Shown: piece after piece, positions 1 through 64,000 of the stretch
How positions within the stretch are numbered: position 1 is the stretch's first letter
Layout: each line of letters begins with the position of its first letter
Assembly (NCBI RefSeq): GCF_037975245.1
Contig: NC_092565.1
Location: forward strand, 5,467,999 to 5,531,998
Length of the DNA: 64,000 nt
Direction: 5' to 3'
DNA from: Apostichopus japonicus
Taxonomy: Eukaryota; Echinodermata; Holothuroidea; Aspidochirotida; Stichopodidae
The notes under the pieces: model-generated
What the model saw: the letters and a program-made list of their open reading frames with translations, nothing else
The model's database searches: none
What the model was told of the DNA's origin: nothing
Translations under genes and position numbers: made by a program

Positions 1-2
1 AA

Positions 3-674
3 GCAGAAGACTCACATGCAGTCGATGTAAGCGGAAGCACTTCGGGAGATCATGTCAAAAACTGTCAAGAACAAGGTGCGTCAACGTCACTAGTAAAAAA
101 ATCATTGTTGATAAAGGAACCGAATTACAGCGATGTCGGTGCGAAACAAGAAAGTAGCGGAGGCCTACCGGTATACGTTTCTCATGGTGATTGCAATAAC
201 CGGTTTGAGCCAAAACCGGACGCGGCCGGGAGAAATAATCAATTGAATCAACCAAATTGTGACGACATAAATAATGAAGGATCGAAGCTTGACGGGGCAA
301 GAACGAGCGGGGTGCCCTCAACAAACGGAATTCCAACGTCAATATCAGAAAACGCGAGAAAAACAAGTAAAACTGCAGGTTTTAGACGTAAAAGAAACCA
401 TGGCGCTGGTAAAATGTCCCGATTAACTCAAATGCTTTTGCTCTCGACCGCCATTTTCCTGGTCACGTGGATATTGACTCTGGTGATTTTCATAATGTCG
501 TCCATAACCAGAAGTGTCCATCGGAACAGTGTCTGGTTTGCGGTGATATCTGTGGTAAGGTTAAGTGGACTTATAAATCACGCCATCAATCCAATGTTGT
601 ACAGTTTTATGAATCCACGATTTAGAAACGACTGTGCACTTTTATTTAAACGATTGAGATCTAAAATAACATAA
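3..674 (+). CDS. Class A (rhodopsin-like) GPCR, 3' terminal exon, truncated by window start
   Basis: The frame is open from the first bases of the window to the TAA at 672-674 (223 residues seen); the true start lies upstream. The first ~135 residues are hydrophilic, rich in S, N, K and charged residues, and fit a very long third intracellular loop. TM6 follows, starting at KMSRLTQMLLLSTAIFLVTW. After a short extracellular loop, TM7 ends in the NPxxY signature, seen as NPMLYSFMNPRFRNDC, and a short basic tail of about 15 residues. This is the standard end of a plasma-membrane G-protein-coupled receptor. The usual CWxP motif of TM6 reads TWIL, so the conserved proline is missing. Ligand and subfamily cannot be told from TM6-TM7 alone; a peptide-receptor-like or orphan receptor is likely. 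The fold call is firm, the subfamily unknown. Confidence 0.88.
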   Translation, partial: AEDSHAVDVSGSTSGDHVKNCQEQGASTSLVKKSLLIKEPNYSDVGAKQESSGGLPVYVSHGDCNNRFEPKPDAAGRNNQLNQPNCDDINNEGSKLDGARTSGVPSTNGIPTSISENARKTSKTAGFRRKRNHGAGKMSRLTQMLLLSTAIFLVTWILTLVIFIMSSITRSVHRNSVWFAVISVVRLSGLINHAINPMLYSFMNPRFRNDCALLFKRLRSKIT

Positions 675-1577
675 AACAGTGTCAGCTCTATGATAAGCCG
701 GGTTTGTGTAAGGTTTGTACTAACTTAATAATTCACTGAATAGTTTAGTTTTGTAGTAGTGTAAAAGATCGGGTTTGTGGTTATACAAGGCATTTACTTC
801 TGAATGTAGACTGTCGGAGAGATTGAAGGAATTATCATTTATTGTCAAGCGGTTTCCAGAGTGAGCAGTTTCATAAGTACATAACATAGGGAGATGTCTA
901 ATATGTCCCTCCCCCCCCCAAAAAAAAGGGGGGGAATATAAAAGAAAGGAGTAGAAGATTGTCAAATCAACTACTCGTTGAAGAGATTGAAGTCTTTTGA
1001 AAGAAACTTGTTTGAGGTCCCACTGCTGCCACCAGTTGCAAACTTAAGTGAGATACCTTTCTTACTGGTATCGTAAGAAAATACGTGTCGTACACTGTAC
1101 TTTCCCTTGCCAATTTACATATATGAATATGTATTTAAAATGTAAGTCCATACATTTATACCAAGCGCTATAACATTAAGTACTTCCAAGCCTAATTTTT
1201 ACTGACGGTGATATGGCCATTTAATTTGGGTCATCATATTATGTATTTGTTACATAATGACCCAGATTAAAAAGCTCTCCTCACCGCAGTGTGCGGTGAA
1301 TCATGCTTTTCAAATAATGCTTTTTTAAGGAATGTGCAGGCATGCCTTTGAAGACCAAATTTACATGTTCTCCGAGATGGAAGAGTATACACAGTCAAAT
1401 ATGACTTCTGACATTTTGTAAATATATATATTTCTGGGTTAGGTTAGCTAGTAAACAATGATTCGACTTGAATTTTCCATAATGAAGCGTGGGTGAAAAG
1501 GTCGTGGAGATGGCGGAACCAGGTGAAGGAAGAGGGATGTAAGTATTCACAGTTTTGTAAAAAAACATTAAAATAAA
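675..1577 (+). other. Probable 3' UTR of the GPCR gene
   Basis: AT-rich non-coding sequence follows the GPCR stop. The first canonical AATAAA on the plus strand that I found is at 1572-1577, which would give a 3' UTR of about 900 bases. A run of C9-A8-G7 at 911-934 could fold into a short hairpin. No coding exon was recognised. The 3' end is inferred from the signal only. Confidence 0.35.
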
Positions 1578-2104
1578 AATATAAAATAATATAATAAAAA
1601 AGCCATAAAAAGTACTCCTATCCAGGAAACAAGGATAGCTCCTTTTTGGCAGAAGAAGGTAACCTTGTCCATTTTATGTAATTATAAAGTGCCCTTTTGA
1701 TCACAAAAATGATATACAATTGTGCGGACATAAAACAAAGTCCTGTTGTCGAAAAGAATAGAAAACCCGAATTCAAAATGTGCTCTTTTTAAAAAAGAAA
1801 GAGAAAAAGAAAGAATTGAATTCGTGGTAGGGAATTCTCAGAGGGTAAATTGTTTTGTTGGAAAATCTTTGTTCGGGAAGTTTGTACGTGTAACTTTGAA
1901 ATTTCCCCTCAAATCAAACTATTCACATTTTCACTGCCCCTCAAAAGATTGCCCACCCAAGACTTTTCTGTGTGGAGGGAGGAATAAATGCAATCGATGT
2001 GTTTTTTTTTTATATATATATTTTTTATCTAGGCCTATATTTTGCCTTAATTAAAATTGATGAATGAATACAGCGTAGATTTAAATTAGAGATGATTTTG
2101 AGAT
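1578..2104. other. Intergenic, nothing recognised
   Basis: AT-rich DNA with A and T runs. The open frame at 1746-2054 is Lys- and Phe-rich low-complexity translation with no recognisable domain. Confidence 0.5.
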
Positions 2105-2800
2105 AATTTATGCAACTTTTTTTACGTGAATTGACGAACTATATATTATATGACTCTCTTATCCATTCTAAATTGTCCTATTGTAACATTATCTGTGGGG
2201 ATGCTTCTCTGTCGTATTTAAAACGGCCAAACGTTCTCCAAAGAAAGCCAATCGAAATTGCAAAGAACTTATCGTACCCCACAGTAAAATTATTTCTTCA
2301 AATCTAAAAGTCCTACCTATCTATATGATATCAAATTCCAGGTCGGTATGTTTATGTATGGGTATGCAAACATATACTTTCGCCCCGCAATTTTGATGCA
2401 TATACTTTCAGTTTAACCGTGAAATTCATAATCATACAACCTCTTTTTTGCTAAACATCTTCGTACTCATTTTTTTCCACTACAGAAAGATATCGCCGCC
2501 TTTTCATAGACACCGAGGTCGGTATATGGAATTATTTAGAAAGAACCTTGCAAGATGCTAAATCCATAACTTCCTTGAAGTCCAAATTAAATCCCATTTA
2601 CTTATAGATTACTCTTCCTAGCTATAGGTGGTCATGACTTTTCAATGTTTCCTTTGTTTTTTTTTTGTCATTATCTATTGTTTCTTGTCAAGGCGGGCTG
2701 CTCGAATAAGCATATATGCTTCCTCAGACCTCCTCCACCCACCTTGTAAAAATGTTGTAATATTGATTATTTGCACATTATAGAATATTACGTAGTCGCA
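2105..2800 (+). mobile_element. LINE (non-LTR retrotransposon) 3' remnant, degenerate
   Basis: The translation at 2110-2307 (YDSLIHSKLSYCNIICGDAS, then a block with NVLQRKPIEIAKNLSYPT) matches the well-known end of reverse-transcriptase ORFs of CR1/L2/Jockey-type LINEs, where YCNIVWG and LQKKAIR-type blocks recur. With frame changes the similarity goes on: IYDIKFQVGMFMYGY, then EIHNHTTS, then a final block near 2540-2610. Stop codons and frameshifts show it is dead. The segment after 2640, with a GGCTGCTCGAATAAGCATA motif and pyrimidine-rich stretches, looks like the family's 3' UTR. Only the 3' end is present, as expected of a 5'-truncated insertion. The clade is not certain. Confidence 0.75.
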
Positions 2801-3340
2801 TATACAACAATTACACATGGAAAACACAGCTACGGAACCAAAGTGAGTTATAGCTATATAGGTAAATTAATGGGGACCTAATTGAATACGCACAGTCTTA
2901 AACTTAATGTGTGTATAATAAAAGCTCTATATGTAATTTTTGCTACGAAAGAAGCGAATCAGGGTCCGTTGACTGACGTCACAAGAAGAATGTCAACTAC
3001 ATAATGATGTACATGTTTCTGTCCGTTTTTTAAAATTTTTTAAAGACAAGTTGAAAGTATTTAACATACAGACAGTTGTAGTAAGAAACAGCGGCACCAT
3101 GTTGATGAGTTCAAAAGTTCATGAATTATTTCACTTGTAAGCATGTTTACCTGCCAAAAAGCCATATTACGCAAGAGCATCCTACATTTGCCATCCTAGC
3201 CATTGTTTTCCGCACCTGTGGAATTTAAGCATCAGAACGCAATTAACCGTGAAAGTGTCCCTCTGTTTGTTGTTATTCTGTACTGGCCTCATTCCTCCGG
3301 CCGACATTTTCTATAGGCTTTGTAATCAAGTATCCCGTCC
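2801..3340. other. Intergenic, nothing recognised
   Basis: Unique-looking AT-rich DNA between the LINE remnant and the MITE. No open frame with a recognisable domain and no clear repeat. Confidence 0.4.
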
Positions 3341-3348
3341 TTCCCAAT

Positions 3349-3709
3349 CAGTGGCGTAGGAAGGTACTTTTGAGTGGGGGGGGGGGGCTGAAGACTGATG
3401 GCCGGCCTGGGGGAGGGGTTTAAGGGGAGGGAAATGTTTTGGAAATGTTTTGTTTTTCCAGGTGGCCTCAGATGCAATTTGGTGCAATATAGCACACTTC
3501 AACCCACCCACTCCATTTTGTATATAATTTTGCATTTTCACCTGGCCTTAGATGCAATTTGGTGCTCCAAATGAGATTTTTTTCTCATTTGGAAATGAAA
3601 AAGGGGTTTTCTGACTTGCGAAGCGGGGGGGCGGAATGATACTTCCGCCCCTCCACATTTTTCACTGGGGGGGGCTGGCGCCCCCAGCCCCCCGGTTCCT
3701 ACGCCCTTG
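3349..3709. mobile_element. hAT-type non-autonomous DNA transposon (MITE), 361 bp, with 8-bp TSD
   Basis: The element begins CAGTGGCGTAGGAA and ends TTCCTACGCCCTTG; the ends are inverted repeats matching at 12 of 14 positions. It is flanked on both sides by the same 8 bases, TTCCCAAT (3341-3348 and 3710-3717). An 8-bp target-site duplication and CA...TG ends are the hallmark of the hAT superfamily. The inside is G-rich near the left end and holds GGCGCCCCCAGCCCCCC near the right end, with no transposase. Two overlapping open frames on the minus strand here are not genes. Confidence 0.85.
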
Positions 3710-4227
3710 TTCCCAATTATTTTCGGGACGTCTTTGAGACTGTTTCTGTTCCACTTTTTTTGACGAACTTTTCAACCTGTTCAAACCCTTCCGCCTATAC
3801 TTTCACTGTATTTCGAGGATCCTTCTGGAAAGCGATCTCACCAACTGCGCAGCGACCACCGTAGCCAACGTAGCCGTTGGCGAGCGATCACGGCGGTACA
3901 TCCTCTCGCGTTCAAGTTAGTAATGATTTTGTAATTTGTAAGGTACCAGTACCTAATGTTATATATGTGTAATTTATCACTCATTTTAACATTTACTGAT
4001 ATTGCAACAAGGAAGCAATTAAATTATATTAACTTATATTTTGATGTCTCTCGTCTGTCGTGACTCTATTTATCCCTCCCCGCCATTTTAGTCAAAACTT
4101 GTTTCTGACTTCGTAACAGCTACATTAATGTATATATAACCGGTTTTTGTGCCAGTCAATACTGACTTGAAGAAGAGAACAAAATGACTGAGATGAAGAG
4201 GAACATTGGAAGGAGGGCAAATTTAAA

Positions 4228-4281
4228 GTGGGGAAGGAATGAGATGGGGAAGTGCACTTCCCCATCTCATTCCTTCCCCAC
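4228..4281. repeat. Perfect 54-bp palindrome (27-bp arms, no spacer)
   Basis: The sequence reads the same on both strands, with its centre in GTGCAC between 4254 and 4255. The arms carry GGGGAAGGAATGAGATGGGG and its complement. Symmetry breaks immediately outside. It sits in a purine-rich stretch (4180-4390). It could extrude as a cruciform or be transcribed as a hairpin; function unknown. Confidence 0.9.
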
Positions 4282-5610
4282 AGGGCCCACTTCATGAACT
4301 TGGGGAAGGGAAGTGAGGAGAAAGAAAGGAGATGCGTGGAGAGAAGGGAAGAGGAAAATAGGCGTGCCCAACGGGGTGGGTAGGTGGGGGGGGGGCGTGT
4401 TAGACCACTCATCCGGATGTGCTCCCCGCTTTTCAAACACACAAATTTCAAGAGTATTTATCAGCACGTACGACCTTGCAATTTAGACCTATTTATAAAC
4501 ATAATGTACAGTCTAAATATGCCTCACAATGCAACAAATCATTATTATTGTTTTATCTGCTGCAGGACTTCTGTCAGACTGTCCCACTCTCTCTTTCATG
4601 GGAGTCGGCTTCAATGACCCAGGGTCTCCACATCCACTCCTTTATAAAGTCCTTCATACATGCATGTATCTAAATAATTCGGGTGGAGGGGCGTAGAATT
4701 TGGCCGCCACCTTTGAAATCTTGTCTTCATCTCTGACGTTCATCAGTGGCCTGGCTACTATGATTATCAGCTTGTGGGGTTAGGGGGGGGGGGTAGGATG
4801 TACTCCATTTAAAATACCATAGAGACACGTTGACCATTATTTGAAAGGAAACTTATGATAGTTTGCATAATTCCAATTTTAAAATAGGAAGATTTATTCA
4901 TTGAAGTAGCCTTACATGCTTCCCAGTAGATGGTTTCAGTAATGATGTATTCTTTTTACTGAAGTCCACGCTTTCCGTATGAGCGGATACGTGGTCGATT
5001 TTAATACGTGTTACACTAGACAGTGCCCTATATAAACGGCCTCGTATTCTCTGAGGATATTCATTTATTGAAACGGTATCCATAGTAACAGCTATCATTG
5101 AAATTGTTGACAATACCAAGTAGTACCCAAAAAAGAAGTCATTCAAACAGAAATTAACAAGATTTTAATCAAAAATGTTTTTTGTATGTATTTTGGTGGA
5201 TCATATTTTGAAAGATTGAAAGCTATTCGTGTAGAAGGTCTGAACACGAGGAACTTTGATAATCGATTCACTTCAAAAATAAACATTCCAGTTCCTCATA
5301 TGCCGTCCTTTTGGTGAACACTGATATCGTCGTAATTTTACCAGTTGCAATGTTTTGTTTGAATAATGCACTTTAAAGGTTTGCGGAAGATATTGCTGAC
5401 CGGAAACCAACGCTATGGTGAGGGAGCCTGAACGTGAAATCAGTAAAGAACGTGAACCACTGACTTGCTTTAATTGTTAGGGAGGGGGAGGAGGTGTCGA
5501 GAGACGAGTGGTAATGTGATACAAGGTAAGGCAGAAGTAAGGAACGAACTGATTGACCAATATTGATTAAAGATTTCTCCAATTGCCCATTAAGAGGAAT
5601 TCACTAATGT
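4282..5610. other. Intergenic, nothing recognised
   Basis: Non-coding sequence with G runs at about 4386-4395 and 4785-4795. The open frames here are short, G/C-run driven and resemble no family. Confidence 0.4.
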
Positions 5611-5615
5611 AAGCT

Positions 5616-5638
5616 TCATATATATATATATATATATA

Positions 5639-5686
<48 letters not shown>

Positions 5687-5702
5687 AATATATTAATATA
5701 TA

Positions 5703-5742
<40 letters not shown>

Positions 5743-5782
5743 TATTAATATATATATATATATATTATATATATATATTATA
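5616..5782. repeat. (TA)n microsatellite
   Basis: About 165 bases of almost pure TATA dinucleotide with a few AA/TT interruptions. Confidence 0.95.
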
Positions 5783-7750
5783 TCGTAAAGGTCGCAAAGG
5801 TTACTGAAACTTCGGCATCGTAACCAGAAAACGATGATTAAAAATAATGATTAAATTTGTGCCCTCTGCAACCCTTCATCTTCATTGGGGGGGGGGTGGG
5901 GGAGATGTTCCCACCCCTTCAAGGGGAATCGACTTCAACGACCACCCCCCCCCCCATTAAAAATACTGGATTTGCTCCTGCAAGGACGTTGGCGCGCTAT
6001 TTGACGTCAAAAGCGCGTGAGAAAACTGGATACGTGATAATATCTGATTTTAGACTCGTTGCCACGGAAACTACTCTCGGAAATATTCATATACTGGATA
6101 CAGTAACAGTTCTCCTTTGACGTTAATCGGTTGAAATTGAAGTAGTAGAAAACAAGCAAAAGCACCGAAAGTCACGTATGAACCTAAAAAAAATCTCTTT
6201 TCGGCCAGTGAATATACTGTCAACTGATACCGCAGGAAGTGATAGCTAATGTGGAGAACTTTCCCTACGTTTGCCGCAATGGGATAGCTAACAGAGGATG
6301 GGTTAGGGAGTGGGAATATAAAGGATGTAGAGGGCAAGAGATTAAGGTTTCCATTTGAACCAAACCCCTCCCCCCTCCTAAAAGAGCGAATACAGTCGTT
6401 CAGATAGACCATAAGGGTAAGGGGAGGGGAAAAGAGAGAGAGAATTGAACAAAAGCCAATGTTGGGGGTGAGAAGTAAGATTTTGATATCGCATCGTCAG
6501 GGTGCCAGATCCGTCCTCAGTGACAATTATGTCACCGACCTCACTTTTTGAAGTCATCGATTTTTCGTTCTGAAGATGGGAGTGCAATATTCTATATCCC
6601 ACATTCCTTTAAGCCACTGAATTGACCACAGATCTGTGGAATATATCTCCCCCCCCCAAAAAAAAACACACTTCTTGCCTCGTTCTAATTTGTTCAACAT
6701 ATCGATTGAATACTTTTTACACCTTTGACCTGTGGGGAATCTATAACCACCCTAGCTCACTGGTGTTTCACATCCAAAAGCCAATCAGCATAAAATGGAA
6801 CACACAAAGCCCAACTTGAACGAGTACCTAAGAAATTGCTAAATCAAGTACATTGTTTGCATCTCCCTAGCTTAATATGGCTTTTTATTGTGAGATATCA
6901 AATCTTTTTTAATTCATCCCTATTGATAGTGACAATTTTATATCCCAATATTGTTCAAAGTTCACGTCAGTAAATTTTACTCCACTCGTCCCAACCACTT
7001 GAGCAAGAAAAAAGATAGGAAAAATTGAGAGAAATAAAAACCAGACTCCAACCCATGAAAAAATAAGCTTTTCTCCGTATTTGAAGGTTGCGTCAATATA
7101 ACAATTTTATTAACGTTATTTATATATTATCTTACACAACTTGTCAAGCTCCATAAGCTCATGCAGAAATTTCTTGTAATGTTATACATTCTGCGGACAG
7201 AATTTAACTTTATAACTCTTCTACCTTATCCATCGACCCAAGCGCTCCATCTGTCTCACATGTTCACCTCCATCAACGATGCATTACATTTGTTGACAAT
7301 CAAAATCCAAGTATTCTCTAAAATTAAAATGGACAATTATCTTGAAAAAGATGCCCTCAAAAAATGTTATCAAATCAAACTCTTTTAAGCGGTAAGATGG
7401 AATCACTGTATATGATATTAGTTGGACCAAAACTTCCACTCCAGGAGAAAGTCAAAATAATTCGAAAATTCTCTTTTTTATTGCATATTGAAACTTTTAT
7501 CTATGCCACAGCACAGCAACAATGGTGTCATTGTTCACAAGGATGGCAGTATTCACTAATTTAAAGTGCATTTGATCTGATTACAAGATCAACATCGTTT
7601 AAACTAGACTTGTTTTTGTGTGTGGACATTCAATTCTTAGTAGAGGTTAGAACAAGTTGGTCAACCCACCTACTATAACGAGCTGTTAATTATTAATGAT
7701 AGTTTATCTTAAAATGATACAATTTGGTGATTTTTTTAACATCCAATGAT
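5783..7750. other. Intergenic, nothing recognised
   Basis: Contains a G10 run near 5886 and a C run near 5945, but no exon with recognisable homology. It ends just beyond the inferred 3' end of the minus-strand ATP5ME gene. Confidence 0.4.
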
Positions 7751-7769
7751 GAAATAACATCCATTGTCA

Positions 7770-7775
7770 TTTATT
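7770..7775 (-). terminator. Poly(A) signal AATAAA, ATP5ME
   Basis: TTTATT on the plus strand reads AATAAA on the minus strand, 164 bases beyond the inferred ATP5ME stop codon. This would give a 3' UTR of about 190 bases. It is a match to the canonical signal; usage is inferred. Confidence 0.5.
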
Positions 7776-7938
7776 TTTTTAGTTTGTTAATGGCATCCTT
7801 TGTTGATAATCACACAGGAAACTTGCAAAGGCTCAAGTAAGACGGTCAAGAGTAATGGGTGAGATCAGTGGTCAAACAAATGTAGTGACATCGTCGATGA
7901 TGATTCCTGAAGCTTCTTTGGACATTGTATGTTTCATT

Positions 7939-8476
7939 CTAGTCAAAGATAGATCCTTCACTGGTTGCTGCAGAAAAAGTACAAAAATTAAATATAACAA
8001 ATAAATATTAAAATAAATGTCAATAAAGATATAAATGAATAAAACAATGTCATAAGTCCAGGGAATAATTTTTTTTTAGCAGAAAGTACCCATTTCATCT
8101 TATTACACACAGATCTCTCTCACTGTTGTTTAAGAGCCACCGATTTGTTTCTTTTCCAGACAAAACTAATAGAACGCATCAATCAAATTTCATATTCATA
8201 ACCACTGATGTGGAAGACTTGTCCATTTTGGATGACTGAACAGGCTTAAGAGAAATATGAATTGATGATACATCACGCAGAAGACATGATACAGTAAATT
8301 TGACTTTTATTTGGTCTGCGAGGACAATATGGTGGTTTGTCTTTAATGTCACATGAATCATTCACAAACAGATCACTCGCCAACTCATTGACGATAGTAC
8401 TTTTACTCCTTTGCAAATGGCACTGAATCTTTATACTGCTCTCTTACATATATATATGTATATATATTATGTATAA

Positions 8477-8507
<31 letters not shown>

Positions 8508-11500
8508 GACATATATATATTTATACAGATATATGTATAGATATATATATAGATATAAATATAATATATATATCTATTAGATATGAGGTTCATTGCATAC
8601 AATAACAGACTGCCCACTAAACACCATAACATGTAGACGATTTATGGTATTAAATCACTTTATAACTGACATACTGCAGAGACATAATTTCATAATCACC
8701 TGTAAAGTACTATTTGCAAGACGATCCCAACAAACTAATATATATTAAATGATTTATGACCATCGACCATCTCTATCTCCTCAATCTCTATGCTCTCAAT
8801 CTCTATTCTCTCATTCGCTAGCTATCTCTATTCTCTATGCTCTCAATTTATACTCTCTCAATGTTTATTCTATCAATCTCTATCCTCTCAATCTCCACTC
8901 TCTCTAACCTCTATCCTCTCAATTTATCCTCCTTCCAATCTCTATTCTCTCAATCACAGTTATTGGGGCCACCTGATATTTAGTTTTGCTGGTTACTGGT
9001 TAATGTTTGACATTTTATGGATGACTAGATGTCAATCTTGGATCAACGACACAAGCAAAACCTCACTGTAGCGTGTCGATCTGTCCATATCGTCATTTTC
9101 AAGGGAACCCTGGCGGCCCGTCAGCATTTTACTGAATACCGGAGGCCACCGATCGTTAAAGCTGCATTACCAGTGTCATTGGCTTTGCTGGCAGTTTATT
9201 GCATGTATGTCGTTAGCAGTCAGATGGGCTTAAATATTTATTGTTTCTACAGAATTTACAGCGAATACTTCTTGTGTTAGAAGGTCAAGGATGAAGAAAT
9301 GCAAATTCAAGATATGATTCCTGTGCAAGGTTCATCTGTGTCCTTCTCATTCGGGGGGGGGGGGGGGGTGTGGTAGGTATTTGTATGGTACATATGGCTC
9401 CGTGGCCAGATCCTGGAGTTTAGCGGAAGAATAGGCCAGCAAGACAAGTATCGGTAGATTTTGAAATGAGTACTGACTTGATGGATATTGGTAAAAAATA
9501 TCAGCATTTAATGGAAAGGAACCCCCTGCATGCAGAGAATGCTCAAGTTTAACATTATGTATATTGTATTGAGCAAATTTTTAATTGCAGCTAAATTTAA
9601 AATTTGTGGCCCCTGCCCCTGGATTTGCCTCTGTGGATACTGTAATGTGGTAACAATGCCACGAAAAGGTTTTGTATGGATGATTCCTGTGCATGGTACA
9701 TGATCTATGTCATTCAGATCCAAATGTGGGCTAATATTAGCATATTTTAAATGACACTGTGAGTGGTTCATACTTTTACTGCATTATGATAGATCATACC
9801 TGCTTCAGCTGCAACCTTCTTCTTTTCCTCTACAGCTTTGGCTTGTTCTTTCCTGGCTAATATACCATCTTCTTTCTTCTGTAAAGATTCTGTAAAGAAT
9901 GAAAGACAAAATCCAAGAATGACTTCCAAGGTAGATATCATATAACGATAGGACTCACTTATGACTACAGTACTACAGTACACTTCTTTGCCCATTAGCA
10001 AGGCTCAAAAATGCCGAAAAAGGCTTTGGAAATTTCAAGTCATTTCTGTGATAACATATACACAAATCTCATTGTGTGGGGAGATGGGGGGGGGTGGTTG
10101 TGGGGTCAGGAACATATGCAGCCTTTCACTAAAGCACTTGTTTTTGTCTTCACTCGTAAGCTGTACATGAAAATTTAAACTGATATCTCCATAAATAAAG
10201 TCAGCCTTCTTTTATGGTGAATGTGGTTTGTTTATATCAATTGAACAGCAAATGTTACAGTACTCATGTCACATTTAAAATCTTCATATTTGAGAATATG
10301 CATCGACAAACTCTTAAGTCTATCAACAAAAATGAACAACACAATTAATAACTTAAACAAATTAATTTTAGACAGACACATTGCTAAGGTCTTGAGATTG
10401 AAATGAGGTTATTTTCCACAAGAGCTTGTCATGTAACTTTGACTTTAGTTGGCACACCATATACAGTAGGTACTTCAAAACTTTTCAACTAAATGGATCC
10501 TCTCAAAGTTATCAAAAAAGACAATTTTTGAGGTTTTTTCCCACAAAACAGAATGCCCCTCCCCCATTAATACCTCACTAATAAGAAGCAGCCACACAGT
10601 TCCAAACCAAAAAGCTCTTTTAGCTAGTATGAAGGGTGTATACTTGTGTGTAAGGCTTGCTCTAAGTGACACAATTATAACCAAGCCATAGTTATAATCT
10701 ACAGTAATGAATTATGCAGTTATTTGGTTATGTGTCAGAGGTTACAGTGAGTAAAGAATGCTTACTATGATGTCTTGATCCATAGGCAATTCCAAGGAGA
10801 AGGGCAGAATACCTTCCAAACTGTGAATGAAAGAAGAGTATGAAAGGTAGCACTTTAATTCTCACAAGTGACTTGCAAAGTGGTTTCAAAAATAAATTGT
10901 TTACACTGACTTAGCCTAAGGAATGCTTTCCCATTTTTAACATCAAATATCCCAATATATATTCCCAGGTTTCAAGTGAAGTAAATGAAAGTCAATATTC
11001 AAGCAATATCTTGAAATGTTTTTTGTTTTCGTGAATAACGCTAGACATTCAGTACTAGTAGGATGATGATAATCATTGTGGTAGTGGTACAGTAGCTGGT
11101 ATTCACTATTGAAACCTAGCCTAGATCCAATATAGGGTAGGACACAATGGGAGCTAATATTGTATAAGGGGCCAACACCTACACTACAGTAACATGAAAA
11201 AGAAAGTTGAAAACCACCTAACATTTTTGGTCATGGTCTATCAGAATCAATGCATCATTTATCATTCAATGCAGTGAAGTTTGCATAGGCCTATTGCATG
11301 TTCAGCCTAATGTTATTTGGCACTATGATAACAGCACTGCATCTTACGACGAGTGTACGTTAGGCGAGTTGTGTCACGCATTCTAGACCTAGGCATTCAT
11401 TGTCAAACTATCACTTAAAATGGTAAGTAAGACTCAACTATAAAGCTTAATGCGGCATTTACCAATCAGAGAGCGTCGACAACCCATCGAAAGCACTTAT

Positions 11501-11562
11501 ACACTATTTTTTGAAAGACTTACCTTGATCAGCGGCGAAACAGCGACTGGTGCAGGAGCCAT
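7939..11562 (-). CDS. ATP5ME: ATP synthase subunit e, mitochondrial (four exons)
   Basis: Exons in mRNA order: 11562-11524, 10820-10766, 9889-9800, 7967-7939 (39+55+90+29 = 213 nt, 70 residues plus TAG). All introns are GT-AG and phases agree (0, 1, 1). The N-terminus MAPAPVAVSPLIK and the next exon FGRYSALLLGIAYGSRHH match subunit e of the FoF1 ATP synthase membrane sector, including the invariant SPLIKxGRYSAL block and the GxxxG motif (GIAYG) used for dimer contacts in the inner membrane. The rest is a charged helix rich in K, E and A. Length equals the family norm (~70). Subunit e with subunit g stabilises ATP synthase dimers and cristae. Exons 1-3 are firm. The 29-nt last exon is inferred from a good pyrimidine tract plus CTGCAG acceptor, correct phase and an SEGSIFD ending like the DDSIL end of vertebrate proteins. 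The gene is head-to-head with the ARL10-like gene. Confidence 0.88.
8450..8580. repeat. (TA)n-rich microsatellite in ATP5ME intron 3
   Basis: Imperfect TATA/TAGATA repeats, about 130 bases. The open frame across it translates to Y/I low complexity and is not a gene. Confidence 0.9.
8769..8956. repeat. CTCTCAATCTCTAT-type minisatellite in ATP5ME intron 3
   Basis: About ten imperfect copies of a unit of roughly 18-20 bases built from TCTCTATTCTCTCAA. It lies inside the last intron of ATP5ME. Confidence 0.85.
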
Positions 11563-12707
11563 TTTGAGTGAAGATGAAATGGAGGCGCTATGGCATATTT
11601 CAATTTCAGCTAGCAGCATTGTACGCGACAGAGATAAACAGTCAGCACGTATATACCCCCCTCATAATCGTTGGGTAGGGGAGGGGGAAGAGGGGGAAGA
11701 GGATAGGAGATGCGCCAAGTTGGGAATAATCAGGGCTTGTTATAAGTTGTGACATGACCTGCTTACAATAAGGGGAATATTAGCTGAAAACAATCTATAC
11801 TACAATAATGTAAATTTACATAAATTGTAATTCGAATCGCCGCCGCTGCGCGTGCCACTAAATTGTGACTCCGTAAACTTGACAAAGTTTCCATATATTG
11901 ACCTCCTTTTATCTATAGAAAAACCTTTGATAATCTTCAGAGATCAATTTGCAAAATTTACTACATAAAAACAAAACACATTAATAGAGATGCATAAGCC
12001 TCTGGCAATGTGGAATGATAATTCCTCTCAGTCCTGCGAAATCATGGCCGGATAATTACTCACGCTTAAAAATGAAGGACAGTTTTCTTGGGTACCATAT
12101 ATAATCAGCCTAGGGGCAGGCCCAGGATCTAGTATAACGGAGAATGCGATACTGGGGTCTTTGGAGCCGACTCTCCGTGTAGCGGAAGTATTAATTATAT
12201 GAGTGACATGAGTGGTTTAGCCTTCGTGATCAATATAAGTATACCATAACTCATATTCCTGGAAGGGGGGGGGGATGAAGAAAGACAGTGACGACAAAGG
12301 AAACAAAATTTATCACTACAAATCAAATGTGCATGTAAAGACACTGCAGGCTTGGTCGATAGTTAACTGACTTTTGTAGCGTCGTCCTTGTGGGCAGAGG
12401 AGTCAACGGTGGCCCCATTAGAACATTTTAATGAGAGTAAAACATGTTGCTGAACAGAAAGAAATGTTACTCGCCAAAGTGCAAGAATTTACCCCCCCCC
12501 ACCCCTCCCAATCGACCACTGAGTTTGGGCATGGGCAATGTAAGTCTCGTCAAGAACATTGATCCGGCTCCCAACTTCCCTTCAAAACGGAGGACCCTTG
12601 GATCATGACTGTGACTGTCGGTTGAAAGGCTCGCAATTGAATACTGAACTGAATTCTAGGCTGAAAACTTACGTAGTGACGATATTTTCGATTTAGTGTT
12701 ACACAAA
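11563..12707. promoter_or_regulatory. Divergent intergenic region between ATP5ME and the ARL10-like gene
   Basis: Start codons of the two genes are 1145 bases apart and point outward, so this region should hold both promoters. GC-rich patches with CpG (about 11835-11855) contrast with the AT-rich surroundings. The ARL10-like start codon is embedded in AAAATGGCGC and the ATP5ME one in AAAATGGCTC, both resembling the YY1-type AAnATGGCG motif often found over vertebrate start codons. No TATA box was recognised. C and G runs occur at about 12267 and 12492. Promoter function is inferred from gene arrangement. Confidence 0.4.
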
Positions 12708-15700
12708 ATGGCGCTCTCCTGGGAGACTTTGGCAAAAGATATAGTTTTCAACAAAAAGACTTGGTTAGCTTTAGGTGTTGCTAGTTTTGCGGGATCGGCT
12801 CTCTACGTTGCTTATCGGCTTCATGAAATAGCGAAACGGCAAAGAATGCTCAGGGTATGAAAGAGTGAAAGGGATTTCTTATATTTTTCTGTCGTTAATG
12901 AAAGTGTCTTCAGTTTGCATAGCGTTAACTGTTGTTATTACTAGCCTAGCGTTTGGCCTAGCCTAATACTAGGCTATTATATGTAATGTCTGTAACTGTC
13001 TGTAAGCAGTATTTATAAGACTAAGAAATTTAAGAGAGAATCCTAACTTAGACCGTTGACAGAACTAAACATCAAGATAAGTATATCAAAACCAAGTGTC
13101 AGCCGGAAATATGACTAAAGTTAGACATAGGTGGTTCAGTGACCATATTTTCAAATTTCCATCTGGATGCTTTAAAAGTTAAACTTAAATTGAAAGTTCT
13201 TGGATTTAAGACAGTGAATATACAGACTAGACTATGGCCTAGACTAATGTTTGTTTTAGCATAGGGAAATCCATTGTACAATGGCAAAATGCAGACACAG
13301 ATTTTCTCATTGGTGTAGTAGAATCTTTTGCAGAATTCATGTCTTGAAATAGGCCTAGCCTAGGCCCTAGTTAACCTTCTTACTAAAGTATTTCTCGCAA
13401 TGTTGAGATCGATGTTAAGTGGATCGGGTTTGATATAGATTACTGGCTTTTTCATCAAGCCATATCCCAAAAATTTCAAGAATAGCAACTGGTAATTGTT
13501 TGTTCTGGTTTGCTCCTGGAAGACCATTGATTCATTTATCAAGGGAGTTAGAAGAAACAAATTTGGAATGCTTAAAGGTTTGCTGTGTATTGTTCAAGAT
13601 TATTCTTACTTATCACTTCTGTAAATTTGATTTTTTGATACAGGAAGCCCCAGAAAAGAGAGTTTTGGTATTGGGATTGGATGGAGCAGGAAAGAGTAGT
13701 CTTTTGCAGCATATGAACAGTGGTGATTCTGCCAGTGCACTGCAACCTACAAATGGGTTCAGTGTCATCAGCATCCAAAATGAAGGAGTAGCTCTCAATA
13801 TTTGGGAAGGTAAGTTCCCTTCAATAATACATGTAGAGTAGTTTTACCTTCTTTGTGCCTATACATAAGATGATACATAGTTTTAGTTCTTGGAAAATAT
13901 TATTGACATGAAAGAAATTTTGCTAATTGTCTCTTAACAGTTGTTTAACAAACAGCTGTTTGTTCAACAAGATTATTGTCTAGATGTAAGTTAGGATCGA
14001 GTAATTTAACATGAGAATAATTAATTCCATAATTTTGACGACATGATAGCATTATTTAATGATAATTATATAGCGGTAAATCAATTTAAAATGTTAAAAA
14101 TTGTCAAATCTTCCGCAAATTCACTTTGGTAGGGTCTGCCAAAGAAATGATGTTGCCATTATAAATGAATATTTCAAAGAAAATCATTCCATTGACAGGT
14201 TACAAGATTATGGGTTAGTATTTGACATACATGTATGATACACACTAAAGGTCTCTCTGATGAGCTACTGGCAACTGAACACATAATTCTGGAATTAGTG
14301 AAATAACTTACAATGCACTTATACAGGTAATAAATTATGCATGATCATGTGACTTGTTTGAACTGAAATTTTTGTGTTAGCTAGCTGTGCAGATGTTGAA
14401 CTTTTTTTGTGCCGAAACCCATAACTGATCGATATTGTTCTTAAGGATCATTCAAGATGTTTATTAGGGTTTAGACTTTAGAGGTACTGTAAACATCTGG
14501 AAAACTGGATGGATGTAGAAACATCTACAAAAGGGAATAATTTAATGTTCAAATTTTGTTTTTGTAGCATTTGAATTTTGTATCTCATTGAATAACATAG
14601 TTCCTGTGCTATACATCATCAAACTTGTTAGCAACTTGACCATGCTTTTACATCAGTTCCCTAAATGCAAAATCGATTTTCTTTTCGGTATGGTTTGACA
14701 TTCTGATGAAGTCGCGTTTAAGAAAGGTGTTTGCCTCCAAAGCAAACATCAACACTAAATCTGTGCAGAGTGGATATGCAGTGCCTACTGTATAGCCTAA
14801 TTTGCATATATAGTAGTTCTGACAGAAGTTTTTAAGTTTTGATTTGCCTGCTATAGCTAAATTATGCCAGCTAACTGCACTGCTCTTGGCGAGAAGGGTC
14901 ACATTGTTAATATTGAAGATTGTCCTAACTTCATGGGTCATCCTGATACAGGTGTAAGCATGTATTTAGTTAACTTCACATCCCCCTTGCCATATTTCAG
15001 TTGGCGGAGCTGAAGGAGTGCGTTCGTACTGGGAAAACTTCTTGCAAGGGACTGAACTCTTAATTTTTGTTGTGGATTCAATCGACGAGGACAGGTTTAC
15101 AGTTGCAAAGGAAGAATTGACCAAACTTTTGGCAGATCAAAGGCTGAAAGGTGTACCCCTTGTGGTTGTGGCTAATAAGCAGGTAATGCAATCAAGGGGT
15201 ATCTTCTGTCCGTCTGTATGTATTTTTGTCTGTCCGTTCATTGTCGGCCTGTCCGTTCATCTATCTCGCCGTCGAGTTCTTGACAGTGTAGAAATTAAAT
15301 ATGCATTAACAATTCTCACCGTTCCATTACACACATAACTTGATGTAAGATATTTCCTTTTTGTTTATAATACTGAGGAGTTTCGTTTACTTACCACCCA
15401 TCCCTATAAACTTACCAAATATATACAGTACTCATTTAAAATGGTAATGGAATCCTAGTTGACTAAATGGTTTCTTTAGAGGATGGAAACCCTTCTTGTC
15501 AATAGGTTTTAAATACATCTAGACTTAGCACCACACCCATCAACAGTGTCTTGAAAATGGATTTCACAGCATATTTATTGTTTTAAGATGACTAAGATGT
15601 TTTATGAACATTAATGCAGTAGTTGATTGCTGCATCACTAAATAAATGACTGAATGTTAGCTTCCATCCGGACATTAAAGATCTGCTATATTGTCTCCAA

Positions 15701-16486
15701 TTATAGCATGCTATAGCTAGGAAAGTTTTGTGATTAAGTTATCGGCCTGCAATGGTCGTAAATCCACCTCAGGCTCTAAGATTAGCCTGCATAGCTTCTT
15801 ATCGCCGTTTAGGCTCTTTGTGGTAACACTGTGTGGAAATATGTTCATGTCTACAGTGTAGTTAATCATACAGCATTCACACAAAGACCATCACACAAGA
15901 ACAAATAATTGGCAGGCGTTGCAGACTAAATGGTAAAAAGAGGTCATGTTACGACCAAGGCAGGTGGATTACGTAGTCTCAAGGAAGTATCCATGATAGC
16001 GTGGTATAGTTGGGGTGTATACAGCAGCGCCAACTTCTTTACCTCGCTTCTCCCAAAATTGTTTGTTTTTAACCTATTAGGAATGCCTATAGTACTCATA
16101 CTAGCCATAACAAGATAACTGTTGTTGATATGTATCTATTATAATAATGATATACACAATGACGTATGCATAAATTGTGTCACAATGTGTAAATATAAAT
16201 TATAAAATTTTATTATTTTATTTCTATTACTAAAACTAGACCCAAGATGAGAGATAAGATCTTTCTTAACAATGCTCTTTTGTTTGTTTTCCCCCGTCAT
16301 ACTCATTCATAGGATCAAGCAGGTGCTAAGCAAGGAAGTGAAATCTGCAAAGCCCTGGGAGTTGAACCTGATTGCGATGACAGAGATGTATACATAATCG
16401 AGACACACACCTCAGAGAATTCAGCCAGCCTGGAGGAGATTGAAAGATTGAAGAATATGATGAGGACGCTCTGGCCCAAGGACTAA
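12708..16486 (+). CDS. ARL10: ARL10-like ADP-ribosylation-factor-like GTPase, membrane-anchored (four exons)
   Basis: Exons: 12708-12854, 13644-13809, 15001-15182, 16313-16486 (669 nt, 222 residues plus TAA); introns GT-AG, phases 0, 1, 0. Residues 19-36 (WLALGVASFAGSALYVAY) form a membrane anchor in place of the myristoylated N-terminus of ordinary Arfs, as in vertebrate ARL10. Nucleotide-binding motifs: P-loop GLDGAGKS at 60-67, switch I threonine in PTNGF at 84-88, NKQD at 163-166. The switch II motif, normally WDxGGQ, reads WEVGGA at 103-108: the catalytic glutamine is alanine, so intrinsic GTP hydrolysis may be weak or absent, and human ARL10 likewise departs from the consensus here. The C-terminal SA-type G5 motif is also unusual (ETHTSEN). 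Length is near human ARL10 (~244). ARL9 is the closest alternative name. Cellular role in this group is unknown. Confidence 0.88.
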
Positions 16487-19400
16487 AGGAGCGGAGAAGC
16501 AGCGAAGGACTTGTAATATATCTATATACATATTTACAACTTCATCTACCCGTCACAAGGCTAAATGTTGATGAGTTCTTATTTGTAATGTCACTGAGTC
16601 GAAAGAGTTATCTGTGTTTGTTAGGTGGGTGTCATAGCTAGGACGGTTTTTCATACAAAAGCAAAAGGAAAACAAAAATAATTCCATGTCGAAGGCATGT
16701 CTCTGGCTGTTGCTTTTGGTTGATCCAAACCTTCTAGCCATGGGGTACCTTGAGCCCATCGGTACCTTGCGGTCCAATACCTTGAGTTGATCAGTTAATG
16801 CCTTAACATAATCATGAAATTTAATTTAAAAAAACCCTCAAAACCTGATTCAAAATCATATTTTTTGTTACAGTAAACAATGTTGGAAAATATAATTAAT
16901 GTATATACTTACATTTCAGTTTTAAAAGTACTGTACAAACACATCAGCTGGCTTGACTGTTGTATAGCCTTAATGCAACTTTTAGCACAAATTTTTGCAA
17001 GTCTTGAGACTTGTGACACACTATTTTGTTCATTCAAAGTTACATAATGACATAAAAGGGTGCTATAAAAATATCGCTGGGCGATCAACTCAAGGTAACA
17101 TTTGCAAAGTTTCGTGTAATGGGTACAAATCAGGTTTGGAGGGTGATTTGAGATGTCATATTTTAACATGAAGGTCTAAATATTAGGATGTGGTGAATAA
17201 TTATGAGAAAAAAAGAAAAATAAGGAACAAAAAAAACTCCAACTTGTATTAACTTTGAACTATTCTGTTGAGTTGGGGAATAAACTACATTCCGTTTGAT
17301 CAACTCATGGTACTACCATGCTAGTGATTGTGTGTCTATCTGTTTGTTGTTAAAAAGGAACTGGTTTATCACAATCCTTGGATTTGATTTTTTTTTTTTT
17401 ATTACAATGTGAAAGGGCAAAAAAAAAATAGGAATTAGTTTCCGTGTGTCATGTAAGATTATGTAGCATTCATTTATTTACAAATTCAGTTCTTTTGATG
17501 TTTAGACATGTTGGCACAGACATTGTTGATGTCATTATCCAAAACAATAAAACCACACAAAACTATCAAAGCTTGTTCAGTTATTCATATCAGAAAAGTC
17601 TCCTTTGAAACAGTAAATCTATCATAATTTTTCCGTTGTATGCAAATGACATTGTATCTTTTGATTTTAATATGGTATTGAAATACATGGACAAGGAGGA
17701 ATCTTTTTGTATCGGGAGGGGGAGAGTTAAAACAATTTGATTACCATGTAAAATGCTTTGTAAAAAGGGCTACTCTCTACCCCCCCCCCTCTCAAGTGCC
17801 ATAATCAGTGGTGTATGATATAACCCTTGAATGTTTCTCCAATTCTGTCAAACAATGAATGGAAGTAATATTTGTTGCCAATTCTGGACTACAACAATGA
17901 AGTTTCAATAATTGTTTGCTAGTTTTATGTTTTGTTGCACATTTTTTCACGCATCAGTAGATACCTGGTTTACTCTGTGTCTGTAAGGACAAAATAACAA
18001 ACACTGAAGATTTGAGACACCAGGCCGCAAATATCAGGCTCTTTAATAACTGGCTAAATGCCAGTGGATTTCGGTGTTTGCCAGTAGAAGAATTAGGTAC
18101 TTGCGTTTATCTGCCAGTACACGCATGTCACATCTGAGCATTAATTTCAAAGAAAATGCTACTTTGAATTTGATTCTAACAGGTAGATTTATTACATGGT
18201 CAGTAGCAGGTGGCTAAAACATTGAATTGTTTGGTCTTGACACACATACTTGACATTTCTCTGTCACAAGATGTTTTAGTCTGTTCAGCATCTTGTTCAG
18301 CATAGGTCAATTTAGCATAGACTGTTCAGCAGCGGTCAAATCTGAATGAATTATTTTTGGTCTTGAAGCAGTTTATAACAGTTTCGAATGAATACTATAG
18401 CTTTGCCCTCCCCCCCCCCCTTTTCCCACCGCTACTGTATAAGCTTACATGTTCAAATGTAATACTTGATTCAGAGATTATTCCTTTTACAATGTATGAC
18501 ACAAAAGCTCATTCTGTCATCATGCTTAACATTGCATTAAAGTTTAATATTCAATTTGAGGGATACCTCAGAAGTCTCTGTTAGAGTCGCTTTATAAGTC
18601 TCTTTATAATTCTGAAATCTTTTATTTGTACTCCTTTTGTCACTGAAGGTGTGTAAATGGTACAGTGTTGCTATACTTCCTTCCGATTACAAACTTAACT
18701 GTACAATTTTTATGTGAATAATAGAAATGTTGTCACTTGAGTATTTCAAATAATTTTTCTTTTTTTTCTTTCTTAAACTCCATTTGGTGTGCCTGCAATT
18801 AGCTGCACAAAACTTTGAGAGTTTTTCAGGTTATTTTTAGTGGACAATGTCAACTTTCTGTTAGTTTTCGTTGGATCTCTCATGGCATTTCTAGGATATT
18901 TGAAGCTTGCCGATACATCACCTTGAAGAAAAGAGAATACAAGACAGTTCCCTTATTCCGTTCCTCTTAAATTTCCGATATGTGATCTAAATTCCTACCG
19001 TATAGATGTGAACTTTAGTAGTAGCTTTAAGAATTATATCAGGACTACAGTTTTTTGACAATTCCATTCTGTTTTGCTATTGATTATGATTAGCCAAATA
19101 AAAATGTAACAGTGACATCTAGTCGATGGCAGTTTTAACCATTTAATGGGACCCAGAGTCTCAAGTTACAAACATGTGTAAATATTTATTACAGAAATAG
19201 GTCACATTAGATTCATTGGAATAGCCTATTGTTTGCATGACTTGTGTTGTTGAGGTATGGGATATTGAAGTATGTTTGCTTTAAATGGAAAAATTTGTTT
19301 GTACTGAAGGATTTTATCCCATGAAGGAATTCGATAAATAAAAATAAATTCTTTGCATATGCTATGTCAAGGACAGCAATAAATTCATGTTATGACTGTG

Positions 19401-20270
19401 TAGACCAGCCCCCCTCCAAGCAAAAGTAGTCAAAATTTGACATTTCATACTACCATAATAGCACACTCTCCTTCTTGAAGTTTTTTAAAAGAATTTATTC
19501 ACCATTTCTTTGTAAAAATTTGTACGTTCAGTCTTGAAGTTTTTAAGTTGTTATGAATTTTACAAAATGCTATATTAAAGTAGTGTGTATCATCCAATGG
19601 CTATATTGAAACTGCATTTCTGTGTTGTGTGGCTTAACTTGTCTACCATTACAAGGAAATATAATCATTTTGCTTTTCATCTTAGTGCAATGTTACTTAC
19701 ATTTACTGTTAATCATTTCTTGTTTTTAGTTTTATTTTATCAGTAAAACTTTTTCATGTGTACAATGTTGTTTTACTTTTTCCAACTTTTACCTTGATAC
19801 TTTTGAGTGTTATGGTGATAGGGCCATTGTGTTGTAGATTTCTTCACGAGAAATATAAATTACTGAAAAAAGTTTGAATCAAGTTTGTCTTTTAAATTCT
19901 TTTTCGGTTTCTCAAATATTTGATTTTTTATGAAGGAAAGATGGTTCGTGCTGGCCAAAGCTTCTCAAAATGATCTTAATATGAGTATATTTAAAGTAAA
20001 AAATGTCACGGTAAAAATATCCATACTCCATCTAGGACATTTGAGAGAACCCTTGACAACAGGCAAATATCTACCGTAAACAATACAACTGATTTAAGTG
20101 GATGATTGCATATTATTTTATTCATAAAAATGTCCTAAAAATACCATGAAAAGCTCCCCAATTTTGCAACACATCTAGCAAATATAAGTCACTATTTGCT
20201 CAATTTACAATACATGATGTTGGTGCTTGTTTTTGATAACACACAAGAAAAGTAGAACTAGAGCACCAAT
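16487..20270 (+). other. ARL10-like 3' UTR and following intergenic region
   Basis: No exon of any recognised gene. The first canonical AATAAA after the stop is at 17279-17284, then 17546-17551; further matches occur around 19092 and 19336, so the real 3' end cannot be fixed. A/T runs (17390-17425) and C runs (17780, 18408) occur. Confidence 0.4.
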
Positions 20271-21470
20271 GGTGCAGAAGCTCATACCTTTTCGAGCTTA
20301 AAAATGTAGGGCCCACAAAACTTTATGGCCCACCAAATTTCAGGCCATTTTTCAGATTCCACCAATTTTGGGCCCATGAGGGATAACTCCCCCCCCCCCT
20401 CCGTTAGCAGAATCCTGGCCACACCACTGGCTATAATTCCTATTTTCCCCCTTAAAATCCTATTTTACCCACTCTCTCAAACAATACCACTGACCTACCC
20501 TATTAAACTTTCTCCCCTCTACCTGAGCAGACCTGAAGCACTCCTTGCCAAAATTTTGGCTGGCTGCCTACATACAGTACCTCAGGCTCAAAGACTTCTA
20601 AGAATCGGCAAGTGCTGATTGGCTATAGGGCTCTCATGCTTACAGTTCAACAGTTAATAACTCCCAGTCCTGCTTTAATTCCACTAACAGCCTCTGCAGA
20701 GCTTAACCACAAATGTAAACAAACACTGCCGAGACTGGGAGACAAATTAAAGGAACTTTGGCAAAAGGTGAAGCCTCAGATTTTTTTAAACAATGGGGAT
20801 TAATTGTAATTAATTAACTTTTGACCAAAAATTATTAGGCATCACCTTATTCATACACAATCCAACAATCATCAGTTCAACTTTGAATATGACCCATCAA
20901 AATCTTGAGGTGATTGAGATATTTGAAAATATTACAAAGAATGACCCCTGATGACCCCCTAAATGACATTTGACCTCGATTTTCCGAACACCCCTCATAA
21001 CTCTCATCCTGAGGAACGTTGTGACCAAGTTTCATTATAACTGGCCATACACTGTACGAACAGGAGCAATTTGAAAATATAGGGCCGCGGCCCGGGCCAC
21101 AAAAGACCCCTAGTTGATCTTTGATCTCAAATTCATGAACACCCTGAAGGTAAAACTTCGATAGTACTATCGTGACAAACCCTCAACATTGTACCATGGA
21201 ATCTGTAGGAGAAGAAGCATTTTGCGTATTTCCACAAAATGGCCCATTACGGCCCACAGGTGACCTTTGACTCCAAATTTCGGACCAACTCTGATGGCCC
21301 TATACCCAATGGTCCTTGTGTCCAAGTTTCATGAAATTCCATCAAACACTGTGTGAGTGGGAGCGGTTTTACCAATTGTTGACGGATATAGTGATAGAGT
21401 GATAGAATGATAGAGTGATAGACGCCGCACTGTAACAATAGCTCACACCAGCATGCTGGTATGAGCTAAA
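20255..21470. repeat. 1.2 kb interspersed repeat of unassigned class
   Basis: The unit is bounded by a 10-bp inverted pair, AGCTCATACC at 20279-20288 and GGTATGAGCT at 21458-21467. Inside, a ~150-base module recurs three times in diverged form from about 20965: a TGACCTTTGACCTC-like phrase, then GAACACCC or similar, then ACCAAGTTTCAT and a GGAGCA/GGAGCG phrase. Near the right end a GATAGAGTGATAGA mini-repeat and a CCAGCATGCTGG hairpin occur. It has no transposase or reverse transcriptase. The two open frames inside (20325-20618, 20612-20803) look like chance. From general knowledge, such TGACCTTTGACC repeats are common in marine invertebrate genomes; the class is not assigned here. Confidence 0.6.
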
Positions 21471-21950
21471 AATACAATTGAAGAGATCATGACTTTTCCT
21501 TTCCAACATTTTAATAGAAATCTCTGTTCATGTTCCACAAAGTTTAAGAAAAAAATGAAGAGACCTCTTAGCTCTTTGGTGACAATTTGCAGAAAATACT
21601 CAAATACAGTACATTTACATTTTTAGCTGATAATTGCCAAAAATTGTTGGTGTTGTTGCAACAATCTCAACTCTCAAGGTGCAAATATTATCATGTAAAC
21701 TCACAGACACATACTGCCCCAATGTACAGTACCTTGGTCCATTTGACACACATTGACATCTTTATTTCTGGAACACAAAAATAGAATTGTTTCATTTAAT
21801 CCCTAAAATGGTTAATATTTCACCCCAGAAGACCCCCTCTTATTTACAGAGCTCTGTTACGCTTTCATTGCTATACACAAGTCCTTTACCTTTTATATGT
21901 CATGATGAAATTTGTGCTTGCTCTGAAAATAGTAGTGTTTTCATGAATAC

Positions 21951-21956
21951 TTTATT
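21951..21956 (-). terminator. Candidate poly(A) signal AATAAA, HIGD2A
   Basis: TTTATT on the plus strand, about 420 bases past the HIGD2A stop. A second match lies at 21761-21766. Usage is inferred. Confidence 0.35.
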
Positions 21957-22373
21957 TGACTGTCAGTTCTTAAGATCTGTTTAGAGCAATCACATTGTCT
22001 TCATGGTCCGATGCAATTGGCTTTATCTAGGTCTAAAAATACAGCGATTTAACTTTTCCCACTCTTTAAAGAACAACTAAAAATATATAGTGATTTGTCA
22101 TTAACCACCCACCCAGCATTTGCATTGTTGGATAAATATTAAGAACTTTATAATATGTTAAACATCATCTCTTTAGTACAAGCCATGATGTAGTTGCGTT
22201 ACAATGGCAATTGTAAGAGAGACTTCTTACTCTTTTTGTAATTAAATAATACATATTTGCAAACATTCAGCAGGATCTTAATTCACTTCGAATGCACCTT
22301 TACTGACTCAAGTTTAATTGTGAGCTCAGTTAACTTCCTCTTCATTTCCTTCATCATGATTGGCCATTCAAGT

Positions 22374-23266
22374 TCATTTCTGATCCTGATTGGGATTATC
22401 TGGAGGGGATTTGTTAGGATAGCCTGAATTTCCTTTCGCTGTTTGGATGGCAACACCAACAATTATTGCACCAATTGTAAATGCCTGGGCAGCGACTCGA
22501 AATCTCATCATCAGCTGTGACTTTTTAGTCTGACCTTTTCGAAACTGGATCAGTCCAAGCGTCAAAGCAACTGCTGTCGCACCACAACCTGGATGGGACA
22601 AGACATGAAATAGTGGGTACTTAGTCTGTGTACATTTTATTCTCAGCATTAAAGAATTTCCTGACAATGGATATATTAAATTTTGCCTTTCAAAGCGTAA
22701 TCAATATTAATTGCACTAGTTACTGAACTGTTAGGCAAATTTCAAACACCTTTTAGTGTTGAGCACTACATAATCATTTTGTAAAGCATTACATACAATG
22801 CAATATTTTCTGTGCCCTATATTACTGAAAGAACTTTCATCCTTCTGTTGAAAGTCTTCATGGTTACATATCATATACAAATTGAAATATATCCGAAAAA
22901 AAGAAGAAATACATCTGATCATGCAATGTAGTCTGTGCCAAACAATTCAAGGTAGGAATCATAAAGACTAGGCGACCAATAACATTGCGTATATGTTAAA
23001 GTTGCCTTTAGACTTTCTGAAGGTTAACTAGTGTACAGTGTACGCAGTGCAAACGCGTTTTCGCTTAACTGCTCACTACACTGAATGTAATACTAAATAT
23101 GAAACAAACCTATCGGAACGAACGGATTCTGTTTTACTTTTTCCATGAATTTTTCCTTGAAACCTTTAGTTTTATATGGCACCCAATCTTTTAACTCGGG
23201 TGGCATTTCACCAGGATAGAGAAACGCCGCCGGTTTCTTTGGTTTTTCTACATTTCCTGAAGACAT
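22374..23266 (-). CDS. HIGD2A: HIG1 domain family member 2A, cytochrome c oxidase assembly factor (two exons)
   Basis: Exons in mRNA order: 23266-23110 and 22588-22374 (372 nt, 123 residues plus TGA), with a phase-1 GT-AG intron. The N-terminal ~50 residues are hydrophilic and Pro/Lys-rich and end with FKEKF...NPFVPIG, matching HIGD2A. The HIG1 domain follows: two membrane helices (about 53-69 and 84-100) joined by a basic loop. It contains SQLMMRFRVAAQAFT, i.e. the QxxxRxRxxxQ motif of the Rcf1/HIGD2A class at 77-87. HIGD2A is an inner-mitochondrial-membrane protein that aids complex IV and respiratory supercomplex assembly. The C-terminal tail beyond the domain (~23 residues, Pro/Asn-rich) is longer than in vertebrates. 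The gene shares a 132-bp divergent promoter with VPS51. HIGD1-type is less likely because of the SQLMMR block. Confidence 0.93.
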
Positions 23267-23398
23267 ATTTTTAGCTTCTTCGGGCCAATAATTACAATGT
23301 TACGTAAGCGAGATGCACATCAGTAATACGACATCCACCTCTATTTTGAAAGCATCGTTAAATGCACTACACGTAAGGCAGTCGCCTAACCCCCAGAA
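23267..23398. promoter_or_regulatory. Compact bidirectional promoter, HIGD2A/VPS51
   Basis: Only 132 bases separate the two outward-facing start codons, so both 5' UTRs and the core promoter must fit here unless 5' UTR introns exist. A CCAAT box lies at 23285-23289 and a palindromic TTACGTAA (CREB/C/EBP-like) at 23300-23307. No TATA box is evident. Sites are sequence matches; activity is inferred from the layout. Confidence 0.55.
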
Positions 23399-26300
23399 AT
23401 GGCTTCATCGAACTCTCCTGCAGGTGAAGGTAATATGTCTCGTTAACTTCCAGAATAGAGCCAGTGTTATACATATAAATGTTAGATTTTATAACGTAAA
23501 TTGAACTTAACAATTATACTGTACATAGGCATATCCAATAAACTAATAAAACGATAACATACACCGTATTACACGTTAGGCCTAGGATAGGCTGGCACTA
23601 TGTTAACTAGATAAAAGCTAGGCTGTATGTACTTACAAGTTACACTTACAGTAAGATAACTGTGGTCTGTAGGCCCAGGCCTACACATAGGGTTCACTTA
23701 GCAATAACAGTGTTTATTGTTAAGTTGATTAGCTTGCTTCTAGACGTACGGGTGTTATTTTCATCAAAGTTGATTGTCAGACTGGTAAGTACTTGGTATT
23801 GCCAATAATCTTAGATTAACTTAACTTGGCCCTTGAGAGGAACTCAATTTCACACCCTATTTTATTGCACTGAAATAATTTTGAGATTGAAGCTGCCTTC
23901 TGGATAGTAAAATAAAATATTCATTTATGACTGATATTATTACAGACGGGAGTCCTCGCCACAGGAGGGCTCGCAACGATATGTTGAAGATGTACTACAA
24001 TATGAATCAGGAGGATGTTGGTGGGCTAAACAGTGATCCTACCGACATCAATGGGGCAAACTTTGACCCACAGATTTACCTCTCAAAAGTGATGAAGGAG
24101 AAGAGGCTAAACGAACTTATAGACAAAGAAGCGGAAATGGTCAAACGTAAGTGAATTTCATTCTTTGAACGCACTATGTTGAAAAGTTGTTTCATTAACA
24201 AAGTTTTGAAATAATATCAAAATCTTGACAATGTCTATATCTATTTGCCTGTTGGCTCAGGGAATCACCATCCAAAAAACTTAATAGAAATTAATCAAAT
24301 AAGGTAATGACTACAGGTTACACGGTTAATATTGATAATTAATAGCAGTGCACATTGCAATAACAAATATTGTGAAAAGAGAAGAACCAAAAGTTTTGTT
24401 CAACCACAGTGTGTACTATTTCATTCTTGACACTCACAAACACATGAGTTCCAGCCACTGTGAGAAAAATATAATAATTCATAACTAATGAAGCTCCCAT
24501 GGTGAGGCTACTGTAGACTTTCTAAGATTACTGTGACTGACTGATTTTACATAGCGTATATACAGTATACTTTGCATTAGAATCAGGGCAGACGCTGCCA
24601 TTTCCATTGTCTTGGATAAATTACTTCACTCCTCTGTCTCCTCACAACAACTGCACTATGGTTCTACTATGGGATCTACAACACTTGGTAGCTTTTAGCA
24701 CTGCCTAGTGCCTACCCTTATCTTGGTGACCTGTGGAAGATATTTTCTATTTTTAAACATTTATTTTAGTAAGCCATTCATTCCTCGCCCATCAGAAAGA
24801 CCAAACCACATGAGGAATACACAAAGTATCCTATTCTCTAAGAGCATTTTGGGGAATTCCATTTTTCATTGCTTGTTTTGTGTTTGTTTTGGCTTTCTCG
24901 TTTTCATGTGTATGTTTAATCTGATGGAAAGTGGATTATGCTTTTCAGGGCATAATTTAATTATTGCATGACAAAATGCAATGCAAAGTGGTTACATTTT
25001 TTTATTGAGCTATAAATCTTCCAAAGATGTATAGCACTTATTCACACAGAAACCGTAGCATTTTAAAGAATTAGAGCCCTCAAGATGCTACACAACATTT
25101 GAACACGAAATTATTCTGTGTTTGTATGTATTTTGTACGAATGAAACTTAACTACAGCATGCCACCTCTGAAAAGTCTCTGAATTGGTTCAGTAAACACA
25201 AAATTCCCTCTGAATGTTTGGAGTTCTGTGAGGCATTTGAAATGACAGATTTTTGTTCATTGGATAGAAACTAAATCATTTTTTTTATATGGTGATAGCC
25301 AGCTAGTTTTCCTCTGGTTTTCCTTGTTAATTCTGTATCAAAGTATAAAAACAGAATAAAAAATTAAAGAGTTATTTGGTAAAAAGTATCCTTAGGAATA
25401 TTGAGGTTCAGTAGCTTGCACTACACATTCACATTTTCATGCACATTTTCATCTTTTTGCCTTTCTTTAGAAATACGTTCTCTGGACAGTGACATGCAGA
25501 CACTTGTGTATGAAAACTACAATAAGTTCATCAGTGCAACGGACACAATAAGGAAGGTTTGTGAATTTCTTTCAAGGATAACATTGTTGTTTTTTTGTTT
25601 TATATACAAAAAGACCAAAAGAAAACAGAAAAACTGTTTGTAAACTGGAGAGGATGAAGGTGATCTCTGGAAAGGCTGGTACATTGCAAAAAAAGAAAAA
25701 AAAGAAAAGTGTTTTTGAATGAAATGCCAATCTAAGAGTACATTATCAGCTCATTAAACTTTGCATATGTTTCCATATATATGTATATCCATAAATATAT
25801 GTATATCCATACGTGTATCCATGTATCCATAAATGTATATCCACATATATGTATCCATATACATGTATATCTTTATATATATATATATTCATATATGCAT
25901 CCAAATATATATGTGTATGTATCCATGTATATATATATCCATATGTATTACAAGGAGAAATAATCAAGAACATATTCAAGAATAGAAAAGAACATATCAA
26001 ATACTCAAATTCATAAGAAACAGATAAGAAATTAAGAAATAAGAAAACGAAATAAGAAATAAATAAACAATCAAGAAATAATCAAGAACATATATAGAGT
26101 AGAAGATTTTACAAAAAGATTGTGAAATGAAGCTTTTCTGCCGTAAGGACCAGACCAGCTGCAGTTGTCTAGTTCCTGAGAATGGACAAGAATAATCTTG
26201 TCTTTCTTATAAATTGTCACGTTGTGTGACATTGGTAATGTACCTTTCAACAGGAATTTAGTCTATCGTCCTTGACACCAATGTCTTCTGCCAATCTTAC

Positions 26301-27236
26301 AATCTATTTTTGTTTGTTTGTGATATTTACTTCAGATGAAAACAGACTTCCGCCGCATGGAGGAAGAGATGGATCGATTGGCTACAAACATGGATTCCAT
26401 CGCTGATTTCAGCGCTAAGATCAGCTGCACGCTACAGGAGAGGCGAGAGCAGATCTCTCGACTTAGTGGAACTCACTCCCTCTTGAAGAAGGTATTCAGG
26501 GAACCTCCGTTAAATCAGGAAATAAATTTTTCTGCAATGAAAATGATACCGATAGGTGTAGCAGTTTCTGTACCCAGAACAAAGTAGTTTTTTGTTAGAT
26601 GTACCTAACCCTGTCTTATTTGCTTTATAAGTATTGGAGTGAAATTGTCACTGGCACCAGATTCTCAATCATAATAGCTCATTAATTGATATCTTTTTTG
26701 GTGGAGATGACAAGGAAGAGAAAAATATGCATATCAGTACACTCAACACTGGGTGGAGTAGCAAGAACCAAGGGCCCCTACCAAAATTTTTCATTATCAT
26801 GACTTTCAGGCACATGGCCAGTTCAGCACATTTGATCATTGGTCTGCCAGTCTCCACTCCTCACTCCCCTCATCCCCACACTCCTTTCCCTTCTCCCAAA
26901 ACCCCTTTGAATCTAGTCAGTTCTCAAACAATACCAGGTACTTGCACTACAAATAAAGTAGGTTATTTCATTTGGACAATTAACATACTGTATCGGTTTT
27001 AATTATGGGTCTACATTATTCATATCTTCTAGCATTAAGAACTCCCGAGGTCTGTGTCCCCTTTCAGCTTATTTCAGCTTTCAGCTTATTGGATGCTACT
27101 CTGTAATGTGAAACACTAAACATATTTTTTTTCTGTTTCTTCTTCTTCTTCTTTTTCAACAGCTTCAGTTCCTGTTTGAACTGCCTGCCAGGCTAAAGAA
27201 ATGCATTGAAATGAGAGCGTATGGCCAAGCAGTCAG
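23399..27236 (+). CDS. VPS51: VPS51 exons 1-5: N-terminal region and first coiled coil
   Basis: Residues 1-180. A short Ser/Pro/Arg-rich start is followed by [12 protein letters not shown], equivalent to the vertebrate MLKLYY segment that in Vps51 proteins lies in the SNARE-binding N-terminal region. Then come [16 protein letters not shown] and the very conserved coiled-coil segment encoded by exons 3-5, ending [20 protein letters not shown]. Exon 1 has two overlapping donors six bases apart (after 23423 or 23429), both in the same phase; using the second adds two residues (Gly-Glu). Intron 2 (24147-25470) holds nothing recognisable. Confidence 0.93.
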
Positions 27237-30200
27237 GTAAGCGTTCCTAGCAGACTTGCTTTAAAATTCTTTTACCTCTCTCATGCAGGACACCGTTCAT
27301 CAAATTCTTGTTCACTTCCCCCACCCCCTTCTCCCCCCATACACACCCATTTTTTCTGAAAACCTGAAATATGTTTCTAAGCTGTCCAAAGCTGTCTTCA
27401 AATATGTCAAAAACAATTAAAGTAAGAAACAGGATTATTGGAGGGGGGGGGGGGGCCGGCGGGCACACTAGAGATGAAAGGTCCTCTAGAGACAAACAAA
27501 GTCAGGATAATTATGGACTACATAAATTGCTGTCGTGATAGAATGTGTAAAACCTGTTCTTTTTTTCAACAGTACTGTTGAAGTGCTTTGAACAGTTATT
27601 CTTCTGTGAGCACAAATATTTGTATAACATTTACAGCATGGTAGGCTACATGTTAAACTGACTTGTAGTGCAAATACAAACAGTGTACGTCCATGTTACA
27701 AGTAGAATTCCCCTTGGGGTGAGTACGAGTACACGAACAAGGCTCAGATCATGATATCCATTACCAATCCTTGCACTAGCAAAGGATTCCCCTGGCATGA
27801 TTACGAGTACAAATTCCGAATACGGGGATCTGATTACGAGAGAATATTTGTGCGAATACCGCGGTGAGTCTGATATGCATTATTATGCAAATTAGGAGGG
27901 ATCATCTGGATCCAATAGCATAGATCCAGATCAAACCGATCTCTTCTGTTCAAGTGTCTTGCGTTTCGTCCTCTTGTTTCCTTTCCAAAGCTATTACTGG
28001 AAACATTTTCATTTTCACCTCCTTTTCACGAGTGCCTTAGTCTCCAACCTTTCAATTCTGTTCTGTGTTTCCTCTACCCGGTTTTCTCCCTCTAAAATCT
28101 AACCGCGTTGTCATTCTGTGTATGTCATTAATGAGTTTGTAGCCTCTATCCAACTTGCATTCGTAATAAAATGTGTGTTGATCTTAACGTCAGTCATTTT
28201 ACACTTTTTAATCGATTATTGATGATAGTTCCATATCAGCCACCCCTGTGTGATATATGCAGTGGTCAATATTAGTTACCCAGGATGTTTAGGGTGGGTG
28301 GCAGTGTCCCATGTGTACTTAAGAAGTTTGTTGTTTACTTTAGGTGTTTACTCAGTGAACCTATGGTGTTGTAACAGTTTTATAATGATGGGGAAAGGGT
28401 TTGTAGGTTGAGCAATCTTCAAGGATTCCTATTTAAGGTGCGTCGTTGATAGAGTCAGACTTGACTATTTATTTCCGGGTGACCGTAGTTATCTGGTCTT
28501 GCCGTTCCTTAAACTGCACTATATAAGAGACTTACGACACAAGATCTCTTCTTGTTCCTCGTGTATTGTCGGCATGTAGACAGCTGTGGGTGTTGGGCCC
28601 ACCGAGTGAAGCTGCCGTGATCGGTGAGTCTTCCTCGTTTGTCATGAGAGCAATTTATAACTAGTCGTAGGATGTGTTTAGAGGTGGTTTTGTTGTGGGT
28701 AGAGTTGTAGTGGGTATAATTTATGTTAGTTATTCTCTGACACAGTCGATGAGTCAACTGTAGCCCTCGTCATTAGTACTGTAGAGCAATAGGTGTAGGC
28801 CATGGGATTGTTGTCGTTGTGTGTCAGGCTCTTTCAGCAGCGGCTGGTGGTGTCCACTTTTGGAATTGGTGGCGCTATTTCAGACTGGTAGACTAGCTTA
28901 GCCTTAGCACTGGGTTACTGAATGGGCAATTGCACCGGCTCACAACATTAGTGTCTCAAATTGCCAAAAGTTGCATCAAAAGCCTTCACACTGGATAAAT
29001 AATCAGATAATACATACCCAAATAGTCCCAATGATAATCCTTAACTAAATATACATTGCTTAGTTTAAAAAGTAAGGGTAACCTCCTAACCTTACCATAC
29101 TTAACTTACCTTACCTTACCATACCTTACCTATCTTACCATACCTTACCAAACCTTACCATATCTTACCATACCTTACCTACCTTACCATACCTTACCTT
29201 ACCTGAGACATTACCATACCTTACCTTACCTAAGAAATTACCTAACCCTACCTTACCTACCTTACCTTACCATACCTTACCAAACCTTACCTACCTTACC
29301 ATACCTTACCTTACCTAAGACATTACCTTACCATACCATAACTTACCTTACCATACCTTACCTTACCTAAGACATTACTGTACCCTACCTTACCTTACCA
29401 TAACTTACCAAACCTTACCTTACCTAAGACATTACCTTACCCTTCCTTACCTTACCATAACTTACCATACCTTACCTTACCAATGACATTACCTTACCCT
29501 TCCTTACCATACCTTACCATACGATACCTTAACATACCATACCTTACCTAAGACATTACTTTAGTAACTTTACCCTACCTTGCCTACCATACCTATTCTT
29601 CCTCAGTACTATCCATTTCCTCTCAATTTTCCCTTTCGTTTTCTCTTCCTGTTAGATAAATTAGACTAAAGAGAAACTTGGAGGATAACATGCGTGGTTC
29701 AATCCTAGTTAGCTCTCTTTGAGTACGTAAATCGATAAAATTCAGACTGTCTCTGTGGTTTCATCTCCCATGCAGGTACTATGTGAAGACCAGAGGTGTT
29801 TTGGAGCAGTATCAACATATGCCGTCATTCAGTAGCATCCATAGAGATTGCAAGGGAATAGTTGAAGAACTCAGAACCAAGCTGAGGGAGAAATTTAGCA
29901 ACAAAGAGGTATGTCCAGTAATTTGATTGCTAATGAACTGTTAAATTTCAAAGGAGCTTTACCCTTCACTAATGATGCATAGAACACTGATGGGGAAAAC
30001 TGTGAACAAAGTTTGTCAGAGCCAATACATATTATATACATATATATATATATATATATATGTTGTTTGTTTTTAATGTAGTCGGATTCCTGTTTATAGC
30101 TAATTTGTTTATTCTTTTTGAAGTAAATTTTAAACAGGACTATCACACTTATGTCCAGAGCTACTTGCCTTTGATAGTACTGTAGTGGGTAGGAGAACCC

Positions 30201-33200
30201 TGGAAATGGATGGATGGAAGAATTAATGGATGAACTAATGGATAGATGGATGAATTTCAAGGAGGAATATTGAAGGATTCATAGATGAAAATAATAAATT
30301 GATGGATGGATGAATCAGTTAATAGATAATATGGAAGGAATCATAGATGGCTTTATAGATGGCTGGATGAACCAGTGGATGGAAGGATTGATATGTGTTT
30401 GTATGGATGAATGGTTGGAGAGGTAAATATTTGAAGGATTCCTAGATGAATAAATAAGAAGATGGATGGATGAATCAATGAATGGAAGGATTGATATGTG
30501 TTTGTATGAATGAATGGTTGGATAGGTGAATATTTGAAGGATTCCTAGATGAATAAATAAGTAGATGCTAGGTGAATCAATGGGTGGATGTACACTGAAG
30601 GAGTGATACATGTTTGTATGGATGAATGGTTGGATGGATAAATATTGAAAGCTTCATAGATGAATAAATTAATTGGGGTGGATGGATGAGTCAGCTGATG
30701 GTTGAATGGATAGTATGGAAGGAACCAATAGATACATGAGTAAATGGATGGGTAGATGCATCAATGCATGAATATGGAAGGATTCATAGATAGATGAAAT
30801 GAATGGAAGGATGGATGAATGAATAGAGATTATGTGGAGAAAATACCAAAGAAGTTTTGGATGTTACTGCAATTGGACACTGTATTTAGCATCATCATAG
30901 AATTTGTGTTCATTGATTGAAAGCTGATTAATTTTAATCTGTTCAGTCTCTGCAGAAGATCCTGCTAGGATTGAAACATCAGGCCCACTTACTTTCACAA
31001 ATTTTCTTACACAGGCTCTTTAGTGGATTAGCAGTTTGCTAGCAGTTTTTATTTTATTTTAATTTTAATTTTAATCTTAGAAAATATTGATCTACAAAAC
31101 TCAACTAGAGGACTTTTTACTCTTTTGGTTTAGCACTTGCATCGATAGCTGGGCAGCAAGCAATGAGATGTTTGATATAAAATTAAAAACTTTAAAATCC
31201 AAGGATTTCTTCCTTTCTTACAGTCCAGTGCAAGAGAACTAGCAGAGTGTGTTGACCTGCTACTGCAACTAAAGGAACCACCAGACCAGCTTTGTGATGA
31301 ATTTCTCTCACAGTGAGTTGAAAGAAAATGAAATAACTTTTGTTTTTGAAGTAAAAGCATTACTTCTTCATATCTATTTCTTAACTTTTTAAAGCCAATC
31401 CAGATTTCATGGCTTATTTCTCATCAAATGGAATGGAGATTTAACTTTCGCATGAATAAAAATTGGACATAACAAAAACTCACACCACTTCCCACCCTCT
31501 ACTTTCCTACCACCCACATCACCCCCACGACATCTCCAAAAAACAAATAAAAATAGAAAACCAAACAACTGGGTGTTGGTATCATTCAGCTTTTGTGTTC
31601 ATTCAGTATTTGAGCATATTCTGAAGGGTGTTCCTTCTGTCTCATTTTTGCCCACATGAAATATAGAAAAAAATTCCTGGTAAAACATTCATCTTTTCCC
31701 TACGGGTTCTGTTCCAACTGCGTTCATTTAATAATAGTCGTTATCCAAAATGTCGGGCAGGGTTTCATGTATGTTACTCTGTCTCATCCAAGCGTATATC
31801 AAATAGTTGAAAATTATTCACCGTTGATTCGTGCATCAATGTTGTTGTTCTGCTAGATTTTGCATTCGCTATTGGTGTTCATAATGAGACCAATGAAAAG
31901 GAAAAAGAAAGGAAGAAATTACATACTCTTGTAATATTCCAACATTAATACTATTTTTTCCATCATAAATATGCATCACATACTGCAAACACTATAGTTT
32001 CTGTTCCATTTCATTTGAATAAATTTACGGAAAAGAAAGGAAGCTTCAAATGGTACAAGCTGCTTAAACGTTGAGTACTCCATAACTCCCATACTCGCTT
32101 CTCTCCCCCATTCCTCTTGCAGCGCATCTCAAAAGTTGGACGAAGATCTCGAGGTGATGCAGTCCCAGATAAGACTTCACCAGAGTCCGGCAGACGACGT
32201 GGTGGAGTCGGACCAAGTCGAAGCGGACATCAGTCCCGCCGAAAGGTTCCTGAAAAACTTGCCAGTGGTAAGTCCATCTGACCGGATCTCCCGTTTGCTA
32301 AGTCTCACATAGTAACTGATACGCAAGCATTTTACATTGTATTGGTCATATCTGCCGATACTATCCTCGACCATCAAAGGTATTGTCCAGGGTGAAAAAT
32401 TATCTTTGACTGGTGGAAGAGAAACATGTATTCTATTTCATCCTAGGTAGAAAATTTGCATTCAATTCCTACATAACATTTTGGACATAACAACATTTGA
32501 AGTTTACAAAAAGGTTTTTGTTCCAAAAGTGAACTTGAAGCAAACAGGTGTGATGTCATGGATGCACACTGACACACTTGATTCATGGTTTTCTTTGAAA
32601 ATGTACATCCAATCATCTTTCGTTGAAATTTGGATGAATTTTAAACAAATGGATACAATACAGTCACTGCCGGTATTGTACTCTTCCCGAAGTTTTAAAC
32701 TGAAAAACTGTCAGACACAGTTATCGGCTTCGAGCACAACAGTTCACTAGTTTGGGATGTGGTCTTGACATGGAGTGGTTATGACAGTCAAATGGTTTAT
32801 TGTCAATTCTTTTGCTGCTGGTAATTTCCTCTTAAGCAAACTTATACCACTGTCTGTCTGTCTGTCTTCTAGTCACAGACAATGAGATTAACAGTGAAGA
32901 ATGTTGACGAAACAGAACACTGGAATGTTGTTGCGGGAGGAACATACCCCTACAACCAGGACTTTCTTGCCGATTTACTACAGCTACAGTGTTCTCTTAA
33001 ACATCTTTCACAGCATGTCATATTTTAAACATTTGGTTAATTTTTCTGTTACTTCTGCAGGATATCTTGGAGTTTGTGGATAGCAGTTGTAACGGCTTTC
33101 TAAGTGACATCTGTCTAGTCATCTCATCTTACAAAGACCTCTTCGTTCACAGGCAATCCATCCAGTGAGTATTTTTGAAAACTTTTATCTCGTTTTGTCT

Positions 33201-36200
33201 TTTGAAGTTATTACATTTTGCAGGTCCTATTCTACTTTGTCGGTATTTTAACTTATCGTCTTAGATACGACAATATAATTGTTGAATATATCTGCAAACC
33301 TTCTTTGTCAATGTGTCCAAAAGATAAAAGGCATTCAAACAAACAGACGTAATGCCAAAGACTACCTTAGTGTCCACAGCAACAACAAAAAATTACTGCA
33401 AAATGTTCAAGTTTGCCTTAATTTTGAGTCCACAATGAGTTTTCGTTTTGTGAAACAATTTTTTTTTTTTTTGGCAGGATGATAGATTTGATGGGTGATA
33501 ATGTATATGTTAATAGGTGGGTGGGTGAGTGAGTGAGTGTGAGTGAGTGAGTGAGTGTGAGTGAGTGAGTGAGTGCATGAGTGAGTGAGTAACTGAGTGA
33601 GTGAGAGTGACTGAGTGAGTGAGTAACTGAGTGAGAGTGACTGAGTTAGTGTGTGAGTTAGTGTGTGAGTGAAAGTGACTGAGTGAGTGAGTTAGTGAGT
33701 GAGTGTGAGTGAGTGAGTGCATGCATGAGTGAGTGAGTTAGTGTGTGAGTTACTGTGTGAGTGAAAGTGACTGAGTGAGTGAGTTAGTTAGTGAGTGAGT
33801 GAGTGTGAGTGAGTGAGTGAGTGAGTGCATGCATGAGTGAGTGAGTGAGTGAGAGTGACTGAATGAGTGAGTGACTGAGTGAGTGAGTGAGAGTGACTGA
33901 GTGAGTGAGTTAGTGTGTGAGTGAAAGTGACTGAGTGAGTGAGAGTGACTGAATGAGTGAGTGACTGAGTGAGTGAGTGAGTGAGTGACTGAGTGAGTGA
34001 GTTAGTGTGTGAGTGAAAGTGACTGAGTGAGTGAGTGATTGGGTTGGTGGGTGGTAGGGTGGGTGGAAACTTGGATGATTTGGAAGATAGATATTTCAGG
34101 GGACAAATTATGAACTAGAGAGAATTCATAAATAGGTTGCTTTTCTTTCCATCCCATGTTTCAGTTAAACTTTGTCTCTTCTTTACTATTTTCTGTGCAG
34201 TACAAGTGATCACAATCACGAAAGCTTAGAGGAAGTGGCTAATAATAAACTAGGAGAGTTTGTTCTGGTTAGAATGGCGCAGTACTTCCAGTGTCTGGAA
34301 CAACGTGTCCAAGCTGAGGTTGGTCTACATTAATTGTATTAAGTCAATCGGGTATTTTTCTCATCACCATAGATGGATAGGTAACAGTATAAGTATCATG
34401 TAGCATTTTTCCTGACTGACTTTTTTTGTACGTAGAAGAAGAAGAAGATTCTGGTCAATTAGAAATTTCTTCAACAGTCAGATATTAATGTCAAGAGTTG
34501 TTGATTGAAATTGAAAGTATATATAGATGCTTCCTTTACGTCTAGGTGTTACCTATTTGATGCATCATTAAATAGAGGGCTTCTGTTGCCTAGAGGTTGC
34601 AGTTGGCTGAATGTCAATATTTTGCATGAAACATGTTGTTAAGGCTTTGTTAGATTAAAACTGAGATTGAAAAAAAGTGGTTACAATTTGAGTAACGAAC
34701 ACGGCAACTACAGTGTCTATCAGTGCAGCTGCATATGGATAACACAGTACGGGAAGTTAGGTGATATACAAAATTATCCTACACCGCCATACTACTGCTG
34801 CTAAGAGTTTAACACTGTCAGTGTTTGTTGTTGTGTGTAAGCCTAACAATAAGGTCTAATGTTATAACGCAAGGTTAGGCTGCTGAGATTATTGAAGCCT
34901 GCTCTTTAAATAGAGGATAATGTTATGGATTGGAAGAAAATGCGTGTTACGAAAGCAATGCAATAATTTGAAAAATAAACATGTAGATTCAGTGGTATTA
35001 TCAGTGTAACATGTTTGGATAGGAGGATGTGGTTATGACTTCAAGTGTTACAGTATAGGACCTAATTTAGCCTACATGTATGTAACTTGGACAGTACACC
35101 CCCATGCAACCCTAGTCATGCCCTAGTCTCTGAGATTGGCAGAGTCACTTTCTTCCAAGCAGCTCAAAGTTATCTGTCCCCCTCACCCCACAGAATGGTA
35201 CCCTAGTTGTTTGATATTCATATTTCAAAATTAAGGTAGGCCTACTTTACAAAGTGTTCATAATTATCTGAGGAAGAAGAAGGTATTCTCCACTGTTTGG
35301 ATTGTTGAGCATGTGTTTGTTATACTCTGTGACAAGTCAACAGTATATTTTGTGCCAATCTGCAATTCGGCAGTTGGTCAATATGTTGCAAACATGACCA
35401 GCATCTTTAGCACGAGCGAGACCCATAAACTTCAAACGAGAATCAGTTTGCATTTTTATTTTCACATTTACCATTTCTGTTTGTCTGGGGATGCTGTGAT
35501 AACAAGCCCGCCAAAATTTTTGTTTTTCCATCCGTTTATCTCTGATATCTTTTCATCACCATGATCAGGGTGAATCAACTTTGAGTGTACTTTTCCAATA
35601 TCTGACAAATTTGTCATCAATAGTACAATTTTTTAAAGCTTAAATTTCAATATCATAAAAAAGCAAAATTCAAATCTATCTTTTTGAGATGATAAATCTT
35701 TTCAGTGAACTGTGACATTGGTTGAAGGTTCTGGGTAGAAAAAACAACAATAAAAAAAACGGTGATTTCTGTCCTATTAGTGTTGAGGTTGTGACATGTT
35801 TTTTTTTATAAAAGCTAGCTTGTACTAAGAAGGTTTTTACAGAAACGTGAAAATAATGAGAGACTGTGATACAGTTTTTTTTCTGTTGGTCCTTCAGTGG
35901 GGTAAGATTTTAGTGCAATTAGGGCTGCTGGTTTAACAGCATTTATAAGAGTATCAACTAAGCCCAGGTCGTGTCTTGACCACACTATTAAGGAAAATAA
36001 AGGTTGCAGACTTTGTACCTCTCATCTCAAAGACAGAAACATTCCACTCTGTTTTGTATTTTTATTTGTAAATCATCAGAAAAGCTCTTTTAAGCAATCC
36101 CAAACATTTTAATGCAAGGTAATCTTTGCAAAAAGATTTCATGCTCTTTCATATTTTGCCCCCTCTGCCTCTTAAATTTGTCTGTGATGGGAAATGTATA

Positions 36201-39200
36201 CAAATGTTTCTCTCCCCGAACTGCTTGTTTGCCATCCACTTATCCCATCCCCCAGCGAAGGAAATTCCAGTGCCACCAGGTCAAGTGACAAATACACAAG
36301 CATGTTTCAAATTTATTCATACCGTGCCAGAAGGACCTTTTTTCTTTGGACGTAACAAATATAATCTACACACGACCTTCTCAACATCGTCCAGGACGTA
36401 GTCTACTTTGAAGACATTTCCGTTTTCATCGTCATCGTTTCAAGTTGGCTTTACATTTGTAAATAAAATTTGTAGCTTCTTTCCCGACCTCTTCACAGAA
36501 AAACACGGTGGACAACTCGATGTTAGTCCGAGCACTGGATAGATTCTACCGCCGTCTGGAGGCCGTCAACAATCTCTTACCACGTCTGAATATACTCCAG
36601 CGAGGAGCGGAGATCGTCAACAAATGCGCAACGGATAGAGTGGAATATTATCTCGACGGTCTGAAGAAACATTTTGCAGGTATTTCTAAATTCTGAGATC
36701 CATCTTGAAGTGTTCTTGCTCTTTAGTTTCCAAGTGCATTAATAGTTCAAGTTGAGGAGCAGTTTGGTGGGCCGGGGAGGGGGGGTAGGGGGCAGGGTGT
36801 GGGTCCTTCAGGTAGTAGGGCCAAGATTTACACACCAAAGTGTTATTGGTAGGGGGGGAGGGGAAGAGGGCAATAGTTGATACTATTTTTTAGAAGCTTG
36901 CTAAGTTTCCTTTGTCAAATTTGTATTTTGATGATTAACTTTTGGAAGAGTCGATTCTTTTACTTGGGGGGAGAATAATGGGAGAAAGAGCAGAAAGTTA
37001 TTTGAGAGAGAGAGAGGTGCAGAGAGGAAAGGAAGAGAGGGGGTGTAGTTGTGTAAATCAATTGAAACCATAACTTGAAGTTTGTCAAATCATCTTAGCA
37101 GGTTTCTGTCACATGTTTTATATTTATTATAATTATAATATCATAATAATTATAGCAAACCCACAAAAAGTTATTAATGGCCCATTCCCTGTATTTAAGC
37201 ACATGTCACCAAGTGATCTTTCTATAGGGAAATCATATTAAATGCAACCCCAATCACTTTCAAGTATCTAAAGTGTTGCTGTAATATCTGGGACATTATA
37301 ACATTGCTAGAAATAAATGGCTCACAACTGTTCCCAAGCTTGTCCCACAAAAGTTAATAATTGAATGAAACTTTGGTCTTGTTATATAGTGGTAGCATTA
37401 AGTTGAGATATAATATTACGTGATATGTAAATGACCTCCTTTTGTGTTACCCTTTGTTTACCCTTGATGACCATTGTTCCCTTTTTCCCTTTTGAGTGCA
37501 TTGTTTCGGATTCCCTATCGTGGGCCTTTGTGTTGACAAACAACCTTCATTATTTTGTTCTGTCGCCAATCCCTTGTTTTGATATGTGAATGTAAAACAT
37601 TAAAGACCCCCCCCCCGTACATGTTTTTTTTGTGAACATATGAGAATTATTTACATCCATAAGTCACAGCCCTCATCTCATCGAATATTCGTTCCGTTTA
37701 AACTGAGCCGAAGTCTATAGAAAATGTTGTGATCCTTAAAAATGATCTTGTGTCCCTGCAGAATGTCTGACGGACATACGACAGATTTTATGCGCCCCTA
37801 AAATTGCCGGAAAGCAGGAAGCCACAGACCTCTCTGAGTTACTGGCCACGATGCAGTCATCCATCGTAGACCAAGTTCGCACGGTTCTAACAAATCTGAA
37901 GGTGAGCTTGGTTTATGGCTTTTATATCAAAAACCCAAGTGGCTGCCTTCAAGAGCTAGGAAAGTTAAAAGATAAATATGTAATTAATTCAGTTTAGAAA
38001 GTACAGTGGGTTGAATGTAGGTGACATGTATGTTTATATGTCTGTCTGTCTGTCTCCAAGGGCACCAATCATTTTGAGGAAAAGTGCAGAGACCTCTGTA
38101 CTTGGCAGCATCATGGAACATTTATTTTTTCCTTTCATTTCCTTTTTGTTTTACCCCTTTTTTAATATGATGCAGTCAAACATTACTTGGGAAGTTGTGA
38201 CTATCACTAAAACTGTGTTGCTAAATCCTGATAGCTGTTAGCTTTGAAGGCTACAAGGTGATGGGTGTCCTTTTGAGAGGCTATCTGTCACCTTTGCCAT
38301 CGCTGAACTAGATATTCGTTGACGTTAGCCTTCGCTTGTTTAGCCCTTGCTGGTAATAAACGCCCCTGCAGATGAAAACGATTGCAAAATGGCTCGCTCC
38401 TGCTTCTGACGACCTTTGTCGATTCGACGTCACGTGTGACTTTGAACTACAATCTATATCTACTTTATCTTTTACCGATCTCCAAGCGATGTAAAAATGT
38501 CACTGAAGCATTTCACAATAACAAGATTGCTGTCTGCCAAAACCGCAAAAGTTGCTGGCTGTTGTGTTTGTTTCGTGCACAGAAATTATGACTCTCTCTT
38601 AAGTTGCAGACTCGTGCTTAATATAACAGCAATTAAAAAAAAAAAGAAAGAACGAAATCAAGAATTGAGAATAACTAGCGGACCAATGAGCAGATCACGT
38701 TTTAACGTCTCTGCACCAATATTGGGAATTGGCTGAGATGTGAATGTTACTTTGTGTTGGTGACTGTCTGGTGCGAGAGTCCATCCCAGGGGGTTAGTAA
38801 GATGTTTCTGAAAGTCAAATTGTTGTTGTTGAACTAAAATCTGATATATCATATTATTGAGTAATGTACAAAAGTTGTACCTATCGACCAACCTTTATTC
38901 GCATTCCATACGCATATGTTGCCATAGTAGTACCGTACCGTGCATGTGATAAATAACTGAATTATGAAACAGACACAGGCCGCATGACTTTGGTGATGTT
39001 GTTGTAAGCATGACAGTACATCGAGAAGATAAAGAGCTGAACTTGATCTTTTACGAAGCAACGTTATGCGTATTATAGTATAACAATGACTCAAATCGTG
39101 TCTCGAAAAGTTGGGTTTTCGTGGACAACTCTAACATCCACAGGGGGTTCGTGGGGGGAAAAAAAGTTAGGGAACCCTGGTCTAGTCTATCAAGGCATAT

Positions 39201-42200
39201 TTTGAAAAGCAAAAGAAAATGAAGACAGGACAGTCACTCTCTTTACTTTTACTATAATGTTCATAACTTTTAGGCTGTCTAGATGATGATTTGTTATGTG
39301 AGCATCTGGTTGGATTTGTAAAAATCTTTACAAAATTTTAAGGCAGAGACGTCATGAGCCTTGTCAAACTTTAGGGTTAATAATGACACTTGGCCTCCTC
39401 TCCATGGCTACGTATTTTTCCCAGGACACTTTGTATATTTTTCCAGGTCTCCCTCGTTGACCCCGGGCCCTGAACTTCTCATCCTTTCCCATCTCCCCGG
39501 TTAGGTAATTCCAGCGAAGTGGCAATAAATACAGTGGTCAAAATTCTGGACAGTGATTTGTCCTGTTAGGTATTAACTCCAGTTTGATCACAGAAAGGCA
39601 AATTGCCATATGCACTACCTTCAAACCAGTCTGAATATAACAAGACAGTCGAGTTAGGGTTATGTCACGCCCATTGGAATAAATTTTTATCCCTTTCACA
39701 TTGGGGAAGAGGGAACCCATCCTCTCTCAAGGCTGCAAAATTATCCTCCTTTTCTTCGGATAATTTTTTTTCTGGTAACCCTAAGAAGGGATAGGCTCTT
39801 AACAGACAAAGGGCTTTCTTTATTGTTTTGTATATACGCTGAAGTTACATATGTTAACTTGTCGCAGATAACGTTCTGTATCTTCTTCTTCTTTGTAGGC
39901 GTTTATTACCAACGATGTCACATTCTCTCATACATCCTTCTTTCCTGGTCGATTCTGCTATGACATCGTGAGAGAGGAACTGGTCATCGGCTTCTTGAAA
40001 CATGTTTTCCAAGTTGCATTGGTATGTTTGGCGGGTTTGTTTGTTTGGTGCTCTTTTTTTTGGTGGGGGGAGTGGGGGTGGGGCATAGGGAGAGAGTCTT
40101 GGGAGAAGGGGAGCTGAATTTTAATCTTATTGTCATTGACTTTAAAGACTTGGTTTACGATGAAACGATTATTTTGTTCATCTTGTTCAATAAATAATTG
40201 TACGCTTAAAGGAATTTGGTAATCTTTATTTTCTGTGTAGGTACTAATTCTATGTAATTTGAATGTGTAGTTATCTATTCTTCTAGTATGAACGGGCCAA
40301 TATGTGCAAATGGGGATCTTCAGCGTTTATACTGAGGGCGCTGTCATATTGGTGTCCTAGACATGGCGCTAATACACATGATCTATCCTGTTTACGGATC
40401 TCCAGAGATTTTGCATTTCGCTGTAACATATCTTAATATTATGTGCTAGTTGTGAAAATATGTTTCAAAATGATCTCGCCTTCAACAATATTAAGGAAAA
40501 GGTATTAGTCCACTTTATTCCATTTTGGAGACTTGGATACAATCCTACTGATGCTCAGAGCTTAGACTCAGTTATACTTGTGAATAGTTTAATTTGATCC
40601 TTATTACTCCCAGGATCTATCAGAAGTCAGTCAACCTTGTAAATATATCTTATTTTGATCCTTATTTCTCTTAGGATCTGTCAGAATACAGTCAACCTTG
40701 TAAATATATTTTAATTTGATCCTTATTCTCTCAGGATCTGTCAGAAGTCAGTCATCCTTGTAAATATCTCTTAATTTGATCCTCATTCTCTTGGGATCTA
40801 TCAGAAGTCAGTCATTCTTGTAAATATCTCTTAATTTGATCCTCATTCTCTTGGGATCTATCAGAAGTCAGTCATCCTTGTAAAGCTATTTTAATTTGAT
40901 CCTTTTTTCTCTCAGGATCTGTCAGAAGTCAGTCATCCTTGTAAATATATTTTAATTTGATTCTTATTCTCTCAGGATCTATCAGAAGTCAGTCATCCTT
41001 GTAAATATATTTTAATTTGATCCTTATTCTCTCAGGATCTGTCAGAAGTCAGTCATCCCTGTAAAATTATTTTCTTTTGATCCTTATTTCTCTCAGGATC
41101 TGTCAGAAGTCAGTCAACCTTATAAATAGATCTTAATTTGATCCTTATTACTCTCAGGATCTATCAGAAGTCAGTCATCCTTGTAAATATATCTTAATTT
41201 GGTCCTTTTTTCTCTCAGGATCTGTCAGAAGTCAGTCATCCTTGTAAATATCTCTTAATTTGATCCTTTTTTTCTCTCAGGATCTATCAGAAGTCAGTCA
41301 TCGTAAATATATCTTAATTTGATCCTTTTTTTCTCTCAGGATCTGTCAGAGGGCAGTCATCCTTGTTAATATATCTTAATTTGATCCTTTTCTTTCTCTA
41401 AGGATCTGTCAGAAGTCAGTCATCCATGTATATATATCTTAATTTGATCCTTTTCTTTCTCAGGATCTGTCAGAAGGCAGTCATCCTTGTAATTACATCT
41501 TAATTTGATCCTTTTCTTTCTCAGGATCTTTCAGAGGGCAGTCACGATAAGAGTTCTCCTCCTGCTGCTCTCATCCTCATCTTGTCTCGTCTCTTTCTTG
41601 ACTTTGAGGCCAACACAGTCAATCAGTTTGTAAGTATAAAGTCAAACATTTTCCTCTCTCTCTCTCGTTTTTCCCCTGAAGGAGTTATAGTTGGGCAGCA
41701 ATCTGACTCTTTCGGTACTCCTGGGTGGGTTCGTGACAGCACACTCCAAGGAGTTATAGTTGGGCAGCAATCTGACTCTTTCAGTACTACTGGGTGGGTT
41801 CGTGACAGCACACTCAAAGTAGTTATAGTTGGGCAGCAATCTGACTCTTTCAGTACTCCTGGGTGGGTTCGTGACAGCACACTCAAAGTAGTTATAGTTG
41901 GGCAGCAATCTGACTCTTTCAGTACTCCTGGGTGGGTTCGTGACAGCACACTCCAAGGAGTTATAGTTGGGCAGCAATCTGACTCTTTCAGTACTCCTGG
42001 GTGGGTTCGTGACAGCACACTCCAAGGAGTTATAGTTGGGCAGGAATCTGACTCTTTCGGTACTCCTGGGTGGGTTCGTGACAGCACACTCCAAGGAGTT
42101 ATAGTTGGGCAGGAATCTGACTCTTTCGGTACTCCTGGGTGGGTGCGTGACAGCACACTCCAAGGAGTAATAGTTGGGCAGGAATCTGACTCTTTCGGTA

Positions 42201-45200
42201 CTCCTGGGTGGGTTCGTGACAGCACACTCCAAGGAGTTATAGTTGGGCAGCAATCTGACTCTTTCGGTACTCCTGGGTGGGTTCGTGACAGCACACTCAA
42301 AGTAGTTATAGTTGGGCAGGAATCTGACTCTTTCGGTACTCCTGGGTGGGTTCGTGACAGCACACTCCAAGGAGTTATAGTTGGGCAGGAATCAGACTCT
42401 TTCTGTACTCCTGGGTGGGTTCGTGACAGCACACTCAAAGTAGTTATAGTTGGGCAGCAATCTGACTCTTTTAGTACTCCTGGGTGGGTGCGTGACAGCA
42501 CACTCCAAGGAGTAATAGTTGGGCAGGAATCTGACTCTTTCGGTACTCCTGGGTGGGTTCGTGACAGCACACTCCAAGGAGTTATAGTTGGGCAGGAATC
42601 AGACTCTTTCGGTACTCCTGGGTGGGTTCGTGACAGCACACTCCAAGGAGTTATAGTTGGGCAGCAATCTGACTCTTTCGGTACTCCTGGGTGGGTGCGT
42701 GACAGCACACTCCAAGGAGTAATAGTTGGGCAGGAATCTGACTCTTTCGGTACTCCTGGGTGGGTTCGTGACAGCACACTCCAAGGAGTTATAGTTGGGC
42801 AGGAATCTGACTCTTTCGGTACTCCTGGGTGGGTTCGTGACAGCACACTCCAAGGAGTTATAGTTGGGCAGCAATCTGACTCTTTCAATACTCCTGGGTG
42901 GGTGCGTGACAGCACACTCCAAGGAGTTATAGTTGGGCAGCAATCTGACTCTTTCAGTACTCCTGGGTGGGTGCGTGACAGCACACTCCAAGGAGTTATA
43001 GTTGGGCAGCAATCTGACTCTTCACAGTACTCCTGGGTGGTTTTGTGACAGCACACTCCAAGGAGTTATAGTTGGGCAGCAATCTGACTCTTTCAGTACT
43101 CCTGGGTGGGTTCGTGACAGCACACTCCAAGGAGTTATAGTTGGGCAGCAATCTGACTCTTTCAGTACTCCTGGGTGGGTGCGTGACAGCACACTCCAAG
43201 GAGTTATAGTTGGGCAGCAATCTGACTCTTCACAGTACTCCTGGTTGGGTTTGTGACAGCACACTCGAAAGAGGACAGGAGATCGTGTCACTGTGACATC
43301 TGCACTGTCTACGGTTTCCACGTCTCGCTTCTGTTGTGCTCCAAATGACACGGGAGTTTGTCTGAAGCAAACGCTGCTAGTATATTTGTGATGAGCAGTA
43401 ACAGCTTTTCCAACAAGATATTATAAAGGTGCTTCCTTCGATTGGACAGACATGAATGTTTTTGTCTATATAAAGGACAAAACATGAAGCAGCCTTCCTA
43501 CGACACAATGTGGTTGTACAAGCCATTCTGAATCTGAAGCTCCAAACTTTCCCTTAAGGTGAACTTTGACCTGCCAAACTCATGACTCTCTTGTTGTACA
43601 TTCAGTGGCTGGGATAACATTAAAGGTAAAGACCACATTTTGAAGAGATGCCTAAGGGATCCCATTCCTGCGAAATTTTGTTGTTTTCGAGCAGTGCGAG
43701 AACGGAGGAGAGGATATGAAACTACTTAACATTGATATGGATGCAAGAAGGCAGTATTTCTGATGTTACAAAAATGTAGTTCATATTTTTCAAGGGTTTA
43801 CACATTTGTGCAGACCATTGACTCTGTATGTAGAAGTTAATGGTTTTGTCAATTAGTTAACAGTCGTGCAACATTTACACAAAGTAAAGCAAATAGTTAT
43901 CATAGACTTTTTTAATAGTTTGGCATGCTACCAGTTTTTGGTGCATTTTTGCTGGCATATCATTTCAGAAAAAAAACAGCTGTAAATTTAGGATTCATTG
44001 GAATGAATTTCAGTGCGAGGGGCACCTGGGGAAAAAATTGTTTCGATTGAGCATTTGCCAAACTCTTTTGACGTACCTCTCTCGAAAATTTAAACACGGT
44101 AGGTTTCTAATAAAACAAGTCATTAAAGCCCCTGTTTACCATTAAAATTAGTACCACATCGTTTTCTGACATTAAGTGATACAATCATGAAGCTGTTTGC
44201 AATTTTGTTTGCAAGCAAATATTGCATATACCCCTGGAGGCAAGAGTGAGGGAAAGGATGCACGTTTCTAAGCGGGGCAAATTCTTAAAATGTCTGTTCG
44301 GGACAACCAACCCGAGCTTTGGAGGCCACCCGGTGGCCAACTAGTTGTTTACGTTAAATTCAGATTGCATTTGTAAACAAAATACCCCCCAAATAACAGG
44401 TAAAATTATAACTTGCTATCATCACCTTCCATTTCTTTGGAGATGCTTAAATATAAACAAAAATAATGGTACTGTAGTCCTATTATCTACCCGAAGGGTA
44501 GTTTGACCGGTCAAAACCCGGTGTCCTATTCTCCAAACCTACACATCTCTTCTACAGTCTACATATTGGTTAATTCTTTGTTATTTTGTCAGGACCAAAT
44601 TTGCTGTTTGAGCAACCATAGAATAAGTCCCTCCCCCCCCCTTATTGTCCGAGGAACTACCAGAAAGAGGCCTTAGCAATGTGTCCAGCTGAGTAATAAT
44701 TCCCTGTTTATGAAATCTTTTGATCTAAAATCCGGTTTTTGATCTATAATCTGGTTTTGATCTATAATCTGGTTTTTGATCTATAATCTGGTTTTGATCT
44801 ATAATCTGGTTTTGATCTATAATCTGGTTTTTGATCTATAATCTGGTTTTGATCTATAATCTGGTTTTTGATCTATGATCTGGTTTTTGATCTATAATCT
44901 GGTTTTTGATCTATAATCTGGTTTTTGATCTATAATCTGGTGTTTGATCTATGATCTGGTGTTACTTTCTAAAAGTGTCTTTAAGAGGATACTTGACATT
45001 GATCTAAAAGGGTTTCCATTTTGAAAGCCAAACCGACAGCTCGGTAGAGAGATGTTGTAAATGTATTCGCTGAATATTAAAATATAATGATATACACATC
45101 TGGCTAATTCTTGAGCAAAAGCACAGCACTGTCCGAAATAGGTGCATAACCCGCTTATGTGTCTTTTTCATTTGACAAGCCAATGAATGTTGCCTTTTGT

Positions 45201-48200
45201 ATTCACACACTTCTTTTGAAGGTTCTTAAAACTATTTGCAGCACTTTTTTCTTTGTGAGGTAGATTTCTAGCAGATTCCTAGCTCTCATCCCTGACCCCT
45301 CTGACGGTAACCCTAAGCACAGAGTCCCCCTGCAACCCCCCCCCCCCCCGAGGTTAATGCTCACTGGTCAAAATACTTCTTTCGTTGGAGAATAAGAACG
45401 AATCATCTCGCCTTCAACATGCATGGAAGAAATCGCATCGGGTATTGAAAAGCGAAGTAAATTGAAAAGTTGTTTCGTCTGTTAGATATAAATGTTGGAA
45501 AATATTCTTAAATTTGTTTTTTTTTGGTCTCCGTTTCTGAAGGTCAGCCAAGTCAATGAGCAATTCCAAATAGACCCAGCGCAAGTCCAGACAACTGCAG
45601 CTGCTCTCTGTGCAGAGTCAAAGATGGTCGCTCAGAGGATGTTAAACCATTACGTGAAAATCCAGGGACTGCAGATATCACAGGTGTGCTGCGACATGCT
45701 TGAACCTATAGTCTTTTACAGCATTTTGAAGCTATGGAAAGGAAAAAGATCATCAGTTGAGGTTGAGAGGGAGTTTTTGGGGAATGGGTTGGGTGTTCGA
45801 TGGACTATTAGATTACAGGGTTGAGAATGGTAGGAATGGGGGTGGGGGTGGGGAAATCCAAGGTGTTTTGGAAGAGGGTGTGAGACTTTGAATCTGGGAT
45901 GTGGGAGGAGGTCTAAGGTGGTTGGGATGGGGGAAAGACTGGGATTTGGGGGGTAACATAGATTTAAGATCGCAGGCTTGGGAATGGACTAACATGGTAG
46001 GGGATGTGGTGCACCATGATGTCTGAATTAGTAGTGATATTTCTTGGAAGGGACAGAATGGCAAATATGGCTCAGGGCAGGGAAGGTCAGAGATGCTTGA
46101 TTTAAGATAAACTAAGACTTCCAGATTTACTCTAGAAATGAACTGGAATGGTAATAAGGAGATGGACTTAAGATGTAAGGTATCACTGGCATAGAATAGT
46201 GAGATACAATACGTGCTGTTTAAATATGGTCGGTAGAATGAGAATAAAAGAATCTCAAAGATCAACTCGAGAACGGTGTCGACAACAACGATAAAGAGAG
46301 GTTGGCACCGACTAGAAAACCACAGGATGAAAAAAGAGGATATGACATGAGTTCAATTGAGTATTTTATTTTGGAAGGGATGGATGGTGTGGACCTAACA
46401 GCTTTCGTCAAGTCTTGACCGAATTAACTCTCTGTCAAATATCAAATTCATTTTCAGATGTTACGTAAGAGTGTGGAGACGAGGGATTGGCTGAATACGA
46501 TCGAGCCTCGGAACGTCCGAGCGGTCATGAAGCGAGTGGTCGAAGACGTGACATTTATCGACAGCCAGGTGGGCATGCTCTACGAGGAGGGCATCAGGAA
46601 GGCTCACAGCAGCGACTCGAGCAAACGGACCTTCCAGAGCTACAGCGGACCTAGAAAGCATCAGAGTACCGCCAGGAGCTTCACTCCGAGGTAAGACTTG
46701 ATGCAAACTGGTCTATTTGTGTCTAGAGTAGCATAGATCACGGTAACGCATGGCAGTTGAAATAGATGTAGTCTATCTTTTTTTCAGCTTATTTTGTCTT
46801 GAGTAGCATAGATCATGGTAACGCATATGCTGTTGAAACAGATGTAATCAAGATTTATTCTGGTCTATTATGTCTAGAGTAGCATAGATCATGGTAATGC
46901 AATCGCAGTTGAAACAGATGTAGTCTAGATTTATTCTAGTCTATTGTGTCTAGAGTAGCATAGATCATGGTAACGCATCGCAGTTGAAACAGATGTAGTC
47001 TAGATTTATTCTAGTCTATTGTGTCTAGAGTAGCATAGATCATGGTAACGCATCGCAGTTGAAACAGATGTAGTCTAGATTTATTCTAGTCTATTGTGTC
47101 TAGAGTAGCATAGATCATGGTAACGCATCGCAGTTGAAACAGATGTAGTCTAGATTTATTCTAGTCTATTGTGTCTAGAGTAGCATAGATCATGGTAACG
47201 CACCGCAGTTGAAACAGATGTAGTCTAGATTTATTCTAGTCTATTGTGTCTAGAGTAGCATTGATCATGGTAACGCATTGCATTTGGAACAGATGTAGTC
47301 TAGGTTTATTCTAGTCTATTGTGTCTAGAGTAGCATAGATCACCGTAACCTATCGCAGTTGAAACAGATGTAGTCTAGATTTATTCTAGTCTATTGTGTC
47401 TCGAGTAGCATAGATCACCGTAACCTATCGCAGTTGAAACAGATGTAGTCTAGATTTATTCTAGTCTATTGTGTCTCGAGTAGCATAGATCACCGTAAAC
47501 TCTCGCAGTTGAAACAGATGTAGTCTAGATTTATTCTAGTCTATTGTGTCTAGAGTAGCGTAGATGTAGGAACATGATGTAGGAACAGATGTAGTCTAGA
47601 TTTATTCTAGCTAATTTTGTCTTGAGTAGCATAGATCATGGTAATGCATCGCAGTTGGAACAAATGTAGACTAGATTTATTCTTTTCTATTTATTCTTTA
47701 GTAGCATAGATCACGGTAACGCATCGCAGTTGGAAAAGATGTAGTCAAGATTTATTCTAGTCTATTGTGTCTAGAGTAGCATAGATCATGGTAACGCATC
47801 GCAGTTGAAACAGATGTAGTCTAGATTTATTCTAGTCTATTGTGTCTAGAGTAGCATAGATCATGGCAATGCATTGCAGTTGGAACAAATGTAGTCTGGA
47901 TGTAATATGATCATTCTAGAGTTGAGATTTTAGAACGTGTGGGATATCTGAAGGCTTCATCAAAGTGCAAATTTTTGTCTGAAGAAATATTTATATTTCA
48001 TTATTCTGTGAATAAATTATTTGCATATCATAAGCTAGGGAAAACAGAGACAATATTCTTCTTACTCACCATGTTGATGTCAAATCTCACTGCAGTTGCA
48101 GTATACACTCATAAAACTTCATTTAAGCGTTAGAAAATTTTTGGCCATTAAACAAGCTATCATGTCTACCAGAGCAGAGAAAATGTACCGTTCGCTCTTT

Positions 48201-51200
48201 AAAACAGTCAACTTTGACCACCAGCGTACCCTTATATAGCAGCTGATTGAATTGTATGCCTAAGCTTTATTATATATTGCCTAGTTGCGATCCCCATCCC
48301 TTCCCACTCTTCCCTTCCCTTCCCCTCCCCTACCCACCTTCCTCCCTCCCAAAAAAATCCTCTTGAGTCACTTGTGCATTGTTTCTGATCTACAATTTGA
48401 AGTAACCTAGGCTTTACATCTTCTTGCCACTAAAAAGTGGAAGTCGATGAAATTTAACGTGATCAATAGCCACATTATTCCAGCTTTATTCTCGTATGCA
48501 GATTAGGTTAGGCCTAGGCACATCTGCTGAGAAAGTGTGGTAGACTATAGGCAAAGAGTTTGAAAAAGTAGCAGACTTTTCTAAAGAATGATTAATGATT
48601 AATTAATTGTGATCAGATGCAAATTGCACTAGCAGGGAGACATTTCAAATGCTTTAAGCTGCTATCTTTAATATCACAGCTCTTCCTCAAGGACAGACCC
48701 TTCATAATAACCTGGATAGAGACATTTTCACATATCTGCAAATAATTTTAATCGCCAGATATAATTTACATAAAATGTCAGGTGGGTTGCTAGTCGTGGT
48801 GTTTTTTGAACACTCATAAAAATTTGAAATTAAAACCATTAGCATCTTCTATATTAGAAACGTTGAGTCCAACCAGTTCGTAATTATTTTCTTTTTCGTA
48901 TATAGCATTAAGTGTCAAGCAAAGGTGACCATCAAAAAGCATATGTAGTTTGCCAAATTCAAATCAGCTAGTGCAAATAGATATCTAACACTTTGGAGAG
49001 GGGAATTTAAGCCATATTTCCCCTCTCCAAAATGTTAGCCATGTCATTGATGACAGTGACCATGTAACTTGTTAAAGAGTACCTTGAACTTCGCAGGTTT
49101 CGTCCAAGCTATAACGGATTGAAACAAAAGTCTGGTAGGAGACTTAGGTAAACGTCTAGTGTTGTATTTTAAACACTTGTATTCTTTATTGCTGCTTCGC
49201 AGGCATATAGCCAACAAGTCAATACTCTACATATATAAGCAACAAAGACTTTGCTTGTTTGTCCATAAAGAAAGCAATCTAATACACGGTGGTGGTGTTC
49301 TAACGGCTAAACGACAGATGCCAAGTTTTAACTTTTATAGTATGCACTTTCATAATTGTCACTTACAAGTTGGCTTGCCATAGAGATGGCCATATTTGAA
49401 ATAACGACTTCCACTCATTAGTGAAGATAGCGCAATAAACAATATGTGACGTATATACGTCGCAAATTGCAATGTGGAATTTATAACAAAGTCCACCCCT
49501 ATGAAAATGTCGCAAAGAAATGAAAATTTGGAAAATTCTTTAGCACTGAAGGAAATGGGTTGGGAGGGCCTTTTTTAACATTTGATAGTTTCCCACATTA
49601 GTGTTTGTTTTTTTATTGTTAAAATATCATGTTTCACTATTAAACTATTGTCTGACTACAGATTGGACCGTGTCCTCCAAATTAACCTTCACAGCCAGTC
49701 GGGTGTAACTTATCGATTACATTTTGCAAAATAATTTTGTTTATGGTAAAAGACAAACTTTACTGGGTGTAGTTCTGTGGCCACAAAAAAATACAATTCA
49801 TACATGTTCTCTTGTGACAAATAGGTCTGTTGGTCTGAAAATTTTTCCCCCTATTTCGTAACGATTGTGATATTTCTTAGGGTCATCCAAATATCAAAGG
49901 AAATTAATTTTTATAAGTGTGATTGTGATGATGGTTTAGGGTAAATGGAATGTCAGAGGAAATGCAGTTGTAAATTAATTTACTAATTAATGTCATATAC
50001 TCATTTCTTTCCGAGCCAAACGATCATTAATATCCTTTATTGACCAAGACAAAATATGAAAGGAAAAAACCAAAGTTTCAAGTACAATTAGAATGAATTA
50101 ACGCAGACTAATGCCGTCTTTTTTCAAATTGCGTATTAAACTCAATGTATAAAAGAAGGAAAGGGCCAATCGGTATATCATTAATATTAATCTTGCCGAT
50201 CTGCTTCAAAGGAATCTGTCATATTATAACATCTCGGATATAATTCCTGTAGCCTTAGAGTAATGGGAAGGTAGTCACAAAAAGTAGTCAAAAACTAAAA
50301 TGAATTGATTCTAGGTTGGTCAATAATGAATACCAATTTCAAGGACAATGTACTCATCTAATCCAAATGGATGCAGTAATATTTCCATTGTATTTAAAGT
50401 TAATCATTCATGTAGCCATTTTTTTTGTGGTAACGAGCAAGGATATTGCTGATTTTGTTACATCATGAAGTTTACCTTTGGGATGGAAAAGCACCATTGA
50501 TATTCCAATTAATGAAGAAAACAATATCCTATGGTTCCTGTAAATTTCAGAATGTTTATAAAAAGATGATAAAGAGATCACAAGCCCAAGGATGGATAAT
50601 TACTTTTTGGTAAATTTTTACAGATCAGTGCTTTATCTGAACCAAAGAATCAGTACTCTTTCATCTTTCATATCATCCATGATTTCGTCAGTAAATTCAA
50701 AATGATTTTAAGTCGATGCAAACAGAGCATAAGCATATTTAATTATCGTTAACTGCTATTTTACTAATAAACTTTACAGCTCCTTGATCTGATTCAAAGC
50801 ATCAGTGGCAGTCCATCGTTTTTCTTAAAGAATAAACAGCAAAAACTGGCAAAAAACAACAAAACGAATACTACTCCTTTGATCTTTTGATATTTTCAAA
50901 ATGAATTAAAATAAGGAAAAAAAAGGTTGCAAGTCGATTCATGTAACAAGGAGTTACAACTTTCACAAGTGTCATTACGGTATCTGATCCCTACGGATCA
51001 GTTGTGTATTCCGTCATCACCTCAAATTTTTATGGTTCGTGTAGTGACTTCAGAATGATATAAAAATATCTGAAATAGATAGTATTCTGTATTTAACGAA
51101 TGAATAAGTATTCCATATTTATTTCATAATAATAAAATCTTCTGACTGATGTCATTTTGAAAATGATTTATGAAAGAAATGAAACCAGATCACAAAGCAG

Positions 51201-54200
51201 AAGTGATTATAGTTTATCTGATCCAACAGGATCGATAATTGATATTCTCCTTATCTTAAACCTTCGAGTAATCATTCAAAAATGATGCAACCAGATCATA
51301 AAATCATAAGCAATTATTTTTGCTGTTTATTAAAATGTTATTAATTAATCATTTAATTAATCGTTTACAGCTCTTGCTTAATCTAATCCTTTTCGTAAAT
51401 CCTTAATCTGATAAAGAAGGGTTAAAATATTGATAATTGTTTTTTTATACTTTTGTTACAAAAACAATACATTAGCACTGATTGGCAATAGGGGTGCACC
51501 AGATTTGAAGAAAATTTGTCCAATCCAATTTTCCGGCCAGATTTGATTTGGGAGAAAAAGCTGGTTATACCCTGTCATGTTGGTTGATATGCCGTAGAAC
51601 AGGGGTTCCCTAAGTGGGGTGCATGAACCCCCAGGGGATAAAGTTAGGGACACCCTGCCGTAGAATATGCCAGACTACATACAGTGTAGTTTAACACTTT
51701 AGCCTACAAACAGCAGGGTTCTAATAATAGTTTTCATTTCCTCTCTCTCGTTATTAAACATAAACCGCTAAATACCAAGAATAGAAAGGGGGAACAAATT
51801 GTAGACTGTTACATCGACACACTCCTTCCATTACAGAAATTGTAGCGTTACGTAAAGTTACGGGTAAATCCGGCTGGGATGTTTTGAATGAATCCAGCAA
51901 ATCTGGTATAAATTCGTATTAATCTAATATACTTTGTTAATCGATCACTTTAATTTTCACAATTATGGTCGCTGTTTAAGAAATAGCTATTGTTTATTTA
52001 CGAAAATGGAAAAAACAAATTGTACATTGGATTCAAAGATTGCATAAAAGATGGCAAAAAAAAAAAAATCTGGTATCAATTATTTGACGTGTCAAAGCCA
52101 GTTCATCACTAATCGATTGATATATCGTTAATAACCTTTATTATAAATACAATGCTAAATATTTGTTAAATTAATAATTCAAGCTGCTGCTTAATCTGAT
52201 CCAAAGGATCAGTATATTAATATTCCTGCCTCAAAAAAACAGAAAGTGAAAAACAAAAGTTTTTGTTTATACCCACGAATATGAATCTGCATTTTAAATA
52301 TGAATGAAATAAGATGCCGAGTTTTGGACGTTGCCATTAATCTATTTGCTCATCATCTGACACGAAAGGTCGATGATACTTTTGCTGGTCGAGTTATATT
52401 TTATTCCTACGTTTATCAATTTTCGATCTTTAAACGTGCAACGATGTCAACGTTATCATCGTCAAAACCGCGCCAAAAATTGTTTGTTCGTCCAAAATTC
52501 CAAATATAAAACGCATCTATTTTATAGAGTGCTGTTTGTCATGAGTTTGAGCGAGATATCTCGCCCGTGTGATCTTATCTCAGAAACCAATTGACTGATC
52601 CTCCTCGTCATACAAGATAAGATTGTTTTTTTGTTAAATTCCATTTGTTTCATTATTTATTCCATTTCCGGTCGACAGCACCGCGTACGACACCAGCCTG
52701 ATGAGTAATATACAGAAGTTGTTCTCGGAGAGGATTGAGATATTCAGCAGCGTGGAGTTTTCCAAGGTCTCCGTCCTGACGGGCATCATCAAAATAAGTC
52801 TGAAGGTAAGGTCGACCTACCTAGGGACATGTCCTGGGTATGATGTTAAACTGCATCCAGGCAGAGTGGGGAGGCTGTGTGTGGGGTTAGTCAGTCCCAG
52901 GCTTACGTCTTATAAAAAGCACACTAGAAGCCATTATTACCTACAATGCGACTGGCAGGTCGGCGCCATAAAACCGAGTGGGGCCCATGGGTTGGGTTTG
53001 GGAGCAGTCTGCATGGCGGAAATGGCGTTGTTGTTCTAAGGTTTCTACGGTATTGAAGGCATGCAGCAGCACCAGCAGTAGGTGTACGTGTAGTAAAGGG
53101 CGGTTGTACATGATAGTATATTCCGGCCAGCTGCATCCGTAGCGGAGTGACGTCCCAGCTGATTATTAGTCTAAAATTCTCTTGTATATATATATACACA
53201 AGAGAATGCCGACGGTTCTATGAGGACTATGGCAAAGCAGCAACAACAACCTAGGGACGTCGTAATTTTTTCTCGATCCACTTCTCTACGATGGCCAGAG
53301 ATAGACAAAAAAACTTGGTTGGAAACAAAAAGGGCCAGATAATATAAATCTGACTAACCATTAGACCGAGAAATGTGTATAGGTTAGGCTGGGTGCAATG
53401 CTCAAGCCAAAGGCTTTTACTGTTATTGAGACCGAGTACCCGGCCCTGACTAATATACTTGGGTATCGTTTTTACCATCCACCCATGTGCTGTAATATCC
53501 CTAACGACCATATTTGTGTGTCTCAGGGAGGGGGAAGGAGGGGGAAGGAGGTGGGAAGCATGGATTACGGTTGGATGTGGAACTCAACTGTTTTTCCTTC
53601 TGCCCATTTTATTTTTATTTTTTATCTGGCAATTTTACTGTAGATACTGTAAGATTGGAATCTGCTTATGAAGACCTCTTTTTCCCTTTTACTTTGATAT
53701 TAACATCTCATTTCAGAATTCCTTGTTAGAACCTTTTCAGAGATACAATCGCTGAAGGCTCTGCCTTTTCAAGTAACTCACAGGAATTGGAAAGATATAT
53801 TATGATAGAGTGGAAGGGGGCAGGGGGGGGGCAGGGTGCATTGATTGGGAGAATGCTTTGAGACTAGGATTAGAATGCTTGTTCAAGGTGACCATGATTT
53901 TGACTTCCTCGCCTATTCTGCGGCCAGACCGAGATTAACTTCCTTGCATGCAGTGCAATGTGCCTTGAGAGTCGGAAGGCACGATCCAATCGGGCCAAAA
54001 ATGCTGCCGTAGATAGAAATTGCTGTCTCCTTATGATTTTTATTATTTTTGTTTACCCTTGAACCTATTTTTATTTTGGCCTAGCTTCAACCCTCATATC
54101 TAGTCTATGGCAGATATGATACTAGCCCAAGGTTTAATACCAAAGAATGTTGTATGAGGAGTTTGGTCCGTGTTAAACAGTGTTAACCGCATCTCACCCA

Positions 54201-57200
54201 GAAAGGTCGTTATGCGCAGTGACTACCGGGTCATTATTAATACGAGAAGTTAAGTCTTTTATGTAAACCTACCAGCATCTCTGTGTTCATCTTAGCCAAG
54301 TCAAGCTGTATGTGTGTCTTCAACCAGAAGTCTATTAGCTTGTGGCCTTCTGTGGTATCTTGTGTTAGTGTCAGTGTCTGACCTCCTGGAAGCAACGAGA
54401 AGCTACAGTTTCAGTATGAAAAAAAATCATTTTTTATGGAACGTTTGAAGAAGCGTTCAAAAGTCAAAATTGTAATTCCTTTACCAAATAGAAGTTTTTT
54501 TACGGTTCAGACTTTGACAATTTCAGTATTTTTCCATTTTTATAGCAAAGACAAAAATGCATTGCATCTATGTTGTAAATATTGGCAGTTATTATGCACA
54601 CATGTCTTAATTTATGCTCCCAAGTACTCTCGCTCGCCATGCCCACCCCCACCCTGGCTCCTACACCCAAATGAAGAAGAAATTATACCTTTTCTATGAA
54701 ACCTGCAAAGCTTTTTCTCATTCATTTATATTTAATATTTTAGTGACCAAGCTCTGTGGACATCTCTTCTCTAAGTTTATGCAATATTGCTGCTAATTTT
54801 TAATATCCTTACTATAAAAGTACTATTTTTCAGTTCAGACATCAGCCTATTTTCTGCGCTACAATAAAACAGTGTGTTAAATATTTCACCCTATTGTCTT
54901 TGATGCAAGGAATTGGTTATATCAGTAGCTGGTTAGTTTGTGTTGTGTTTTGTATTTCTGACATGTTTGTCACTTTTCATCTTCCTTCTTAATCTTCCTT
55001 AAAATTGATGTAAACTATAAAATTTGTACTTTCTCTACATTTTTGCATACATTGTCCCCAAGAAAGAGAAAAAAACATGGATTGAGACTAAAAAAAGATT
55101 TTTTTCTTTATCTGTTTCTGGCAGACGTTTCTGGAGTGCGTCCGTCTCAGGACGTTTGGCCGATATGGTCTGCAGCAAATTCAAGTTGACACACAATACC
55201 TAAACCTTTATCTCTGGAGATTCGTTATCGACGAAAAGTAAGTATGTTTCTGTCAAGAGGTATATCTGCTACTCACAGGCCACTGCTCAGGTACTCGTGG
55301 GTAGCGGCTCAGTTACTCGTGGGTAGCAACTCAGTTACTTGTGGGTAGCGGCTCAGGTACTCGTGGGTAGCGGCTCAGGTACTCGTGGGCAGCGGCTCAG
55401 TTACTTGTGGGTAGCGACTCAGTTACTTGTGGGTAGCGGCTCAGGTACTTGTGGGTAGCGGCTCAGTTACTCGTGGGTAGTGGCTCAGTTACTCGTGGGT
55501 AGCGGCTCCGTTACTCGTGGGTAGCGACTCGGATACTTGTGAGTAGCGGCTCGGTACTCGTGGGTAGCGGCTCAGGTACTCGTGGGTAGCGACTCAGTTA
55601 CTCGTGGGTAGCTGCTCAGGTACTCGTGGGTAGCGACTCAGTTACTCGTGGGGAGCGGCTCAGTTACTTGTGGGTAGTGGCTCAGTTACTCGTTCCCAAC
55701 AGCTCAGATACTTGAGGGTAACAGTTCAGGAGCTGTGGTAGCGGCTCAGTTAGTCTTTAATAACAGCTGAGGGGCTCGTGGCAACGGCTCAGTTAATCCT
55801 TGTGGGTAACAGCTCAGGAGCTTGTAAGAGTGGCTCAGTTACTTGTGGATAACAGCTAAGTTACTAGTTCACAGTGGCCCAGTTACTTGTGGGTAACAGC
55901 TCAGGGGCTTGTGATACTGTAGCAGCTCAGATACTTGTGGGTAATAGCTCAGGGGCTGGTGGTAGCGGCTCAGTTACTCCTTCACAGTGGCTCAGAGACT
56001 CATGGGTAACAGCTGAGAGCTTGTGGTAGCAGCTCAGTTACTCGTGGGTAACAGCTCAGAGGCTCGTGGTAGCGGCTCAGTTACTCGTTCACAGTGGCTC
56101 AGAGCCTTGTGGGTAACAGCTGAGAACTTGTGGTAGCAGCGCAGTTACTCGTGGGGAACAGCTCAGGGGCTCGTGACAGCGGCTCAGATATTCGTTCACA
56201 GTGGCTCCGATACTCGTGGGTAACAGCTGAGGAGCTCGTGGTAGCAGCTCTGATACTCGTAACAGTCGAGTGTTTCTACTCATTGATGCAATTTACATAT
56301 TTGCTGCCTTGTTTGCTTTGGCTAATGACAAAATCTTATTGTGTTTTTCTGCTGGTATTTCGTGACCCAGACCAGAAAAAACGTACCCTTTGTTTGAAGG
56401 TTATCTTCAATCTGCAGCTGGGAAATTAAAAAATCTGTGCAATAAAGAGAATTGAGAGACTGTTAGTTTAGTGGATCTAATCATTTTTTGTCTATAATAC
56501 GACAAGCAATTTTAAAATGCTGCACCACTAAAGACAAATACGACCAACCAATAGAATCAACCGGGAATATTTGATGTAATTCCGAGCAGAGTTTCTTCAC
56601 GTTTAAACAAGAAAATTAGTAAATAAACAGAAATTGATTGCGTACCGTTAAACCCGAGTAGAGGCCAATATGATGGATTTGATAATCAAAATGATTCTTA
56701 GTATATAAATTTTGATTGTTTGAGAAATAAAATGGTAGACATTATTATTAAGCAAATTGCTGTTATGTATCTCTCAGGTCATTATCTCCTGGGTTCATGA
56801 AGGTTATTTCTGTGTGCTACACAAGATAACAGCACTTTGAATTACATTCGTGGAAGACAGTAGCTGTCAAATACTATCCTATTACCCCACATCAACCCCC
56901 TCCCCCACTCCCCCTCCCGCTCTCATAGATATGAAAAGTTTATTTGGATTGACAAACTCATTGGTACCCATTGTTCAGACTATCACTATATTGCAAAGAC
57001 CTCTTTGACAGGATCCTGTTACCATCTAAAATACTGTAGCCACTATTGTATATTAACAGCTGGTTAGCCAGAGAGATAACTAGAAATTGTGGAAGTGGGT
57101 GGGGGGGGGGTAGGGGAGTTACAAAATGAGAAGTGGATTTGAAAGAAATAATAAAAATAATGTGACTCTTGATCATGCAAAGCAAAAACATACCTTACAA

Positions 57201-60200
57201 TCTAGCAAAGTGTTACAAAAAGAAGGAAAAGTAGAAAGAATATAATATAATAGCATAGCATATAAAACCATGTTCATATGTAAAGCCTCTCCACCGACAA
57301 TTAGCCTCCCTCCCCCACCCCCTCCCCCACCCCACCCTTCTATTCTCATCCCATTCCATCTCCTCCCCTTTGTCCTCCCTCCCCTTTCATCCTGTCCCTC
57401 TCCCATCTCATGTACTTCAATTTCAATGGAACCATAGTCTTGCACAAAATTGAACATGCAATTTTAGGAGATCACAAAATGGCAGCTCATTGAAGGTAGC
57501 TTCAAACCTTCATTATATCTGCCAGAATATAGAGATAACATCCTTAGCTTTTAGGAGGAGGAGAAGTTACTCATCATAAGGCATCTAATCAAATATTGTT
57601 GAGTAAACGGTTTGGTTTTGCCTTCCATGCACCTTTAATTTAAAACGTTTGAATCCAAAGGGAGAACTTTTTCGGAAGGAGTCGAGTTCAAAAATTGTGT
57701 TTTGCTATTTATTTGTACAGCACAGTACAGCACAGCACAGTACAGTAATATGTCATTACTTGAGCCTTTGGCTATAAGCTTCCACTTTTATTAATCACAA
57801 GGCTGTGTGCTGTTGAAAGCATAATTGTCATGCATAAGGTTTGATCCTGTGTTACCATGGAAACATGCAGATGTGCTGGTACAGGGTGTCATAAACCTAC
57901 CCTCATCTTTTTCTTTCGTTCCAGTGGAGGCTCGTGAAATGCCTACAGTACCGACGAAGCCCAACAATTATGCGTTGCTTGAGTTGTATGCAGTTGTGCG
58001 TGTGTGTGTGTGTGTGTCTGCTGTGAGAGCTAAAAGCTACTCAAAATCAGTTGTTGGAGTAAGGCTAGGTTTCAAGTTGACATACTAGTGACCTGACATT
58101 TAGATAAAGATATAGATGTGTATGAGGGTTTTGATTTAAATTGCATTGAAATATGTTGGAGAGGTGCCAAACTGGTTAAAACCAGTGAGTAAACCATCCA
58201 GCCAGTTCACCTTACACTGACCTGTCACTTGTACATTGAATATGTTTTAAAGTCTTGCTCCCTATAACTTGAACAAGGTGATTGGATAGAATTATGAAGA
58301 AGAAATTTGAAAGGATCAGTAATGATTTTGCTAAACACATAGAACCTTGTGGTGTTTGATCCCCGGCTGTGCTTCTCTTTAATAGGGATCGTCTGCCTTC
58401 TGCTCAAATGGATCCGTCAAGAACTAGCAAATATTTCAATGGGATCGTGTCTGTAATGTCGATCATCGCAGCCACGATTGCCTAAAAACTTCCAGCTGAT
58501 GTCTCCTCCTCTTCCAAGTTTAATAGACCGAAAAAAGCTGGACACAATTTTTTGGGGTTATGGTACATGATGGCTTTAAGTCTAGTGTTATGCTCTCATT
58601 AACACCTGTATCGACTAATTGTATATAGAGTCAAGCAGGCGTTCGACTTCCATATCACATGCATATTCATGAATATTGATTTATGCAAATAACACCATAT
58701 TGAAAGTGACCTTCACCACGTTAGAGCCAGTACCAGTAAAACTGTCAGTCATAACCTTGTTTATCATTTTTTTACGGAGTAAGAACAGGGGTCAAAGAGA
58801 GATTCCGAAAAATATTGCACAGTGTCAGAATGTGTGCGAGGCGTGTTCTTAATACTCTGAAAGAAAGCCAATGCCCTTGCACTGGAAGGAAAATTAAAAA
58901 TAGATGGAACAAATCAAGTATGAAATCAAGTGGTTAGTGTATAGGATATCTTCTATATTTTAATGTGTGGAGATCGTCTTTATCTTTTGTCTTTTCTTTA
59001 TATGTAAAAAGGGTTATTATATTGTGTCATTTCATGAAGTCGAGTCCTCAATGGTCCTCGGGGCCGGATTAAAAAATTGAAGGCAGAAGTTCCATTCCGT
59101 TGATAAATCAAATAGCAGCTTAAAAACTTGCATTCTTTCATTCAAATTGTGAAGCAAAAATGCAGAAAATCCAATATTTCTTTTTGTTAAAGCAGAAGAT
59201 TAGACATTTGTAGCAGTAAAAAAAAAAAAAAAAAATCAAATTTTTGAGCGAAAGTTCGGGGAGATTATAATGCTCAGCCCACTGCATCCCAAGAAATTGT
59301 CCCATATGGATTTGGTATGATTTTTTAAACGCAGGCAAAAAGTTGTGCCTGTTTCACCTACATAATAACTTTTGTTACAAAGTGTACAATAAAATTAATA
59401 AACATCATTACCAGACCCACAGCAGAGGGCAGGGGGCGCAATGCGGAACTTGACGTCTGGTATATTGATTATGATATTGGTCCTGGTGGCAATGCATTGT
59501 GGGAGCATACTTGACACTGTGGTTTTTAACAACCAGTATTACCTCGGTATTTTTTTTGGGTCGTAGGAAGTCTCTAAGAAGTAACAAGAGTTCGTAGATT
59601 GGGAGTTTGTTATAAATCCAGTAGTAGAAGTGGACAAATATCTACTTGATGCTCTCAAAGAAAAACTCTAATAGTTTCTTGTACAACAGCACTCCTTATT
59701 CGTCAATTATGAGGGATGTCTTATTTCTCTACATTTTTCTAATAATAATTATATATATATATATATATATGTATAAATATATATATATATATATACAATA
59801 TATATGTTTATATATATGTATATGTATATATTTATGTTTATATTTATGTATATATTTATATTATATTTTTGAAAGACACAGTGACTTGAGACTCTTGAAA
59901 CTTCAAATTTAAACAATCGTTATAGCAACAGCTTGTTAAAACTTGTGTACCATGACAGTGTCGTTCTCATTGCTTGAATAGTTTGATGCCTTGCTGAGTT
60001 CTTATTGAATCTCTTTGTGCCTGCTCTATAAAGCTTGAAAGGAAATAAAACTTGATGTTATATCACATTTATTAAAAAGTAAAGTATATTATATATATAT
60101 GTTAAAGCTTTAACATGTATATATATATATATAATATACTAGTGTCCAATACTATGCTGTATGAGCATACATACATTGATAATGTGCTGTTACTGCATAC

Positions 60201-62996
60201 AACAACACTATCTGCTGTTAAAGTGTCCATTAAAACAATGTTGTATAAGCATACATTGAATGATAGTGTACGGTTACTGCATACAACGACACTAGAATGG
60301 AAAATACTCTTAACACTAGATGTAACACTTTCACTATATCTGCTGTTTGGGATTTAATACTGTGTCATTCAATTATAAAGACCACAGATAATCCTTTCAT
60401 TGTGAATGCTCTGTTTGCTCATTATAAGTATACTCTAATTAGTATTCAGTAAGGGGGTTATCAGCAGCTGACCTGATTAGTACAGTGTTTTCTGAAGTTA
60501 TTGCCTAGATCGGGAATTTGTACCTGTTCAATCAGGAACAAAGCTTTACACATTACAAAAAACAAAAACAAAAAACTGAATTTCTATTGAAATATGAGTT
60601 CTGTCTAATGGGGGTGGGGGGAGGGGGGGGGAGCTCTCTCTCTCCCTGTCCCTTTCAGTGCAGCAATGGCTTCATAGGGGTCATTACTAGCTGAGGGCTG
60701 GATCGCTCAGTTCATGGTAGAGCATTTTACTTGCAAGTCGTTAGTCTTGTGTCATTTAACAGGGGTTTGGCGCTGCCCGGTTGAGAAGGCACCAGTTTTC
60801 TGATGGGTCGCAAATGGTTGAATGCATATCCAGCCTTTTGACCCATCAGCGCTTTCTTAGAAGGCAGTGAACTGGTAGCAACTTATGCCCAATCTGCACC
60901 CTGGGCATTAATATAGTCATTTTATTTTTTTCGAAAATCAGTTTAGATTGTCTGACCTTTGTTTGTGTTCTTTTGTTGTTGTTGTTGTTTTTCTTTATTT
61001 CTGAATTACCCCCTCTCTCATGGAACATGGGTGACTCTTATATTGATATCTGAGGATGAAAGAGTAGGTAAAATTTTGTACGATTTTGTGAAGCGCTTTG
61101 AGATCATATCTTTGATGTAAAGCGCTATATAAGAATAAATTATTATGATTATTATTATTAAAATGAGACTGATTTCTTTGCATCTGTTTCTTACAGAATC
61201 GTTCACGTGATGTTGGATGAGATTGTTGGAAGCACCGTCCACCGATGTCTGGAGCCCGTCCTAATGGAGGCCAGTGTAAGTTACTAGATAATGAACATTA
61301 ACTAAAGACTGCATAGAGATGAATTTTGGAAAAGTTATGGATGGTCAGTTTATCCGTCCAGTTGCATCGGTATATTACTTTGGTTATTAATAATGGCAAA
61401 ACTTTTGAATATAAATATTCTGCTAATTCTGGGAATTTTGAAAATTCTGGATATTTAGAGAGATATCAGAAAAGTGTAAAATAAACTGCTTGATATGGAG
61501 TACAAAATGCTAGTGTAGGTAAATATATAATAGGCGGAGCTACTCACAATTGGATCATAGCAGGGTCAAAGGTGAACTGAAACAAAAAAAGACTATGAAA
61601 AGACACATTAAACATAAACAGATGGACAACCATTTCTGGAATAAGAAGATGTGATTGGACATGACGAACATATAGAAACGAGACAGATAAATGCAAATTG
61701 GGCGTTGTGGTCAAGTGGTTAAGGCAGTGGACTTGTGATCTAAGGATTACAGGTTCGAGCCCTGGCCAGATCATTGCGTTGTGTCCTTGGTCAAGGCACT
61801 TTATCTCCATTGCCTCTCTTCACCCAGGTGTATAAATGGGGACTTGCGAGGTGACTTGTAAATATAGTTACGTGCCCCGGTTTGTGGCTGCACCCTATGA
61901 GAAGTCCCCCAGGGGACACGTGGCTGTGGTGCACTGTGGTGCCCCAGGAGAGATTGTTTGAATTGTGCACACTTTGGTGTGTAGGTGTGACAAGTTACCA
62001 ATGACCAGGGCTAAGTACAGCGCGGCGAGACTTTATTGTAAGTTGCGCTATATAAGAACTGTTAATTATTATGATTATTATTATAAAATTAATAGAGAAA
62101 ATGGCTAAGCAGGACCAGCAATAATGCAAATACAAAGTTAAACAAAATATAACTAAAAAAAAAACAACTTTGGAGAAGATCCTGGTAGGATCAATCTGTC
62201 AGACACTCTAACTTCGGAAAAATTTTTAGGAACTTTACAGTTGATGTTTGCCCTTGAATATGGTACATAACTGGAATAATTTATCAGGGGAAATTGTGGA
62301 GAACAGTCCTTTTTTTTCAGCCCTGGTACAGACAACTTTCTTGAGATATCACTACAGATTGGATAATGGGCACCCATGTAATATTGACTATTTTTAAAAA
62401 CAATGTAAAGTTACACTAATGAAGTTTTTTTTGTGTATTTACATTTGGAGGTCGGTGCAAAAAGGGTGGAGCAAGGGCGACCTTGGAGATTGTGGTTTCA
62501 GAGGAGTTTGTGGTTCAGGGCCAAAATTACCTTTATATGCCTCTCTGATTGCAAAAAGCTCCTATAAAAAATACTTTTCTTCACATTTGCTGTTTACTAG
62601 TGCCAAAAATGTTTTTATTTTTTTAATATTTTTTTTTATTATTGTCATCTTTAATGAGGGTAGTCCTGCTCAGTGCACAAAGCACTGCTTTCCAGAGGAG
62701 CCCTCAATACAAAATTTGTATACAATATTATGCAGTAGAAAAACGGTAAACATCCAAAATCACTAAAAAGGACGGCAAAAAGATAGACAAACAAATATCA
62801 GACATCTAAACAAAAATATATAAGTTTTTATATTGCGTTAAAAAATATTAACATTTGGCAAGCATTTCAAATTTGGGGGAAGACTGTTCCACAAACTTTA
62901 AAAAAAAAAATTTATAAAGAAATTTTAAATATTAACTGTTTTTTTCTCCTTTGTTTTCATACTTAGATTGTGGATGTTATCTGTGAGAGAAGCTAA
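23399..62996 (+). CDS. VPS51: VPS51, subunit of the GARP and EARP vesicle-tethering complexes (20 coding exons)
   Basis: Exons: 23399-23423 (or 23429), 23946-24146, 25471-25556, 26336-26491, 27163-27236, 29776-29908, 31224-31312, 32123-32267, 33061-33164, 34201-34318, 36499-36679, 37762-37901, 39899-40021, 41525-41629, 45543-45683, 46458-46690, 52679-52805, 55125-55237, 61197-61275, 62967-62996. Every junction is GT-AG and in phase; the product is 800 (or 802) residues plus TAA, against about 780 in human. Similarity runs over nearly the whole length: [18 protein letters not shown] near 80, [20 protein letters not shown]-like block near 105, [15 protein letters not shown] near 383, [12 protein letters not shown] at 608, SSDSSKRTF near 662, LFSERIEIF and [14 protein letters not shown] before 727, VICERS at the end. 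Vps51 is a long coiled-coil/helical-rod subunit that joins VPS52, VPS53 and VPS54 (GARP, trans-Golgi) or VPS50 (EARP, recycling endosomes) and tethers endosome-derived vesicles. Exon calls rest on homology and phase. Confidence 0.96.
25770..26098. repeat. ATCCATATATGTAT-type microsatellite and A-rich simple sequence, VPS51 intron 3
   Basis: 25770-25950 is an imperfect TATCCATATATG repeat. 25955-26098 continues as AAGAAAT/CAAGAACATAT simple sequence. Open frames on both strands here are repeat translations, not genes. Confidence 0.85.
28245..28900 (+). other. Promoter-like GC-richer block in VPS51 intron 5, possible LTR or old insertion
   Basis: Base composition is less AT-rich than its surroundings. 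A TATA-like CTATATAAGAGAC lies at 28519-28531, followed by unique sequence. Upstream, at about 28165, a GTAATAAAATG with GT-rich sequence resembles a poly(A) signal. No paired LTR, gag or pol was found, so this is only a suggestion of a retroelement fragment. Confidence 0.2.
29076..29598. repeat. (CCTTA)n / TTACC-type satellite, VPS51 intron 5
   Basis: About 520 bases made almost entirely of CCTTA, CCATA and CCTAA pentamers with a recurring TAAGACATT interruption that marks a higher-order unit of 60-80 bases. It ends about 180 bases before the exon 6 acceptor. It is not the animal telomere repeat (TTAGGG). Its open frame is a repeat artefact. Confidence 0.95.
29776..33164 (+). CDS. VPS51: VPS51 exons 6-9: central helical region
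   Basis: Residues 181-338. Exon 6 carries the [18 protein letters not shown] block. Exon 7 carries the [20 protein letters not shown] block, equal to the ELLLALGEP segment of human. Exon 8 is the least conserved part, acidic, ending [10 protein letters not shown]. Exon 9 opens [19 protein letters not shown] possible extra 21-nt in-frame exon lies between exons 8 and 9 (32873-32893). Confidence 0.93.
30025..30061. repeat. (TA)n microsatellite, VPS51 intron 6
   Basis: Short TA run just after exon 6. Confidence 0.9.
30200..30835. repeat. (GGAT)n/(GAAT)n tetranucleotide satellite, VPS51 intron 6
   Basis: About 630 bases of GGATGGATGAAT-type sequence. Longer units of about 110 bases with GGAAGGATTGATATGTGTTT recur at about 30384, 30483 and 30597. 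Minus-strand open frames are artefacts. Confidence 0.92.
33512..34060. repeat. (GTGA)n satellite, VPS51 intron 9
   Basis: About 550 bases of GTGA tetramers with GTGACTGA, GTTAGTGT and GTGCATGA variants arranged in longer repeating blocks. It ends about 140 bases before the exon 10 acceptor. Confidence 0.95.
34201..40021 (+). CDS. VPS51: VPS51 exons 10-13: middle region
   Basis: Residues 338-525. Exon 11 holds [20 protein letters not shown], aligned with [15 protein letters not shown] of human. Exon 12 holds [19 protein letters not shown]. Exon 13 holds [20 protein letters not shown] and the membrane-proximal-like [13 protein letters not shown], a soluble helix in the family rather than a membrane segment. 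Introns 10 (34319-36498), 11 (36680-37761) and 12 (37902-39898) hold no other gene; intron 11 has G-rich and GA-rich stretches at 36775-36870 and 36965-37045. Confidence 0.93.
39110..39179. mobile_element. Right end of a hAT-type element, VPS51 intron 12
   Basis: The stretch ends GTTAGGGAACCCTG, preceded by GGGTTCGTGGGGGGAAAAA. This matches the terminus of the small hAT-like element at 51600-51657. No paired left end with a target duplication was found, so it is probably a degraded or solo end. Confidence 0.45.
40563..41524 (+). repeat. ~60-bp tandem array of exon 14 splice-acceptor copies, VPS51 intron 13
   Basis: About sixteen units of 59-62 bases, each of the form TTAATTTGATCCTT...CTCTCAG followed by GATCTGTCAGAAGTCAGTCA and CCTTGTAAATAT. 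GATCT units begin near 40615, 40676, 40735, 40795, 40855, 40916, 40977, 41037, 41097, 41158, 41219, 41281, 41340, 41403 and 41465. The final copy is the true acceptor and the first ~20 bases of exon 14 (GATCTTTCAGAGGGCAGTCA at 41525). Thirteen of the fifteen upstream copies keep AG before GATCT; two have GG. Reading from any typical copy in the exon 14 frame meets a TGA within about 15 codons. Confidence 0.95.
41525..41629 (+). CDS. VPS51: VPS51 exon 14
   Basis: Residues 526-560, starting [16 protein letters not shown] and ending [13 protein letters not shown], aligned with PPALLLLLSRLCLDYE of human. Its first ~20 bases belong to the tandem array that precedes it, and a 69-bp minisatellite begins 51 bases after its donor. 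The exon frame has no stop in the following intron for 1.4 kb, so intron retention would yield a long repeat tail. Confidence 0.93.
41681..43266. repeat. 69-bp minisatellite, 23 copies, VPS51 intron 14
   Basis: Each unit reads GGAGTTATAGTTGGGCAGCA, then TCTGACTCTTTCAGTACTCC, then TGGGTGGGTTCGTGACAGCA and CACTCCAA, 69 bases in all. Units differ at only a few positions. As 69 is divisible by three, frames stay open: plus strand to 43048, repeating a 23-residue unit containing [10 protein letters not shown] and TPGWVRDST; minus strand 43056-41623 likewise. Copies 20 and 23 carry a two-base change (TTCACAGTACTC) that shifts the frame and ends the long plus-strand frame. No promoter or start supports a gene; these are repeat-driven open frames. 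Confidence 0.96.
43267..44715. other. VPS51 intron 14, nothing recognised
   Basis: AT-rich intron sequence between two tandem arrays; no exon or mobile-element signature seen. Confidence 0.4.
44717..44968. repeat. 18-19 bp minisatellite, VPS51 intron 14
   Basis: About thirteen copies of TTTTTGATCTATAATCTGG, varying in T-run length. Confidence 0.93.
45543..46690 (+). CDS. VPS51: VPS51 exons 15-16
   Basis: Residues 561-685. Exon 15: [16 protein letters not shown], then a block ending [14 protein letters not shown], equal to LLTHYVKVQGLVIS of human. Exon 16 is the most conserved block: [20 protein letters not shown], then [39 protein letters not shown]. Exon 16 is distinctly GC-rich compared with its flanks. 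Intron 15 (45684-46457) is G-rich low-complexity sequence without other genes. Confidence 0.95.
46709..47905. repeat. 75-bp minisatellite, ~16 copies, VPS51 intron 16
   Basis: Unit: TCTAGAGTAGCATAGATCAT, GGTAACGCATCGCAGTTGAA, ACAGATGTAGTCTAGATTTA, TTCTAGTCTATTGTG. The array starts about 20 bases after the exon 16 donor. Central copies (46950-47560) are nearly identical; edge copies are diverged, a sign of ongoing homogenisation by unequal exchange. Confidence 0.95.
47906..50150. other. VPS51 intron 16, no gene recognised
   Basis: AT-rich sequence with a pyrimidine tract at 48291-48352. Short open frames (47939-48133, 49159-49383) have no recognisable domain. Confidence 0.4.
50160..52235. repeat. 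Old, diverged long-period repeat, VPS51 intron 16
   Basis: A recognisable phrase of the type CTGATCCAAAGGATCAGT, often preceded by TTTACAGCTC or GCTGCTTAAT, recurs near 50195, 50635, 50785, 50985, 51215, 51370 and 52195. Between copies, similar AT-rich text recurs (GATGCAA..AGATCATAA, TTAATTAAT). Spacing is irregular, about 150-450 bases where copies are adjacent. It looks like an ancient satellite or nested duplications. Confidence 0.55.
51600..51657. mobile_element. 58-bp hAT-like miniature element with perfect 8-bp TSD
   Basis: It begins CAGGGGTTCCCTAA and ends TTAGGGACACCCTG, which are imperfect inverted repeats. CCGTAGAA flanks it exactly on both sides (51592-51599 and 51658-51665). The ends CAGGG...CCCTG and the 8-bp target duplication are typical of the hAT superfamily. 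At 58 bases it is little more than two terminal repeats. Confidence 0.8.
52679..55237 (+). CDS. VPS51: VPS51 exons 17-18: C-terminal domain
   Basis: Residues 685-765. Exon 17: [20 protein letters not shown], then [14 protein letters not shown]. Exon 18: [20 protein letters not shown], then [14 protein letters not shown]. Both align almost without gaps to human. Intron 17 carries a candidate retroelement insertion; intron 18 starts with a minisatellite. Confidence 0.95.
52829..53248 (+). mobile_element. Candidate retroelement insertion (420 bp) with 10-bp flanking duplication, VPS51 intron 17
   Basis: The same 10 bases, ACCTAGGGAC, lie at 52819-52828 and 53249-53258. The enclosed segment is GC-richer than the intron and ends GGCAAAGCAGCAACAACAA, a simple A-rich tail, as in SINEs or 5'-truncated LINEs. 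Near its right end an inverted repeat, ATTCTCTTGT/ACAAGAGAAT around a TATATA loop (about 53176-53207), could form a hairpin. No reverse transcriptase was recognised. Confidence 0.5.
53259..55124. other. VPS51 intron 17, nothing recognised
   Basis: Non-coding; G runs at 53522-53552 and 53816-53837. Open frames at 53398-53729 are short and without domain features. Confidence 0.4.
55268..56262. repeat. 22-bp minisatellite with higher-order structure, VPS51 intron 18
   Basis: The first ~450 bases are about twenty copies of CTCAGTTACTCGTGGGTAGC plus two bases (GG or AA). From about 55700 the units diverge into longer composite repeats mixing GGGTAACAGCTCAGGGGCTC, GTGGTAGCGGCTCAGTTACT and CGTTCACAGTGG. 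The array starts about 30 bases after the exon 18 donor. Local open frames are repeat artefacts. Confidence 0.93.
56263..59030. other. VPS51 intron 18, no gene recognised
   Basis: Non-coding sequence. Contains a pyrimidine-rich tract at 57310-57400 and a CAGCACAGTACAG repeat at 57717-57745. Open frames 57173-57457 (minus) and 57825-58088 (plus) translate simple sequence or lack domain features. Confidence 0.4.
59040..59640 (-). mobile_element. Penelope-like element remnant with GIY-YIG endonuclease, degenerate
   Basis: The minus strand translates to [20 protein letters not shown] then LKNHTKSI, and in another frame [17 protein letters not shown], then [10 protein letters not shown]. The order C-x2-C, YVGETG, H near the basic helix, HxNLP and a final KYWI is that of the C-terminal GIY-YIG nuclease of Penelope-like retroelements. 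Upstream on the same strand, [16 protein letters not shown] resembles the cysteine-bearing linker before it. In-frame stops and frameshifts show it is inactive. No reverse-transcriptase part was found. Confidence 0.7.
59746..59862. repeat. (TA)n-rich microsatellite, VPS51 intron 18
   Basis: TATATA and TATGTA/TTTATA repeats, about 115 bases. The open frame over it is Y/I low complexity. Confidence 0.9.
60083..60300. repeat. Inverted AT-rich repeat followed by a duplicated ~75-bp unit
   Basis: 60083-60140 is an imperfect palindrome centred on GTTAAAGCTTTAAC with TATATA arms ending AGTATAT/ATATACT. Next come two diverged tandem copies starting AGTGTCCA (60142 and 60221) and each ending TTACTGCATACAAC plus ACACTA. 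Possibly the end of an unrecognised mobile element. Confidence 0.55.
60695..61161 (+). mobile_element. tRNA-derived SINE (degenerate), just upstream of VPS51 exon 19
   Basis: The head GGATCGCTCAGTTCATGGTA with GAGCATTTTACTTGCAAGTC resembles a tRNA 5' half (A box and anticodon region); the B box is degraded. The 3' end AAGCGCTATATAAGAATAAA followed by TTATTATGATTATTATTATT is a tail shared with L2/RTE-like elements. It ends about 35 bases before the exon 19 acceptor. Confidence 0.65.
61197..62996 (+). CDS. VPS51: VPS51 exons 19-20: C-terminus
   Basis: Residues 765-800. Exon 19 encodes [20 protein letters not shown] then VLMEAS; exon 20 encodes only IVDVICERS and TAA (62994-62996), matching the VVEVICERG end of human VPS51. 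Exon 19 lies between two SINE copies. Confidence 0.93.
61700..62087 (+). mobile_element. tRNA-derived SINE, VPS51 intron 19
   Basis: The head GGCGTTGTGGTCAAGTGGTT carries an A box; GGTTCGAGCCC at 61752-61762 is a nearly perfect B box, so it keeps an internal Pol III promoter. The body holds the phrase CAAGGCACTTTATCTCCATT followed by GCCTCTCTTCACCCAGGTGT, known to me as common in echinoderm and other invertebrate SINEs. The tail is GCGCTATATAAGAACTG and ATT repeats. The tRNA part has no acceptor-stem pairing, so it is not a functional tRNA gene. Confidence 0.85.
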
Positions 62997-63157
62997 CCGT
63001 CTCATAAATAATTCCATAAAACTAATTATGTAATGACAGACGACGCCAAGAACCAGACATGTCTGTGTTGCAGACAGTGCTAGAGTTCATCGAGAGTTGG
63101 AGTATAACTGGGATTTTTCGAATGTGCAAAAAATGTATACTATTTTTACGATGATGT

Positions 63158-63163
63158 AATAAA
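63158..63163 (+). terminator. Poly(A) signal AATAAA, VPS51
   Basis: First canonical signal after the VPS51 stop, 162 bases downstream, followed by GTTCGTGTC. Gives a 3' UTR of about 185 bases. Usage is inferred. Confidence 0.6.
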
Positions 63164-63184
63164 ATGTTCGTGTCAAACATATGT

Positions 63185-64000
63185 ATACAACTCTAACTAG
63201 ATGCTAGGTTTAGGTTCTTAAACTTTGCTACTAACTCTTTGTAACCTCACATTTGTTTTCACTTTTAACAAAACGTGGAAAAAAAACAAATTGTCACATT
63301 GGTTCATATTATTAAGGGTCTCTTCTCTGTGGGACATTGTTTTGGTACTTTGAAGGCCAACTCTGTATTATAATAGAATATTCTGCCTATGGACTAATAT
63401 GTAGATTAGATGATGCCTGGTATACACCTCCGCCATGAGAATGTGTTGTTTCTAGATCTGATTTTGTGATTCACAAAATTTGTGATTTCATATCGCTCAG
63501 CGTCGTAGAGCAGAAGATCACAGTATCGTTTGATGCATATTTGGATGCCAGACTGTGAAATAACCATCTACAGTTTAGTGGTTTCTCACCCCTGGACGAC
63601 AACCAGAATTTTAAGCGAGTTCGCCGATTCATAGCATAGACTACCCCGACAGTATGCTCATAAAATCACCAAGGTCGATTTGAAGGTTGTACTGGTACCA
63701 GGAGCAAATTTGGATTAGTAGTAAAAGAACTAGTGCAAAAATGGTGTACTCGTATCCTTGCTGTAATCCACACTGGTGGTACTCATGCCTTCGGTTTAAT
63801 TCAATAATATCCATATCCGTTTTGAAGATGATAAATTTAATACTAAATACAGTATCAACTGTTTTCTTAGGATGTCAAACATCTGTTGTGAGTTCATAAA
63901 GATGTGGGCAGATGTGCTTGGGTGGCAGGGCAAACCCTTGTCCAAAAAAATAGTTCTACCATATTGAGACTTGAACTTTGAACTATCTGCACAAAGGTCT
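63185..64000. other. Intergenic downstream of VPS51, nothing recognised
   Basis: AT-rich DNA with no recognisable exon or repeat. The open frame at 63687-63899 has no domain features. Confidence 0.4.

Follow-up and report, generated by a model that had tools for sequence, protein, structure and literature searches.

The 3' splice site in front of one VPS51 exon of the sea cucumber Apostichopus japonicus is the last unit of a tandem array in which the whole junction occurs 16 times. This raises the question how a single acceptor is chosen from a series of near-identical sites, and whether the additional copies serve the gene in any way. The locus was analyzed within a window of 64,000 nucleotides (NCBI RefSeq assembly GCF_037975245.1, contig NC_092565.1, positions 5,467,999 to 5,531,998 of the forward strand), and positions of the window are used below. 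According to our main reading, to which we assign a probability of roughly 0.8, the array is a neutral or mildly costly minisatellite of the mirage type that captured a splice junction and most likely has no dedicated function.

The VPS51 gene model comprises 14 coding exons on the + strand from 23927 to 45683, which have AG/GT borders and join in a single open frame of 605 codons. Three further downstream exons (46458-46690, one starting at 52679, and 55125-55238) have borders read by eye. In a Pfam profile search the product of the 605-codon model matched four families, VPS51_Exo84_N (E 1.8e-24), Sec5 (E 2.7e-28), Dor1 and Vps54_N, which we take to be related vesicle-tether subunits; the gene is presumably VPS51 and not a sister subunit, an assignment that also draws on the human protein. 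The short peptide of exons 12 to 14 gave nothing above the cut-off in Pfam and no useful match in the PDB (best E 0.11), and a PDB search with the 605-residue model returned nothing at 0.01. Coding exon 12 (39899..40021, 123 nt) ends in phase 0 with the donor GTATGT, and the donor coordinate 40021 given in an earlier reading of this DNA (hereafter the sequence-only reading) agrees with the model. The exon behind the array is coding exon 13 (41525..41629, 105 nt, donor GTAAGT). As its phase is 0-0, skipping of this exon would preserve the frame. The true acceptor at 41525 is set by the reading frame, in which the 14 AG/GT-bordered exons join without interruption. Thus, the claim of the sequence-only reading that the array ends at the true junction is upheld by the reading frame, and its count of this exon as number 14 is replaced by 13. 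Elsewhere in the window, the exons of an Arf-family GTPase were found at 13434-15338 (Pfam Arf, E 1.4e-36), presumably an ARL9/10-like gene.

The array itself (40568..41544, + strand) was described by TRF with a period of 61, 16.1 copies, 88% matches and a score of 1365; an alternative period of 181 bp, corresponding to three units, scored slightly higher (1386). It contains 16 GGATCT cores at a spacing of 59-63 bp from 40614 to 41525, in agreement with the earlier estimate and coordinates of about 16 units of about 60 bp. Each unit spans the exon-intron boundary, reaching about 40 nt back into the intron and about 20 nt into the exon, and holds a branch-point-like region, a pyrimidine tract, an AG (GG in two units) and a copy of approximately the first 20 exon nucleotides. 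The array ends at 41544 within exon 13, whose first 20 nt it includes, and this is the only one of the 17 VPS51 exons with an edge inside a TRF array. The most upstream duplicated junction, AG|GATCT, lies at 40614; it is followed by copies at 40675, 40735, 40795 (GG), 40855 (GG), 40916, 40976, 41036, 41097, 41158, 41219, 41281, 41340 and 41403, and the last one is found at 41464. An AG directly precedes GATCT in 14 of the 16 units and hence, as counted before, in 13 of the 15 upstream ones. The two GG units (4 and 5) are 98% identical to each other; the change from AG to GG was therefore probably a single mutation that was subsequently copied.

Compared in pairs, the 16 units are on average 84% identical. 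The end units are the most diverged (67-82% for unit 1 and 67-87% for unit 16 compared to the others), and inner units reach up to 98%. The similarity of units tends to drop with distance, from a mean of 0.873 between neighbours to 0.796-0.816 at 10-12 units apart, although this trend is weaker once the end units are removed. Decay with distance and diverged end units are the pattern of ordinary turnover in tandem repeats. The two ends of the array share a short CAGTnA match (TCAGTTA at 40568-40574 and, inside the exon, GCAGTCA at 41538-41544), which fits an origin by slippage or unequal exchange. Chance similarity of the units is ruled out by the TRF score of 1365 and the presence of 16 units. 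Nor was a dispersed repeat or transposon seen as the source of the unit: a search of the species' own genome (671,581,487 bases in 35 contigs) with 301 bases of the array locus listed seven matches, namely the query and six places in the same array, a count that is a lower bound with common words skipped. In the proposed history, a segment of 61 bp, made up of about 40 nt of intron and the first 20 nt of the exon, would first have been duplicated in tandem, and later expansion to 16 units would have proceeded through slippage or unequal exchange, each copy inheriting a whole 3' splice site.

The strength of the copied sites was assessed with a 3' splice-site matrix trained on the 15 other acceptors of VPS51, the true site at 41525 being left out. 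In leave-one-out scoring the training acceptors ranged from 1.91 to 12.68 with a median of 8.42. The true site scored 11.39, and three upstream sites, in units 6, 11 and 15, scored 11.81, 11.58 and 11.39, respectively; the two GG units scored 0.42 and the other ten upstream units 5.90-10.17. The median score was reached by 41 of the 1991 AGs between 24.2 and 55 kb, seven of which lie within the array when the true site is counted. Of the 18 positions preceding the AG, 14-16 are pyrimidines in the units, which also have branch-point-like motifs and a stretch of 24-44 nt free of AG. Thus, the sequence-only reading was correct in describing a ladder of near-identical 3' splice sites. Furthermore, the junction at 41464 (unit 15) and the true site (unit 16) are identical over 33 nt, 28 intronic and 5 exonic, so that no nearby feature separates the true site from its neighbour.

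Use of an upstream junction would have a uniform outcome. In the frame of the exon, all 15 upstream junctions, the two GG units counted, would lead to a premature stop between codons 10 and 30. A TGA at codon 14 or 15 is encountered from 12 of them, and the remaining three run into TAG at codon 11, TAA at codon 10 and TAA at codon 30; the earlier expectation of a TGA within about 15 codons therefore holds for the 12 and has to be corrected for these three. The exon measures 105 nt from 41525 and 166 to 1016 nt from the upstream sites, and the premature stops sit 121-971 nt ahead of the exon 13 donor. At 12 of the 15 upstream junctions, a donor-like GTA follows at a distance of 25 nt. By the exon-junction rule, RNAs with premature stops in such positions are targets of nonsense-mediated decay (NMD). 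With stops this far ahead of the donor, any RNAs spliced at upstream junctions would thus be NMD targets.

Under the main reading, productive splicing would take place at the last copy, since only 41525 gives a compact 105-nt exon beside the strong GTAAGT donor, and splicing to this site is what exon definition would lead us to expect. Leaky use of upstream copies, if it occurs, would add repeat sequence and a stop ahead of the donor, and the resulting RNA would be removed by NMD. However, the sites of units 6, 11 and 15 are as strong as the true site or stronger, so that leakage could be large. The 13 intact upstream AGs, together with a hairpin that can form in all 16 units (see below), could moreover be read as a sign of constraint. 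By parsimony on a tree of the units, a single change sufficed for the two AG columns (permutation p 0.47), and 18 changes were counted over the 24 columns of the exon copy (p 0.25), i.e. excess conservation was seen in neither. In raw counts, the least-changed stretch, TTAATTTGATCC, has 4 changes in 12 columns compared to 56 in 63 overall. From the p values of the AG and the exon copy, there would seem to be no sign of selection for the copies within the array.

Other arrays are present in the introns of this gene. A separate array of 23 units of 69 bp (TRF, 41679..43273, + strand), distinct from the junction array, begins 50 nt after the exon 13 donor. It is one of three large VPS51 intron minisatellites, the other two being located at 46711-47901 (75 bp) and 55285-56260 (22 bp); the 69-, 75- and 22-bp arrays start 50, 21 and 47 nt past an exon donor. 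An enrichment of arrays just after donors as a general rule was rejected, as array coverage was lowest near the match edges in the 77 loci described below. Through the 69-bp array the frame of exon 13 is open for 514 codons from stop to stop (41504-43048). A coding role was considered and dismissed: minus-strand frames of 480 and 249 codons are free of stops as well, and none of the three codon positions is spared by the variable sites, so that a stop-free period that is a multiple of three is enough to explain the open frame.

The frequency of arrays at exon edges elsewhere in the genome was estimated from 77 loci, each an exon matching one of three Pfam families and taken with flanks of up to 1.5 kb. 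The sample holds 30 of the 70 myosin-head matches, 30 of the 126 kinesin matches and all 17 E1-E2 ATPase matches; these are the best-scoring exons of the families, chosen by score and not at random. The edges of the loci are the ends of Pfam matches, approximating splice sites rather than mapping them, and some must overshoot, since the match frame contains a stop in 17 of the first 60 loci and in 4 of the 17 later ones. TRF arrays (period at least 15, at least two copies) occupy 22,716 of the 246,978 bases of the 77 loci (about 9%) and 9.7% of the window. An array within 6 nt was seen at a single one of the 154 match edges (in L014), versus 15.6±3.3 expected from random flank points, and a count as low as this was obtained in none of 2000 random draws. 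Array coverage amounts to 1.0% at 0-30 nt from the match edge, 11.6% at 500-1000 nt and 10.3% at 1000-1490 nt. Exon-edge arrays are under-represented in the sample, owing either to harm done to splicing or to an intolerance of repeats in coding sequence, and with one edge found where 15.6 were expected, boundary arrays appear to be rare survivors. The depletion is a first numerical measure of what such repeats cost.

Three more boundary-spanning duplications were found among the 77 loci. In L014 (1729-2680 of the locus; contig C4 of the genome G000, match 23981812-23982048), the myosin donor CTAG|GTATGC opens a series of 19 CTAG|GTA copies in units of about 53 bp; the copies were located by a search for CTAGGTA, and an unbroken series is deduced from their spacing of 51-54 bp, with the last at 29. 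In L035 (1589-1936), the end of a myosin exon and the donor that follows it are present twice in tandem (period 220, 97% over 128 bp). L057 (minus strand, 1680-1997 after turning) carries two copies, with a period of 168, of the acceptor and the start of the next kinesin exon; being the acceptor of the next exon, it was found from its TRF row, outside the edge test. The working copy in L035 and L057 was picked by eye, in the case of L057 with the kinesin motif as a guide. Both two-copy cases are possible early stages of boundary arrays. In a genome so rich in minisatellites, arrays at boundaries arise repeatedly as a by-product. Several other candidates were set aside. An edge match in L041 (81% over 36 nt at a shift of 400) extends only to 37 nt at 78% and was judged to be chance; the arrays of L024, L042, L066 and L078, when read, were found not to span a splice junction of the matched exon; and those of L047 and L069 were discarded by their distance of 329 and 361 nt. 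Further listed arrays lie 67 nt (L074) and 118 nt (L086) away.

A side observation from the same genome concerns mitochondrial sequence. COX1-like fragments with TGA codons occur on contig C29 of G000 (loci L009-L011), and the mitochondrial-looking contig is C35; the fragments on C29 are either a nuclear copy or misplaced mitochondrial sequence. In COX1 on C35, AAA is found where Asn is expected (STNHKD, GFGNWL), AGA is read as Ser and TGA codons occur internally, which fits the echinoderm code. AAA codes for Asn in the mitochondria of echinoderms and flatworms.

The edge depletion (1 of 154 edges against 15.6) says that boundary arrays matter, and the VPS51 array may thus be non-neutral, which counts against the neutral side of the main reading. 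An alternative takes this further: the array would be a mildly deleterious passenger. It would give rise to mis-splicing and NMD on an appreciable scale, be tolerated since the dose of VPS51 is not limiting, and in time be lost or mended by drift. We consider this possible, if rather unlikely as a separate account; it overlaps with the main reading and differs only in the size of the leak. The equal strength of upstream sites and the strong depletion at edges speak for it. The latter may, however, reflect coding constraint inside exons alone, and the match edges only approximate exon edges.

The sequence-only reading went further and proposed that the array could tune VPS51 output through NMD. 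In this scheme, upstream acceptors would compete with the true one, their poison products would decay, and the length of the array would set the amount of productive transcript. The 13 upstream sites with AG, three of them as strong as the true site or stronger, and the premature stops from all 15 upstream junctions, 121-971 nt ahead of the donor, speak for this scheme, and a VNTR in intron 6 of human TERT is treated in a paper whose title concerns how TERT splicing is regulated (PMC11830802). However, parsimony found the AGs no more conserved than other columns, and the strong depletion of exon-edge arrays in the sampled loci suggests a cost rather than a use. RT-PCR on amphioxus mirages suggested normal splicing (PMC3087553). 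Tuning is thus possible in principle but unsupported, and we regard it as doubtful. Similarly improbable to us is its most ambitious form, in which boundary minisatellites are a recurrent genome-wide class in the sea cucumber and the VPS51 unit number is a heritable, fast-mutating dial on productive splicing, with 13 usable acceptors, three of full strength, and every upstream choice poison.

A still weaker candidate is a structural one. At the true site an inverted repeat could form a 6-bp hairpin (41507..41528, + strand; arms GATCCT at 41507-41512 and AG|GATC at 41523-41528), in which the AG is part of the stem and the loop contains the pyrimidine tract. It has been considered that this hairpin hides or presents the AG and the tract, so that the units act as structured decoys and sequence outside the unit opens only the true site. 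All 96 pair cells of the 16 units form, three variable pairs being kept as G-U (four cells), and when the partner is slid by 1-3 columns, pairing falls to 17-53%. Among 98 other pyrimidine-rich AGs in the region of the gene, one has a Watson-Crick stem of at least 6 bp over the AG, and none of the 15 other acceptors does, although with G-U allowed 6 of these 15 also reach stems of at least 6 bp. Two-sided changes occur in none of the six pairs, and the shuffles equalled the observed values in 500 of 500 cases, hence this control is uninformative. A fold of the whole array, run without a shuffle control, forms the hairpin in only some units. Since all units stem from one ancestor, the stem counts as one event, and since the true site carries the same hairpin, the hairpin alone cannot discriminate. 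It would be a curiosity, most simply inherited from the single founding junction, and we consider a decoy role very improbable.

A stretch of 1 kb is as a rule short enough for a single HiFi read to cover. An assembly artefact is scarcely credible: tandem arrays are prone to collapse or inflation, but the units have diverged to a mean identity of 84%, and if the genome is the A. japonicus assembly of PMC10344927, it was built from PacBio CCS (HiFi) reads at 64x.

The VPS51 locus can be regarded as a natural experiment on how the spliceosome chooses one 3' splice site among equals, since its last two sites are identical over 33 nt. It resembles several known systems. In tandem alternative acceptors of the NAGNAG type, several AGs compete for one exon; this may also be the situation in VPS51, where, unlike there, the whole 3' splice site and the exon start are copied at a spacing of 61 bp. 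As in NMD switches based on poison exons or alternative acceptors, all 15 upstream junctions (13 with AG) would give a stop well upstream of a later junction. In the 6-16 (IFI6) transcript, a minisatellite is said to offer many copies of a donor splice site. The VPS51 copies are candidate acceptors, whereas those of 6-16/IFI6 are donors, and the myosin donor array of L014 is the nearer parallel. The TERT VNTR6-1 is likewise a tandem repeat in an intron that has been studied for splicing; unlike the VPS51 array it is placed within intron 6, and the start of the abstract makes no mention of a copied splice junction (PMC11830802).

The closest relatives are the mirages of amphioxus, minisatellites across exon-intron boundaries in Adh3 and the globin genes BflGb6 and BflGb9, for which the Adh3 data and globin RT-PCR suggested undisturbed splicing (PMC3087553). 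As one of them covers an intron 3' end and the 5' part of an exon, the claim of the sequence-only reading that no case of this form had been described does not stand (PMC3087553). Mirage units include the intron end and the adjoining exon end, as in VPS51, and measure 10-160 bp, a range that includes the 59-63 bp found here (PMC3087553). Many but not all mirage units keep the AG/GT signals, comparable to the AG in 14 of 16 VPS51 units, and end units escape homogenisation, as do units 1 and 16, the most diverged of our array (PMC3087553). BflGb6 is an acceptor case like VPS51, with haplotypes of 6 and 3 units, whereas the VPS51 array has 16 and is known from the sequence of one assembly (PMC3087553). 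The two differ furthermore in gene and in phylum. Among the open-licence literature matches listed, boundary-spanning minisatellites were described for amphioxus only and none for an echinoderm. Thus, the VPS51 array appears to extend these minisatellites from amphioxus to another deuterostome phylum, and with a longer acceptor array.
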